A stretch of 57,055 nt of DNA from Myxococcaceae bacterium. GTDB taxonomy: Bacteria > Myxococcota > Myxococcia > Myxococcales > Myxococcaceae. The stretch spans positions 1-57,055 of the forward strand of contig JADGRA010000018.1 in NCBI GenBank assembly GCA_017881265.1, read 5' to 3'. Numbering within the stretch: position 1 is the first letter of the stretch; each line of letters begins with the position of its first letter. This document shows, piece by piece, positions 1 through 57,055 of this stretch. Under the pieces are notes generated by a model. It was not told where the DNA came from. It was given only the letters and a program-made list of their open reading frames with translations, and made no database searches. The position numbers and the translations under genes are program-made.

Positions 1-2
1 CG

Positions 3-158
3 TCACTCACCGGTCACCTCGTGTTCTCGACCGTTCACACCAACGACGCCGCCGGCGGCATCACCCGCCTCATCGACATGGGGATCGAGCCGTTCCTCGT
101 GGCGTCGTCGCTCGTCGGGCTGCTCGCTCAACGCCTGGTGCGCAAGCCCTTCTCGTGA
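3..158 (+). pseudogene. gspE: GspE-type secretion ATPase, C-terminal fragment cut at a junction
   Basis: The reading frame entering from the left edge encodes about 48 residues typical of the C-terminal domain of a type II secretion or type IV pilus ATPase. The visible motifs are [14 protein letters not shown], then [16 protein letters not shown] and LAQRLVRK. In the family this stretch is followed by a Cys-rich segment (VC..C). Here it changes at about position 141-147 into an unrelated PFS and a stop codon. The sequence after the break is the antisense of pilB, which reads in from the other side. The fragment resembles GspE more than PilB because of its LID and LVASSLVG wording. A real rearrangement and an assembly misjoin both remain possible. 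The start lies outside the window. Confidence 0.65.
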
Positions 159-1054
159 AGCCCGAGCTTGGAGAGGTCCAGCTGGAGGTTTCCCGAATCC
201 AGGATACGCATGACCACCTTCTCGCCGAAGATGCACGGCAAGGTGTTCACGCGAAGGTCGACGGTCTTCCCTTGCGGGGTCTTGAGCTTGATGCGCCCAT
301 CCTGGGGCAGGCGTCGCTCGGAGATGTCCAGGTTGGCCATGATCTTCAGACGGCTGATGATGGCCATCCTCAGCTTCATCGGAGGCTTCATCACATCGTA
401 CATCACGCCGTCGATCCGGAACCGGACCCGGAAGTCCTTCTCGTAGGGCTCGACGTGGATGTCCGAGGCGCCCTTTCGGATGGCGTCCATCAACACCAGG
501 TTCACCAGCTTGACGACCGGTGCGTCGTCGGCAGCACGGGCGGCATCGTCCACATCCTCAGACGCGGCCCCTGCGAGTTCGACCTCGTCGTCTCCCACGG
601 AGCCGACGATTTCCTCGAGTGAGGGCCCCTTCTGCGCATAGTAGCGCTCGATGGCCTCGCGAATGGAGACCTCCGAGGCCACCACCGCTTCGATGTTGTA
701 GCCGGTGGTGAACTTGAGGTCGTCGACCGCGAAGATGTTCGATGGGTCCGCCATCGCGACAATCAACGACGGTCCGGCGCGGTTCACCGGAATCACCACG
801 TGCTTCTGGGCGACGTCCTTCTTGACCAGCTTGATGATTTCCGGATCGATGTCGAAGTCTTTGAGGTTGATGGCCGGAACGCCGTACTGCTTCGACAGGA
901 AGTCGGTGAGTTTGTGCTCCTCGATGGCGCCCGTCTTGATGAGCGCCGTGCCCATGCGGGACCCGGACCGTTGCTGCTCTTCCTGGGCCTTGCGCAGCTG
1001 CTGGACGGAGATCAGGTTCTCGCGGACGAGGAGCTCACCGAGCCGACCGGACAT
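128..1054 (-). CDS. pilB: Type IV pilus assembly ATPase PilB, N-terminal half (truncated)
   Basis: PilB is the hexameric motor ATPase that drives type IV pilus extension at the inner membrane. The 308 residues carry the N-terminal T2SSE_N domain (about 1-150), an acidic linker (about 155-175) and the start of the ATPase N2 domain with [20 protein letters not shown]. They run to [22 protein letters not shown] and then four foreign residues (RTRR) and a stop. Full PilB is about 560-570 residues. The Walker A and B, Asp and His boxes and C-terminal domain are therefore missing, so this product cannot be an active motor. The sequence closely resembles myxococcal PilB. The ATG at 1054 fits the family start MSGRLGELL. 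The break coincides with the GspE-like fragment on the other strand. Confidence 0.85.
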
Positions 1055-1170
1055 GCCTATGTCCTATCACGGGCGGCCTGACGGCGACCGTTTCCGTACC
1101 AGTGTGAGGTGAACGAGGGGTGTGTGGAGGAGGAAGACAGCCCCGCACTAAGGGCCCCGAAAAAAGGGTG

Positions 1171-2094
1171 TCAACCGGCCGACGCAGCGACCACCGCCCG
1201 CGCTGCCTCGACATCGCGCCGAATCTGCGCGGCCAGTTCCGGTACCGACCCAAATCTCTGCTCTGGACGAAGGCGCTCCAGAAAAGCCACCCGCACCGGC
1301 TGGCCATACAGGTCGCCCGACCAGTCGAGCAGGTGCACCTCGAGGGTGACGCCCGTCCCGGCAAAGGTGGGCCTGGCGCCCACGTTGGCGGCGCCACCTC
1401 GCCAGCTCGCCCCCTCCGAGGCGCCAAGCCGCACCCGGACCGCGTAGACGCCCGCACCCGGGCGTATCTCCGCCTCGGTGTCAACGTTGGCCGTCGGCCA
1501 GCCCAGGGTCCGCCCACGGCCGTCTCCGCGGACGACGACGCCGTCCAAGTCGAAGGCTCGCCCGAGGAGGGCCCGGGCGGCGGAGACTCGGCCCTCGAGG
1601 AGGTACTCGCGGATGCGGGAGCTGGACGCGACCACCCCTTCCACCGTGACCGGCTCCACCACGTGGACCTGGGCGGACCGGGCCAGCGCCGCCTTCCGGA
1701 GGCTGGCCACCGTCCCCGAGCGACGGGCGCCGTAGGTGAAGTCCTGCCCCACCACCAGGTGCGCGACCCGAAGGCCGTCGAGCAGGGAGGCCTCGAAGTC
1801 CTCAGCCGAGGTGGTGGCGTAGGCCGGCGTGAAGGGCAGCACCACCGCGGCGGCCAGCCCCGAGGCGGCGAACAGCTCGATCTTGCGGCTGAGGGTAGTG
1901 ATGAGTTTCGGCGCCAGCTCCGGTTGGAGGATTTTCCCCGGGTGCGGGTTGAAGGTGAGCGCCGCCGGACGTCCCAGCGTCCCGGCGAGCTGGAACAGCG
2001 CCTGGTGGCCCAGGTGGACGCCGTCGAAGTTGCCGAGGGCGAGCGCGGAGCCAGCCAGCTCGGAAGCCTCGGAGAGCGCGTGGAAGACCTTCAT
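1171..2094 (-). CDS. ribF: Bifunctional riboflavin kinase / FAD synthetase RibF
   Basis: RibF phosphorylates riboflavin to FMN and adenylates FMN to FAD in the cytoplasm. The N-terminal nucleotidyltransferase half shows GNFDGVHLGHQAL, FNPHP and the SSSRIREYLLEGRV segment. The C-terminal kinase half shows GRTLGWPTANV, GVYAV and VHLLDWSGDLYG. At 307 residues it has the usual family length. The frame stays open upstream to 2196, but the ATG at 2094 (MKVFHALSEA) is chosen because the extra 34 residues are basic, low-complexity and not conserved in the family. The start is 40 bases from the divergent trmB start, so both genes share a very short promoter region. Confidence 0.93.
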   Translation of the reverse strand: MKVFHALSEASELAGSALALGNFDGVHLGHQALFQLAGTLGRPAALTFNPHPGKILQPELAPKLITTLSRKIELFAASGLAAAVVLPFTPAYATTSAEDFEASLLDGLRVAHLVVGQDFTYGARRSGTVASLRKAALARSAQVHVVEPVTVEGVVASSSRIREYLLEGRVSAARALLGRAFDLDGVVVRGDGRGRTLGWPTANVDTEAEIRPGAGVYAVRVRLGASEGASWRGGAANVGARPTFAGTGVTLEVHLLDWSGDLYGQPVRVAFLERLRPEQRFGSVPELAAQIRRDVEAARAVVAASAG

Positions 2095-2134
2095 TGCGGC
2101 GCCCTGTCTAGCGTATAGGCCCTGCACTGTTCCA

Positions 2135-2803
2135 ATGACGCGGGGACCTCTTCTGCGGCCCGAGCCAGCTGGCCGGGCCTTCACCGAGCTGCTCACGCCG
2201 CCGGACTGGGCGGCCGTCTTCGGGCGGGCCGGGCCGCTGGAGCTGGAGCTCGGCTCGGGCGCCGGCGGCTTCGCCCTGGCCTACGCGGCGCTGCACCCGG
2301 AGGTGAACTACGTCGCCATCGAGTGGCGGAAGAAGTATGCACGGGAAGTGGAACACCAGGCGCGTACCCGTGGACGGTCCAACCTCCGGGTGGTGGAGGC
2401 CGATGCACGTGCCGTGGTACCTCGCCTCTTCGCCCCCGCCTCGCTGGCCGCCATCCATTTCCAATTTCCGGACCCCTGGTGGAAACGCTCGCACCAGAAG
2501 CGCCAGCTGCTTTCCCTGGAATTCGCGACCTTGCTCTTCACGCTTCTGGCGCCCGGTGGGCTGTTCGACCTGCGCACCGACGTTGAGGACCGGGGCCGGG
2601 CCATGCTCGACACGCTGGAGGCGGTCGGTCTCACCAATCCACTGGGCCGCGGCGCCTTCCATCCGAGCGACCCCGAGGAGCCGGTGAGCAGCCGAGAGCG
2701 GCGGTACCTCGCCTCGGGCGAGCCGGTGTACCGGGCGCGTCTGCGCAAGTCCCCTCTTGTGCACACCCCCGCCGCGGGCGGACCATCGGTCTCTCCGGCA
2801 TGA
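2135..2803 (+). CDS. trmB: tRNA (guanine-N7)-methyltransferase TrmB
   Basis: TrmB methylates G46 of the tRNA variable loop using S-adenosylmethionine. The 222-residue protein shows the SAM-binding motif ELGSGAGGFALAYA and AIEWRKKYA. It also has the family hallmark FQFPDPWWKRSHQKRQL followed by the LAPGG and LRTDVED segments. The frame is open from 1829, but that upstream part overlaps ribF on the other strand. The ATG at 2135 gives the usual family length. The last bases overlap the next start in an ATGA arrangement, so the downstream lipoprotein is probably translationally coupled. Confidence 0.93.
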   Translation: MTRGPLLRPEPAGRAFTELLTPPDWAAVFGRAGPLELELGSGAGGFALAYAALHPEVNYVAIEWRKKYAREVEHQARTRGRSNLRVVEADARAVVPRLFAPASLAAIHFQFPDPWWKRSHQKRQLLSLEFATLLFTLLAPGGLFDLRTDVEDRGRAMLDTLEAVGLTNPLGRGAFHPSDPEEPVSSRERRYLASGEPVYRARLRKSPLVHTPAAGGPSVSPA

Positions 2804-3195
2804 CGAAAGCCCACCTCCTCGGCTGCCTGGCCCTTCTTTCGGGCTGCCACTCCGCGCAGGACGAGTCGCCCGAGGCCGCCTACCGCGCCTTCGCCGCGGC
2901 GGCCAACAAGGGCGAGGAAGCGGTGGCGTTCGCCCGCCTCACCTCGGCCAGCCAGCAAGCGCTGCGCGGCCGGCTGGCCGGGCTGTCGGCCGCCAGCGGG
3001 GGGTCGCTCCGCGAGGAGGCGCCCAGCATCGTCTTCCGGGCTGGGCGCGGCGCGCCCATCACCGCCGTGCAAGTGTTGAAAAAGGAGCAGGACCGCGCCA
3101 CGGTGGCGGTTAATACAGGGGAGGCGACGCGGGAGGTGACCCTGCGTCGCGAAGGCGGTGAGTGGCGGGTCGAATTCCCGGTGGCGCCGCCCTAG
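2800..3195 (+). CDS. Small predicted lipoprotein
   Basis: This is a 131-residue protein with a lipoprotein signal: a short hydrophobic stretch after MTKAH, then the lipobox LLSGC with Cys at about residue 17. The mature part has an alpha-rich segment (YRAFAAAANKGEE) and ends in beta-like strands (ATVAVNTGEATREVTLRREGG). That resembles the small DUF4878/NTF2-like lipoproteins common in myxobacteria. It overlaps trmB by four bases. No catalytic motif is visible and no function can be assigned; the NTF2-like comparison is a guess from shape. Confidence 0.8.
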   Translation: MTKAHLLGCLALLSGCHSAQDESPEAAYRAFAAAANKGEEAVAFARLTSASQQALRGRLAGLSAASGGSLREEAPSIVFRAGRGAPITAVQVLKKEQDRATVAVNTGEATREVTLRREGGEWRVEFPVAPP

Positions 3196-3244
3196 CGGCG
3201 CGCCTCCGGGGGAAGCCTTCGACGGGTTGGCAGGTTGAGGGGAC

Positions 3245-4135
3245 ATGATGAACGAGAAGAAGACCCGCCCAGCGCCCTCGGTAGAAGTCATCCGGCGCCC
3301 GTCGCTCGCCGGGCCCCCGCGCCCCACCTCGACCCGAGGTCCACCCTCACGGCCGCCCCCCAGCCGGCGTCCACCGCTGCAGCCGCCCACCCCGGAACAA
3401 GTCCAGGCGCTCGCCATCCGGGAGCGGGTCCCGGCGCGCATCGCGCGCGGGGAACTCGACGGGAAGATGAAGGCACGCGTCTGGCGCAAGCTTCACGCGG
3501 AGGAAGCGAAGCGCTTCGAGGAGGCCTACCAGCTGGTGGCGCACACCCCGGGCCTGGCCCTGGAGGACGCCTTCGCGCTGCTGCAGTCCGGGCTGAGCGT
3601 CGAGGAGCTTCGGACGCGACGCGCGCGGACGGCCCGCCGCGTCGACCTGCGCGAGGCTCGCCTCGGGGTGGCCGCCGAGCCGATCGACCGCTGGCTCACC
3701 CAGCGCATCGAGGAAAAGACGCCGCTCGCCATCGTGCTCGCCGACCGCACCGTCCTCGACGTGCTGACGGCAGTCCAACCGCTGGCCTTCATCCTCGAGC
3801 GGGGGGGACGGGTGGAGAAGCTGCAGGTGGTGCTGCTCAGTCGCGCGTACACCTGGGAGCAGGCCCAGCCGTCGCTGCCGCGCGACGCGCGTCTGGCGCA
3901 GCGCCCGGCCCCGGTGGCGCGCGAGCCGGACCGCCGCCCGGTGTCTGACCCTCGACCCCTCCTCGAGCGTCACGGGCAGAGTGTGCACCTCGAGCTCCGC
4001 AACGGGCTGGGGGTCGCTCGCCCCCTGCTGGCGGTCGGACCGTATGACGTCCTGGTGGGCGCCGAGGGCGAGGAGTTCCTCGTTCCCCTGCACGCGCTGG
4101 TGTCATGGACGGCGGGCAGCGAGGGGCCCCGATGA
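3245..4135 (+). CDS. Unknown protein with two possible Sm/Hfq-like segments
   Basis: This 296-residue protein has a Pro/Arg-rich N-terminus (1-50), a charged helical part (about 60-140) and two short beta-rich segments. The last one, about 245-290, reads SVHLELRNGLGVARPLL, then PYDVLVGAEGEEFLVPLHALVSW. Spacing and wording follow the Hfq pattern of NG, then a D/Y-V-hydrophobic strand, then a (Y/V)xHA(I/L)S strand. A second segment at about 155-205 (EKTPLAIVLADRTVL, then LAFILERGG and VVLLSRAYTW) follows the same layout. The GAGGGGAC upstream is a good ribosome site for the ATGATG start. The fold call is my own comparison by eye. The gene is certain, its role is not. Confidence 0.85.
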   Translation: MMNEKKTRPAPSVEVIRRPSLAGPPRPTSTRGPPSRPPPSRRPPLQPPTPEQVQALAIRERVPARIARGELDGKMKARVWRKLHAEEAKRFEEAYQLVAHTPGLALEDAFALLQSGLSVEELRTRRARTARRVDLREARLGVAAEPIDRWLTQRIEEKTPLAIVLADRTVLDVLTAVQPLAFILERGGRVEKLQVVLLSRAYTWEQAQPSLPRDARLAQRPAPVAREPDRRPVSDPRPLLERHGQSVHLELRNGLGVARPLLAVGPYDVLVGAEGEEFLVPLHALVSWTAGSEGPR

Positions 4136-4278
4136 GATTCCGGCCTCTCCTCAAGTGGTGGCTGGTGCTGGCGGGCGCGGCGCTCGTCCTGCGCCTGGCG
4201 GCCGGCGCTTCCCCGGCGCGCGCGCTTGCACTCGGTGCGGAGCCACGGCTGCCGACGGCGGCCCCCTCATCCTTCTGA
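4132..4278 (+). CDS. Possible 48-residue membrane or exported peptide
   Basis: An ATGA overlap with the preceding stop opens a short frame of 48 residues. It starts MRFRPLLKWWLVLAGAALVL, a basic start plus a hydrophobic stretch like a signal peptide or single membrane helix. It continues with Ala-rich sequence containing a possible SPARALA cleavage site and ends in SSF. The coupling and the plausible signal suggest a real small gene. Conservation cannot be judged from one sequence, and GC-rich DNA often yields such frames by chance. Confidence 0.4.
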   Translation: MRFRPLLKWWLVLAGAALVLRLAAGASPARALALGAEPRLPTAAPSSF

Positions 4279-4312
4279 GGCGCCGCCGCCCCCTTGGCGT
4301 GCGAGGCCCGCC

Positions 4313-5080
4313 CTAGACGTCCGCGGTGGTCGCGCCAGACATGCCGAGCCGCATCTGCAGGCGCGACTGGAGCTTGCGGAGGTCCTCCAAGGAAGCCGGC
4401 TGAACGCCGCTCGTCTGCCCGGTACCCAGCGCGGCGGCGACTGCCCGAAGCGCCGACTCGTCGTCGGAGCGAAGCGCCTGAATCAACCCGGCGGCGGTCT
4501 CGAAGAGTTCCCGGAGCTCGTCGCCGGAGCGCAAGGAGTGGGTGGGCACATCGCGGCGCCCCTCCGCCAGCTGCTCGAGGAGGCGGCGCACCCGGTACAC
4601 CGGACCGGCAATCTTGTGGGTGGCAACGATGGAGGCGGCGACGACACCGGCCACGAAGACCAACAGGCTCACCAGCAGCACCCAGGTGGCCCGGCGCTGC
4701 TCGCGCTCGAGCGCCGTCCTCTGGGAGAGGACGGCCTGGTGCTCGCGCTGGTAGGCCTCGTCGATGGCCTGCGACTGGCGCTCGAGGGCCGCGGCGAAGG
4801 CCGGGTCGTCAAAGCGCTCGAGGAGATTCTTGCCGAGCGCCGCGTTTCCTAGCTCTCGGCTGGCCAGCGCCGCGGATTCTCGCGCTTCCACCGCCCCTTG
4901 TGCCTGCTCGGAGAGCGCGGAGGCCGCCCGTGCCAGAAAGACGCCCAGGAGGGCCGCCGCGCACAGGGCGCTAGTGAGCGCTAGCAGGGTGAAGCGGAGC
5001 TGCAGCGGTGCATCCAGCAGGTAGTTGCGCAGGTGGCGCTGGGACCGCGGAGCAGCAGGGGCTTCGTCGGGTTCAGCCAT
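4313..5080 (-). CDS. HAMP-domain membrane protein without an output domain
   Basis: A 255-residue inner-membrane protein. It has a first membrane helix at about 28-52 (LRFTLLALTSALCAAALLGV), a predicted periplasmic helical sensor of about 80 residues and a second membrane helix at about 130-152. A HAMP-like linker follows (THKIAGPVYRVRRLLEQLAEG, about 153-175). The rest is a short helical tail ending near residue 255. There is no kinase, methyl-accepting or cyclase domain, so it may signal by contact with a partner. It is the last gene of a minus-strand set after the HEAT protein, with only a 9-base gap. Confidence 0.85.
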   Translation of the reverse strand: MAEPDEAPAAPRSQRHLRNYLLDAPLQLRFTLLALTSALCAAALLGVFLARAASALSEQAQGAVEARESAALASRELGNAALGKNLLERFDDPAFAAALERQSQAIDEAYQREHQAVLSQRTALEREQRRATWVLLVSLLVFVAGVVAASIVATHKIAGPVYRVRRLLEQLAEGRRDVPTHSLRSGDELRELFETAAGLIQALRSDDESALRAVAAALGTGQTSGVQPASLEDLRKLQSRLQMRLGMSGATTADV

Positions 5081-5089
5081 GGCAGCCTC

Positions 5090-5884
5090 CTAGAGATTCC
5101 ATTCGAATGTCGCGGCCAAATCTTGCAGCAGCCTTGGGACGAGCGCTCGCAGCGCGTCCTCCGGGCGGCCGCCGCTGGCCCGCCCCGTCACCTCGCCGAG
5201 CACCTGCTGGTCGGGATAGCTCAGGCACACCATCACGACGGCGACCTCGGAGCCCTTGCGCGCCAGCCGGGTGCGAATCTGGAAGCCCTGCAGCTGGGCT
5301 TGGACCAACGCCGCCTTGGCCGCCGCCCGGTCCTCGGCATCGGGCGCCACCTGGACGCCCATCCACCGCAGACGGTTCACCAGCCGCGCGCGGGCCAGCG
5401 ACAGCAGCGAGGCGTCGGCCGGCGGGTCGCTGTCGTCCACCACCGGCGGCACCGCCACGTACACCTTCGGCCGCCGCGTGCTGACGGCCCGCAGCGTGGC
5501 CACTGCCCGCGCCACCTCATCGCGGGCCAGCGCGTCGGTGTCCGTCCCGTGGGCCAGAAGACAGTCCAGGGCTGCCGGGTCGTGCAGGTTGGGCAGGCTG
5601 CGCGCGACCGCTGCCCGCACCAGCGGCTCGGGGTCCCCCAGGGCCGTGCACAGGGGTGCCAGCGCGGAGGCTTCCTCGGTTGCCCCCAGGGTGAGGGCGG
5701 CCTGCACCCGGGCGCGCGGGTCCTGTGCGGTGGTCAGCTGGCGCACGAGAAAAGACCAGCGCGCATCGGCATCGGCCGACGCGCCGCCGGCCACCAGCAG
5801 CACCAGGGCACACAGCGACTGGCGCCGAGAGGAGAGCGCCTTTGCGGCGCCTTGTCTTGCCCACGCGCGTCGGCGGCCGCTCAC
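5090..5884 (-). CDS. HEAT-repeat exported protein with a TolB/CsgG-like C-terminal part
   Basis: This 264-residue protein has a basic start and a hydrophobic segment (LCALVLLVAGGASADA) that looks like a signal peptide. HEAT/PBS-type repeats follow at about 45-130 (DPRARVQAALTLG, PLVRAAVARSLPN). The C-terminal half (about 138-264) begins KVYVAVPPVVDDSD. It has alternating strands and helices, loosely like the small domain of CsgG/TolB-type envelope proteins; that comparison is an inference. The GTG start at 5884 overlaps the stop of the peptidase gene (GTGA), so the two are translationally coupled. Confidence 0.8.
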   Translation of the reverse strand: MSGRRRAWARQGAAKALSSRRQSLCALVLLVAGGASADADARWSFLVRQLTTAQDPRARVQAALTLGATEEASALAPLCTALGDPEPLVRAAVARSLPNLHDPAALDCLLAHGTDTDALARDEVARAVATLRAVSTRRPKVYVAVPPVVDDSDPPADASLLSLARARLVNRLRWMGVQVAPDAEDRAAAKAALVQAQLQGFQIRTRLARKGSEVAVVMVCLSYPDQQVLGEVTGRASGGRPEDALRALVPRLLQDLAATFEWNL

Positions 5885-8748
5885 CGGGCAGGCGCCTCGC
5901 CCAGGGTGACCGCGAGTTCCACCCGCCGCCCGTCGCGCAGCACAATGGCCGTCATGGCGTCGCCCGGCTTGCTGGCCGTCAGCGCGAACATGAAGTCCTC
6001 GACACTTCCGATGGTGTGGGTGCCGAGTTGCACCAGGACGTCACCCCGGCGCAGTCCGGCCTTCTCCGCCGGAGAGCCAGCCCGCACCGCGGCCAGCAGC
6101 ACACCGGACACCCCCTTGGGCGGCCCCCCGTAGTCGGGAACGGTGCCGAGGGAGGCCCGCGAGGTGCGCACGTCCCCTGGGGGAGCCGGGGCGGCGACGT
6201 GCTGCACGCTGAGGGGTTCCGGGCGAAGCGCCAGCGCACGCAGCACCGCCTGGGCAAAGACGCCCACCTGCGCCGCCCCCGCGGCATTAATCTTGTCCGC
6301 CGCGTCCGAGGGCCGGTGGTAGTCGGCGTGCGCTCCGGTGAAGAGATGAAGCACCGGCACGCCGGCCGCGAAGAAGCTGGAGTGGTCGCTCGGGCCGTAC
6401 CCGTCGCCCCCGGTGCTGCAGGTGAGCCGCGCAGCGGCACACGCAGGCGGCACCAACTCGGTCCATTCCTTGGCGGAGCCCGTCCCGAGGACCAGGAGCC
6501 GGTTGTCCCGGAGCCGGCCCACCATGTCCAGATTCACCATGGCTTCCAGGCCGTCGATGTTGACACCGGCGGGCGGGACCCGGACGAAGTGCGAGGAGCC
6601 CAGCGTCCCTGCTTCCTCGCCACTGAAGATGACCACCAGGACGTCGCGCCCCAGGGCGCTCCGGTTGGCCTGCAGGCTGCGTGCAAGCTCGAGAACCACG
6701 GCGACGCCCGAGGCATTGTCGTCGGCGCCGAGGTGTGGCTGGTGCGAGTCAGGGGCGAGCGAGCTTTTCCCCCCGAGGCCGAGATGGTCGAGGTGCGCTC
6801 CGACGAGGACTGCGCCGCGCAGACGCTGGTGCTCAGCCGTGGCGCCTACATCGACCGTGCTGCCCGCGATAACCGTGCGCCGTGGATTTACCGGGTACAC
6901 CTTGGCAACAGCCGGGGTGAAGGTGGCCTCTACGGGGATGCGGGCCACCAGGTTGGAGGTGGTGGTCCGTTCCTCCAGAAGCTCCACCCGGAGGCGGGCA
7001 TGCACCGGCTCGCCACGCCCCAGCGCGGCCAGCGCTGGGGCAGCGGCCTCGCGGCCGACGAGGAGGACGGGCAACCCGGCGTCGCCGGTCCCGGTCCCTT
7101 CCCGGTCGGGCAGCTGCAGGCTGGCCTCCTTGGGCATGGACCATCCCGTGGCGGCCCCGGGCGGGGGCTGCGGGGCATCCACGACGAGGAGGGCGCGGGC
7201 TCCGCGCTCTCGCGCCAGCCACGCCTTGCGCCGCAGGTCGCCATGATGGCGCTGCTGCTCGGCTGCGGCGAAGGAGGGCACTTCGGGGACGAAGCGCCGC
7301 ACCACCGCCACCTTGCCCTTCACGTCCAAGCCGGCCCAGTCGTCCATCCCCAGCTCGGGTGCGCGCACGCCGTAGCCCACCAGGACGAGGTCCCCCTCCG
7401 CCTCGCCCTGGGCGCTGAAGGGCGCCGGCGCCAGGGAGGCGGGCGCGACGGGCTGCGCGCCGAGGGTCAACGCCGTCCGGGGGCCGGCGGTGACACGAAG
7501 CACCACCTCGAAGGGCTGCCGGTAGCCGTCGCTGCCGGCCGGTTCGAGTCCAAGCGCCCGAAAGCGCTCCTCGACATAGTTGAGCGCGGCGTTCAGGCCG
7601 GTGGTGCCCAGGCCCCGCCCCTCGCGCTCCGGGGCCGCCAGCCAGGCGACGTCCCGGGCGATGCGGTCCGCGGCCGAGCGGGGCTCCGTCGGCGCAGCCC
7701 CCGTCCAGCGGGCCAGAAACAGGTTGGTGTCGTGCTGGCCCGCCGGGGTGGCGCGGTTGCTGGAAAACACCAGCGTCTGGCCGTCGGGGGACAAAAGCGG
7801 AAAGCCGTCGAAGCCAGCGGCGGTCGTAATCTGCTCGAGCCCCGTGCCGTCCACGTTGACGGCCCACAGGTTGAACTCCCGCCCCTTGGGGTCGCCGGAG
7901 TTACTGCTGAAGAGGATGCGGCGGCCGTCCGGAAACCAGGATGGTCCGAAGCTGGCGGCGTCGAGGTAGGTGATTTGCCGCGCGTCCGTCCCGTCGGCAT
8001 TGGCGACCCAAATCTCCAGCTTGGTGGGTCGGACGACGTTGCGTGCCAGCAATTCCCGGTACTCGGCCAGCTCCGCGCCGACGGGGCGCGAGGCGCGCCA
8101 GACAATCTTCGTGCAGTCCGGACTGAAGAAGCCCCCGCCGTCGTAGCCGGGGGTGTCGGTGAGCCGGCGGACGTTCTTCCCGTCCGCGTCCATGCGGTAA
8201 AGGTCCAGGTCTCCATCGCGCACCGAGGTGAAGAGGATGCTTCCGTCGAGGGGGCACACCGTCCCCTCCGCGTCGTAGCCAGGGGTGTCCGTCAGGCGCT
8301 GGAGCCCCGTCCCATCCTTGTGGGCCCGGAAGATGTCGTACGCGGGGTGGAGGGCCCAGACGTAGCCCTTGCTGCGGTCCGGCGGGGGCGGGCAGTTGGG
8401 GCCGCCGAGATGCGTAGAGGCGTAGATGAGGTCCTGGTTGCCCGGCAGGAAGTAGGCGCAGGTGGTGGCGCCCTTCCCGCTGGAGACGGGGACCGGGCGA
8501 AGAGGCTCCTGCAGCGGGAGCCGAAAGATGCGGTCGCAGTCCTGGCCGGGGCCGCGGGCTTGAAACACCAGCTCCTTGCCGTCGAACGACCAGTAGGCCT
8601 CGGCATTCTCGCCACCGAAGCTGAGCTGGCGCAGGTCGGCCAGGTGGACCTCCCCGGGCTCGGCCGGGAAGGGGCGTGGGCTTGCGGGGATGGCCGGCGC
8701 TGCAGCCAGGCAGAGCGCGCTCAAGGCAGCCAGAAGGGAACCGGTCAC
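5881..8748 (-). CDS. Exported three-domain peptidase: PD40 propeller, M28 zinc peptidase, PDZ
   Basis: This 955-residue protein starts with a signal-like segment (SLLAALSALCLAAAPAIPA). Residues about 40-390 carry TolB-like PD40 propeller repeats (IFRAHKDGTGLQRLTDTPGYD and similar). An M28 aminopeptidase domain follows at about 420-830. It has ligand motifs GAHLDHLGLGG near 650, ADDNASG, FSGEEAGTLGS and SDHSSFF near 787. The PDZ domain lies at about 870-950 (AGSPAEKAGLRRGDVLVQLG). M28 enzymes use two zinc ions to remove N-terminal residues. The frame is open far upstream, but that part is antisense to alaS; GTG at 8748 directly precedes the signal. It leads a three-gene minus-strand operon. 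Confidence 0.88.
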   Translation of the reverse strand: MTGSLLAALSALCLAAAPAIPASPRPFPAEPGEVHLADLRQLSFGGENAEAYWSFDGKELVFQARGPGQDCDRIFRLPLQEPLRPVPVSSGKGATTCAYFLPGNQDLIYASTHLGGPNCPPPPDRSKGYVWALHPAYDIFRAHKDGTGLQRLTDTPGYDAEGTVCPLDGSILFTSVRDGDLDLYRMDADGKNVRRLTDTPGYDGGGFFSPDCTKIVWRASRPVGAELAEYRELLARNVVRPTKLEIWVANADGTDARQITYLDAASFGPSWFPDGRRILFSSNSGDPKGREFNLWAVNVDGTGLEQITTAAGFDGFPLLSPDGQTLVFSSNRATPAGQHDTNLFLARWTGAAPTEPRSAADRIARDVAWLAAPEREGRGLGTTGLNAALNYVEERFRALGLEPAGSDGYRQPFEVVLRVTAGPRTALTLGAQPVAPASLAPAPFSAQGEAEGDLVLVGYGVRAPELGMDDWAGLDVKGKVAVVRRFVPEVPSFAAAEQQRHHGDLRRKAWLARERGARALLVVDAPQPPPGAATGWSMPKEASLQLPDREGTGTGDAGLPVLLVGREAAAPALAALGRGEPVHARLRVELLEERTTTSNLVARIPVEATFTPAVAKVYPVNPRRTVIAGSTVDVGATAEHQRLRGAVLVGAHLDHLGLGGKSSLAPDSHQPHLGADDNASGVAVVLELARSLQANRSALGRDVLVVIFSGEEAGTLGSSHFVRVPPAGVNIDGLEAMVNLDMVGRLRDNRLLVLGTGSAKEWTELVPPACAAARLTCSTGGDGYGPSDHSSFFAAGVPVLHLFTGAHADYHRPSDAADKINAAGAAQVGVFAQAVLRALALRPEPLSVQHVAAPAPPGDVRTSRASLGTVPDYGGPPKGVSGVLLAAVRAGSPAEKAGLRRGDVLVQLGTHTIGSVEDFMFALTASKPGDAMTAIVLRDGRRVELAVTLGEAPAR

Positions 8749-8886
8749 GGGAGGAGCCCAATCTAGCAAGGGCCACCGCCGGGGGGCGTGCGCGCCCCCC
8801 CCGGGCCGGCGGGGGCCCCAAAACTCGGTGTGGGCCTGTGGAGCAGACCCTGCGTGGAAAGCGCCTCTCCGGTATATGGGCTTGCC

Positions 8887-11586
8887 ATGTCCAAGAGCCG
8901 CACCGCTGCCCAGGTCCGCGAGGCCTTCCTGCGCTACTTCGAGCAGCGCGGGCACACCCGCGTCCCCTCGTCCTCGCTCGTCCCCTCCAACGACCCCACG
9001 CTGCTCTTCACCAACGCCGGGATGGTCCAGTTCAAGGACGTCTTCACCGGGCGGGAGAAGCGCGACTACGTCCGGGCGACCTCCTCGCAGAAGTGTGTCC
9101 GTGCCGGCGGCAAGCACAACGACCTGGACAACGTCGGCTTCACGGCGCGCCACCACACCTTCTTCGAAATGCTCGGGAACTTCTCCTTCGGCGACTACTT
9201 CAAGGCCGACGCCGTGGCCTTCGCCTGGGACTTCGTCACCCGCGAGCTCGCCATTCCGGCGGACCGGCTGGCGGCCACCGTCTTCGCCGGGGATAAGGGC
9301 ATCCCCTGGGACGAGGAGGCGTTCGGGCTGTGGCGCAAGCAGGGGCTTCCCGAGGCGCGCATCCAGCGCCTCGGGTACAGGGACAACTTCTGGGCGATGG
9401 GGGACACCGGCCCGTGCGGCCCCTGCTCGGAAATCCATTTTCACCAGGGCGATGACCTGCCGTGCGCGGAGGAGGCAGCCGGACGGCGTTGCCTTGGCGT
9501 GGCGTGCGAATGCGACCGGTGGCTGGAAATCTGGAACCTGGTCTTCATGCAGTTCGAGCGACGGCAGAAGGATGGGCCGCTCGCGCCGCTGCCCAGGCCC
9601 TCCATCGACACCGGCGCAGGGTTGGAGCGCGTGGCGGCCGTGGTGCAGGGCCTGCGGAGCAGCTACGACACCGACCTCTTCACCCCCCTCCTCGAGCGGG
9701 CGGCCCAGCTGAGCGGCAAGCGCTACGGCCACGACGCCGCCGACGACGCGTCGATGCGCGTCATCGCCGACCACAGCCGCGCCACCGCCTTCCTCATCTC
9801 GGATGGGGTCCAGCCCTCCAACGAGGGCCGAGGCTACGTGCTGCGTCGAATCATGCGCCGGGCCATCCGCCACGGGGCTCGGCTCGGCCTGGATGAACCG
9901 TTCCTCGAGCAGACGGTGGACCGCGTCATCGAGTTGATGGCGCCGGCGTTTGGCGAACTGCGGGAAAACCGCAGCTTCGTGCTGTCGGCCACCCGCCACG
10001 AGGAGGAGTCCTTTCGCCGGACGCTGGACCGAGGCCTGCGCCTCATCGACGAGGAGATTGCGAAGGTCCGTGCCGCCCACGGGAAGCAGCTTCCCGGCGA
10101 GGTGGTCTTCTTCCTCCACGGCACGCATGGCTTCCCCTGGGACCTGACGCAGCTCATCGCGCGCGAACGGGGGCTGGACATCGACCTGCCTGGCTACGAA
10201 AGGCTGATGGAGACCGAGCGGGAGAAGGCCAGCTTCGGTGGCTCCGGCGACCGGGCCATCGCCGACTTGTGGCCCCAGCTGCGGGAGCGGCTCGGCAAGG
10301 ACACCGAATTCCTCGGCTACCAGGCGGCGGGCAACGTCGGCGACGGCCGCGTGGTGGCCCTGGTGTCCGGGGGCAGGGAGGTGCAGCAGGCGACGGCGCC
10401 GGCGAAGGTGGAGGTGGTGACCGACCGCACGCCCTTCTACGGGGAGTCCGGCGGCCAGGTGGGCGACACCGGGCGTCTGGAGACGGCCGGAGGCGCGGCC
10501 CGGGGCGCGGTGCTGGATGCCCAGCGTCCGGTTTCGAGCCTGGTGAGCCACCAGGTGCAGCTGGAGGCGGGGACGCTGCAGGTGGGGGACGCGGTCCAGC
10601 TGTCGGTGGACGCGGAGCGTCGAAACTCCATTCGCCGCAACCACTCCGCCACGCACCTGCTCCACCGGGCGCTGAAGGTGGTGCTGGGCGACCACGTGAA
10701 GCAGGCCGGCTCGGTGGTGGCACCGGACTACCTCCGCTTCGACTATGCCCACTTCCAGGCGCCCACCAGCGCCGAGCTTGAGCGCGTGGAGGACCTGGTC
10801 AACGGCTGGATTCGCGACAACGCCGACGCCTCCACCCGGGTGATGGCGCTGGACGAGGCGAAGGCGGCCGGCGCGGTGGCCCTCTTCGGCGAGAAGTACG
10901 GCGACCGGGTCCGCGTGGTCAGCGTCCACCCGGAGTCCATTGAGCTGTGCGGTGGGACGCACGTGCGGCGCAGCGGGGATATCGGCCTCTTCAAGATTAC
11001 CGGCGAATCCTCCATCGCCTCCGGCGTGCGCCGGATTGTGGCGCTCACCGGCAGCGGCGCGCTCGCTTGGGTCCGCGACCTGGAACATGAGGTGCGGCGC
11101 GCCGCGGAGGTGCTCAGGACCTCTCCCAAGGAACTGGTGAAGCGGGTGGAAGCCACCCAGAAGCGCCTCAAGGAGCTCGAGCGCGAGGTGGAGACGGTGC
11201 AGCTCAAGGCCAGCTCCGACGCCGGGGACGCCCTGGCGCAGGTGCGCGAAGTCAATGGCATCAAGGTGCTCGCCACCCGGGTCGATCCGGCGGACGCCAA
11301 GCGCTACCGCGGGCTCGCCGACCAGTACCGCGACCGCCTCAAGTCGGGCGTGGTGGTGGTGTGGGGGGAGAAGGACGGCAAGGGCCTGGTGCTGGTGGCG
11401 GCCACCAAGGACCTGGTGGCCAAGGGCCTGTCGGCCGGGGACCTGGTGCGCGAGGTGGCACGGGAAACGGGGGGAGCCGGGGGTGGGAAGGCGGACCTGG
11501 CGCAGGCCGGCGGCGCGGACCCCTCGCTGCTGGCCGCGGCGGTGGAGCACCTGGTGGCTCGCGTTGGCGCCCCCCTCCCGGGATAA
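8887..11586 (+). CDS. alaS: Alanyl-tRNA synthetase
   Basis: AlaRS charges tRNA-Ala and clears mischarged Ser or Gly. The 899-residue protein has the class II catalytic core at the N-terminus (AFLRYFEQRGH, LLFTNAGMVQFK, HHTFFEMLGNFSFGDYFK) and the GDTGPCGPCSEIHF segment. The editing domain has its zinc ligands H586-x3-H590 (HSATH) and C688-x3-H692 (CGGTH). The C-terminal C-Ala domain spans about 780-899. The length is normal. ATG at 8887 gives the standard start MSKSRTAAQVREAFL. There is no clear Shine-Dalgarno in front of it (GGGCTTGCC), so initiation may be weak or from a short leader. Confidence 0.97.
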   Translation: MSKSRTAAQVREAFLRYFEQRGHTRVPSSSLVPSNDPTLLFTNAGMVQFKDVFTGREKRDYVRATSSQKCVRAGGKHNDLDNVGFTARHHTFFEMLGNFSFGDYFKADAVAFAWDFVTRELAIPADRLAATVFAGDKGIPWDEEAFGLWRKQGLPEARIQRLGYRDNFWAMGDTGPCGPCSEIHFHQGDDLPCAEEAAGRRCLGVACECDRWLEIWNLVFMQFERRQKDGPLAPLPRPSIDTGAGLERVAAVVQGLRSSYDTDLFTPLLERAAQLSGKRYGHDAADDASMRVIADHSRATAFLISDGVQPSNEGRGYVLRRIMRRAIRHGARLGLDEPFLEQTVDRVIELMAPAFGELRENRSFVLSATRHEEESFRRTLDRGLRLIDEEIAKVRAAHGKQLPGEVVFFLHGTHGFPWDLTQLIARERGLDIDLPGYERLMETEREKASFGGSGDRAIADLWPQLRERLGKDTEFLGYQAAGNVGDGRVVALVSGGREVQQATAPAKVEVVTDRTPFYGESGGQVGDTGRLETAGGAARGAVLDAQRPVSSLVSHQVQLEAGTLQVGDAVQLSVDAERRNSIRRNHSATHLLHRALKVVLGDHVKQAGSVVAPDYLRFDYAHFQAPTSAELERVEDLVNGWIRDNADASTRVMALDEAKAAGAVALFGEKYGDRVRVVSVHPESIELCGGTHVRRSGDIGLFKITGESSIASGVRRIVALTGSGALAWVRDLEHEVRRAAEVLRTSPKELVKRVEATQKRLKELEREVETVQLKASSDAGDALAQVREVNGIKVLATRVDPADAKRYRGLADQYRDRLKSGVVVVWGEKDGKGLVLVAATKDLVAKGLSAGDLVREVARETGGAGGGKADLAQAGGADPSLLAAAVEHLVARVGAPLPG

Positions 11587-11644
11587 GTTCTTGCAAAGCG
11601 GTTGGTCCGGGCCATCGTGACACCTGGGACACCGCCTGCCCGCG

Positions 11645-14413
11645 ATGGACTTCACACCGCTCCGCATCCGCTTGCCGTTTGGCAGCGAGGAAGAGTTCAT
11701 CGCGCGCTACGGCGTGCACGTCGGCCGGGATGGCTTCTTCCTGGCCACCCGCTCCCCCAAGGACGCTGGAACGAAGCTTGTCTTCGAATTGGTGCTGGCG
11801 GACGGCGCACCGCTGCTCTCCGGCGAGGGCGTGGTGGCCCGCACGGTGGCCGGAACGCGCACCGGCATGGTGGTTCGCTTTCTCCGCCTGGACGAAGCGG
11901 GCGCCGCGCTGGTGGACCGAATTGTCTCGGCGCGTCGCCCGGCCGAGGCGACGCCGGAGGCCCCACCCGCGGCCGCGTCGGCCCCGGCGCCAGCCGCCTC
12001 GGAGGCCACCACCTGGCTCGGCGACCCGACCCGGGACGTGGCCCGCGTCACCGGCCCGAGCGGTGTCCCCTTGGCGCGGCCTGCTGCCGGCGCCCAACAG
12101 CAGACACCGCCGGCGCCCCGCGCGGCGTTCGCGCCCGCGAGGCCTGCCGTTTCTGTCCATGACGCGCCCACCTGGCCGGGAGACCCGACGCGCGATTTGG
12201 TGCGCATCGGCCCTTCCGAGGGGCCCACGCCGTGGCCGGAGCCAACCGCCAGCCCCGCGCCGTCTGCGGCACCCTCTGCCCCGACGGCCGCGAGTGCGCC
12301 CGCGCCCGGTGTCCCCATCCACCTGCGGCCGACGCCCGCCATGGGCATTCCGGAGGCGGAGGCGCTGGAGGGAATGAAAGTCCACACCGCCGTCACGCCC
12401 GTGCGGGGTATGCCGGCGCTGGGCCCGGAAGTCGTCGCCTTCCTCGGCCGGGCGGAGGCCCCACCTGCCCCCACTGGCACCGAGGACACGGTGCTGTCGC
12501 CCGCCCCCCTTCTGCAAACGCCCGTGGACACGCCGGGCGAGGCCATCCTCGAGGCCCCCCCCGAAGGGGACGCCCGCCCGGCGCCCGGCGCCGAGGGGCC
12601 GCCCGACGAGACGGACACGTCCAGGGACGCTGCGCCAGCGCCCGCCCTGGACGCCCAAGGCGCGGTCCCGACGGAGACGGCAGCGCCAGCGGCCGAGGCC
12701 ATCCCGCTTCCCTCCCCCGCCACCATCCACCCGCCCCGTGCGCCGGTGTCCCCCACCCCGGTGGCCCGCGAGGCGGCGCCGCGGGCACAGGAGGCGCGCG
12801 CGGACAAGACGCCCACCCCGGCCCTCGGGACGGCCGCCGTCGGGGCGGGCGCGGGCAGCGTGGAGCCCGGCCTGGCCCCGGCAGTGCTGGGGCTGGACGT
12901 GGGCACGGCGTGGGCCCGCATGGCGTGGGCCCATGAGGGGCGGCTAGAACTGGTCCCCGCTGACGTGGACGCCAGCCAGCAGGCGCTGTCCTGCCGTCTG
13001 GTGCGTGACGCCCACGGCGTCCTCCACGTGCTGCAGCACGGAGAGGCCGAGGAGGCCCTCTGGGTGGGCAGCCCCGTCTGCCTGCTCGGGACACGCGCCG
13101 ACTCGCCGGCCATTCGCACCCTGGTGCGGCGCTGGCCCGTCCCGGTGGTGGCCGACGAGCGGGGGGAGGTGGCATTCGACTGGGCCGGCGTCACGGTGAC
13201 TGCCGTGGAGTTGGTGGCGGCACTGCTGCGCAGCCTCCGCGCCGCTGCCGAACGGCACACCCACCGGCCCTGTACCCAAGGGGTGCTGGTGGTGCCGGCT
13301 GCCTTCACGCTGCTGCAGCGCGCGCGGCTGCGCGAGGCCGCCGAGCGCGCCGGCCTGACGGTGCTGCGGCTATTGCAGGCACCCACCGCGGCTGCACTGG
13401 CCTTCGCCCAGGACCGCGCCATGGCGCGCCGGCGAGTGCTGGTGTGGCGGATGGGCGCAGCCACCTGCGACGCCGCCGTGGTGGCGGTGTCCGGAAACGA
13501 CTTGGACGTCGTCTCCTGCGGCGGGGACGGCGCCCTCGGTGGCGTCAACTTCGACGAGCAGCTCGCCCTGGGCCTGGACAAGACGGCTCGCACCGACCCG
13601 GCCCGCCTTCGCCTGCGCGTCGCCCAGGCGGAGCGCTGCAAGGTGACTCTCAGCACCAGCGAGCGCGGAGCCGTGCCGCCGGCGGTTGCCGGAGAGGCGG
13701 TCGTCGAGGTCAGCCGAGCGGAACTCGAACTGCGCACCGCAGCGCTCGTCGAGCGCAGTGTGCTCCTCGCCCAGGACGTCCTCCGGGCTGCCGGCCTGAG
13801 TGCGGAGAACATCGACGCCCTGGTGCTCTCGGGCGGCATGGCGCACGTCCCGCACGTGCGCCGTGCGGTGGAGCAGGCCTTCGGCAAGCCAGCGGCGCCG
13901 ACGGACGTGGACGGCGGCCCCGCCCTGGGAGCAGCGCTGCTTGGCGCGGCGTTGACGACGCCCGCCGTCAGCGGACGCGCCCGCTCCAACGTGGTGGAGG
14001 TGCTGGCCGTACCGCTGGAGGCCGTGGCGCCGGAGTTTGGCCACCAGCGGGCGTTCGAGCGAAACACCCGGCTGCCGGCGGAAAAGACGCTGACGCTGAC
14101 GCTTCCCGCCAACCAGCCCCTCGAGGTGCAAATCTTCCAGGGCATGGCCCGGGCACCGGACCCGCGCAGCTTCCTCGGCCTGTTGCATTCGGCCGGTGTG
14201 GAGCGCGATGGGGAATGGGCCCTGCACCTGGGGCTGAGCGCAGATGGGCTGTTTTCTGCTGCGGTGACGCCTCCCGGCGGCAAACGCCGGACGTTGGCCT
14301 TGCAGCCCGCGCCGGCGCCGGCCGAGGCCGCGGAGGAGGTCCGGAACCTGGAGGAAGCTGACCCTGGCGCGCGGCTGCTCGGAGGCCTGAAGCGCCTCTT
14401 CGGCAGGCGGTAA
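11645..14413 (+). CDS. PilZ-like / Hsp70-like fusion protein with long Pro/Ala linker
   Basis: A 922-residue protein in three parts. Residues 1-100 look like the PilZ-related domain frequent in myxobacteria (IRLPFGSEEEFIARYGVHVG, RDGFFLATRSP). Residues about 105-410 are a low-complexity Pro/Ala/Glu linker containing two copies of a short TW-GDPTRD motif. Residues about 411-775 are an Hsp70-type ATPase domain with LGLDVGTAWARMAW, VLVVPAAF, LLQAPTAAALAFAQ and LVLSGGMAHVPHVRRAVE. A beta-rich tail (about 790-905) recalls the Hsp70 substrate domain. The phosphate-2 loop is degenerate (WRMGAATCDAAVV), so ATPase activity is uncertain. It follows alaS by 58 bases. Confidence 0.88.
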   Translation: MDFTPLRIRLPFGSEEEFIARYGVHVGRDGFFLATRSPKDAGTKLVFELVLADGAPLLSGEGVVARTVAGTRTGMVVRFLRLDEAGAALVDRIVSARRPAEATPEAPPAAASAPAPAASEATTWLGDPTRDVARVTGPSGVPLARPAAGAQQQTPPAPRAAFAPARPAVSVHDAPTWPGDPTRDLVRIGPSEGPTPWPEPTASPAPSAAPSAPTAASAPAPGVPIHLRPTPAMGIPEAEALEGMKVHTAVTPVRGMPALGPEVVAFLGRAEAPPAPTGTEDTVLSPAPLLQTPVDTPGEAILEAPPEGDARPAPGAEGPPDETDTSRDAAPAPALDAQGAVPTETAAPAAEAIPLPSPATIHPPRAPVSPTPVAREAAPRAQEARADKTPTPALGTAAVGAGAGSVEPGLAPAVLGLDVGTAWARMAWAHEGRLELVPADVDASQQALSCRLVRDAHGVLHVLQHGEAEEALWVGSPVCLLGTRADSPAIRTLVRRWPVPVVADERGEVAFDWAGVTVTAVELVAALLRSLRAAAERHTHRPCTQGVLVVPAAFTLLQRARLREAAERAGLTVLRLLQAPTAAALAFAQDRAMARRRVLVWRMGAATCDAAVVAVSGNDLDVVSCGGDGALGGVNFDEQLALGLDKTARTDPARLRLRVAQAERCKVTLSTSERGAVPPAVAGEAVVEVSRAELELRTAALVERSVLLAQDVLRAAGLSAENIDALVLSGGMAHVPHVRRAVEQAFGKPAAPTDVDGGPALGAALLGAALTTPAVSGRARSNVVEVLAVPLEAVAPEFGHQRAFERNTRLPAEKTLTLTLPANQPLEVQIFQGMARAPDPRSFLGLLHSAGVERDGEWALHLGLSADGLFSAAVTPPGGKRRTLALQPAPAPAEAAEEVRNLEEADPGARLLGGLKRLFGRR

Positions 14414-14424
14414 GGCGCCCTTCT

Positions 14425-15762
14425 CTAGAGCGCCCCGACCGCGAGCAAGTTGCTGGGGCTTGGGTCCTTCGCGTGTGCGGCCAGCAGGAGGTCCGCGGGG
14501 GAGCGAGCAGCGCGCGCCGTCTCCTCGAGCGGGTCCAAGAGCGGCCCATCCTCCGGGTCCAGCCGGCGCAGCCCGTCGCGAGCCACCTGCACCATCTGCT
14601 GGGCCAGCTCGCTGATGCGCATGCCCCGCAGCGTCCCGTGCAGGCCGAGGCGCTGGGCCTCGGCGTGAAAGGAAAGGTGTTCGGCAAAAGACAGCTGGGG
14701 GAGCAGCCGTCCGGCCTCCTGCAGCGCCTGGGCGTCGTAGAGCAGGCCCCGCCACAGCGCCGCCATCGCCCCGGCGGTTGCCGCTGAGCCACTGTCTGCC
14801 GAGCGCACCTCCAGCACCGACTTGAGTCGCACCTCGGGAAACAGCGTGGAGAGGTGGTCGGCCCAATCCGAGGCCAGGGCCGGGGCCCCGTTCCAGCCCT
14901 GAGCGAGCAGGCCGCGGAAGGTGAGGCCAGGGGTTTCGTAGCGGCCGCCGCGGCGGAGAAACAGCAAGGGGGCATCGAGCGCCCACTCCACGTAGGCCCG
15001 GTAGCTGAAGGAGCCATCGAGGAGCGCCGGGAAGTACCCGCAGCGGGCGGGGTCCACCTCGTTCCAGACGCGGCTCCGGTAGGACTGCCAGCCCGCCGGC
15101 CGCCCGTCGACGAGCGGGCTGTTGGCGTAGAGGGCGAGGAGCACCGGCGCCAGCCGGGCCGTCACCGTCACCTTGCGGGCGCAGTCGGCCTCGTCCGCCC
15201 AGTCGAGCGAGACCTGGGTGGTGCAGGTCATCAGCATCATGTCGAGCGCCAGCCGGCCGCGCCGCCCCAAGGTCTCGCGCATGGCTGAATAGCGGGCCTT
15301 GGGCATCCACGGCATGTGGGCGGTGGTTCCCCAGGGCCGGTAGCCGAAGCATACCGGGAGCAACCCGAGCGACTGGGCGGCCGCGCGCAGCGCGGCGGCA
15401 TCGCGCAGATTCTCCGCGTGTGCCTCCCGGGCGGTGCGGAAGGGAGAGCCGGACAGCTCCACCTGCCCGCCCGGTTCCAGCGAGACGGTGAGGGGCGACT
15501 TGGTCAGGGCGATGGTGGGCCCGTCCGGGCTCTCGCGGAAGGGCTGGTAGCCGGCGGGCTCGAATGCGGCGAGCAGCGCGCCGATGCCCTGGGGGCCCGG
15601 GTAGGGCACCGGCTCCGAGGAGTGGCGCGGGTAGACGAAGCGCTCGTGCTCGAGGCCGACCCGGAAGTGCGCCGCCGGCTTCTCGGCCTGGCGGAACGTC
15701 TCCACCAGGTCCTGGACCTGACTCAGCGTTCGGACGTCGGTGGGGGCGCGGTCGAGGGTCAT
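14425..15762 (-). CDS. gshA: Glutamate-cysteine ligase, GCS2 (plant/proteobacterial) type
   Basis: This enzyme makes gamma-glutamylcysteine, the first step of glutathione synthesis, in the cytoplasm. The 445-residue protein shows the family marks FRVGLEHERFVY, ALTKSPLTVSLEPGGQVELSG, GYRPWGTT with MPKARYSAM, MMLMTCTTQVSLDW and EVRSADSG. Length and motif order fit the GCS2 family rather than the E. coli GshA type. It converges with the Hsp70-like gene (11 bases between stops). No gshB is visible in the window. Confidence 0.88.
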   Translation of the reverse strand: MTLDRAPTDVRTLSQVQDLVETFRQAEKPAAHFRVGLEHERFVYPRHSSEPVPYPGPQGIGALLAAFEPAGYQPFRESPDGPTIALTKSPLTVSLEPGGQVELSGSPFRTAREAHAENLRDAAALRAAAQSLGLLPVCFGYRPWGTTAHMPWMPKARYSAMRETLGRRGRLALDMMLMTCTTQVSLDWADEADCARKVTVTARLAPVLLALYANSPLVDGRPAGWQSYRSRVWNEVDPARCGYFPALLDGSFSYRAYVEWALDAPLLFLRRGGRYETPGLTFRGLLAQGWNGAPALASDWADHLSTLFPEVRLKSVLEVRSADSGSAATAGAMAALWRGLLYDAQALQEAGRLLPQLSFAEHLSFHAEAQRLGLHGTLRGMRISELAQQMVQVARDGLRRLDPEDGPLLDPLEETARAARSPADLLLAAHAKDPSPSNLLAVGAL

Positions 15763-15954
15763 GAGCCGGGGACGGGCGGGGAGCCTCTATAACGCGGAGG
15801 GTGCGGGCCGGGCGCGTCATTCGCCGCCCCCCTCCCCTTGTCGCCTTGAAGGCCCTCTGGCCCGGCGATTAGAGTCGACTGCAGGAAGTATTCCCCTTCT
15901 ACCGCTGTTCTCTCGGTTCCCAGGGGCGCCCTTCGTAAAGGCCCTCCGTTCCCT

Positions 15955-18900
15955 ATGCGCATCTTTCGTCGACTGCTTCTCGTGGTGGTGCTGCTCGGCG
16001 CCTGGGCCTTCGTCGGCCGGGACCGTGCCCCCCTTCCGGTCACCTTCAACGAGGCGGTGGCAGGCCCCGCCGCCGGGCCCTCGCACCTGGAGGGAGCGCC
16101 CGAAGGCCTCCGCCCGGCGGACAAGTCCAACCACGACCTGTCGGCCCTCAAAATCTTCAACAAGGTCGTCCTCTACGTGAAGGACAACTACGTCGACCCG
16201 AAGCGCATCCGCCCCAAGGAGATGCTCGTCGAGGCCCTGAGGTCGGTGGAGCGCACCGTGCCCGAGGTCTTGGTCGAGGACAAGGACCCCGACCACGTCA
16301 CGTTGAACGTCAACGGCAAGGTCAAGGACTACGACATCAGCCACGTGGATTCGCTGTGGAAGATGTCGTTCACGATGAAGGACATCTTCGAGTTTATCGC
16401 GTCCAACATGCGCCCCACCGAGGACAGCCGGGAGGTGGAATACGCGGCGGTCAACGGGATGCTATCCACCCTCGACCCGCACTCCATCCTGCTCAAGCCG
16501 GAGCAGTACCGGGAGATGCGCCTGACCACCAAGGGGGAATTCGGTGGCTTGGGCTTCGTCATCCAGATGCGCGAAAGCAACCTCACCGTGGTGCGCGTGC
16601 TGGCGCAGACGCCCGCCTACCGGGCCGGCATCAAGCGCGACGACATCATCCGGAAAATCGGCGAGGAATCCACCGTCAACATGGACCTCAACGAGGCGGT
16701 CAACAAGCTGCGCGGGCCGGTGGGCAGCAAGGTGACCATCACCGTCGACCGCAAGGGGCTGGACAAGCCGATGGTTCTCAGCCTGGCCCGCGACATGATT
16801 TCCATCGAGTCCGTGCAGTCCAAGCTGCTCGCCGGAAACGTGGGCTACCTGCGCCTCAAGAATTTCCAAGGCAACACCACCCGGGACCTGCAGGCGGCGC
16901 TGAGCAAGCTCGCCGCCGAAACCCGGGCCACCGGGGGCCTGAAGGGCCTGGTCCTCGACCTGCGCGGAGACCCGGGCGGGCTCCTCGAGCAGGCCATCCA
17001 GGTGACGGACCTCTTCGTCAGCCAGGGCACCATCGTCACCACCGTGGCGCAGATGGAACGCGTCCGGGAGGAGAAGCGGGCCCACGCCGACGACGCCGAC
17101 ATCAACGTCCCGCTGGCGGTGCTGGTGAACCCAGGGAGCGCCTCGGCGTCGGAGATTGTGGCCGGCGCGCTGAAGAACCTGAACCGCGCCACCATCATCG
17201 GCCAGCAGACGTTCGGCAAGGGCTCGGTGCAGGTGCTGTATGAGTTTCCCTCGCCCTCCGGCAATCCCAACGAGGAGAGCGCACTCAAGTTGACCATCGC
17301 CAAGTACCTCACCCCGGGGGACGTCTCCATCCAGGAGGTGGGCATCGAGCCGGACATCGAGCTCATCCCCACCCGGGTGACGGCCGACCGGGTGAACGTC
17401 TTCGCTCCGCGCAAGACCATCGGCGAAGCGGACCTCGAGCACCACTTCGGCAACCCCTCCAGCCAGGCCGCCGCCACCAAGCGCGAGCAGGTGCTCGGCC
17501 GCGAGAAGCCTGCCGCCACCGTGCACTACCTGAAGGAGGACACCCGGCAGAAGGACGCCGCAGCGCGCCAGCAGAAGCTCGAGGAGGGCAAGGACCCGAA
17601 GCTGTCCAAGACGGACAAGAGCCTCGGCAAGAAGAAGCCAGGCGAGGGCGAGTCGGACACCGAGCCGGGCCACATCGACGAGGACCTGTATGACCAGCTC
17701 GATGCGGACACCCAGGACGAGGTGAAGGAGGACTTCGAGGTCCTCTTCGCCCGGGACTTCGTGTTGAAGGCCCCCGCCTCGCAGCGCGACCGGATGCTGG
17801 CCATGGGCGCTCCGTTCATCCAGGAGCGGATGGAGAAGGAGCAGGAGCGCATCAACGAGGCCATCGCGGCGCTGGGGGTGGACTGGAGTCCAGGTCCCAC
17901 GCCGAAGGCTCCGCAGTTGCAAGCGACGCTTCGGCCGAGCTCGGAGCGCCGCATCCTGGCGGGCGAGAAGTTCGACCTCGACCTCGCGGTGGAGAACCGG
18001 GGCAGCGAGCCCATCAAGCGACTCCGGGCGTGGACCGAGAGCGAGAACCCGCTGCTCGACCGGCGGGAATTCATCTTCGGGGCGCTCAAGCCCGGAGAAA
18101 AGCGCACCTGGAAGGTGTCGGTCCAACTTCCCAAGAACCTGACCAGCCGTCGCGACGACGTGACGGTGAAGTTCCTCGATGACTCCGGGCCGCTTCCGGA
18201 GACCCTGGTGGCAGAGCTGAATTTCGCGGAGCTGGCGCGTCCCTCCTTCGCCATCGGCTGGCAAGTCATCGACGAGTGCGCCGCCTGCAACGGCGATGGC
18301 GTCGTCCAGCGAGGCGAGCAGGTGCAGATTTTGGTGGACGTCACCAACATCGGGGGCGGCAAGGCACTAGATGTCTCTGCCCAAATCAAAAATGGCGCCG
18401 ACCAGAACGTCTTCATCGACAAGGGCCGCTTCCGCCTGGGCGAGCTGGCTCCCGGGGAAACCAAGACGGCTCGCTTCGAGCTCGAAGTGAAGAAGGGCTA
18501 CGTGGGAGAGACGTTCCCCCTCAAGTTCGCGGTCGTGGACGTGCAGCTCGAGGAGTTCGCCACCGAGAAGCTGCAAATCCCCATCGCCGACCACCCGCTC
18601 AGCGTCGAGGCCCGCAAGGGCCTGCTGCGCCTGGACAGTGGGACGGCCATCCTCGCCCGGCCGGACGCCCAGTCCGGCGCCCTCTTCAAAGTCAACAAGG
18701 GGGGCGCCGTCGTGGCGGAGCTGGCGCGCGTCAACGGGCTGGTCAAGGTGGAACTGGAGAAGGGCCGCTTCGCCTTCGTCCGCAGCCAGGATGCCCACGA
18801 GGTGAAGTCCGGCAAGGTGGCCACGGCCAAGGAATTCCAGTCGGTCCCCTTCCGCGAGCCACCGCAGATTGCCGTTAACGTCGAGCCGGAGAAGGGAGGC

Positions 18901-19269
18901 GTGGTGGCCTCCGGCGACCGCTTCACCCTCAGCGGCAGCATCTCGGACCCGCTCGGCCTGCTCGACATTTACGTGCTGGTGAACGACCACAAGGTGTTCT
19001 TCAACACCGTGGACGCGAACTCGGCCGACCCGACGCACGTGAAGTTCAGGACCGACTTCGCGCTGAAAGAGGGGGAAAACTACGTGCTGGTGGTGGCCCG
19101 CCAGACGCAGGACTACGCCAGCCGCAAGGCCCTCGTCATCCGCCGCCGCCCGGCGGCCGTCGCCCAGGCCCTCGCCCACTCGACGCAGGAGGCGGCCGCC
19201 GCCGGCTGGGTGCGGCCGGTGGACGTCTCCCCAGCGCCACCGACGCCCGCCACGGCGGGCAAGCCCTGA
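15955..19269 (+). CDS. Large S41 C-terminal processing peptidase with C-terminal adhesion-like domains
   Basis: A 1104-residue exported protease. It has an N-terminal signal/anchor (FRRLLLVVVLLGAWAFVG), a Ctp N-terminal region and a PDZ domain at about 190-275 (GEFGGLGFVIQ, TPAYRAGIKRDDIIRKIGEE). The S41 serine-lysine core follows: by alignment with E. coli Prc, the nucleophile is Ser397 in SASASEIV and the base Lys422 in TFGKGSVQ. Normal Ctp proteins end near residue 500. This one continues with a Lys/Glu-rich helical part (about 500-620), then beta-sandwich-like repeats with CARDB-type wording (ILVDVTNIGGGKALDVSAQ) and an SH3-like segment. A CAACNGDG patch sits near residue 776. Confidence 0.9.
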   Translation: MRIFRRLLLVVVLLGAWAFVGRDRAPLPVTFNEAVAGPAAGPSHLEGAPEGLRPADKSNHDLSALKIFNKVVLYVKDNYVDPKRIRPKEMLVEALRSVERTVPEVLVEDKDPDHVTLNVNGKVKDYDISHVDSLWKMSFTMKDIFEFIASNMRPTEDSREVEYAAVNGMLSTLDPHSILLKPEQYREMRLTTKGEFGGLGFVIQMRESNLTVVRVLAQTPAYRAGIKRDDIIRKIGEESTVNMDLNEAVNKLRGPVGSKVTITVDRKGLDKPMVLSLARDMISIESVQSKLLAGNVGYLRLKNFQGNTTRDLQAALSKLAAETRATGGLKGLVLDLRGDPGGLLEQAIQVTDLFVSQGTIVTTVAQMERVREEKRAHADDADINVPLAVLVNPGSASASEIVAGALKNLNRATIIGQQTFGKGSVQVLYEFPSPSGNPNEESALKLTIAKYLTPGDVSIQEVGIEPDIELIPTRVTADRVNVFAPRKTIGEADLEHHFGNPSSQAAATKREQVLGREKPAATVHYLKEDTRQKDAAARQQKLEEGKDPKLSKTDKSLGKKKPGEGESDTEPGHIDEDLYDQLDADTQDEVKEDFEVLFARDFVLKAPASQRDRMLAMGAPFIQERMEKEQERINEAIAALGVDWSPGPTPKAPQLQATLRPSSERRILAGEKFDLDLAVENRGSEPIKRLRAWTESENPLLDRREFIFGALKPGEKRTWKVSVQLPKNLTSRRDDVTVKFLDDSGPLPETLVAELNFAELARPSFAIGWQVIDECAACNGDGVVQRGEQVQILVDVTNIGGGKALDVSAQIKNGADQNVFIDKGRFRLGELAPGETKTARFELEVKKGYVGETFPLKFAVVDVQLEEFATEKLQIPIADHPLSVEARKGLLRLDSGTAILARPDAQSGALFKVNKGGAVVAELARVNGLVKVELEKGRFAFVRSQDAHEVKSGKVATAKEFQSVPFREPPQIAVNVEPEKGGVVASGDRFTLSGSISDPLGLLDIYVLVNDHKVFFNTVDANSADPTHVKFRTDFALKEGENYVLVVARQTQDYASRKALVIRRRPAAVAQALAHSTQEAAAAGWVRPVDVSPAPPTPATAGKP

Positions 19270-19276
19270 CTAGCCG

Positions 19277-19984
19277 CTAGCGGAACGCCTCGCGAAGCAG
19301 GCCGGGCCGGTTGGTGATGAGGAAATCCACGCCCCAGCCGGCCAGCGTGCGTGCGCGGCCCGGCTCGTCCACCGTCCAGGCGGCCACCTCCCGGCCACGG
19401 GTATGCCAGCGCTGCACGCGCTCCTCGGTAACTTCGGCGTCCGGGGGGTGCACGGCGTCCCGGCCAGCCCACAGCGCCAGCGGATTGGATTCCAGCCACG
19501 CCGGACGGCCCGCCTCCAGCAGGTAGCCCCGCCGCAGCGTCGGGCCGCGGGCGGCGAGCGCCAGCAGGCACAGAGGGTGAAAAGACGACACCACCACGTG
19601 CGACTGGTGGCCGCCTTCCACCAACAGGCGGGCCACGCGGGCGGCAAGCCTGAGCCAGCCGCTGTCGGCCTTCAGTTCCACGTTAAGCCACGCGGTGCGG
19701 GGCAGCGCCTCCAGCACTTCGGCGAGGAGGGGGATGGGCGCCCGGCCGCGGGGGCACACCACCTCCAGCGTGCGCAGCGCCGACCAGGGCGTCTGCACCA
19801 CGCGGCCCGGACGCCCCGCCAGACGCTCGAGCGTCTCGTCGTGAAACACCACCACCTCGCCGCTCGCGCACAGGCGCACGTCCAGTTCCACGCCGTCTGC
19901 CCCCTGCTCGAGCGCGAGGCGAAAGGCGGGAAGGGTATTCTCCGGTGCATCGGCGCTAGCGCCGCGGTGGCCGAGGATGCGCAT
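19277..19984 (-). CDS. Glycerophosphodiester phosphodiesterase (GDPD family)
   Basis: The product hydrolyses glycerophosphodiesters to glycerol-3-phosphate and an alcohol. The 235 residues form the compact TIM-barrel family core. Visible catalytic elements are [18 protein letters not shown] at the start, [22 protein letters not shown] in the middle and WTVDEPGRA plus DFLITNRP at the end. No signal peptide is seen, so it resembles cytoplasmic UgpQ rather than periplasmic GlpQ. It converges tail to tail with the S41 peptidase, seven bases apart. Confidence 0.9.
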
Positions 19985-20083
19985 CCAGTGTGCAGGGGGT
20001 AGGGCCTAGGCCCCGGCTGGTCAAGCCCCGCCTGGCCTGCGCTTGCGCCTGGGGGCCAGCCGATGCGAGGGTGACGGCCGCAT

Positions 20084-20329
20084 ATGCCACGCGTGGGCTT
20101 CGGCGAGTTGTTGGTCATCGGCTTCGTGCTGCTGGTGGTGCTCTCCGCCTCGCGGATGGCCGCCCTGGGCAACGCCGTCGGGAAATTCGTCTACTCGTTT
20201 CGCAAGGCCGCCCGGGGCGAGGGCTTCGTCGACGCCCACGCCCGCAAGCTGCCCCCCTCCCGGCCGGTGGACGCCGAGACCAGCGAGACGGAGGCGGAAC
20301 CTCTGCACCCACCCAGCCACCGCCGCTGA
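20084..20329 (+). CDS. tatA: TatA/TatE-type twin-arginine translocase subunit
   Basis: TatA proteins form the pore of the twin-arginine export system. This 81-residue protein has the short N-terminal helix starting with the conserved FGE (VGFGELLVIGFVLLVVL), then an amphipathic helix (MAALGNAVGKFVYSFRKAARG) and a charged tail. The order is typical of TatA/E; the usual P-E-L is replaced by SASRMAALG after the helix. It stands alone and no tatB or tatC is in the window. The Tat-dependent FdnG encoded further right is a plausible client. Confidence 0.8.
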   Translation: MPRVGFGELLVIGFVLLVVLSASRMAALGNAVGKFVYSFRKAARGEGFVDAHARKLPPSRPVDAETSETEAEPLHPPSHRR

Positions 20330-20339
20330 GCCACCACCC

Positions 20340-21146
20340 TCACCCCTCGGCGTCGAGGACCAGGACGCGGGGGGAGGCGGGGCTGGCCGGCCCTCGGCAA
20401 TCCGCCGCCAGGAGCAGCTTGGCCTCAGCCCGGACGCCCGGGTGCAGCGCACCGTTGCCGGCAATCTCAGCCCAGTCCGTCCGGAGCAGCAGCGGCACCA
20501 CCTTCACGCCCACCTCGGGCGGCAGGTAGGGGTTGAAGACGAGCGCCCGGCGCACCGCGTGCCGGGCGCCCCACTTGGAGCGCCACACCTCCACTAGAGG
20601 CTCCGCGCGTGCCGGGCGCCTCGCCGCCAGCCGGACGACCGAAGCTTCTGTCAGTCGCGGATTCACCAGGAGGTTGCGGACGACGGCCGGGTTCGACGCG
20701 AGGGCGATGCGCGAGAGCGCGTCCGGGTCGCGCGCCGTTCGCGCCTGGGTCTTGAGCATCCCGAGCGTCTCGGGAAAGTTGCGCGCGTCGGCCCGGGCCG
20801 CGGCGTTCTCGTCGAAATTCCGCCAGGCCGGCCCGGAAGCGAGGAGCCCCACCACCTCCTCGCGCAGCGCGCCGGGCGGAAGCTGGGCCAGGGCCCGGGT
20901 GAGCTCCCGGCCGAGGCGCTCGTCCTCCAGAACCGCCATCATCGCGCCGAGGACGCAGCTCGCCGCCTCGTCGCCGGAGCGGTCGAGGTCCAGCACCTCG
21001 GCCAGAAGGCGTGCCACATCCTCGGCCGGTCGCTCGCGCAGCGCCCGCGCCACGGCGTGCTTCCTTAGCTCGACACCGCCGGAGACCCCGTGCAGCCTGC
21101 GCACGAAGCGCGAGCCGTCGAGGCTCTCGGGTGCAGTCCGCCCCAT
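20340..21146 (-). CDS. Unknown helical repeat protein
   Basis: A 268-residue, Ala/Leu/Arg-rich protein with no signal peptide. The second half shows helical repeat wording: IALASNPAVVRNLLVNPRLTE, VVRLAARRPARAEPL and ALVFNPYLPPEVGVKVVPLL. This recalls HEAT-like or DUF2336-like solenoids. It begins four bases after the stop of the zinc-ribbon/DUF3426 gene, so the two are probably one operon and may act together. No catalytic motif is visible. Confidence 0.8.
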   Translation of the reverse strand: MGRTAPESLDGSRFVRRLHGVSGGVELRKHAVARALRERPAEDVARLLAEVLDLDRSGDEAASCVLGAMMAVLEDERLGRELTRALAQLPPGALREEVVGLLASGPAWRNFDENAAARADARNFPETLGMLKTQARTARDPDALSRIALASNPAVVRNLLVNPRLTEASVVRLAARRPARAEPLVEVWRSKWGARHAVRRALVFNPYLPPEVGVKVVPLLLRTDWAEIAGNGALHPGVRAEAKLLLAADCRGPASPASPRVLVLDAEG

Positions 21147-21150
21147 GGGC

Positions 21151-22941
21151 CTACTTGCCCTCAGCCGCCGCGGCCGTCACCTTGAGGCGGAGGCCGGAGA
21201 CCTCGGTGGGCGGCTCGTCGAAGAGCAAGACGAAGTCTGCCCCTTTGCCCGAGGCCAAAGACGGCGCGCCCTGCTGCAGGCGCGCGCGCAGGGCCTCCAC
21301 GTCCCGTCGGGTGCTCGCCTCCACCATTTCCTCCGGGGTTGGTAGCACCCCGGCCAGCCCTTCGCTGGTTCCGAGCAGCTGGCTGCCGTTCCAAATCTCC
21401 GCGCGCACCTTCACCTGCCCGGCACGCTGGCCCCGGTTCTCCACCCGACCGCGGACGTAGGCCAGCGGTCGACCTCCGCGCGTCTCGTACAGCCCGTTGC
21501 TGACGTCCAGCGTGACGATGCCGGTGGGCGGGACGAAGAGGGCCGCCCACCGGCGGGGCGACAGGGCCGCCCAGTCGAGGCGTCCCTCGTTGACGTAGAC
21601 GTTGCCCACCGCGGCCAGCACCACCACCAAAAGGGCGGCGACGCTGATGTTCACCACCGCCCCGCTGACTCGCCGGGCCGCGCCGAATTCGCGCCGCTCC
21701 TCAAGGCCCAGCACCGAAGTCCCGGTGGGAGGGCGGCTGACCCGTCCGAGCGGGGTCGCCGGCACCGGCGGCAGTCCAGCCGCCGGGTGCAGTGGCGCAT
21801 CCGGAACCGCGTCCGGGACGTCCGCCAGCAGGGAGGTGGGACCGGCGGTCCCCTCGAACGCTGCCGGGGCCGGCATGTCGAAGAGCGCGGCCCGGTCGGC
21901 GGCGGGGTCCCGTTCCACGGGAAAGGACTCTTCATCCAGGCGCGTCGCGCTCTTCCCGAAGAGTTCGCCGGTGGGGGTGCGGCCACGGCCACCGGGCGAG
22001 GCCGCGTCGCCCGGCGGCGGCGTCAGGTCGAACGCCGGGTGGGAGGCGGACGGTGCTCGCGGCTCGGGCATGTCCAGCTCTCCGAAGGAGACGGCCGTGG
22101 AGGCAGCCGGCGCCCTGCCGCTGGCGGACGGCGGCGCGCTGTCATTCAACAGGGAGTCGAAGTCCAGGCTCCGGCCCAGCGACCGCGTGGCAGGCGGGGG
22201 CGGGGGCGCCGCCGCCGCCACCGCCACCGGCGCAGGTGCCAGTGCCGGTGCCGCTGCGACGGGGTAGGACGGACCCTCCAGGGCATTGAGGTCACCGAAG
22301 TCGAACTCGGCGGACTCGGGAGTTGGCGGCAACTCGAGCCCCCCCTCGATGGAACCTTGCCAGGCGGAGTGAGGCGAGCCGGTGTCCAGTTCCAGGGGGG
22401 CGTCCGGCGGCCCCTCCGGCGCTAACTCCCTTAGGCCGGGGCTGTGCGCCGGCGGCGGGGGCACCACCGTCAATTGCCGCACCATGGCGATGCGTGCGAG
22501 TGAAACCCGTGGGGTGGGGTCGTCCGGCGGGACGGACGGGGCGGGCGGCGGCGGGGCGGGGGGGACGTCCTCGGCCCGGGGAGGCGGCGGGGGGAACATC
22601 CAGTCCGACAGGTCCGGGCCGCGCGTGGGTTGCCTGGACTCCGTGGTCTCCACGTCCACGTCAAAGTCGTCGGGCGGCGGAGCGCCTGCCGGCTCCACCT
22701 CGACTCCCAGCGCAGCGGCCAGCGGGGTTCCGCGCGCCGGCGTCTTGTCCTTCTCGGAGAGGGCGTCGGGGCGCGCGAACTGGGCGAAGGGGTCCTGGGC
22801 GGACTCGGCCAGCGGCTCGGCGGGGCGACTCACACGGAAGGTGTGGCGGCAGCGCGTGCAGCGCACCTTCACACCCTTCGCGGTCACCTTTTCGTCGGGG
22901 ATCCGGAAGCGCGTCTGGCACTGAGGGCAGGTAACAATCAT
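21151..22941 (-). CDS. Zinc-ribbon (MJ0042-type) and DUF3426 membrane protein
   Basis: This 596-residue protein begins with a zinc ribbon (IVTCPQCQTRFRIPDEKV then VRCTRCRHTFRV) with two CxxC pairs within the first 32 residues. A Pro/Ala/Asp-rich disordered stretch of about 400 residues follows. One membrane helix lies at about 460-480 (VVNISVAALLVVVLAAVGNV). The C-terminal DUF3426 domain (about 495-596) reads YVRGRVENRGQRAGQVKVRAEIWNG. The cytoplasmic N-terminus and external C-terminus fit a tail-out membrane protein. The frame extends to 23244, but ATG at 22941 places the zinc ribbon at the N-terminus as in the family. Confidence 0.87.
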   Translation of the reverse strand: MIVTCPQCQTRFRIPDEKVTAKGVKVRCTRCRHTFRVSRPAEPLAESAQDPFAQFARPDALSEKDKTPARGTPLAAALGVEVEPAGAPPPDDFDVDVETTESRQPTRGPDLSDWMFPPPPPRAEDVPPAPPPPAPSVPPDDPTPRVSLARIAMVRQLTVVPPPPAHSPGLRELAPEGPPDAPLELDTGSPHSAWQGSIEGGLELPPTPESAEFDFGDLNALEGPSYPVAAAPALAPAPVAVAAAAPPPPPATRSLGRSLDFDSLLNDSAPPSASGRAPAASTAVSFGELDMPEPRAPSASHPAFDLTPPPGDAASPGGRGRTPTGELFGKSATRLDEESFPVERDPAADRAALFDMPAPAAFEGTAGPTSLLADVPDAVPDAPLHPAAGLPPVPATPLGRVSRPPTGTSVLGLEERREFGAARRVSGAVVNISVAALLVVVLAAVGNVYVNEGRLDWAALSPRRWAALFVPPTGIVTLDVSNGLYETRGGRPLAYVRGRVENRGQRAGQVKVRAEIWNGSQLLGTSEGLAGVLPTPEEMVEASTRRDVEALRARLQQGAPSLASGKGADFVLLFDEPPTEVSGLRLKVTAAAAEGK

Positions 22942-23167
22942 CCAGGGCGCGGGGACGGGGGTCCCCCAGCATACCCCGGGGTCTCGCTCCCGGCGCGGTG
23001 CGCCAAGACCCCACCTCCCGGGCTTGCCGGCGGGGGATGTCACTGCTATCCATTGGAAAACCCAAGCTTCCTGGCTGTCCACGCTGCGGCGCGGCACTGC
23101 TTCCGAAGCACCTTCTGGACCGGGGCGGCCTGCGCCCGCATCCCCCCCGGCGGACAGCTGACAGACG

Positions 23168-23755
23168 ATGACCGACGCCGAGCCGCTCGCCCCCGCTGTC
23201 CCCCCCCGCGAGCCGAAAATCATCAAGCGGTACACCAACCGCAAGCTCTACGACACCGTCGAGAGCCGCTACGTCACGCTCGACGAAATCGCCGAGATGA
23301 TTAAGCAGGGCGCGGAGGTGAAGATTGTCGACAACCGCAGCAAGGACGACCTGACCTCCATCACCCTCGCGCAGATTATTTTCGAGGAAGAGAAGAAGCA
23401 GAACCAGATGCCGCTGGCGGTGCTGCGCGAGATTATTCGCCGGCCGGGCGAGGTGGTGACCGGCTTCATCGAGCGAGAAGTCACGCCTCGGGTGGCGTCC
23501 ATCCGGGAAGAGGCGGAGACCCGCATCGACCGGCTCCTCGGCCGCGAGGCCGGCTCGGACGCCACGCTCAAGGACGACCTTCTGCGGATGAGCCAGCGCA
23601 CGCTCGAGGACTGGCAGCGCAAGGTGGACGAGCGAGTGAAGGCGGCCGTGGAAGGTGTCCTTGGCTCGCTACCGGCGCTCGGGCATGACCTGCAGGCGCT
23701 GACCCGGCGACTCGAGGAGATGGAGAAGCGGCTGGACGAGCTGGAGAAGCACTAG
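23168..23755 (+). CDS. PhaR-like polyhydroxyalkanoate-type DNA-binding regulator
   Basis: The N-terminus (about 15-75) matches the PHB/PHA accumulation regulator DNA-binding domain: KIIKRYTNRKLYDTVESRYVT, LDEIAEMIKQGAEV and VDNRSKDDLTSITLAQIIFEEE. In PHA producers this domain represses phasin genes and binds the granule surface. Residues about 110-195 form a long charged coiled coil ending LEEMEKRLDELEKH, as in phasin-associated proteins. Its stop overlaps that of the ParA-like gene on the other strand by four bases. Whether this organism makes PHA cannot be seen here, as there is no phaC in the window. Confidence 0.85.
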   Translation: MTDAEPLAPAVPPREPKIIKRYTNRKLYDTVESRYVTLDEIAEMIKQGAEVKIVDNRSKDDLTSITLAQIIFEEEKKQNQMPLAVLREIIRRPGEVVTGFIEREVTPRVASIREEAETRIDRLLGREAGSDATLKDDLLRMSQRTLEDWQRKVDERVKAAVEGVLGSLPALGHDLQALTRRLEEMEKRLDELEKH

Positions 23756-24513
23756 CGGCGGGCCCAAATCGCTTCGACCACCGCGCGCATGCTCTCGGCG
23801 CCCTGGCCGGTCGGGGCGTACTCCCAGATGGTCTGCCCGTGGCTCTGGGCTTCGTCGATTTTCACGTAGACGCCCAGGCCCGGCGTTACCTTGCCTGGGA
23901 AGTGGGCCTCCAGGCGCTCGAGGATTGCCGCAGCCAGCGACGTCCGCCGCACCAGCATCGGCACGACCGCGCTGATGTGCAGTTCCGGGACGCCCTGCTC
24001 GCGCGCCACGCGCTCGACCGTCTGGGCGACCTCGGCGCACCCGTCCAAGGCCAGGTAGGTGAGCGCGACCGGGAGCACCACCTCCGTCGTGGCGCAGAGG
24101 GCGTTGGACACCGCGGGTCCGAGCGACGGCGGAGCGTCGACCACCAGCAGGTCGAAGCGCTCGGCCAGCCCGGCCACCTGGTCCGCCAGTCGATGCAGCG
24201 GCCGCTCTGCGCCAGCCAGGGCCGCCGAGAGGCCTTCCAGTTGCTTGTAGGCCGGCACCACCGACAGACGAGGAAAGGCGCTCGGGCGCACCACCGCGTC
24301 GAAGCCGACCGCGGGGTCGGTGAGCCAGTGGAAGGCGTTCGGGGTCAGGGTCCGGACGTCGAGCCCAAGCGACTTGCCGGCATGGCCTTGCGTGTCCAAG
24401 TCTACCAGCAGGACGCGCTGTCCTTGCTGCTCCGCCGCCCAAGCCGCCAGGTGGACGGCCAGGGTGGTCTTGCCGGTGCCCCCTTTCTCGTTGACGAAGG
24501 CGATACGCCGCAT
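23752..24513 (-). CDS. ParA/MinD-family ATPase
   Basis: A 253-residue SIMIBI ATPase with the deviant Walker A KGGTGKT at residues 10-16, an LLVDLDTQGHAGKSLGL segment and a Walker B-like LLVVDAPPSLG. Such proteins position cargo (chromosome, plasmid, granule or protein cluster) by nucleotide-dependent DNA or membrane binding. The frame extends to 24951, but ATG at 24513 starts the conserved MRRIAFVNEKGG. The start overlaps the stop of the phasin-like gene (ATGA). There is no parB nearby. The gene therefore looks like an orphan ParA acting with the small coiled-coil protein upstream. Confidence 0.9.
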   Translation of the reverse strand: MRRIAFVNEKGGTGKTTLAVHLAAWAAEQQGQRVLLVDLDTQGHAGKSLGLDVRTLTPNAFHWLTDPAVGFDAVVRPSAFPRLSVVPAYKQLEGLSAALAGAERPLHRLADQVAGLAERFDLLVVDAPPSLGPAVSNALCATTEVVLPVALTYLALDGCAEVAQTVERVAREQGVPELHISAVVPMLVRRTSLAAAILERLEAHFPGKVTPGLGVYVKIDEAQSHGQTIWEYAPTGQGAESMRAVVEAIWARR

Positions 24514-24815
24514 CAGGGCTTCGGTCGGGCAGCGAGCAGCGTGTCGACTTTCTTCTCCACCGAGGTGAGCAGCCGCTCGAGGTCGTCCACCTTGGCCCGC
24601 AGGGACTCCACGTCGGCACTGGAGGGCAGGTTCATCGCCGCCAGCGCGCTGCGCAGGCTCTTGTCGAGCGAACCCTTGGCCGCCAGGGACTTGGACACCA
24701 GCGACTGGACCGCGGCCACGAATGTCTCGTTGGAGAGCAGCGTGGAGGCCAGCTTCCCCACGCGTTCCTCGCCCGTCTCCACCAGTTTCTTCACCATCGG
24801 GTTGTCTCTGAGCAT
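24513..24815 (-). CDS. Small phasin-like coiled-coil protein
   Basis: A 100-residue, almost entirely helical protein. The N-terminal half is LVETGEERVGKLASTLLSNE, then FVAAVQSLVSKSLAAKGSLDKSL. The C-terminal part is a heptad-like coiled coil (VESLRAKVDDLERLLTSVEKKVDTLL). Architecture and wording recall phasins or the PhaM/PhaF group. It lies directly upstream of, and overlaps, the ParA-like gene. A role as an adaptor or cargo linker is inferred from this arrangement only. Confidence 0.8.
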   Translation of the reverse strand: MLRDNPMVKKLVETGEERVGKLASTLLSNETFVAAVQSLVSKSLAAKGSLDKSLRSALAAMNLPSSADVESLRAKVDDLERLLTSVEKKVDTLLAARPKP

Positions 24816-24935
24816 GGTGTCCTTCCCCGAGCGGTGGAACGCCGACCTCTTCGCAGCGGCCCCGGCAGGCTGTCAAGGCGCGCTCGATTGACACCGGCCA
24901 AGCCGCTTCCCTACGGTGCCGCGCTCCCGCGACCG

Positions 24936-25841
24936 ATGACTCAGCTCCCACGGCCCAGGCTGCTCGTCATTACCGGCAAGGGAGGCGTGGGCAAGAGTAC
25001 CGTCTCGGCCGCCCTGGCACTGGCCCTGGCCCGCACGGGGCAACGGACGCTGTTGTGCGAGGTCAACAGCGGCGGGGGGGCCACCGCCCTGTTGGGCTAC
25101 CCCCGGGCCGGGCCGGAGCTGTCCCGCCTGGACGGAGAGCTGTGGAGCGTTGACGTGCGCCCCGCGGAGGCCATGCGCGAGTACGTCCTCAGCAAGATTC
25201 GCTTCCAGCGCGTCTACCGTACAGTCTTCGAGAACCCGCTGGTGCGCGCCTTCCTGCGCTTCATCCCCTCGCTGGCCGAGACGGTGATGCTCGGCAAGGT
25301 GTGCTGGCACCTGCGCGAGACCGACGGCCCGCGCAAACGCTGGGACGCGGTGGTGCTGGACGCGCCTGCCACCGGGCACGCCCTCACCTTCCTGGGCGTG
25401 CCTCAGGTGCTTCTGGACACGCTGCCGCCGGGGACGATGGCCGAGGAAGCGTCGTGGATGCGCGACATGCTGGTCGACCCCAAAGTCACCGGTGCGCTGG
25501 TGGTGGCCCTGCCGGAGGAGCTGCCCGTCCTCGAATCCATGGAATTGGCCGCCGGTTTGCGCGCACGCCACCTGGCCCTTCTGGCGGTGGTGCTGAACCA
25601 GGCCACCGCGCCGCGCTTTCTGCCGGAGGAGGTGAAGGCCCTGGCCGCCCTCCCCCGCCTCCAGGCGCTCGCCCGCGGGCACGCCGAGGAGGCCGAGCGC
25701 ACCCAGGACGCCGCCTCGCGGCTAGGGACCCTTGGTGCGCCGGTGCTGGAGCTTCCCCGGCTGTACCAGGGGACGATGGACCAGGCCGCCGTGGCGGGCC
25801 TGGGCGCCACGTTGCTGGCCGGCCTCGAGGGCAGGACGTGA
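24936..25841 (+). CDS. ArsA/Get3-family ATPase, first of a tandem pair
   Basis: A 301-residue ATPase with the deviant Walker A KGGVGKS at residues 15-21 (signature lysine Lys15), a LLCEVNSG switch region and a DAVVLDAPATGHALTFL Walker B/ADP-sensing region. ArsA/Get3 proteins work as dimers in arsenite extrusion or tail-anchored protein handling. The arsenite-binding Cys set of ArsA and the CxxC of eukaryotic Get3 are not seen. The frame is open from 24834, but ATG at 24936 precedes the P-loop by the usual distance. Its stop overlaps the next GTG start (GTGA), so the pair should be made in equal amounts. Confidence 0.88.
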   Translation: MTQLPRPRLLVITGKGGVGKSTVSAALALALARTGQRTLLCEVNSGGGATALLGYPRAGPELSRLDGELWSVDVRPAEAMREYVLSKIRFQRVYRTVFENPLVRAFLRFIPSLAETVMLGKVCWHLRETDGPRKRWDAVVLDAPATGHALTFLGVPQVLLDTLPPGTMAEEASWMRDMLVDPKVTGALVVALPEELPVLESMELAAGLRARHLALLAVVLNQATAPRFLPEEVKALAALPRLQALARGHAEEAERTQDAASRLGTLGAPVLELPRLYQGTMDQAAVAGLGATLLAGLEGRT

Positions 25842-26986
25842 GGCCGCTGGCGGAGGCCCTGCGCAGCCGCGGGGTGGTGGTGTGCGTCGGCCCGGGCGGC
25901 GTGGGCAAGACGACGCTCGCCGCCGCGCTGGCCCTCCAGGGCGCGGCTCTCGGCCGAAACTCGCTGGTCTGCACCATCGACCCCGCCCGGCGGCTGGCCA
26001 GCGCGCTCGGCCTGGCGGAACTCGGCAACCTCGCCCGGCCCATCTCCGCTGCCGAGTTGCGCGCCGCCGACATCCGGCTGGCCGCACCGGTGGAAGCGAT
26101 GATGCTGGACATGAAGCAGTCCTGGGATGAGCTCATCGCGCGCTCGGCCCCGCCCCAGCAGCGCGACCGGATTCTGGCGAACCGCTTCTACCAGTCGCTC
26201 TCCAGCGCCCTGGCCGGAAGTCAGGAATACATCGCGCTCGAGAAGCTGTGGGAGCTGCACGCCTCCGGCAAGCACCAGCTGGTGGTGCTGGACACGCCCC
26301 CCACCGCCCATGCCCGGGACTTCCTCGATGCCCCCGCGCGGGTCATCGACTTCCTCGGGACGGACACCGCCAAGTGGCTCCTCAAGCCGGCCCTCCGCGG
26401 CGCCAAGCTCGGCTTTCGCCTTGTCGGCCTCGGCGGAAACCTCATCAGCCGCACCCTCTCCGGCATCGTCGGGGGACAAACGCTGGCCGACTTGGCTGCC
26501 TTCCTGCTGGCCATGAGTTCGCTCAACGACGAGTTCCAGGAACGCGCACGGGCCGTCAGCGCGCTGCTCGCGAGCGAGGAGACGGTCGTCGTGCTGGTCA
26601 CCGGTCCGGCGGCCGAGCGCCGGGAGGAGGCCGTGCGCTTTCACCAGTCGCTCCTGGAGCAGCACCTCAACGTCGCCGCGGTGGTGGTGAACCAGGTGCA
26701 TGCCGGAGTGGGCCCGGAGGAGGCGGCGGCCTCCACGCGTCTTCCCGAGCCCCTGCGCGGCAAGCTCGAGCGCACCATCTCCGAGGCCAACTCCCTCGCC
26801 CAGGCAGACGCGCACGGCGTCCGGGTCCTCCGGGAGGCGGTGGCTCCCACCCCGCTGCTCACCGTCCCGCGCTTCCCAGGAGAGGTGCATGACCTGGGCG
26901 CACTCTGGCGGGCAGGGGCTTACCTCGTCGCCGACGCCACCCCCCGGGAAACCCTTGCCGCCGCTGCCGCCGCGCCGGGGGCCTAG
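25838..26986 (+). CDS. ArsA/Get3-family ATPase, second of a tandem pair
   Basis: A 382-residue ArsA-type ATPase with P-loop GPGGVGKTT (18-26), CTIDPARRLASALGL and LVVLDTPPTAHARDFLDAP. The signature lysine in front of GGVGK is replaced by Pro19. It carries an extra helical hairpin with a hydrophobic stretch (about 165-220, LLKPALRGAKLGFRLVGLGG, TLADLAAFLLAMSS) that could bind a hydrophobic client, as Get3 does. The GTG start at 25838 overlaps the preceding stop. Tandem ArsA pairs that act as heterodimers are known in actinobacteria (mycobacterial BagA/BagB). Asymmetric function is inferred. Confidence 0.88.
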   Translation: MRPLAEALRSRGVVVCVGPGGVGKTTLAAALALQGAALGRNSLVCTIDPARRLASALGLAELGNLARPISAAELRAADIRLAAPVEAMMLDMKQSWDELIARSAPPQQRDRILANRFYQSLSSALAGSQEYIALEKLWELHASGKHQLVVLDTPPTAHARDFLDAPARVIDFLGTDTAKWLLKPALRGAKLGFRLVGLGGNLISRTLSGIVGGQTLADLAAFLLAMSSLNDEFQERARAVSALLASEETVVVLVTGPAAERREEAVRFHQSLLEQHLNVAAVVVNQVHAGVGPEEAAASTRLPEPLRGKLERTISEANSLAQADAHGVRVLREAVAPTPLLTVPRFPGEVHDLGALWRAGAYLVADATPRETLAAAAAAPGA

Positions 26987-27047
26987 CGTCCGGGGCGCCC
27001 AGGTTGGCAGACTCCGCCCTTGCCAGGGCCCTCGCCGCTGGCCCCGT

Positions 27048-28226
27048 GTGGCAACGCGCGCCCGCACAAACGGCCCCTGGGCCCTGCTCCTTCTCGCCCT
27101 CGGACTGGGCGGCTGCGCGAGTGCGCCCGTGCGGCCTCAAACGGTGGCCATGCCGCCCGTGGAAGTGCGAGGCGACGCAGCGCTGGCGCGGATGAATGCT
27201 GAAGAGCTGTTCGCCAACGGAGCCTCTGCCTACGGAAGCGGCGACTGGGCACGGGCAGCGGCGTGCTTCGAGCGGTTGGCGGTCGCCTTCCCGGAGAGCC
27301 CCCACCTGCTGCTCGCCGAGTACAACGCCGGGCTTGCCCGCGAGCGCCTGGGCGACTGGGAGGAGGCACGCGCGCACTTCGCTGCCGTCAGCAATCCAGC
27401 GGGCAGCGGCGACGCGCTGGATGCGGCCTTCCACCTGGCCGAGACGCTGTACCACCTCGGCCGCTATGGCGAGGCAGCGGAGCTGCTGGCCAAGATGGCG
27501 GCGCGGCCGGACCTTCCACTGGCGCGCCGCCTCGAGGCGCAGGTGCAACAGGGCGTCTGCGAGGTGGAGGATGGGCGACTGGACGCCGGCGAGAAGACGC
27601 TGCGACAGGCCCTCACCCTCTGGACTGGCGCTGCCCAGCACGACACCCTCGACGACTACTTCCCCGCCCAGGCGCAATTCTTCCTCGGTGAAATCTACCG
27701 GCTGCACTACACGGGCGTGCACCTCAACCCGGAGCAGGGCGCGGACGAGCTGGCCAAGGAGCTTGAATTCAAAGCGGAGCTGCTGCTGTCCGCCCAGGGC
27801 CACTACTTCCGCACCATCAAGATTGGCAACGCCTACTGGGCCACCGCCGCCGGCACGCAGATTGGCGGTCTGTACCAGGACATGTACCAGCAGATTGCCG
27901 AGTCCGAGGCGCCGAGCGAGCTCAAGGAGGAAGAGGCTCGCGTCTACCGGCAGGAGCTCAGAAAGCGCGTCCGGGTGCTGCTGACGAAGGCCATCACCGT
28001 CTATGAAGGTACGCTCGCCGCCGCCGAGCGGCTGGGCGCGAGCGGACCCTTCGTCGACCGGGCCAAGGAGGGGCTCGAACGGATGAAGCAGCTGCTGTTG
28101 GCCGATGCGGCCGAGGAGGCCCCGGCGCCCCCGCCCCCGCCCGCATCCGGCGCAGGCCCCGCGAAGCCGTCGCCTGCGCTGCAGGGCGCACCAGGGGCCC
28201 GGGCGGCCTCGGGGGGCTCGGGCTGA
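27048..28226 (+). CDS. TPR-type lipoprotein
   Basis: A 392-residue predicted lipoprotein. The GTG at 27048 starts a short basic N-terminus followed by WALLLLALGLGGC, with the lipobox Cys at about residue 23. The mature part shows tetratricopeptide-like helical pairs (AEELFANGASAYGSGDWARAAACFERL, AEYNAGLARERLGDWEEARAHF, AFHLAETLYHLGRYGEAAELL). It ends in a Pro/Ala/Gly-rich tail. It probably scaffolds an envelope complex. The frame remains open upstream inside the second ArsA gene, but no better start precedes the signal. It lies 61 bases after that gene. Confidence 0.82.
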   Translation: MATRARTNGPWALLLLALGLGGCASAPVRPQTVAMPPVEVRGDAALARMNAEELFANGASAYGSGDWARAAACFERLAVAFPESPHLLLAEYNAGLARERLGDWEEARAHFAAVSNPAGSGDALDAAFHLAETLYHLGRYGEAAELLAKMAARPDLPLARRLEAQVQQGVCEVEDGRLDAGEKTLRQALTLWTGAAQHDTLDDYFPAQAQFFLGEIYRLHYTGVHLNPEQGADELAKELEFKAELLLSAQGHYFRTIKIGNAYWATAAGTQIGGLYQDMYQQIAESEAPSELKEEEARVYRQELRKRVRVLLTKAITVYEGTLAAAERLGASGPFVDRAKEGLERMKQLLLADAAEEAPAPPPPPASGAGPAKPSPALQGAPGARAASGGSG

Positions 28227-28321
28227 GGCGCCACGCCCCGCCGATGCGCCCGAGGCGGCCCATCCGCACCGGCCACCCGCGACGGCAGGCCACCCGCACC
28301 GGTAGACTGCCGTTTCTGGCG

Positions 28322-28752
<431 letters not shown>

Positions 28753-28756
<4 letters not shown>

Positions 28757-29814
28757 AGCGCTTCGTCGCCGCGCTGCTCCTCGTGCTCCTCGTGCTGGGA
28801 CTGGGGGCCGGCGCCGTCTTCTGGTGGCGGGAGAAGCAGCTGGACGCGTTCGCCGCGACCGATTTCGGCCTGGCCGAGGCGCGCGACATCACCATCCCCG
28901 CCGGAAGCAGCCCCCGCACGGTGGCGACGTTGCTAGCCCGGGCGGGCGTCGTCTCGGACGCGGGGCTCTTCTACCGCTTCCTTCGACGCGGCGAGCTCGG
29001 CCCGAAGCTGCGGGCCGGCGAGTATGAATTCTCGGGCCCGGCCACGCCGGCCCAGGTGGCCGACAAGCTCATCTCGGGCCAGCAGAAGACGTACCGCGTG
29101 ACGCTTCCAGAAGGCCTGCGGCTGGACGAAGTGCTGCAGCTGCTGGCGCACTCGGAGCTGCACCTAGACGAGGGCAAGCTGCTCGCGCTGGCGGGAGACC
29201 CGGCCTGGGTCCGCCGCCAAGGGGTGCCCGCAGACCGCCTGGAAGGCTTCCTCTTCCCGGACACCTACGTCTTCACCAGGCCCTTCACCGCCGAGACGGT
29301 GCTGGCCCGGCTCGTCGCCCGGGGCCTGGAGGAGGCGAAGAAGGCCGAGGCGGAACGCGCGCCCGGCATCCACCTGGACCTTCTGCAGCTGGTGACGCTC
29401 GCCTCCATCGTCGAGAAGGAGACCGGCGCTCCGGAGGAGCGCCCGCACATCGCGTGCGTGTACCACAACCGGTTGCGGCGAGGCATGCGGCTGCAGGCCG
29501 ACCCCACCGTGCTGTACGCGATGATGCTGCTGCGCGGGCACTTCGTGAAGAACATCACCGCGCGCGACTTGGTGACGCCCCACCCCTACAACACCTACAC
29601 CGAGGAAGGCCTGCCCCCTGGCCCCATCGCCAACCCGGGAGCCGCGGCCCTTCGGGCCACCGCCGCACCTATGGCCTGCAACGACTTGTACTTCGTCTCT
29701 CGCAATGACGGGACGAGCGTCTTCTGTCCGACCCTCATCTGTCACAACGCCGCGGTTAAGACGTGGCAGCAGGACTACTGGGCTGGAAAGCGCAGCACGA
29801 CGTCCCCGCGCTGA
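28753..29814 (+). CDS. mltG: Endolytic peptidoglycan transglycosylase MltG
   Basis: MltG cuts nascent glycan strands at the inner membrane and limits their length. The 353-residue protein has one N-terminal membrane helix (LLLVLLVLGLGAGAVFWW). A LysM-like region follows (ITIPAGSSPRTVATLLARAG), then the YceG core with TLASIVEKETGAPEERPHIA. By comparison with E. coli MltG, the catalytic Glu is about residue 221. The core continues with VYHNRLRRGMRLQADPTVLYA and ends with LPPGPIANPGAAALRA and LYFVSRNDG. Length and order are normal. It is coupled to ruvX. Confidence 0.94.
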
Positions 29815-29834
29815 AACGGCGGCACTGCGCCGTT
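29815..29834 (+). other. Hairpin just after mltG
   Basis: A perfect 7-base stem (AACGGCG / CGCCGTT) with a 6-base loop sits immediately after the mltG stop. It may end or stabilise the transcript, but no T-run follows, so it is not a standard intrinsic terminator. The rest of the 250-base gap to the next gene shows no other clear structure. Confidence 0.3.
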
Positions 29835-30066
29835 CAAGTCGTCCCCTGGCCCCGACCCTAGCCAAAGGCAGCGGACCCGCCCCCGCGGCTGGCCCCAGCC
29901 GCACGCCCCGCAACGGCCTCGTCCGGGGGTGTCTTTCCGGTGAGGCACCGGGGCAGGAGGGCACGGAGGCGGGGGCGGTGCTGCTTCGACAACTCCCACA
30001 GCTTGCGCGCCACCGCACGGCGCCTCCACCCGGCAGGCAACAACGAATTTGGAAGGAGTCAGTCCG

Positions 30067-31185
30067 ATGAGAAACCCTCACAGCAGCGTAGCGCACGTCG
30101 TCATCCTCGCCTTCGTCGCCCTGGGCGCGCGGGCCCTGGCCGAAGAGGACGAAGACCGGGCCCCCCGCTACCTCATCGCCGATCAGTTCAACAATCGAGT
30201 GATTGAGGTGGACGAGCGAGGAGACGTCGTCTGGCACTTCGGCCGGGGACCGGCAGACTTTTCCCCCGACTCCATCATCGGTTGCAACGATGCCCAACGG
30301 GTCGGCGCCTTCACCCTGATGGCAGGCACCGGAACGCCCGGGGGACAGCCCGAGGCTCCCGACTGTACGAACTCGAACGGCTGCCCGGACAACCGGGTGC
30401 TGCTCGTCGACCGTGCCGGCCACATCGTCTGGCAATACGGAAGCTTCGGCGTCGTCGGCTCGGGCACCAACCAGCTCAACACGCCCGTCCAAGCCACTTG
30501 GCTGCCCAACGGCCACGTCCTCATCACCGACCAGGCGAACGAGCGAATCATCGAGGTCACTCAGAAGAAGGAAGTCGTCTGGCAGTACGGAACGACCCTG
30601 GTGGCTGGCAACGGCTTCAACCAGCTGAACAACCCGAACTGCGCGGAACTGCTTGAGAATGGCCACATCCTCATCTGCGATGAGAACAACAACCGCGCCA
30701 TCGAGGTGACCCGGTCTCACGAAATCGTCTGGCAATACGGGAGCGGGGACCCGAACATCACCGTCCCGGTGAGCGGCGTCGCGTTTGCCAGCAGGCTCGA
30801 GAATGGCCACACGCTCATTACCGACTCGAACCACGCGCGAATCGTCGAGATTAACCGAGGCCAGAAGGTGGTCTGGGAGTACTTCACTAACACTGATCCA
30901 AACAGCAATTCGCGCGGGGGAACCGGGCCATTGCCTACCCGGGCAGTCCGCTTGCGGAACGGCCACACCCTCATCAGCGACCAGTACAACCACCGGGTCA
31001 TCGAGGTGAACCCGGACCAGCGGATTGTGCGCACGTTCGGGAAGATAAACTCGCTTGGTTACGACGCCGACAGCGTCCACGGGGGCGGGCTCAACTCGCC
31101 CTACGATGCAAAGCGCATCGGCGACTACACCGGCCTCACCGCGCCCTTTGGGGAGGAGGGGGACGAAGCGGACAACAGGCGCTAG
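30067..31185 (+). CDS. Secreted NHL/arylsulfotransferase-like beta-propeller protein
   Basis: A 372-residue protein with a signal peptide (HVVILAFVALGARALAE, cleavage after about residue 25). It has about six repeats in which a strand like HVLITDQANERIIEV is followed by a polar turn and VVWQYG. This is the repeat style of NHL and arylsulfotransferase-type propellers. No catalytic His pair of the sulfotransferases is evident, so a binding role is more likely. AAGGAG at 30052-30057 is an excellent ribosome site for the ATG at 30067. Codon use is visibly less GC-extreme than in neighbours (more AAC/AAT and ATT), which may mark horizontal origin. Confidence 0.85.
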   Translation: MRNPHSSVAHVVILAFVALGARALAEEDEDRAPRYLIADQFNNRVIEVDERGDVVWHFGRGPADFSPDSIIGCNDAQRVGAFTLMAGTGTPGGQPEAPDCTNSNGCPDNRVLLVDRAGHIVWQYGSFGVVGSGTNQLNTPVQATWLPNGHVLITDQANERIIEVTQKKEVVWQYGTTLVAGNGFNQLNNPNCAELLENGHILICDENNNRAIEVTRSHEIVWQYGSGDPNITVPVSGVAFASRLENGHTLITDSNHARIVEINRGQKVVWEYFTNTDPNSNSRGGTGPLPTRAVRLRNGHTLISDQYNHRVIEVNPDQRIVRTFGKINSLGYDADSVHGGGLNSPYDAKRIGDYTGLTAPFGEEGDEADNRR

Positions 31186-31246
31186 CCTGAAGGCGCCGGT
31201 GGGCACACGGTGAGAAGGGCCGGCGCTTCCCGTTCTCTTCCATCGC

Positions 31247-32836
31247 TCAGCGCCGGTAGACGTGCCAAGGGCGTTCGAAGCCAGGGACCTCGCGGAACAC
31301 CTGGCCGGCGAAGAAGAGGGTTGGGCCCTCCACCCGGAGGTCGGCCTCGCGGTCCAAGCCCCCGCCCTCGCGCCGCACCAGCGTGTCCGGCTTGGCGGAG
31401 GCGACGCGCTCCCGGAAGTTTTCCCACCGCTGGCGTGCCAGGCGCTCCTCGGGAAGCCCGCTGAAGAAGGCAATCTGGAGGTCCAAGTACTCGGGGTCCG
31501 AATCGAGGACCGCCGCACCGCCGTTTTGCAGCACGTCCGTCCGCAGGTACTCCGCCACCTGCATCACCTGAGGTGGATTGCTGGAGAGCGGTGTCACCGG
31601 GCGCAGGGACTTCGCCAGGCCGTCCTGCCCGTGCAAGGTGACCGCCGTCATCACCAGGGGCGTCGCCACGGCGAGGAGCGCCGTGGCGAGGGCCCAGCCC
31701 CGGCGCGTCCTGGCCGACCGACCGGCAAGGGCCGCGTCAAAGCCGGGGAGGACGAAGGGCAGCACCAGGGCGACCTGATTGACGGTGAAGCGCGCCAGCG
31801 GAACGAAGTTGAGCAGCACCGCCGAGCGGAAGGTGAAGTAAGCGGCGGGCGCCAGGGACGTCCAGACCAGCCAGCGGTGCTTCTTGTCCGTGCGGAAGAT
31901 GTGCACCATCCCGCGCATGCCGAAGTACGCCAGCAAGGGTGAGAGGGTGAGCAGGGCGACCGCCGGCCAGAACACGAGGTTTTGCGCCCGGTAGCCGGCG
32001 TTGGTCCAGCGCGCCACGCCGTCCTGGATCCAAGCCTTGTGGAACGACTCGATGTAGAGCATCGGGGCGAAGGAGTTGCCGCGAGCCCGCTCGTTTCCTT
32101 GCATCCACACGAGGGGGAACGGCAACGTCACCAAGGCGAAGGCGATGGCACGCGTGACGGCGGCAATCCGGTCTCGGTCCCCCACCAGGAGCAGGACCAC
32201 CAGCAGGGGCATGAGAAGCCAGGAGTCGTAGCGAACGGCGCAGGCGAGGTTGAGGACCGCCGCCGAGCCCAGCAACGAGCCGAAGCGGTTCTCCTCCACC
32301 CCCTTGGAGAAAAGGTCCAGGACCCACAGCACCAGGAACAGGCCCAGCGCCTCGCTGCCGGCGGTGGTCGACATCTGGATGTGCAACCCCCACACCGCAA
32401 GTCCGAGCACCGCCGCCACGCCCGCCTGCCAGCCGAAGAGGCGACGGGTGAGGGCGAACAGCGGAAAGGCGGTGAGGACCCCGAAAAGCAAGCTCACCCA
32501 GCGGCCGGCGTCCTCCTTGACGAGGCCAGTGGCAAGCGCTGCGGCCACGGCGTACAGGTGCAGTGGGCCGAACTGGTAGGCGCCGTCGTCCATGCTGGCA
32601 ATCCAGTGGGGGCGTTCCAGCCAGCGGCTGGCCAGTTCCGTCCGCACCACGGCATCGCCGTAGAAGTTCTCGCCGAACGGGAAGACGATGACCCGCGGAA
32701 CCAGGACGGCGGCGCAGAGGAGCACCAGAACCAGCGAGGCCCGGGGTTCGGCGCTGGCCCGAGGCAGGGAGACGGCGCGGGAGGCGGGGACGCCTTGGGG
32801 CGCGGGTTCGGCAGCGGCCTCGGCAGGAACGGTCAT
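31247..32836 (-). CDS. GT-C fold glycosyltransferase (PMT/ArnT-like) membrane protein
   Basis: A 529-residue polytopic membrane protein with roughly ten hydrophobic segments and a soluble C-terminus (about 420-529). The first periplasmic loop after helix 1 has FGENFYGDAVVRTELASRWL. The acidic residue there fits the catalytic Asp of GT39/GT83-type enzymes that use polyprenyl-phosphate sugars. The start at ATG 32836 leaves a 30-residue Pro/Ala-rich N-tail before the first helix; an upstream frame extension looks random. The sugar and acceptor are not known. It is divergent from prkA. Confidence 0.8.
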   Translation of the reverse strand: MTVPAEAAAEPAPQGVPASRAVSLPRASAEPRASLVLVLLCAAVLVPRVIVFPFGENFYGDAVVRTELASRWLERPHWIASMDDGAYQFGPLHLYAVAAALATGLVKEDAGRWVSLLFGVLTAFPLFALTRRLFGWQAGVAAVLGLAVWGLHIQMSTTAGSEALGLFLVLWVLDLFSKGVEENRFGSLLGSAAVLNLACAVRYDSWLLMPLLVVLLLVGDRDRIAAVTRAIAFALVTLPFPLVWMQGNERARGNSFAPMLYIESFHKAWIQDGVARWTNAGYRAQNLVFWPAVALLTLSPLLAYFGMRGMVHIFRTDKKHRWLVWTSLAPAAYFTFRSAVLLNFVPLARFTVNQVALVLPFVLPGFDAALAGRSARTRRGWALATALLAVATPLVMTAVTLHGQDGLAKSLRPVTPLSSNPPQVMQVAEYLRTDVLQNGGAAVLDSDPEYLDLQIAFFSGLPEERLARQRWENFRERVASAKPDTLVRREGGGLDREADLRVEGPTLFFAGQVFREVPGFERPWHVYRR

Positions 32837-32944
32837 GGGGGCGAGTGGACGATGCCGGGTGGAACTAGCCCAAAGAAGGCCCACTTGGAAGCTTGAGCGT
32901 CTGCTCTAGGCCCCCCCGCTTCGCAGACGTGGTCCTCCCTCGGC

Positions 32945-32950
32945 TATACT
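32945..32950 (+). promoter_or_regulatory. Possible -10 element upstream of prkA
   Basis: The 274-base divergent gap contains TATACT, close to the TATAAT consensus, 160 bases before the prkA start. No good -35 hexamer lies at the usual distance and no sigma-54 GG/GC pair is evident, so the call is weak. Confidence 0.25.
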
Positions 32951-33110
32951 GTCCAACATTGCCTCTTCACCCCGTGCCCGCCACTGTTGCTCTGCGAGGT
33001 GTCGTCGAGCGGTCATGCGTCGCGGTTCGAGCCCGCGGCGGGGTCCCGGAGGGGCGGTTGGGTCGAACTCCGGGAAATCGCCGGTAAGCGGTGGCGAGTG
33101 AGGACGTGAC

Positions 33111-35171
<2,061 letters not shown>

Positions 35172-35173
35172 GC

Positions 35174-36283
35174 GTGTCGCTGAAGATCCATCAGGACCAC
35201 GGCCGCTTCAAGCAGATCGTCCGGGGGAAAATCAAAGCCAACCTCCGTCGCTACGTGCAGAAGGGGGAGATGCTCGGCAAGCGGGGCAAGGACACCATCT
35301 CCATCCCCATCCCCTTCATCGACATCCCCCATTTCAAGTATGGCCACCGTGAGCAGGGCGGCGTGGGCCAAGGCGAGGGGGACGTCGGCCAGCAGCTCTC
35401 TCCGGGGGCCGTCCAGCCCGGCGACGGCCAGCAGGCCGGCCAGGGCGAGGGGGAACACGCCCTCGAGGTCGACGTCAGCCTCGAGGAGCTGGCCACCATC
35501 CTCGGCGAGGAGCTCCAGCTGCCCAACATCGAGCGCAAGGGCAAGGAGCAGGTGGTCGCACAGAAAATCAAATACACCGGCGTGCACACCACCGGTCCGG
35601 AGTCGCTCCGCCACTTCAAGCGCACCTACAAGCAGGCCCTGCGCCGGCAGATTGCGCTCGGCACGTATGACCCCAGCCGTCCCATCATCGTCCCGACGCG
35701 CGAGGACCGGCGTTACCGGAGCTACCGCCTGCAGCAGCTCCCGGAGACCAACGCCGTCATCCTCTACATGATGGACGTCTCCGGCTCGATGGGCGACGAG
35801 CAGAAGGAGATTGTCCGCATCGAGAGCTTCTGGCTCGATACGTGGCTGCGCCACCAATACAAGGGCCTCGAGTGCCGCTACCTCATCCACGATGCGGTGG
35901 CACGCGAGGTCGACCGGGACACCTTCTTCCACACCCGAGAGTCGGGCGGGACGATGATTAGCTCCGCCTACAAGCTGTGCAAGGACATCATCCAAGCCGA
36001 CTACCCGAGCTCGAGCTGGAACATCTACCCGTTCCACTTCAGCGACGGAGACAACTGGAGCGCGGACGACACGCGCCACTGCGTGGAGATGCTCAAGGCG
36101 GACATCCTCCCCCACGTGAACCAGTTCGCCTACGGACAGGTGGAGAGCCCCTACGGCAGCGGGCAGTTCATCAAGGACCTCCGCGAGTCCGTCGGCGACC
36201 TGGACAATGTGGCGCTCTCCGAGATCGCCGACAAGGACGCCATCTACCAGTCCATCAAGGACTTCCTCGGACGGGGAAAGTGA
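35174..36283 (+). CDS. DUF444 (YeaH/YhbH) family protein
   Basis: A 369-residue protein of the YeaH family, always found with PrkA and SpoVR in stress or sporulation loci. The N-terminus ([20 protein letters not shown]) is typical. A Gly/Gln-rich linker follows at about 60-95. A von Willebrand A-like domain then carries the metal-site motif [12 protein letters not shown], with Asp201, Ser203 and Ser205. GTG at 35174 follows the prkA stop by two bases. The exact biochemical role of the family is not established. Confidence 0.92.
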
Positions 36284-36287
36284 CGCG

Positions 36288-37781
36288 ATGCCCCGCGGGT
36301 TGACGCCCCAACTGGCCCAGCTGAAGGAGACCATCGAGGGGTACGCCCGCGGCTACGGCCTGGATTTCTTCGAGACGGTCTTCGAACTCGTCACCTACGA
36401 CGAGCTGAACATGGTGGCCGCCTACGGCGGCTTTCCCAACCGCTATCCCCACTGGCGCTGGGGCATGGAGTACGAGCAGCTCTCCAAGGGGTACGAGTAC
36501 GGGCTGTCGAAGATTTACGAACTGGTCATCAACAACGACCCCACCTACGCGTACCTCATGGAGAGCAACGCCGAGGTGGACCAGAAGCTGGTGATGGCCC
36601 ACGTCTACGGTCACGCCGACTTCTTCAAGAACAACTTCTACTTCCAGCACACCAACCGACGGATGATCGACGAGATGGCGAACCACGCCACCCGCGTCCG
36701 CCGCTGGGTGGACAAGATTGGCATCGAGAAGATTGAGGACTTCATCGATCGCGCCCTGAGCCTCGAGAACCTCATCGACTACCACTCGCCCTACATCCGA
36801 CGGAACCCGGACCCGCGCCGGGCGGAAGAGGAAGACAAGAGCAACGAGCGGGTGGAAGGCTTCCGGGTCGGCCGCGAGTACATGCGCGGCTTCGTCAACC
36901 CCACCGAGTTCCTCGAGGAGCAGCGCAGGAAGGTGGCCGAGGAAAAGGAGCGAAAAAAGCAATTCCCGGAGCGGCCTCAGCGGGACGTGCTGCTCTTCCT
37001 GCTCGAGCACGCACCTCTCGAGCCCTGGGAATTCGACATCCTAGCCACGCTCCGCGAGGAGGCCTACTACTTCGCGCCGCAGGGCCAGACCAAAATCATG
37101 AACGAGGGCTGGGCCAGCTACTGGCACTCGAAAATCATGACGCAGAAGGCGCTCAGGGACGACGAGGTCATCGACTACGCCGACCACCACTCGGGCACGA
37201 TGGGGACGCGTCCAGGCGCGCTGAATCCCTACAAGATCGGCATCGAGCTGTTCCGGGACATCGAGGAACGTTGGGACAAGGGTCGCTTCGGCAAGGAGTG
37301 GGACGAGTGCGACGACCTCCGGGCCCGGCGGGCCTGGGACCGTAAGCTCGGGCTGGGCAAGGAAAAGATTTTCGAGGTCCGCAAGCACTACAACGACGTG
37401 ACCTTCATCGACACGTTTCTCACGGCCGAGTTCGCGCAGGAGCAGAAGCTCTTCGTCTACGGCTTCAACGACAAGCGAAACAGCTGGGAAATCCTCGACC
37501 GTGAGTTCCGCAAAGTGAAGAGCAAGCTGCTGACCCAGCTCACCAACTTCGGAAACCCCATCGTCGAAGTGGTGGATGCCAACTTCGACAACCGCGGCGA
37601 GCTGCTCCTGGCGCACAAGCACGACGGGCAGGACCTGAAACAGGATTACGCCCGGGAAACCCTCAAGAACTTGGCATCGCTCTGGCGACGCCCGGTCAAT
37701 CTCGTCACGCGCGTCGAGGGCAAGGGCATGGCGGTGAGGTTCGACGGCCAGAGCCACTCAGAGAAGAAGGTGGAGCTCTAG
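36288..37781 (+). CDS. SpoVR (YcgB) family protein
   Basis: SpoVR proteins contribute to spore cortex formation in Bacillus and to stress survival elsewhere; their biochemistry is unknown. The 497 residues match the family. Visible segments are [54 protein letters not shown], and [14 protein letters not shown] with a DYADHHSG stretch. These hold many conserved His and Glu residues, suggestive of metal binding. ATG at 36288 lies four bases after the DUF444 stop. It closes the prkA operon. Confidence 0.95.
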
Positions 37782-37828
37782 GGCTGTCGGTGGACGGGGG
37801 ACGCGACTGGCAGCGCCAGACCACCCGG

Positions 37829-38476
37829 TCAGTCCTCGGCGCCCCGCTGTCCGACGAAATGGTCTGACTTCTCTCGGAAGAGAATGTTGAAGCTGGTGAG
37901 GCTTCCGTAACAGCGGGTGATGTACTGCTGCATCTCGACGCGTTCCGCGTCGGTCAGCTTGGGATGCGTGTTGAGCTTCTGCTCGAGCGTCCGGAGCCGG
38001 TCCCGCACCATCACCACTTTGTGGAACAGCGCGTCGATGGGCAGCTCCTTGGCCTGGAGGTCCGGCTTTCCGGGGACCAGCTGAATGGCGCCCCCTTCCC
38101 ACTTCGCCGCCAGCGGTGGCGGGTCGCTGTCCCCGGCCGCTTCGCGGAACACCTCCATCAATTCCTCACGTGTCATGTCGAGCACCTCGGAAGAAAGCTC
38201 TGCCCCCGCCCGTCGCTTGAGGAGGGGGGCGACGCTCCGGGCCGCGACCGCAGTCCGGACAACGGCGGCAGAAGGCGCCGGGGCTGTCCCGCCCTTCGGC
38301 GAGAAGGCGTTGCAAATCGGCGCGGTGGGGGGAAAGAGTCCTCGCTGCGGCTGAAGGCGGCAGGGACCCACCCAGCCACGCGCGCCGTCGACCGAGTAGG
38401 GTGACCACAGCCGGCAGGCACCGCACACCCGCGCATCGGAGCCGAAGACTGGCAGCGGAGGCAAGTCGTCCGTCAT
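37829..38476 (-). CDS. Unknown protein with an N-terminal Cys cluster
   Basis: A 215-residue protein. Residues about 18-56 have four Cys in the pattern VCGACRLWSP, GPCRLQP and PICNAF, like a small zinc or iron-sulfur site. The C-terminal half is helical and charged (IDALFHKVVMVRDRLRTLEQKLN, LTDAERVEMQQYITRCYGSLTSFNILF). It starts 12 bases after the HTTM gene stop on the same strand, so the two form an operon. It converges with the SpoVR gene. No family is recognised with confidence. Confidence 0.78.
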   Translation of the reverse strand: MTDDLPPLPVFGSDARVCGACRLWSPYSVDGARGWVGPCRLQPQRGLFPPTAPICNAFSPKGGTAPAPSAAVVRTAVAARSVAPLLKRRAGAELSSEVLDMTREELMEVFREAAGDSDPPPLAAKWEGGAIQLVPGKPDLQAKELPIDALFHKVVMVRDRLRTLEQKLNTHPKLTDAERVEMQQYITRCYGSLTSFNILFREKSDHFVGQRGAED

Positions 38477-38488
38477 CGCCGTGCCCGC

Positions 38489-39997
38489 TTACCACGACAC
38501 CGAACACGCGGCCCGGCGCAATATTTCTGGTTGGGGCACGTCTTCCGGATGGCCCAAACGCTGCTGCATCCACACCAGGCGGACGGCGCGCGTGCGCCTC
38601 GGCGGCATGGCGTGGGCGTTCCACTCGGCGCAGCGCCAACTCAGCCAAGCTGCGCGACTCGCCTCCACCGTCGCCCGCTGTTCACTCCGCACTGGCCACG
38701 GCGTCAGCACGTTGGCCACGTAGTGGCGCCAGCGGCGGTTGGCAAAGGTATCCGCCACATTGGCCGGGCGAACAGACCGAACGGGCCCCCCCCCGGCCAA
38801 GACGTCCAACTCGGTGCCATCCTCTAGGCTCGCCACCAGCTCCACCCAACCATCCGTCATCACGAAGTCATTCACCGGGTTGGGCGAAAACAAGGACCAG
38901 TACTGCTGTAGTCCGAGCGCCCGCGCCGCCCACAAGACTGGTCGGGGGACCGGCACCCGTGGCGCCACCACCGACAGGTTGAACAGGAGCATCAGCGTCA
39001 GGCCCACGGCGGCCAGCCCGAAGGCAAGCAGCGGCCTGCCTTTCGGCAGCCGGGCCCCCGCTTCGGGCGCGAACGCTCCCCCCCATGCGCCAACCCCCAG
39101 CCGCCGCACCAGCCCCTCCCAGACGGACGGCGGAAGGAGCGTCAGCCAGGCGGCCAGGGCCACTGCCGGGAACAGTCCCAGGCGGAGCAACATGGAGAGG
39201 AAGACGTGCAAGAGCACAAACCCAGAAACCAGGAGAACCCGCGTCGGGCGCCACGACCCCGAGAGAAAGATGAGGAATGGCGCCAACAGCTCGAACGCCA
39301 GCACGGCGAAGGTGCCGATGTGCAGGAGGGAGGGAAAGGCCCGAAGGGATTGGCCGAGGGCAGTCTCGTAACGTCCCATGGCGAGGGCATTCGAGATTGC
39401 CGAACCAGAAGTCCACCAAGGGGACTCCAGCTTCGCCACCGCGCTCGCCCAGTACAAAGTCAGCAGCTGCAGGACCCAGCCCACCGTCGCCGGCCCGAGC
39501 ACCCGGTCCCCCGAGACGCCCGTCAGAGGGTGCCAGACCCGTCCGCGGAGCCGGTCCACCGACCAGCGAGCCCCCCAGGGCAGCAGGCAACCCCAGACGA
39601 GCAGCACGCGGAGGAGGTCGTCCTGCCCATCGCGCAACAACGGGTTTCGCCCATGCAACGAGATGAGCAGCGCGGCGCTCCCCAGCGTTGCCCAGAACGT
39701 CCGGAACCCCACCAGCATCCCGAACGCAAAGAGGGCGTGAAGGACGAATAACCCGGCTTCGAAGGGCTTCGAGCCCGCGGCGGTGTGGACCGACCACAGG
39801 AAGTCCCATGCCTCGAGGCGAAAGTCCGAGCGCGGCAAGACGCCTGCATCGCTGTAGTGTGCGGTGAGGTCTCCGGCGCGAAGCGCGAGGTCCCACAGCA
39901 GCAGCGCCCCCAGCAGCATCCGGCCAAGGGCCAAGCTCCGCGCGTCGAGCGTGAAGGGGCCTGGGCTTCTGGGCGGACCGAATGCGGGAGAAGGCAT
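38489..39997 (-). CDS. HTTM-domain membrane protein (vitamin K carboxylase-like)
   Basis: A 502-residue polytopic membrane protein. It shows the HTTM pattern: ALGRMLLGALLLWDLALRAGDL, then FWATLGSAALLISLHGRNPLL and a further series of hydrophobic helices. A soluble C-terminal part lies after about residue 330 (LQQYWSLFSPNPVNDFVMTDGWV). HTTM proteins share a fold with vitamin K-dependent gamma-carboxylase. Bacterial members are mostly uncharacterised and no carboxylase activity should be assumed. ATG at 39997 begins a short Pro-rich tail before helix 1. Confidence 0.82.
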   Translation of the reverse strand: MPSPAFGPPRSPGPFTLDARSLALGRMLLGALLLWDLALRAGDLTAHYSDAGVLPRSDFRLEAWDFLWSVHTAAGSKPFEAGLFVLHALFAFGMLVGFRTFWATLGSAALLISLHGRNPLLRDGQDDLLRVLLVWGCLLPWGARWSVDRLRGRVWHPLTGVSGDRVLGPATVGWVLQLLTLYWASAVAKLESPWWTSGSAISNALAMGRYETALGQSLRAFPSLLHIGTFAVLAFELLAPFLIFLSGSWRPTRVLLVSGFVLLHVFLSMLLRLGLFPAVALAAWLTLLPPSVWEGLVRRLGVGAWGGAFAPEAGARLPKGRPLLAFGLAAVGLTLMLLFNLSVVAPRVPVPRPVLWAARALGLQQYWSLFSPNPVNDFVMTDGWVELVASLEDGTELDVLAGGGPVRSVRPANVADTFANRRWRHYVANVLTPWPVRSEQRATVEASRAAWLSWRCAEWNAHAMPPRRTRAVRLVWMQQRLGHPEDVPQPEILRRAACSVSW

Positions 39998-40206
39998 GCA
40001 GGCTCCGCGCGGTAGCCTAGTCGACGGCGGGCTGGACGCTACCTCCGGTCGGTTGGCCGCCTAGACCGTGCCACGAGCCATCGCCAAGGGCCAATGGCAC
40101 TCGGCGGCGGGGGTCGCTAGGCTCGCCCGCGTCGGCGTGGAAGACCACCACCGACAACTTCGGTCTCGCGCTCATGACGCCGCGCGGGGCCCCCACCGAG
40201 GGCGCG

Positions 40207-40563
40207 ATGCGCGAGCTGGACGGCGAGCAGATGATGGTGCGTGTCTTCCTCGGCGAGGACGACCGCTGGCAAGGTCAATTCCTGCACGTCGCGCTCGTCG
40301 AGCGCTTGCGCAAGGAGGGCATCGCCGGAGCCACCGTCTTCCGCGGCGTGTGCGGCTACGGTGCGCGGAGCATCGTCCACAGTACCCACCTGCTCAACCT
40401 TTCGGAGGACCTGCCCCTGGTCGTGGAAGTCGTCGACACGCCGGAGCACATCGAGCGAATGTTGCCCATCATCGACGCGATGGTCACCGAGGGCCTGGTG
40501 ACCGTGGAGAAGGTCCGCGTCATCAAGTACTCCGCTGGGCCGGCCCCGACGCCGCGCACCTGA
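40207..40563 (+). CDS. DUF190 family PII-like protein
   Basis: A 118-residue protein of the DUF190 family, which has a PII-like ferredoxin fold and is often encoded next to the fluoride channel CrcB. Visible core: GEQMMVRVFLGEDDRWQGQ, LRKEGIAGATVFRGVCGYGA, and LSEDLPLVVEVVDTPEHIE with VTEGLVTVEKVRVI. ATG at 40207 is chosen because family members start just before (D/E)GE and GAGGG lies upstream. An in-frame ATG at 40174 would add 11 residues. No crcB is in the window, and the ligand is unknown. Confidence 0.85.
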   Translation: MRELDGEQMMVRVFLGEDDRWQGQFLHVALVERLRKEGIAGATVFRGVCGYGARSIVHSTHLLNLSEDLPLVVEVVDTPEHIERMLPIIDAMVTEGLVTVEKVRVIKYSAGPAPTPRT

Positions 40564-40714
40564 GCCCCGGCGAGCCAGGCGCACAGTCGCTCGCGACCAA
40601 TGCGGGCTTGGCGTGGAGGCGTTCCACCGGAGGCGGCGCCGGTGGACCGCCCACCGGGAGGCTGCCGGCGGGGCTGGGTTCCGGGGCGCGGAAGGCCGTG
40701 GTGAACTCTCCCCT

Positions 40715-41707
40715 ATGCATGTTCTGCTCATCGGTGGCACCAAGTTCGTCGGGCACTTCCTCGCGCTCCGCCTCGTCGCCCAGGGCCACCGGGTGACGGT
40801 GCTCAACCGAGGCGTCACGCCAGACGGCCTCGGTTCAGGCGTCGAGCGACTGCGGGCGGACCGCGGGACGGACGGCTTCGACAGCGCCCTCGCCGGCAGA
40901 CGCTTCGACGCGGTCGTTGACTTCGCCGCCTACCGCCCGGAGGAGGTGGAGCGGGCCCTGCGCGTTCTGCGCCGGAGGGTTGGTCACTACGTCTTCATCA
41001 GCACCGGGCAGGTGTACCTCGTCCGCGAAGCCTGTCCTCGCCCCGCGCGCGAAGCCGACTTCGATGGCAACGTGATGGCACGCCCGGAAGACCCCGAGAC
41101 GCTGGAGGAGTGGAGCTACGGCGTGCTGAAGCGACGCTGTGAAGAGGTGCTTCTCCGCGCCCCCGACTTCCCGTCCACGCGCCTTCGCATCCCGATGGTG
41201 AATGGCGAGCGGGACTACTACCGGCGGCTGGAGAGCTACCTCTGGCGCCTTCTCGATGGGGGGCCCTTGCTCGTCCCGGACGGCGGGCAGGAAGTCTGCC
41301 GCCACGTGTATGGGCTGGATGTGGCGGACGCCCTGGCCTCGATGCTTGGGGACAGCCGGGTCTTCGGGCGGGCGGTCAACCTGGCGCAGTGGGAGGCGCC
41401 ACCGCTCTGGGACCTCCTCGGGCTGCTGTCTGAGGCGCTGGGGGCTCCGGAGCGACGCGTCGCCCTCCCGGCGGAGGCCATCACCCGCGCCGGCCTTCGG
41501 CTGCGGGACGTTTCGCCCTTCAGCACGGGCTGGATGTCCTACCTGGACCCATCGCTTGCCCGGGCGGAGCTTGGCTTTCGCAGCACCGGTCTGCCCGAGG
41601 TGCTTGCCCGGGTGGTCGCCGCCTTTCTCACCGCGCCCCCGGCGTTGCCTCCGCCTGGCTACGAGGCACGGGCGGCCGAACGTGGGCTGGGAAGCGGGAG
41701 AAGCTGA
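40715..41707 (+). CDS. NAD-dependent epimerase/dehydratase family protein
   Basis: A 330-residue extended short-chain dehydrogenase. The N-terminal Rossmann motif is LLIGGTKFVGHFLALRL, with VLNRG at the second strand. The catalytic YxxxK is in WSYGVLKRRCEE. The C-terminal substrate part runs to about residue 310 (VNLAQWEAPPLWDLLGLLSE). The GGTxFxG wording is typical of atypical SDRs that act on nucleotide sugars or RNA-associated NAD enzymes. The substrate cannot be read from the sequence. ATG at 40715 fits the fold start. Confidence 0.88.
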   Translation: MHVLLIGGTKFVGHFLALRLVAQGHRVTVLNRGVTPDGLGSGVERLRADRGTDGFDSALAGRRFDAVVDFAAYRPEEVERALRVLRRRVGHYVFISTGQVYLVREACPRPAREADFDGNVMARPEDPETLEEWSYGVLKRRCEEVLLRAPDFPSTRLRIPMVNGERDYYRRLESYLWRLLDGGPLLVPDGGQEVCRHVYGLDVADALASMLGDSRVFGRAVNLAQWEAPPLWDLLGLLSEALGAPERRVALPAEAITRAGLRLRDVSPFSTGWMSYLDPSLARAELGFRSTGLPEVLARVVAAFLTAPPALPPPGYEARAAERGLGSGRS

Positions 41708-41761
41708 GGTTTCTGGGCCCTCCTCGGGCGCGACTCCGGTACAGTGGAGGGCCAAGCCCCG

Positions 41762-42958
41762 ATGATTCTTCCAGGCCGCGCCGCCCTCCTCCTCGCCCTG
41801 CTCCTGTCGCTCCCGAGCGTTGGAGCGACGCGCATCGTCAACCGGCGCATCGAGCGGAATCAGATTCTTGCCCGAGCCCTCCGGGACGCAGGCCTCGACG
41901 GGCCGGCAGCGGACCGCGCCCTCGCCGCCCTGGAGGGCGTCTTCGACGTCCGCAAGTCGCGGGACGGCGACCAGCTGCGACTCGTTCTGCGAGACGGCGA
42001 GCTGGACTACTTTGACTACCGCCAGGGCGCGGTGGACGAGTGGCAAGTGCGCCGAGAGGGCGACCGCCTGGTCGCCAGCAAGCGCGCCGTCGAGGTGGAG
42101 AAGACGCTCGCCCGCGTGCAACTCGAGGTGGGCAGCTCGCTTTACGAGGCGGCCCTGGCCGCAGGCGAGGACCCGACGCTGGCGCTGGCCCTGGCCGACG
42201 TCTTTGCATGGGACATCGACTTCTACCTCGACGTTCGCAGAGGAGACCGCGTCGGTTGCCTGGTCGAGAAGTACGTCTCCAAGGGACGGCTCTTGCACTA
42301 CGGCGAGGTTCTGGCTGCCGACTACCAGGGCGAGACCGTCGGTCACCGGCGGGTCTTCCGCTACCAGCTCCCGGACGGTGATTGGAGCTATTTCCAGGAG
42401 GACGGGACCTCGACCCGCAAGGCCTTCCTCAAGAGCCCGTTGAAGTTCGCGCACGTAACGTCCGGGTTTGGCAACCGCTTTCACCCGGTGCTGCAGTACC
42501 TCGCCGCCCATCAAGGGGTGGACTATGCGGCGGCGGTGGGAACGCCCGTGTGGGCCGTGGCGGACGGCGTGGTGACGGTCGCGGGTGATACCAGCGCTGG
42601 GGGAAACACGTTGTGCCTGCGCCACCACAACGGGCTCGAGACTTGCTACCTGCACCTGTCCTCGTTCGGCGCCGGTGTCCGTGTCGGCGTACACGTCACC
42701 CAGAAGCAAGTCATCGCCCTGTCCGGCAACACGGGTCGCACCACGGGACCTCACCTGCACTACGCGCTGAAGCGGGGGGGCGTCTTCGTCAATCCGCTGA
42801 ATCAGAAGTTTCCCCGCGCTGAGCCGGTACCGCCGAAGCAGCTCGCCGACTTCCGGGAGAAGCTCCGGCCAATGGCCGCGCAGCTGGACGCCGCGTCTGT
42901 AGCGACCCGGGCCCGGGCCCGGCCCCTCGTCCCGCCGGCCGTGCTCAGTCTTCCCTGA
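41762..42958 (+). CDS. MepM-like M23 peptidoglycan endopeptidase
   Basis: A 398-residue exported M23 metallopeptidase. It has a signal peptide (ILPGRAALLLALLLSLPSVGA), an OapA/LysM-like middle part (SSLYEAALAAGEDPTLALAL, about 120-160) and the M23 core. The core shows SGFGNRFHPV and HQGVDYAAAVGTPVWAV (His and Asp zinc ligands), then TGPHLHYALKRGG (HxH). Enzymes of this type cut peptide cross-links to allow wall expansion. ATG at 41762 gives the better signal; GTG at 41744 would add six residues. It stands 54 bases after the epimerase gene. Confidence 0.9.
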   Translation: MILPGRAALLLALLLSLPSVGATRIVNRRIERNQILARALRDAGLDGPAADRALAALEGVFDVRKSRDGDQLRLVLRDGELDYFDYRQGAVDEWQVRREGDRLVASKRAVEVEKTLARVQLEVGSSLYEAALAAGEDPTLALALADVFAWDIDFYLDVRRGDRVGCLVEKYVSKGRLLHYGEVLAADYQGETVGHRRVFRYQLPDGDWSYFQEDGTSTRKAFLKSPLKFAHVTSGFGNRFHPVLQYLAAHQGVDYAAAVGTPVWAVADGVVTVAGDTSAGGNTLCLRHHNGLETCYLHLSSFGAGVRVGVHVTQKQVIALSGNTGRTTGPHLHYALKRGGVFVNPLNQKFPRAEPVPPKQLADFREKLRPMAAQLDAASVATRARARPLVPPAVLSLP

Positions 42959-43030
42959 GGGACGCCCCCCACGGGGTGCCGCCGGCAACCGTCGCGCAGA
43001 GGCGACCGGCCCGCTACAGTCGCCTGCGCG

Positions 43031-45535
43031 ATGGCACAGGTCACCCCTCTTCCAACGTCAGTAGGCGTCGCAGGTAGCGCCATCCCGGAGGCGCCCCGCC
43101 TCAAGAACGACCCGCTCCATCTGCAACGGAGCTTCCTGGCGCACGTCAGTTACACGCGGGCCAAGGGGTGGAAGAGCGCGACAGCACTGGACCGCTTCAT
43201 GGCCATTGCCATGGCAGTCCGCGACCGACTCACCGAACGGTGGGTCGCAACCCAACGCACCTACCACGAGCAGGACGTCAAGCGCGTCTGCTACCTCAGT
43301 GCCGAGTACCTGCTGGGCCGCGCGCTAGGGAACAACCTCATGGCCCTCGGGCTGATGGATGCAGCCCGGAAGGCGCTCGCCGAGCTAGGCGTGTCGCTGG
43401 AGGACCTGCTCGAGGTCGAACCCGACGCTGGCCTCGGAAACGGTGGTTTGGGCCGGCTGGCCGCCTGCTTCCTCGACTCGATGGCGACGCTCGGTTACCC
43501 GGGCTTGGGGTACGGCATCCGCTACGAGTTCGGCATCTTTACCCAGGACATAATCAGCGGGCACCAGGTGGAACGGGCCGACGAGTGGCTCAAGTTCGGC
43601 AACCCCTGGGAAATCGTCCGACCCGAATTGAGCGTGCCCGTGCGCCTCTACGGGCGGGTCGAGCACGGGACACGCCCGGACGGCTCCCCGGTGGCCCGGT
43701 GGGTGGACGGCAAGACCGTGCTTGGGATTCCTTACGACACGCCCGTCGCCGGCTACGGCACCAACACAGTGAACACGCTCAGACTGTGGCAGGCGCGTGC
43801 TTCGGGCGAGTTCGACTTCCGCCTTTTCAATGCCGGCGACTACGAGCGCAGCGTGGTCGAGAAGAACGACTCGGAGACCATCTCCAAGGTCCTCTACCCC
43901 AACGACAACTTTCAGGCCGGCAAGGAACTCCGTCTCAAACAGGAGTATTTTTTCGTCGCCTGCGCCTTGGCGGACATCCTCCGCCGCTTCCTCAAGAAGC
44001 CGCGAGACCTGCGCGACTTGCCTCGCTTCGTTGCCATTCAACTCAACGACACGCACCCAGCCGTCGCTGTCCCGGAATTGCTACGCCTGCTAGTGGACGA
44101 ACAGGGCCTGCCGCCAGAGACCGCTTGGGACATCACCGTGAAGGTGATGGGCTACACCAACCACACGCTACTGGCCGAGGCGCTCGAGGTCTGGCCGGTG
44201 AGCCTGTTCGAGCGGCTTCTGCCTCGACATCTCGAAATCATCTACGAAATCAACCAGCGCTTCTTGCGGACCGTCCAAATCAAGTACCCCTTCGACGTCG
44301 CCCGGCAACAGCGAATGTCGTTCTTCGAGGAGGGGCCGGACAAGAAGGTCCGGATGGCCAACCTGGCGGTCGTGGGCAGCCACAGCGTCAACGGCGTGGC
44401 CGCTCTGCACACCGAGCTGCTGAAGCGCAACGTGATGCCGGACTTCGCGGAGATGTACCCGGGCAAGTTCAACAACAAGACGAACGGCGTCACGCCGCGA
44501 CGGTGGCTTCTCCTCTGCAACCCGGCACTCGCCGAGCTCGTCACCAGCCGCATTGGACCGGGCTGGGTCACGGACCTCGACCAGCTGAGAGCTCTGGAAC
44601 CCCTGGCGACCGACCGTGACTTCGCCGAACAGTTCCGTCGCGTGAAGCTGCAGAACAAGAAGCGCCTGGCAGCGCACGTCCACGAAGAGACAGGCCTCCA
44701 GCTGGACACGTCGGCCATCTTCGACGTTCAGGTGAAACGGCTTCACGAGTACAAGCGCCAGCTCCTCAACGCTCTGCACGTCGTCTGGCTGTGGATGCGG
44801 GTTCGGGAGAGCGCCACGGCGGTCGTCCATCCGCAAGCCTTCTTGTTCGGAGCCAAGGCGGCACCGGGGTACCAGCTGGCGAAGTCCACCATTCGACTCA
44901 TCAACGGCATCGGTGAAGTGGTCAATGCGGACGCCGGTCGTACGGGCATCCAAGTGGTCTTTCTTCCCAACTACCGGGTCTCCCTGGCCGAGCGCATCAT
45001 TCCGGCGGCGGATGTGTCGGAGCAAATCTCGACTGCCGGCAAAGAGGCCTCTGGGACGGGCAACATGAAGTTTGCGTTGAATGGCGCCCTGACACTCGGA
45101 ACGCTGGACGGGGCGAACATCGAGATTCGGGAGGCAGTTGGGCCGGAGAACTTCTTTCTCTTCGGGCTCACTGCCGACCAAGTCGAGGCGACCGTGGCGA
45201 ACGGCTACCGCCCGCGGGAGGTTGTCAGGCAGGACGCTGAGCTCAAGGCCGTGCTGGACCTGGTGGCATCTGGCTTCTTTTCGCCGGAGGACCCAAGCGC
45301 CTTCCGGCCGCTCGTCGATGCGTTGCTCGACGAGGACCGGTTCCTGGTGCTGGCCGACTTCCGCGCCTACGTCGAGGCCCACAGCCGCGTCGTCCATGCG
45401 TATTCGAAGATCGAGGATTGGACCCGGATGGCGATTCTCAACATGGCGCGGGTCGGCCGCTTCTCGTCCGACCGCACCATTCGCGAGTACGCGCGCGACA
45501 TCTGGGGCATCCAGCCAGTCGACATCCAACTCTGA
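43031..45535 (+). CDS. glgP: Glycogen/starch phosphorylase
   Basis: This enzyme releases glucose-1-phosphate from alpha-1,4-glucans. The 834-residue protein has normal family length. It shows LSAEYLLGRALGNNL, DAGLGNGGLGRLAACFLDSMA, YGIRYEFGIF and LNDTHPAVAVPELLRLL. Near the C-terminus lies the PLP site EASGTGNMKFALNGALTLGT, with the PLP-binding lysine at about residue 680. No other glycogen genes are in the window, so it appears as a single unit. In myxobacteria glycogen turnover accompanies development. Confidence 0.96.
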   Translation: MAQVTPLPTSVGVAGSAIPEAPRLKNDPLHLQRSFLAHVSYTRAKGWKSATALDRFMAIAMAVRDRLTERWVATQRTYHEQDVKRVCYLSAEYLLGRALGNNLMALGLMDAARKALAELGVSLEDLLEVEPDAGLGNGGLGRLAACFLDSMATLGYPGLGYGIRYEFGIFTQDIISGHQVERADEWLKFGNPWEIVRPELSVPVRLYGRVEHGTRPDGSPVARWVDGKTVLGIPYDTPVAGYGTNTVNTLRLWQARASGEFDFRLFNAGDYERSVVEKNDSETISKVLYPNDNFQAGKELRLKQEYFFVACALADILRRFLKKPRDLRDLPRFVAIQLNDTHPAVAVPELLRLLVDEQGLPPETAWDITVKVMGYTNHTLLAEALEVWPVSLFERLLPRHLEIIYEINQRFLRTVQIKYPFDVARQQRMSFFEEGPDKKVRMANLAVVGSHSVNGVAALHTELLKRNVMPDFAEMYPGKFNNKTNGVTPRRWLLLCNPALAELVTSRIGPGWVTDLDQLRALEPLATDRDFAEQFRRVKLQNKKRLAAHVHEETGLQLDTSAIFDVQVKRLHEYKRQLLNALHVVWLWMRVRESATAVVHPQAFLFGAKAAPGYQLAKSTIRLINGIGEVVNADAGRTGIQVVFLPNYRVSLAERIIPAADVSEQISTAGKEASGTGNMKFALNGALTLGTLDGANIEIREAVGPENFFLFGLTADQVEATVANGYRPREVVRQDAELKAVLDLVASGFFSPEDPSAFRPLVDALLDEDRFLVLADFRAYVEAHSRVVHAYSKIEDWTRMAILNMARVGRFSSDRTIREYARDIWGIQPVDIQL

Positions 45536-46034
45536 CGTCCTGGGAAGGCTTCCGACCGGCTTGGGCATTGCCCTGCCCCCCATGGCCCGGCGCTGGCCCA
45601 CCCAACCGCCGGGAAAGCGGTTCAGCGGAACAGCTGCGCGGCCTTGTACAGCGTCTGGACAGGAAGGCCGAGCCCCAGCAAAGCGCCGCGACCATGCCGG
45701 ACCTTCGGGGCCCATCGGCCTGCATCCAGGTGCCAAAGAGCGCCGCGGAAAGACCCAGCATCGCGCAGGGGGCAGCAGCGGACCCCGCCGTATAACGCCG
45801 TCTGCCGTTTGCGCCGCCCAAAAGAAACGCCCGGGCAGGCGCGGCGGGCCAGCGCCCGAGGCGGAACTTCTGCGGCCGCGCCCCTCGCCCAAGCTCGCTG
45901 GGTCCCTGGCAGAGTTGAGCGGCACGTGTCTCTGCTTCCGTTTCTGCCCCACTTCATAGTTGGCTCCAGGAAGGCTCGGGGGCACTTCCGTCGACCGGAG
46001 GGCACCCAAGGGGTCTGGCGCGGAGAGAGTTCCA
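45536..46034 (+). other. Intergenic region without a confident gene
   Basis: About 500 bases lie between glgP and the dehalogenase gene. Frames exist on both strands but their translations are Arg/Pro-rich and look random. I find no tRNA-like cloverleaf, terminator with T-run or repeat. The minus strand holds one weak candidate for a broken small membrane protein gene (45622-45761, listed separately). GAGAGAG just before 46035 is the ribosome site for the next gene. Confidence 0.5.
45622..45761 (-). pseudogene. Possible frameshifted small membrane protein
   Basis: On the minus strand an ATG at 45761 reads MLGLSAALFGTWMQADGPRR then SGMVAALCWG. At the GGGG run the adjacent frame continues LGLPVQTLYKAAQLFR and a stop at 45622. 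Adding one base to the G run would give a single 46-residue protein with two short hydrophobic parts. It could be a decayed gene, a base-calling error or chance. Confidence 0.2.
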
Positions 46035-46709
46035 ATGGCTTTCATCGGCTTTGACGTCTACGGCACGCTCGTCGACCCGCTCGGCATGGAAGGCCCTCTC
46101 CGGGCCCATGTCGGCGAGCTGGCGTTGCGCTTCGCCACGACCTGGCGCCAGCACCAGCTGGACTCGTGCTTTCGGCGCGCGCTGATGCGCAGGTACGCCA
46201 ACTTCGACGTCGTCACCCGCGACGCCCTGCATTTCACCGCGCGGATGCTGGGCGTGACGCTGTCGGGTGCCGCCGAGGACGAGCTGCTGAGCGCGTACCT
46301 CGAGCTGCCAGCCTTCCCGGACGCACGGGCGGGGCTCGTCGCCCTCGAGGCCGACGGGCACGCCCTGGTGGCCTTCTCAAACGGCGTCGAGGCGTCACTG
46401 CGAAAGTTGCTTTCACAGGCGAGGCTTCTGCCGCCCCTCGCGGGGGTGGTGAGTGTGGACGACGTCCGCAGCTACAAGCCGGACCCGGCCGTATACCTGC
46501 ACCTGCTGACCCGTGGCGGTGCGCCCGCCGACGACACCTGGCTGGTCTCGGCCAACGCCTGGGACGTCCTGGGAGCCAAGTCGGCGGGCCTGCGAGCGGC
46601 CTGGGTTCGCCGCCAGAGCCAGACCCCCTGGGAAGGCTGGGGCATCGCTGAGCCGGACCTCGTCGTTGCCTCGCTCGGTGAACTCATCAGCCGAATTCCC
46701 GGGTCTTGA
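46035..46709 (+). CDS. HAD-superfamily hydrolase, haloacid dehalogenase type II
   Basis: A 224-residue HAD hydrolase. It has motif 1 FDVYGTLVDP (nucleophile Asp at about residue 7, with the type II aromatic YGT instead of DGT), motif 2 FSNGVE, motif 3 Lys in SYKPDPAVY and motif 4 SANAWDVLGAKSAG. The asparagine in SANAWD and the VYGT wording are typical of L-2-haloacid dehalogenases. Physiological substrate and activity are not known. It precedes the aib operator by about 60 bases and is transcribed toward it. Confidence 0.88.
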   Translation: MAFIGFDVYGTLVDPLGMEGPLRAHVGELALRFATTWRQHQLDSCFRRALMRRYANFDVVTRDALHFTARMLGVTLSGAAEDELLSAYLELPAFPDARAGLVALEADGHALVAFSNGVEASLRKLLSQARLLPPLAGVVSVDDVRSYKPDPAVYLHLLTRGGAPADDTWLVSANAWDVLGAKSAGLRAAWVRRQSQTPWEGWGIAEPDLVVASLGELISRIPGS

Positions 46710-46771
46710 CCTCACGCAAGGCGCGGCCCGACCCGGACTTCTACCCCGGCTGGAACTGCACCCGTGCCAGC

Positions 46772-46813
46772 CCTACCGACCGGTAGGTCGTTGCATACCT
46801 ACCGGTCGGTAGG
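46772..46813 (+). promoter_or_regulatory. Paired palindromic operator before aibR
   Basis: Two 16-base boxes, CCTACCGACCGGTAGG (46772-46787) and CCTACCGGTCGGTAGG (46798-46813), are exact inverted copies of each other with a 10-base spacer. Each box is itself nearly palindromic. The pair ends 46 bases before the aibR ATG. A TTGCAT in the spacer could serve as a -35 element, with a poor -10 match near GGTTAA. The likely reading is autoregulation by AibR, with one dimer on each box; that assignment is inference. Confidence 0.75.
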
Positions 46814-46859
46814 TTAAGCCATTCGTGCCTCGAGGTCCGGTCCTGAGGTCCCCGCCGAG

Positions 46860-47465
46860 ATGAGCACGCGCACCGCCGACGAAGCGAAGCAGCGTCACCG
46901 CGAAATCCTCGAGACCGCTGCGCGGCTCATCTGCGCCCGTGGCTACGAGGCCACCTCCATCCAGGACATTGCGGATGCCTGTGGTCTGACCAAGGCCGGC
47001 CTCTACCATCACATCGAGAGCAAGGAGCACCTGCTGCTCGAAATCATGAACTACGGAATGGATGTCTTCGAGGAGCAGGTGCTCAGCCAGGTGGAGTCCA
47101 TCGCTGACCCTGTGGAGCGTCTGCGGGCCTGCATGGAGAAGAACATCCTTCTCGTCACGCGCGGCTGGAGCAAGGAAGTCACCATCATCCTGCACGAGCA
47201 CGCCACCCTCCAGGGCCGCGCCCGGAACCAAATCGACGCCCGGAAGAAGAAGTACGTGCGCTTTCTGGAGAAGACCATCACTGAGGCGACGAAGGCTGGC
47301 AAGGCCCGAGCGGTGAATCCCACCGTCGCTGCCTTCGCTTTTCTCGGCATGGTGCTGTGGATTTACAAGTGGTACCGCAAGGACGGCGCCATCGCCGACA
47401 CCGCCATCGCCCGCGGCATGGTGGACCTCTTTCTGCACGGACTGGTGCCGGTGGAGGCGCGATGA
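46860..47465 (+). CDS. aibR: TetR-family regulator AibR of the isovaleryl-CoA operon
   Basis: A 201-residue TetR/AcrR-type repressor. Its helix-turn-helix occupies about 12-60 (RHREILETAARLICARGYEA, TSIQDIADACGLTKAGLYHHIESKEHLL), followed by a helical ligand domain. In M. xanthus AibR represses aib genes and responds to isovaleryl-CoA. Identity here rests on family and on the four following genes in the same order. The ATG follows a paired palindrome. Its end overlaps aibA by four bases (ATGA), so repressor and enzymes are made from one message. Confidence 0.9.
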   Translation: MSTRTADEAKQRHREILETAARLICARGYEATSIQDIADACGLTKAGLYHHIESKEHLLLEIMNYGMDVFEEQVLSQVESIADPVERLRACMEKNILLVTRGWSKEVTIILHEHATLQGRARNQIDARKKKYVRFLEKTITEATKAGKARAVNPTVAAFAFLGMVLWIYKWYRKDGAIADTAIARGMVDLFLHGLVPVEAR

Positions 47466-48271
47466 GTCTCGCTCGCTGGACCACGCTGGCCGACCTGGCC
47501 GGCAGCGTTCCGGACGGCTCGCTGCTGGCTCCCGGCGGTTTCATGCTGGGCCGGGCGCCGATGGCGCTCGTGTTCGAGCTCATTCGACAGGGCCGACGCG
47601 ACCTCCGGGTGCTCTCGCTTCCCAATCCCTTGCCGGCGGAGATGCTGGTCGCCGCCGGTGCGGCCAGCCGGGTGGAATTCGCTTTCTCGGCGCTCACCTT
47701 GGGCGGCCGCGTCCGCCCCATGCCTTGCCTCAAGGCGGCCATCGAGGCGGGGACCATCGCCTGGGCGGAGATGGACGGCTACCGGATCGTCCAGCGACTG
47801 CGCGCCGCGGCCATGGGGCTCCCCTTCCTGCCGGCCCCGGATGCCGAGCGCTCGGAGCTGGCGAGCCTCGACCCCCCTGCCGTGGTGGTCGACCCGTTCA
47901 CCGGCGAGACCGTCCCGGTGGAGCGCGCCGTGGCCCCGGACGTCGCGCTGCTGCATGCACAGGCCGCCGACGCCGAGGGGAATCTCTTCTTCGAGGACCC
48001 CACGACCGACTTGTTGATGGCGGGCGCCGCGCGCCGTGTCCTGGCCACGGCCGACCGTCGCGTCGACCGGCTCCCCCGCGTCAGCCTGCCGGCGTTTCAG
48101 GTCGAGGCGGTCGCCGAGGTCTGGGGCGGGGCTCTGCCAACCGGGTCCGCCAGTCTCTACCCACACGACGAGGCCGACCTCCTCGAGTACCTCGCTCTCG
48201 CCGCCCAGGGCGCTGCAGCGCAGTACCTGGAACGCCGAAGTGGCGCGGTCCGCGCCCGGGATGCTGCATGA
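47462..48271 (+). CDS. aibA: AibA subunit of 3-methylglutaconyl-CoA decarboxylase (CoA-transferase fold)
   Basis: A 269-residue protein of the class I CoA-transferase alpha-subunit fold. It shows DGSLLAPGGFMLGRAPMALVFEL near the start, SALTLGGRVRPMPCLKAAIEAG, and ALLHAQAADAEGNLFFEDP. In M. xanthus the AibA/AibB pair is not a CoA transferase but decarboxylates 3-methylglutaconyl-CoA to 3,3-dimethylacryloyl-CoA. The assignment follows operon order and homology. It overlaps both aibR and aibB by four bases, which fits equal synthesis of the two subunits. Confidence 0.88.
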   Translation: MSLARWTTLADLAGSVPDGSLLAPGGFMLGRAPMALVFELIRQGRRDLRVLSLPNPLPAEMLVAAGAASRVEFAFSALTLGGRVRPMPCLKAAIEAGTIAWAEMDGYRIVQRLRAAAMGLPFLPAPDAERSELASLDPPAVVVDPFTGETVPVERAVAPDVALLHAQAADAEGNLFFEDPTTDLLMAGAARRVLATADRRVDRLPRVSLPAFQVEAVAEVWGGALPTGSASLYPHDEADLLEYLALAAQGAAAQYLERRSGAVRARDAA

Positions 48272-48990
48272 CCGCCACCCACGCCGACGCTCTTCTGGCC
48301 GCGATGGCTGCCGAGATTCGCGACGGGGACGTCGTGGCCACGGGAGTCGCCTCGCCGCTCGCCATCCTGGCCATCGCGCTGGCGAAGGCCACGCATGCCC
48401 CACGCCTGACCTACCTGGCCTGTGTCGGCTCGGTAAACCCGGACGTTCGACGACTTCACGCCTCATCCGAGGACCTGGCGTACCTCGAGCATCGACGCGG
48501 GGATATCTGCATCCCCGACCTCTTCGACCATGCCCGGCGGGGCCGCATCGACATCATCTTCTTCGGTGCGGCAGAGGTCGACGGCGCCGGTCGCTCCAAC
48601 ATGAGTGCAACCGGCTCCCTCGACCGACCGACGGTGAAGCTGCCCGGCGTTGCGGGCGCCGCGGCGCTGCGCCGTTGGGTAAAGCGTCCGGTGCTGGTGA
48701 TGCCCAAACAAACCAAGCGGAACCTGGTGGCCCGTGTCCAGGTGGCCTCCACCGTCGATGGGCGACCCACGCCTCTGCTCACCGACCTGGGGCGGTTCCA
48801 GGTTGGCGCCGATGGGGCCAGTCTCCATCGCCACCGAGCCTGGACAACGCCGGTGGAGGTCGCCGAGCGCACCGGCTTCGCCTTCACGGTCGCTGCCGAC
48901 CTCCGCACGGATGCGGCACCCGCGGAGGCCGCGCTGGCGGCGATTGCCGCGCTGGACCCGGACAATTTCAGGGAGCGGTTGGTTGGCTGA
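48268..48990 (+). CDS. aibB: AibB subunit of 3-methylglutaconyl-CoA decarboxylase (CoA-transferase fold)
   Basis: A 240-residue beta-subunit-type protein. Where CoA transferases carry the catalytic glutamate (S-E-N-G type motif), this one has YLACVGSVNP, so Cys52 replaces Glu. That agrees with the M. xanthus AibB description, in which a cysteine occupies the active site, and with loss of transferase chemistry. Other visible segments are IIFFGAAEVDGAGRSNMSAT and VLVMPKQTKRNLV. ATG at 48268 overlaps the aibA stop. Confidence 0.9.
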   Translation: MTATHADALLAAMAAEIRDGDVVATGVASPLAILAIALAKATHAPRLTYLACVGSVNPDVRRLHASSEDLAYLEHRRGDICIPDLFDHARRGRIDIIFFGAAEVDGAGRSNMSATGSLDRPTVKLPGVAGAAALRRWVKRPVLVMPKQTKRNLVARVQVASTVDGRPTPLLTDLGRFQVGADGASLHRHRAWTTPVEVAERTGFAFTVAADLRTDAAPAEAALAAIAALDPDNFRERLVG

Positions 48991-49015
48991 AGTCAGGGCA
49001 ACCCGGGAGAAACGC

Positions 49016-50056
49016 ATGGATGCGGTTGTGCTGAGGGCGTTTGGAAACTCGGAGAACCTCCGGCTGGAGTCCGTCCCGGAACCGACGGTCGGTCCCGGGG
49101 AGGTCCTTCTCCGCGTCCGCGCGTGTGGCGTCTGCTACCACGACGTCATCAACCGCCGCGGTCAGCTTCCCCGCACGAGCGTTCCAGCCATTCTTGGACA
49201 CGAGGTCGCCGGTGACGTCATCGTCGTGGGCCCGGGGGTCCAAGGCTGGGGGGTCGGCGACCGCGCGGCAACCTTGCAGCGGCTTTCCTGTGGGAGCTGC
49301 CCCATTTGCCTCTCCGGACGTCCGACGCTCTGCAAGAAGGACGCGCGTTTCTTCGGCGAAGAAATCCCCGGCGGCTACGCCTCGCTGATGGCGGCGCCGG
49401 TGGCTGGGCTGGGTCGGGTGCCCGCCGGCCTCTCGTGGGAGGCGGCGGCGACGGCCTGCTGCACCACCGGCACGGCGGTCCACGTGGTCCGTACCCGCGG
49501 CCGCGTTCGTCCGGGTGAGGTGGTGCTCGTCACCGGGGCAAGTGGTGGCGTCGGGCTCTCCGCCGTGCAGCTCGCCCGGCTCGACGGCGCCCGGGTGCTG
49601 GCCGTCACCTCCAGCGCCTCCAAAGTCGAGGCACTCGAAGCGGCCGGTGCACACGAGGTCATCGTCTCACCCAACCTCGACTTCGCCGCGGAGGTCCGCC
49701 GGCGCAGCGGTGGCGACGGCGTCAATGTGGTCCTGGAAATCGTCGGGAGCGCGACCTTCGCCCAGTCGCTGCGCTGCATCGCGCCCGGCGGGCGCCTGGT
49801 CGTGGTGGGTAACCTTGTGACTCGCGACGTGACCCTCAACCCCGGCCTGGTCATCGTCAAGGAGCTGGAAATCATCGGAGCATTCGCGACTGACCAGGCC
49901 GAACTGGAGGAGGCGCTCAAGCTGACCGCCGACCGTTCCATCCAACCTTTCATTTCGGAGGCCCTTCCCCTGGCCGACGCTGCCCTCGCGCACACGCGCC
50001 TGGAGCAGCGGGGGGTTGCTGGGCGAATCGTGCTCGTTCCACGAGCCGCCGCATGA
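49016..50056 (+). CDS. aibC: AibC, 3,3-dimethylacryloyl-CoA reductase (medium-chain dehydrogenase fold)
   Basis: A 346-residue zinc-type medium-chain dehydrogenase/reductase. It shows RVRACGVCYHDVINRRG, LGHEVAGDV, a structural zinc lobe with four Cys (LSCGSCPICLSGRPTLCKK) and the nucleotide motif VLVTGASGGVGLSAVQLA. In M. xanthus AibC reduces 3,3-dimethylacryloyl-CoA to isovaleryl-CoA with NADH or NADPH. The ribosome site GGGAG lies a few bases before the ATG at 49016. It is separated from aibB by 25 bases. Confidence 0.9.
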   Translation: MDAVVLRAFGNSENLRLESVPEPTVGPGEVLLRVRACGVCYHDVINRRGQLPRTSVPAILGHEVAGDVIVVGPGVQGWGVGDRAATLQRLSCGSCPICLSGRPTLCKKDARFFGEEIPGGYASLMAAPVAGLGRVPAGLSWEAAATACCTTGTAVHVVRTRGRVRPGEVVLVTGASGGVGLSAVQLARLDGARVLAVTSSASKVEALEAAGAHEVIVSPNLDFAAEVRRRSGGDGVNVVLEIVGSATFAQSLRCIAPGGRLVVVGNLVTRDVTLNPGLVIVKELEIIGAFATDQAELEEALKLTADRSIQPFISEALPLADAALAHTRLEQRGVAGRIVLVPRAAA

Positions 50057-50070
50057 GGAGTGGTGAAGCC

Positions 50071-51321
50071 ATGAAGCAGCAAGTCGGAATCGAAGCCATC
50101 GCCGTCGCCCTTCCACGCCGCTACATCGACCTCGGCGACCTCGCCCGGGCCCGAGGCGTCGACCCTGCGAAGTACACACAGGGCCTTGGGGGTCTGGAGA
50201 TGTCGGTCGCCGAGCCGGGCGAGGACACCGCCGCGCTGGCTGCCTCTGCGGTGGCCAAACTCCTCGCCAACCGCGCGTTGGACCCCTCGCGCATCGGGAT
50301 GCTGGTGGTGGGGACGGAAACGGGCGTCGACCACTCCAAGGCCGTCGCGTCCTACGTGCAGGGAATGCTCCGCTTTCCTCAAAGCATGCGGACCTTTGAC
50401 TGCCAGCACGCTTGCTACGGTGGGACGGCCGCCCTTAATTCGGTGGCCGAGTGGATTGCCTCTGGCGCAGGAGCGGGCCGGGTGGGCATCGCGGTGTGCT
50501 CGGACATTGCTCGTTACGGCCTCAACACGTCCGGTGAGCCGACGCAGGGCGCCGGGGCAGTGGCCATGCTGGTGTCCGAGTCCCCCGAACTACTGGCCCT
50601 CGACGTGGGCGTCAGCGGGACCTGCAGCATGGACGTGCACGACTTCTGGCGGCCCCTCGGCCGCCGGGAGGCCGTCGTGGACGGCCACTACTCCATCCAG
50701 TGCTACTTGGAGGCGGTGTCCGGAAGCTACCGGGGCTGGCGCGCAAGAGCCCTCGGACGGGACTTGATTCGTTCGGCCGAGGTTCCGTCCGAGCAGTTGG
50801 CGCGCATCGCCTACCACGTGCCCTTCTGCAAGATGGCGAAGAAGGCACACGCGCAGGTTCGGCGCTGCGACATCGAAGACCGAACGGGCAAGGCGCTCGA
50901 CGCAAGCGCCGAGGCCGAAGAGACGCCCCGGGCCGCGGCGAGCTTCGAAACTCAGGTCGCGCCCTCCCTCGGCCTGTCCGCCCGTGTCGGGAACATCTAC
51001 ACCGGCTCGCTTTACCTCAGCTTGGCCAGCCTCCTCCACAAGGAGGCGGCATTGCTGACCGGGAAGCGCATCGGCCTCTTCAGCTACGGGAGCGGCTGCG
51101 TCAGTGAATTCTTCTCTGGCGTGGTCGGGCCACGGGCCCCCACCGCCATCAACAGCGCCGGGCTGGACCGGGTCCTCGCCGACCGGGAGCGCATCGGGGT
51201 CGAGGAGTACACCCGCATCCTCGAGCTGCCGGCGGACCGGCCGCTCGGGACGCCGCCTCCGCCTGGAGCCTTCCGCTACGCGGGCACGGTGGACTACCGG
51301 CGCAGCTACGCTCGCGGCTGA
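50071..51321 (+). CDS. mvaS: 3-hydroxy-3-methylglutaryl-CoA synthase of the aib operon
   Basis: MvaS condenses acetyl-CoA with acetoacetyl-CoA to HMG-CoA. The 416-residue protein shows the nucleophile Cys115 in DCQHACYGGTAAL, IAVCSDIARYG, then the catalytic His in AYHVPFCKMAKKA, and SYGSGCVSEFFSG near the end. GGAG precedes the ATG at 50071. It is the last gene of the aib set and supplies HMG-CoA, which LiuC (not in the window) dehydrates to the AibA/B substrate. This gives isovaleryl-CoA without leucine breakdown. Confidence 0.95.
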   Translation: MKQQVGIEAIAVALPRRYIDLGDLARARGVDPAKYTQGLGGLEMSVAEPGEDTAALAASAVAKLLANRALDPSRIGMLVVGTETGVDHSKAVASYVQGMLRFPQSMRTFDCQHACYGGTAALNSVAEWIASGAGAGRVGIAVCSDIARYGLNTSGEPTQGAGAVAMLVSESPELLALDVGVSGTCSMDVHDFWRPLGRREAVVDGHYSIQCYLEAVSGSYRGWRARALGRDLIRSAEVPSEQLARIAYHVPFCKMAKKAHAQVRRCDIEDRTGKALDASAEAEETPRAAASFETQVAPSLGLSARVGNIYTGSLYLSLASLLHKEAALLTGKRIGLFSYGSGCVSEFFSGVVGPRAPTAINSAGLDRVLADRERIGVEEYTRILELPADRPLGTPPPPGAFRYAGTVDYRRSYARG

Positions 51322-51330
51322 CGGAGGGCC

Positions 51331-51684
51331 ATGAGGACTGGTTCTGGCACTCACCATGGCAAGGGCGTAGCGTTTGCGTCACACATGCCAACGCCAACAG
51401 AACCGAAAACGGTTCCAGGCCTCGAAGGTGCCATCGCCACATCACCGGAGCGGGTTCCGGCGCGGACGCGGGAAGGGCGCGTGACGCTGGCCGCGTGGAG
51501 AATGACCGTCACCACGCCGAATGGCCCCGGGGCAATCGTCCTGGTGGAGACCCACGTCGGTGCCGTGTTCCGCGGCGAGGGCATCTTCCTCGGCTGGGCC
51601 CAGGACACGCTGGATGCCGCCTACCGGGCCCTGGTGCCCAAGGCGCCCTCAGATGCGAACGCCCACCATCCCCAGCTTGGCTAA
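51331..51684 (+). CDS. Unknown small protein after mvaS
   Basis: A 117-residue protein of unknown family. GGAGGG sits just before the ATG at 51331; an internal ATG at 51385 has no comparable site. The N-terminus is polar. The second half has WRMTVTTPNGPGAIVLVETH then VGAVFRGEGIFLGWAQDTLD, alternating strands and a helix, ending in DAAYRALVPK. It lies ten bases after mvaS, so it may be the last gene of the aib operon, and it abuts fdhE tail to tail. Confidence 0.6.
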   Translation: MRTGSGTHHGKGVAFASHMPTPTEPKTVPGLEGAIATSPERVPARTREGRVTLAAWRMTVTTPNGPGAIVLVETHVGAVFRGEGIFLGWAQDTLDAAYRALVPKAPSDANAHHPQLG

Positions 51685-52494
51685 CTAGACGCCTGCCAGT
51701 CCGGGCTCGATGCGCGCGAAGCCTTGGTCTGCCGCCCAGAGGTCCAGGCTTAACGAGACCAAGTCGTCCACCTCGGGAATCGCGTGGCCGTCCAGCGAGA
51801 GGTCGATGGATTTGAGGTAACGGCGGCAAGTCTCGCAGGCCTCGATGCGAGCTGTCGGGTAGCGCTCCGTGTTGAAGGCCGGCAGTTTGTCCGGGTCCTC
51901 CTCCCCGCACGCCGGACACAGGATGCGGTTCACCACCCACTCGCTCCCGCACAGGGCGCACAGCAGCACGCGCTGGGCGCCATGGCTGTTGGGGACCGGA
52001 CGTCGGGCGGCCACCCACGGCTGGCCGCCGCAGTGAGGACAGAGCCTTCCGGCCGTCGGTCGGTCCACCGGCACCTTGTTCCGGACCAGCACCTCGACAT
52101 AGGGGCGAAGTGCGGCACGGGAGAGGAAGTCCTCGCGGTCGTCCCGGGTGCCGTTCCAGTAGACGCTCAGCCGTGCCTGCGCCACTTCGGGAGGCTCCGA
52201 CAGGCGCTCGCGGGCCACCTCCGCGAGGGTGGGTGGGGCGACCTCGGCCGCATACCGGTGCACCGCCCGGAGCGGCTCCACCAGTCGGCCGCCATCGGCC
52301 TCGAGTCGTCCGGCGAGCGGGCGCGTGGCGTGCAGCGCCTGAATGGCGGCCGCCACCTCGCCCTGGACGCGGTACAGCCCGGCGGCGAACCGAAGCGGCT
52401 CTCCCGCGACGTTGCTCGAGCCAGCGAGCGCATCAGCTCGCTCGGCAGCCCGGCGGAACGCGGCGGAGATGGGCGACTTACTTTCGCTGCTCAC
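51685..52494 (-). CDS. fdhE: Formate dehydrogenase accessory protein FdhE
   Basis: FdhE is a cytoplasmic maturation factor that binds exported formate dehydrogenase apoenzymes. The 269-residue protein has a helical N-terminal part and a rubredoxin-like metal domain with CPHCGGQP, CALCGSEW, CPACGEED and CETCRRYLK, four CxxC pairs at about 150-230. Length and order match FdhE. The GTG start at 52494 lies inside the end of the cytochrome gene (17-base overlap), so it is coupled to the fdn operon. Confidence 0.92.
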   Translation of the reverse strand: MSSESKSPISAAFRRAAERADALAGSSNVAGEPLRFAAGLYRVQGEVAAAIQALHATRPLAGRLEADGGRLVEPLRAVHRYAAEVAPPTLAEVARERLSEPPEVAQARLSVYWNGTRDDREDFLSRAALRPYVEVLVRNKVPVDRPTAGRLCPHCGGQPWVAARRPVPNSHGAQRVLLCALCGSEWVVNRILCPACGEEDPDKLPAFNTERYPTARIEACETCRRYLKSIDLSLDGHAIPEVDDLVSLSLDLWAADQGFARIEPGLAGV

Positions 52495-53179
52495 CCGTCA
52501 CGTCACGGTACCAACGGGGGTGGTGCAGCCTGGCCCAGGGCTTGCTCACCGTTCCGTCCACCATCGACTCGAACGTCCCTGGATCGGCAATGGCCAGATA
52601 GACGTGCCCGATGATGAGGAGGAAGAAAGCGATGAAGGCCACGTCGTGGAGAATCCAGGACACTTCTCGGAGGGCCTGGGGGAAGACGCCCGGGAACCAG
52701 AGCACCAGGCCGGAGAGGAAGAGCGCCACGCCGCCGAGCAGTGCTATCCAGAACAGCGCCTTCTGCCCGCCGTTGTATTTCCCAGTCTCCGGGTCGGTCG
52801 ACTCGAAGCGGAGGTACTTGGCGAAGTAGGCGGGGCTGAGCCATTCCATGTCTCTGCCCGACATCACCATCTGGCTCCACCAACTGGCGGCCATCCACAG
52901 AAGGCCGACCGAGAAGAGCACCCCGAGGAACGGGTGAAGCCAGCGGCAGACCTGCAGGCCACCGAAGAGAGCCGCCATCCAGCCGAAAATGGGCGTCCAG
53001 ATGGGCATCCCGGTGAGAAAGCTGAGGATGAAGCTCGTGCCCACCAGCCAGTGCATGAGGCGCGTGGCCAGGGTGTGGCGAACAATCCGGTCGCCGACTT
53101 CCACATCCTCCAAAGAACGGGCGACCGCGATGGCTGCGTCTGCATGTCCGACGTTGGGTGGCGAGACGACGTGAGCCAT
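52478..53179 (-). CDS. fdnI: Formate dehydrogenase-N/O type cytochrome b subunit
   Basis: This 233-residue membrane subunit passes electrons from the iron-sulfur subunit through b hemes to quinone. Four hydrophobic segments are visible, with His residues suited to heme ligation: RLMHWLVGTSFILSF, RWLHPFLGVLFSVGLL, and SWILHDVAFIAFFLL with IIGHVYLAI. ATG at 53179 comes two bases after the fdnH stop, with GGAGG in front. A larger upstream frame overlaps fdnH and is discarded. Confidence 0.93.
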   Translation of the reverse strand: MAHVVSPPNVGHADAAIAVARSLEDVEVGDRIVRHTLATRLMHWLVGTSFILSFLTGMPIWTPIFGWMAALFGGLQVCRWLHPFLGVLFSVGLLWMAASWWSQMVMSGRDMEWLSPAYFAKYLRFESTDPETGKYNGGQKALFWIALLGGVALFLSGLVLWFPGVFPQALREVSWILHDVAFIAFFLLIIGHVYLAIADPGTFESMVDGTVSKPWARLHHPRWYRDVTGEQRK

Positions 53180-53181
53180 GG

Positions 53182-54057
53182 TCAGCCTCCAGTCCGGGGA
53201 GGGTTGTCGTCGTGGGGCTTCTTGGGACCCGTTCTGACGTAGTGCGTGAACAGGCCAACCAGCGTCGCGCCGATGGCGAAGATGCCAAGCGGCTTGAGAA
53301 TGCGCTTGCTGAATGTGACCGAAAGGGGCACGCGCGGGTCCTTGGGCAGGCCGTAGAGCTCGGGCTTGTCTCCGTGCGCGAGCACGGTGACCACACCGGT
53401 GCCACCCACGCCGGGCGGGTCGTAGAGCATGGCGTTGGCGAATCCGTTGGCCTGGAGCTGCTTCACCCTGGCGTGGCCGAGCTCGACCATGTCTTCCTTG
53501 GTGCCGAAGTGGAGGCAGCCGGTGGGGCAGGCTTTGATGCACGCCGGCTCCAGCCCCGAGTCCACGCGGTCAACGCACAGTGTGCACTTCGACATCTTTC
53601 CGGTCTTGGCGGAGAAGCGCGGAACATCGAAGGGGCAGCCCGTCTCGCATAGGCCGCAGCCGATGCAGTTCTCGGCGTTGACGTCGACGATGCCGTTCGC
53701 GTACTGGACGATGGCCCCCGGCGCCGGACACGCTGCGAGGCAGCCCGGGTCGGCGCAATGCATGCACTGGTCCTTGCGCATCAGCCAGGCCAGTCCGCCC
53801 TCGAACTCCTGTTCGTTGAAGCGAATCAGGTTCCAGAAATCCGCCTGAAGCGTGGGAAGCGTCTGGTAGGTGCCCACCTGCTGAGTGGGGACGACCGGCA
53901 GGTCGTTCCACTCCTGGCAGGCGACTTCGCACGCCTTGCAGCCGATGCAGGTCGATGTGTCGATGTACTTCGACACTTTGGCGAGCACGCGCAGGCCGGT
54001 GTTTTGGCCCCGGAGGGAGGCGGAGGACTGAAGGACTTCAAGGCCTTGGATGGGCAT
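53182..54057 (-). CDS. fdnH: Formate dehydrogenase iron-sulfur (beta) subunit
   Basis: A 291-residue ferredoxin-like subunit with four Cys clusters for four [4Fe-4S] centres: CIGCKACEVACQEW, CMHCADPGCLAACP, CIGCGLCETGCPF, and CTLCVDRV with CIKACP. One C-terminal membrane helix (LGIFAIGATLVGLFTHYV, about 255-275) anchors it, as in E. coli FdnH. The ribosome site GGAG overlaps the fdnG stop, giving tight coupling in the order alpha, beta, gamma, FdhE. Confidence 0.95.
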   Translation of the reverse strand: MPIQGLEVLQSSASLRGQNTGLRVLAKVSKYIDTSTCIGCKACEVACQEWNDLPVVPTQQVGTYQTLPTLQADFWNLIRFNEQEFEGGLAWLMRKDQCMHCADPGCLAACPAPGAIVQYANGIVDVNAENCIGCGLCETGCPFDVPRFSAKTGKMSKCTLCVDRVDSGLEPACIKACPTGCLHFGTKEDMVELGHARVKQLQANGFANAMLYDPPGVGGTGVVTVLAHGDKPELYGLPKDPRVPLSVTFSKRILKPLGIFAIGATLVGLFTHYVRTGPKKPHDDNPPRTGG

Positions 54058-54069
54058 CGCCGTGCTCTC

Positions 54070-57054
54070 CTAGGTGCTCTTGAGGGGCCGGCCCTTTTCG
54101 AGCCGGACGAGGAACGTCTTGAATTCCGGGGTCCACGTGTTGGCGTCCATCGCCGAGGGCGTCAGCATGTTCGCGAGCGGACCTAGGTGACCCTCCTCAC
54201 CGGTGTAGCCCCAGTGGATAGGGAAGCCGATGTGCCAGAGCGGCTTGCCGTCGACCACCATCGGCCCCAGGCGTTTGGTGACCATGGCCACCCCTTGCAC
54301 CTCGCCCCGTGCGGAGATGACGCGGACCTGCTCGCCGTTGGCGATGCCGTTCTCCTTGGCGAGCTGCTCCGGCAACTCGATGAAGAAACCCGGCTGCAGC
54401 TGGTTGAGCCGTCCCGTGTTCTTCGTCCAATAGTGGTACATCTCGGTGAGGCGGTAGGTCGTACAGACAATCGGGTACTCCGCCGCCGTACCGTACTTGT
54501 CGAACTTCGTACTGAATCGCCTGCTCGCCGGGTTGGAGGTCACCTTCGGGTGGAGCGGGTTCTGGATGGCTGCCTCAACTGACTCGTAGTGCTCGGCAAA
54601 CGGGCCGTCGGCCAGCACCGGCGCAAACAGACGCCCGCTTCCTTCAGGCAGCATGATGAAGGCGCCGAACTTGCCCGGTGGAGAGTCGGGCGCGATGTCT
54701 GGGACGTCGGGGCCACCCCACTTCTCGCCGTTCCACTGGATGCCGGGGCGGGTCGGGTCCCACGCCTTTCCGGCCGCGTCCGCCGAGGCGCGGTTGTACA
54801 TGACGCGGCGGTTGGCCGGCCAGCTGAAGGTCCACTGGTGGAACATGCCCAGCCCGCTCGGGTCGGCATTGTTGCGCCGCTGGGTATTGTTGCCGGCCTC
54901 GGTGTAGCAGCCGGTGTAGAGCCAGTTACCGCAGCTGGTGGAGCCATCGGCGCGCAGTTGCCCGAACGAGTCGAGTTGCTGCCCGGCTGCCTTGATGAGC
55001 TTCTTCGGCTCCTTGAGGTCCTTCGGGTCCTTGGGCGGCTCGAAGAGGTCTTCCAGGGCCTTGCCGTTAATCTCGCGGAGGACCTCGCCGAGGTCGGGGC
55101 TCGCCGGGTTGGTGTAGTTCCACGCCACGTTGAGGACAGCCTCCGGAAGCGCCCCACCCTCCTTCTGGTAGAGGTCCCGGACGGCCAGGAAGATGCGGGC
55201 GATGATTTCCTGGTCCGTCTTCGACTGACCAGGCGCATCCACTGCCTTCCACTTCCACTGAACCCAACGGGCTGAGTTGGTAAAGCTGCCGTCCTTCTCC
55301 GCGAACCCGCTGGCTGGGAGCTGGAAAACCTCGGTCTGGATTTCGGCCACCGGAGCGCCGCCGTACTCGGCCGGCGCTTTCCAGAAGGTGGCCGTCTCGA
55401 TTTCGTAGTTCTCGACCACCACCAGCCACTTCAACTTGGACAGCGCCGCCACCATCTTCGGCGCGTTGGGGCCGATGCTCGCCGGGTTCATTCCGGCGGT
55501 GACGAGGCCCTCAGGGCCTGGCTCCACACCGCCTGCCCGGTTGGAACTCCCCCGGTACATCTCGTCGAACAGGTACATCCAGGAGTAGTTGCCATCCGTC
55601 TTGGGCAGCCACGAGTACCCGAAGTCGTTCTCCTTGGTCGCCGCCTTGCCGTAGATGGACTTGAGCAGAGAGACCATTAACTTCGGGTAGTTCTGCCAGT
55701 AGTTCATCGACGCCCAGGCCTGGCTGTTGAGCGTGGTGGGCGTCACCTTCTGCAGGTACGTGTCTAGGTCGGGAAGCTCGCTGCGGGGCGTCGCGAGATA
55801 GCCGGACAGAATCTCGAACGTGCCACCCATGTCCGTGCAACCCTGAATGTTGGAGTGCCCGCGCAGGGCGTTCACCCCACCCCCCGGCCTGCCGACGTTT
55901 CCCAGCAACAGCTGGAGCGTCGCCGCGGCGCGAATCATCTGCACGCCGACCGAGTGCTGGGTCCAGCCGAGGGCATAGGTGATGGTCCCCACCCGCTCGG
56001 CGTTGCCGGTGGAAGTGACCACCTTGGCGACGTTGAGGAACGTCTCCTTGGGAGTGCCAGTTATCCGCTCCACCATCTCAGGCGTGTAGCGGTCGACGTG
56101 CTTCTTCAGCAGCTGGAAGACACAGCGCGGATGCTGGAGCGTGGGGTCGACGTCGTAGGAGTTGGTCGTCGGGTTCGGCTGGTACGCCCAGGCGGACTTG
56201 TCGTAGCTCTTGCTGGTGTCGTCCCACCCACTGAAGAGCCCGTCATCAAAGGCGAACTTCTCATTGATGATGTACGGGGCGTTGGTGAAGAGCTTGACGT
56301 AGTCCTCGTGGAAACGCTTGGTCTCGATGGCGTAGCGGATGATGCCATTGAGAAATGCGATGTCGGACCCGGGACGCAGCTGGGCATAGACGTCGGCGAC
56401 GGCGGCCGTCCGGGTAAAGCGCGGGTCGACCACCACCAGCTTGGCGTTGCGGGTCTTCTTCGCTTCGATGGCCCACTTGAAGCCACAGGGATGGTTCTCA
56501 GCGGGGTTCCCGCCCATGGCGAGGATGACATCGGCATTCTTGATGTCGACCCACCCATTGGTCATCGCACCGCGACCGAACGTGGCGGCCAAACTGGCCA
56601 CCGTTGGACCGTGTCATACTCGAGCTTGACTGTCTCGATACACGACCCCCAGGCCGGTCATGAACTTGTCCTGGAGGAAGTTGAACTCGTTGGTGTCGGT
56701 GCAGCCGCCAATCACGGCGATGCCTGGCGTGCGGTTGACCACCTGGCCCCTGGCGTTCTTGGCGACGAAGGTGCGGTCCCGGGTGTCCTTGATGTGCCGG
56801 GCAATCTTCTTGATGGCCTCGTCCCAGGAAATCTCTTCCCAATGGTCAGAGCCTGGACGGCGAACCTTGGGCACCGCCAGACGCAAGGGGTTGTTGATGT
56901 CGTCCCGAAGCGTCGACCCTTTGGGACAGAGCGTGCCGCGGTTGATGGGATGGTCCGGGTCGCCCTCTACGTAGACGACCGCCGGCACGACGTTCTTCGC
57001 CTTGTCGCCGAGCGTGTGAATGATGACGCCGCACGAAACCGCGCAATAGGGACA
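54070..57054 (-). CDS. fdnG: Selenocysteine-containing formate dehydrogenase alpha subunit (partial, N-terminus outside window)
   Basis: The molybdenum or tungsten bis-MGD catalytic subunit, normally exported by the Tat system. The visible 994 residues start at CPYCAVSC (N-terminal [4Fe-4S] site with LCPKG) and continue to the usual C-terminus. About 49 residues including the Tat signal are missing. After VVYRDSQARV an in-frame UGA (56614-56616) is followed by HGPTVASLAATFGRGAMTN. This is exactly the context of the selenocysteine in E. coli FdnG (QARV-U-HGP), so the UGA codes for Sec, residue 147 of the visible part. A hairpin lies 11 bases downstream. The gene is not a frameshift or pseudogene. 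Confidence 0.95.
56584..56602 (-). promoter_or_regulatory. Bacterial SECIS hairpin for selenocysteine insertion in fdnG
   Basis: On the coding strand, 11 bases after the UGA, GGTGGCC pairs with GGCCGCC (7 base pairs, one G-U) around a 5-base loop AGTTT. Position and apical G-U in the loop match E. coli-type SECIS elements bound by SelB. The loop is shorter than the AGGTCT of the E. coli fdhF element. Confidence 0.75.
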
Positions 57055-57055
57055 A

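What the first reader, a model, noticed from the sequence alone, without database searches (positions are those of the whole stretch)
54070..57054. Selenoprotein formate dehydrogenase in a myxobacterium
The in-frame UGA at 56614-56616 sits in the exact selenocysteine context of FdnG. The operon also carries the membrane subunits and FdhE. Sec-type, Tat-exported FDH suggests respiration of formate and predicts selA, selB, selC and selD elsewhere. Automatic annotation would split the gene in two.
Basis: partly seen in the sequence, partly recalled or inferred. Interest (0 to 1): 0.55.

Follow-up and report, generated by a model that had tools for sequence, protein, structure and literature searches.

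The report
Selenocysteine formate dehydrogenase operon in myxobacterium
A bacterium of the myxobacterial family carries a formate-burning enzyme whose gene uses a stop codon to insert the rare amino acid selenocysteine; the reading is right, but the enzyme is a common, well-known kind.

Summary
Minus strand 54070-57054 is one formate dehydrogenase-N alpha gene (TIGR01553, 1302 bits) with an in-frame TGA at 56614-56616; Rfam SECIS_3 scores 71.7 bits there (gathering 63). FdhB, a cytochrome-b gamma and an FdhE-like gene follow. The Tat signal is not in the window; a matching N-terminus ends another contig but differs at 3 of 16 bases where they meet. TGA is kept in 80 of 80 returned relatives and 20 of 20 further family copies. 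Such FDHs occur in 41 of 96 family genomes, SelA in 88, and Sec-FDH in a myxobacterium was printed in 2006 (Anaeromyxobacter, PMC1794560). Beyond the finding: the family holds two Sec-FDH types. One has an NrfD-like membrane partner (19 of 20 copies). The window's has the FdnI-type gamma and groups with Acidobacteriota. Ordinary, correctly read.

The parts
54070..57054 (-). fdnG/fdhA: formate dehydrogenase-N alpha subunit, selenocysteine-containing, 994 aa present, N-terminus beyond the contig end
   Evidence: TIGR01553 1301.8 bits, model 49-1009; 51.5% identity to E. coli FdnG over a 992-position alignment; best PDB sequence match 1kqf_A, 1092.1 bits
56614..56616 (-). in-frame TGA read as selenocysteine (residue 147 of the fragment, aligned with the Sec of E. 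coli FdnG)
   Evidence: TGA in 100 of 100 homologous loci examined
56561..56619 (-). bacterial SECIS element inside the coding sequence, at and just after the TGA
   Evidence: Rfam RF01989 SECIS_3, 71.7 bits, gathering 63; the 24-base local hairpin was matched in stability by 270 of 20000 synonymous redraws; the 59-base stretch as a whole is not unusually stable (z -0.53)
53182..54057 (-). fdhB/fdnH: iron-sulfur beta subunit with C-terminal membrane anchor
   Evidence: TIGR01582 379.5 bits, cut-off 334.7; PF09163; 16 of FdnH's 17 cysteines shared
52478..53179 (-). fdhC/fdnI: cytochrome b556-type gamma subunit, 233 aa from the ATG chosen
   Evidence: TIGR01583 168.2 bits, cut-off 115.85, on 52478-53170; start; His at the positions of FdnI His18, 57, 155, 169
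51685..52494 (-). fdhE-like accessory protein, listed GTG start overlapping the end of the gamma gene
   Evidence: TIGR01562 80 bits, below its cut-off 187.65; PF24860 38.3 bits (cut-off 27), PF24859 25 bits (cut-off 27, not reached); four CxxC motifs

Best explanation
This is a Sec-containing, membrane-bound formate dehydrogenase of the FdnGHI type. During translation, SelB with Sec-tRNA-Sec (made by SelA with selenophosphate from SelD) binds the hairpin just after the UGA and inserts Sec. FdhD sulfurates the molybdenum cofactor and the FdhE-like protein assists maturation. The Tat system exports the folded alpha-beta dimer, and gamma anchors it. Outside the membrane formate is oxidised to CO2 at the Sec-Mo (or W) centre; electrons pass through the iron-sulfur clusters of alpha and beta to the haems of gamma and on to quinone, and finally to a terminal oxidase. 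Shown here by sequence: the open frame with TGA, the SECIS match, the full Sec machinery, FdhD, the subunits and their ligand residues, two COX1 genes in the genome. Inferred from established knowledge of E. coli FDH-N (recalled): Sec insertion itself, metal, export, direction of the reaction, physiological role.
For: SECIS_3 over gathering. selC, selB, selA, selD, FdhD 162.2 bits against 140.9, COX1 at two places. TIGR01553, TIGR01582 and TIGR01583 over cut-off. TGA kept in 100 of 100 loci examined. In the 81 rows outside lineage A (window included) the SECIS-loop codon is AGT in all 79 that have Ser and GGT in the 2 that have Gly, against 175 AGT of 3403 other Ser codons of the gene in the 80 named loci. 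The 33 distinct 24-base variants in 101 rows all fold as a local hairpin with differing arms (no control was run on these folds as a set). In 96 genomes of the family, all 41 with the FDH have SelA, and the 8 without SelA lack the FDH; in several one-contig genomes (G002, G006, G007, G018, G028, G029) SelA and FDH lie on the same contig.
Against: The 59-base SECIS stretch alone is not unusually stable (z -0.53, 59 of 200 shuffles as low), and RNAalifold over the 74 distinct sequences outside lineage A found no common structure, perhaps because the stem register varies. The SECIS and tRNA searches scored 150 of 2805 and 150 of 1080 first-look candidates, and the tRNA-Sec model passed its cut-off in 5 of 14 control genomes, which are not named individually. 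The FdhE-like protein is below its NCBIfam cut-off. The N-terminus is on another contig, and its last 16 bases differ from the window's first 16 at 3 places, so a second copy or mixed strains is possible. The genome is a 95.69% complete draft in 81 contigs.
Confidence: 0.94

Rival explanations
1. The TGA is a real stop or a sequencing error, and the gene is a pseudogene or two separate proteins.
For: A mechanical ORF caller splits it.
Against: TGA at the same codon in 100 of 100 homologous loci examined, a SECIS match, full Sec machinery.
Confidence: 0.02
2. The sel genes or the FDH contig are contamination in the bin, so the host does not really couple them.
For: The host assembly is a draft in 81 contigs; selA, selB, selC, selD and FDH lie on five different contigs.
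Against: Contamination estimate 0.29. SelA is in 88 of 96 family genomes, some of them a single contig that also holds the FDH. The FDH contig carries a probable aib operon, of a pathway described as possibly unique to myxobacteria.
Confidence: 0.04
3. The enzyme works mainly as a CO2 reductase or a formate detoxifier rather than as a respiratory formate dehydrogenase.
For: Sequence does not fix the direction; other Sec-FDHs are among the PDB matches, some of which, as recalled, can reduce CO2.
Against: The partner is a cytochrome-b gamma with the four FdnI haem-ligand histidines (ligand roles recalled), which feeds quinone; two COX1 genes point to aerobic respiration.
Confidence: 0.08

Closest known systems
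E. coli FdnGHI (formate dehydrogenase-N; PDB 1kqf)
   Same: Sec in the same motif, same three subunits in the same order; the His after Sec and the ALRGHSN motif aligned (catalytic His197 and Arg446 as recalled); 16 of 17 FdnH cysteines and the four FdnI histidines kept; alpha 51.5%, beta 52.2%, gamma 33.5% identity
   Different: An fdhE-like gene is joined to the operon downstream; no fdhE is annotated in the E. coli fdnGHI stretch seen
Other Sec-FDH of the same family (lineage A here; loci L110-L126, L129, L132, L133)
   Same: Sec at the same codon in 20 of 20 copies, an FdhB relative beside it in 20 of 20, same alpha family (40 of 41 FDH-positive genomes reach the TIGR01553 cut-off)
   Different: Separate deep clade. 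An NrfD-type membrane protein lies beside 19 of the 20 copies (the 20th, L119, is cut short) and in none of 82 loci of the other types; no relative of the window's gamma or FdhE was found at any of the 20 (most of these loci hold only 1,500 flanking bases). SECIS loop CCCGGTCTGGG (CCCCGGTCTGGGG in one) instead of CCAGTTTGG
Anaeromyxobacter dehalogenans FdhA selenoproteins (PMC1794560, one table passage read)
   Same: Sec-containing FDH alpha (three listed) and Sec-containing SelD in a member of the Myxococcales
   Different: Another family; which FDH type they belong to was not tested
FDH operons of Acidobacteriota, including records labelled gp7 and Thermoanaerobaculia (L030, L033, L034, L036, L045-L047)
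   Same: 73-78% identical alpha, same Sec codon; FdhB and gamma in all seven, FdhE in six (L033 ends soon after gamma)
   Different: Host phylum (by record title)

Membership tests
Formate dehydrogenase-N (FdnGHI type) | alpha subunit over the TIGR01553 cut-off with Sec (or Cys) at the active site | tested here: met
   1301.8 bits against 814.2; TGA aligned with the Sec of FdnG
Formate dehydrogenase-N (FdnGHI type) | four-cluster beta subunit with C-terminal anchor | tested here: met
   TIGR01582 379.5 bits; PF09163; 16 shared Cys columns
Formate dehydrogenase-N (FdnGHI type) | cytochrome b556 gamma subunit with haem-ligand histidines | tested here: met
   TIGR01583 168.2 bits; His18/57/155/169 positions kept; that these are the ligands is recalled
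Formate dehydrogenase-N (FdnGHI type) | Tat signal on alpha | tested here: inconclusive
   Not in the window; MQMQRRTFLKG... at the end of contig C1 fits but differs at 3 of 16 bases where it meets the window
Formate dehydrogenase-N (FdnGHI type) | formate:quinone activity | not testable with these tools
   needs an assay
Bacterial Sec-decoding trait | selA, selB, selC and selD in the genome | tested here: met
Bacterial SECIS (Rfam SECIS_3) | gathering score reached at the UGA | tested here: met
   71.7 bits against 63
FdhE | curated cut-off of TIGR01562 | tested here: not met
   80 bits against 187.65, though Pfam's FdhE_C is met and four CxxC motifs are kept; called FdhE-like for that reason

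The most novel reading that the evidence does not exclude
This myxobacterial family holds two separately acquired Sec-dependent formate dehydrogenases with different membrane partners (NrfD type and FdnI type), and the FdnI type moved between Acidobacteriota and Myxococcota: a cross-phylum transfer of a selenoprotein operon that only works where the recipient already decodes Sec and its SelB reads the incoming SECIS.
Probability: 0.5. Interest if true: 0.35.

Novelty: new member of a known kind. Interest (0 to 1): 0.2.

Why it matters
It confirms that a stop-codon reading made from raw sequence alone was right, and that its prediction (a complete selenocysteine system elsewhere in the genome) could be tested and held. 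It adds Sec-dependent formate oxidation to the likely repertoire of a small-genome relative of myxobacteria (4.4 Mb, against 9-13 Mb for many in the family), and shows two distinct Sec-FDH types in one family, one of them grouping with Acidobacteriota. It does not change the picture of selenium use in bacteria; Sec-FDH in a myxobacterium has been in print since 2006.

Tried and rejected
Stop codon or sequencing error: rejected by 100 of 100 homologous loci with TGA. Folding the whole 59-base SECIS for unusual stability gave nothing (z -0.53), and RNAalifold on 74 distinct sequences outside lineage A gave no common fold; the informative tests were the loop codon and the synonymous redraws. Pairwise covariation was not counted with the tool for it. 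A Tat-model search of the own genome missed the N-terminus (2 matches elsewhere); a protein query found it at the end of contig C1. Synteny of the genes upstream on C1 with relatives was uninformative (one weak match). No tRNA lies in the window itself.

Literature: searches listed no papers; the listings (2 papers; 3; 1) showed none whose title or abstract start is on Sec-FDH in myxobacteria. But a passage of PMC1794560 (table; other passages) lists Anaeromyxobacter dehalogenans with three FdhA selenoproteins, so the finding's title is not new. PMC5029168 (passages) gives FDH alpha and SelD as the most widespread bacterial selenoproteins.

Transfer between Acidobacteriota and Myxococcota: not resolved. 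In the careful tree the 12 Myxococcota-side rows are one side of a branch with support 35/76 only; a clade of the three same-family rows of the window's type is rejected (p-AU 0.026), as is one clade of these with six lineage-A rows (p-AU 4.26e-05) (groups chosen after the first tree; the program warns that long branches meet).

Full report
What is there. The window is a whole contig (G000:C38, 57,055 bases) of a 4.44-Mb draft genome in 81 contigs, 95.69% complete. The minus strand from 57054 to 54070 is one reading frame, interrupted only by TGA at 56616-56614. Read through, it is formate dehydrogenase-N alpha (TIGR01553, 1301.8 bits, cut-off 814.2), 51.5% identical to E. coli FdnG over a 992-position alignment, with PDB 1kqf_A as the best match. 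The TGA aligns with the Sec codon of FdnG, and the neighbouring His and the ALRGHSN motif are kept (the catalytic roles are recalled). Downstream follow FdhB (53182-54057), a cytochrome-b gamma subunit (52478-53179; start two bases after the FdhB stop) and an FdhE-like gene (51685-52494, its listed start overlapping gamma). FdhB keeps 16 of FdnH's 17 cysteines; gamma keeps the histidines at FdnI positions 18, 57, 155 and 169. The FdhE-like protein reaches only 80 bits of the required 187.65 in NCBIfam but passes Pfam's FdhE_C; FdhE_central is just missed (25 against 27).

Is the TGA selenocysteine? Rfam SECIS_3 scores 71.7 bits (gathering 63) at 56561-56619, the only family over its gathering score in the window and the only SECIS_3 match found in the genome (150 of 2805 candidates scored). 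Synonymous choice supports the hairpin: in the 81 rows outside lineage A (window included), the codon of the apical loop is AGT in all 79 rows with Ser and GGT in the two with Gly, while AGT is 175 of 3403 (5.1%) of the other Ser codons of the gene in the 80 named loci; ACG is used for the Thr at the foot of the stem in all 101 rows. These rows are related and not independent. The local hairpin of the window is matched in stability by 270 of 20,000 synonymous redraws. The 33 distinct 24-base variants all fold as a hairpin, without a control on the set. Against: the 59-base stretch as a whole is not unusually stable, and RNAalifold found no consensus across the 74 distinct sequences outside lineage A.

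The prediction tested. All four are there: tRNA-Sec at C15:97116-97210 (67.3 bits, cut-off 47; ARAGORN anticodon tca), SelB on C35 (309.4 bits, cut-off 242.25; winged-helix domains PF09106 and PF09107), SelA on C68 (539.6 bits), SelD on C49 (377.1 bits). SelD has its own in-frame TGA, reading FSHCAG-U-AAKL. In the 14 control genomes the same models passed their cut-offs in 5 (tRNA-Sec), 2 (SelB), 1 (SelA) and 2 (SelD). FdhD is on C61 (162.2 bits, cut-off 140.9), and two COX1 genes suggest aerobic respiration.

Tat export. The window lacks the N-terminus. A search found MQMQRRTFLKGTAAVGVGLAFFDLSEARAELRLLKIARTTETRSTCPYCA at the very end of contig C1 (68321-68464). The last 16 bases of C1 and the first 16 of the window's minus strand differ at 3 places, all at third codon positions that leave the residues unchanged. 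Either this is the same locus in a mixed-strain bin or there is a second copy; the FDH body itself has one match in the genome. Of the 80 relatives, 77 could be read upstream of residue 1; 64 of these 77 carry a strict twin-arginine pattern. Of the 13 that miss it, 10 were printed: nine have K, D, Q or N before the RR and one is cut by its contig end.

How common. In 96 genomes of the host's family, 41 have an FDH alpha with one in-frame TGA (E at most 1e-100; 40 over the curated cut-off) and 88 have SelA. All 41 have SelA; the 8 without SelA have no such FDH; 47 have SelA without it. For the 20 lineage-A copies (19 genomes) the TGA was checked to be at the Sec codon; for 20 further genomes it was only counted. 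PMC1794560 (2006, table passage) already lists Anaeromyxobacter dehalogenans, of the order Myxococcales, with three FdhA selenoproteins and Sec SelD. The finding is ordinary in kind.

Two types. A quick tree of 102 FDH alphas separates 20 family copies (lineage A, 19 genomes) from the window's clade by a long branch. A smaller careful tree agrees, and forcing the window, L031 and L035 together with six lineage-A rows is rejected (p-AU 4.26e-05; one model, LG+G4; long branches meet; group chosen after the first tree). Twenty FDH-positive genomes were not placed in a tree; their two-piece match pattern is that of most lineage-A copies. An NrfD-type protein (Pfam in L131 and L132) lies beside 19 of 20 lineage-A copies, the 20th being cut short, and in none of the 82 other loci compared; FdhB relatives are at all 20, but no relative of the window's gamma or FdhE. 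Among the 80 named loci FdhB is found in 78, gamma in 74 and FdhE in 69; L049 lacks all three although its locus continues about 6 kb, and the misses among L027-L047 lie at contig ends. The window's clade of 22 rows mixes Myxococcota-side records with ten Acidobacteriota at 69-78% identity to the window. Direction and date of any transfer are not resolved: the 12 Myxococcota-side rows are one side of a branch with weak support (35/76), while a clade of the window with the two other family members of its type is rejected at p-AU 0.026, which does not favour simple descent within the family.

Host. Beside the FDH operon lie a TetR regulator, a CoA-transferase gene, a further ORF in the place of its second subunit (no Pfam hit), a zinc-type dehydrogenase and HMG-CoA synthase. 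This matches in kind the five-gene Aib operon, of a pathway described as possibly unique to myxobacteria in PMC9131029 (passages read). The FDH contigs of G081 and G082 have the same lengths as RPRB01000106.1 and JADGQZ010000150.1, both labelled Myxococcaceae; I infer that the host's family is that one.

Changes made on checking: the lineage-A anchor claim was widened from two loci to 19 of 20 copies, the Anaeromyxobacter precedent was added, and interest was lowered from 0.22 to 0.2 for that precedent.

Noticed in passing
window 46860-51321 (+): Probable aib operon: TetR regulator (46860-47465), CoA_trans gene (47381-48271), an ORF in the place of the second CoA-transferase subunit (48313-48990, no Pfam hit), zinc-type dehydrogenase (49007-50056) and HMG-CoA synthase (50053-51321), as in the alternative isovaleryl-CoA pathway of myxobacteria.
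   Followed up: partly
G000:C49:106875-107807 (L023 1477-2532): SelD is itself a selenoprotein gene, with an in-frame TGA in FSHCAG-U-AAKL.
   Followed up: partly
G000:C1:68321-68464 (L140 end): N-terminal Tat piece of an FDH alpha of the same type, cut by the contig end; 3 of 16 bases differ where it meets the window.
   Followed up: partly
L110-L126, L129, L132, L133 (family genomes): The more common Sec-FDH of the family has an NrfD-type membrane protein beside it in 19 of 20 copies; in L132 a CMD-family and a peroxiredoxin-like gene stand upstream, with a divergent sigma-54 activator gene.
   Followed up: partly
family survey: 47 of 96 genomes have SelA but no Sec-FDH of this kind, so some other selenoprotein presumably keeps the system there.
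   Followed up: no
G000:C35, L018 about 12350-14277: SelB lies in a long open frame (1059 codons stop to stop) that overlaps the ORF before it (10698-11678, Hsp33-like by eye only), so its start is uncertain.
   Followed up: no
L049 (record titled Candidatus Brocadiaceae): A Sec-FDH alpha whose locus continues about 6 kb downstream without a recognisable relative of the window's FdhB, gamma or FdhE.
   Followed up: no
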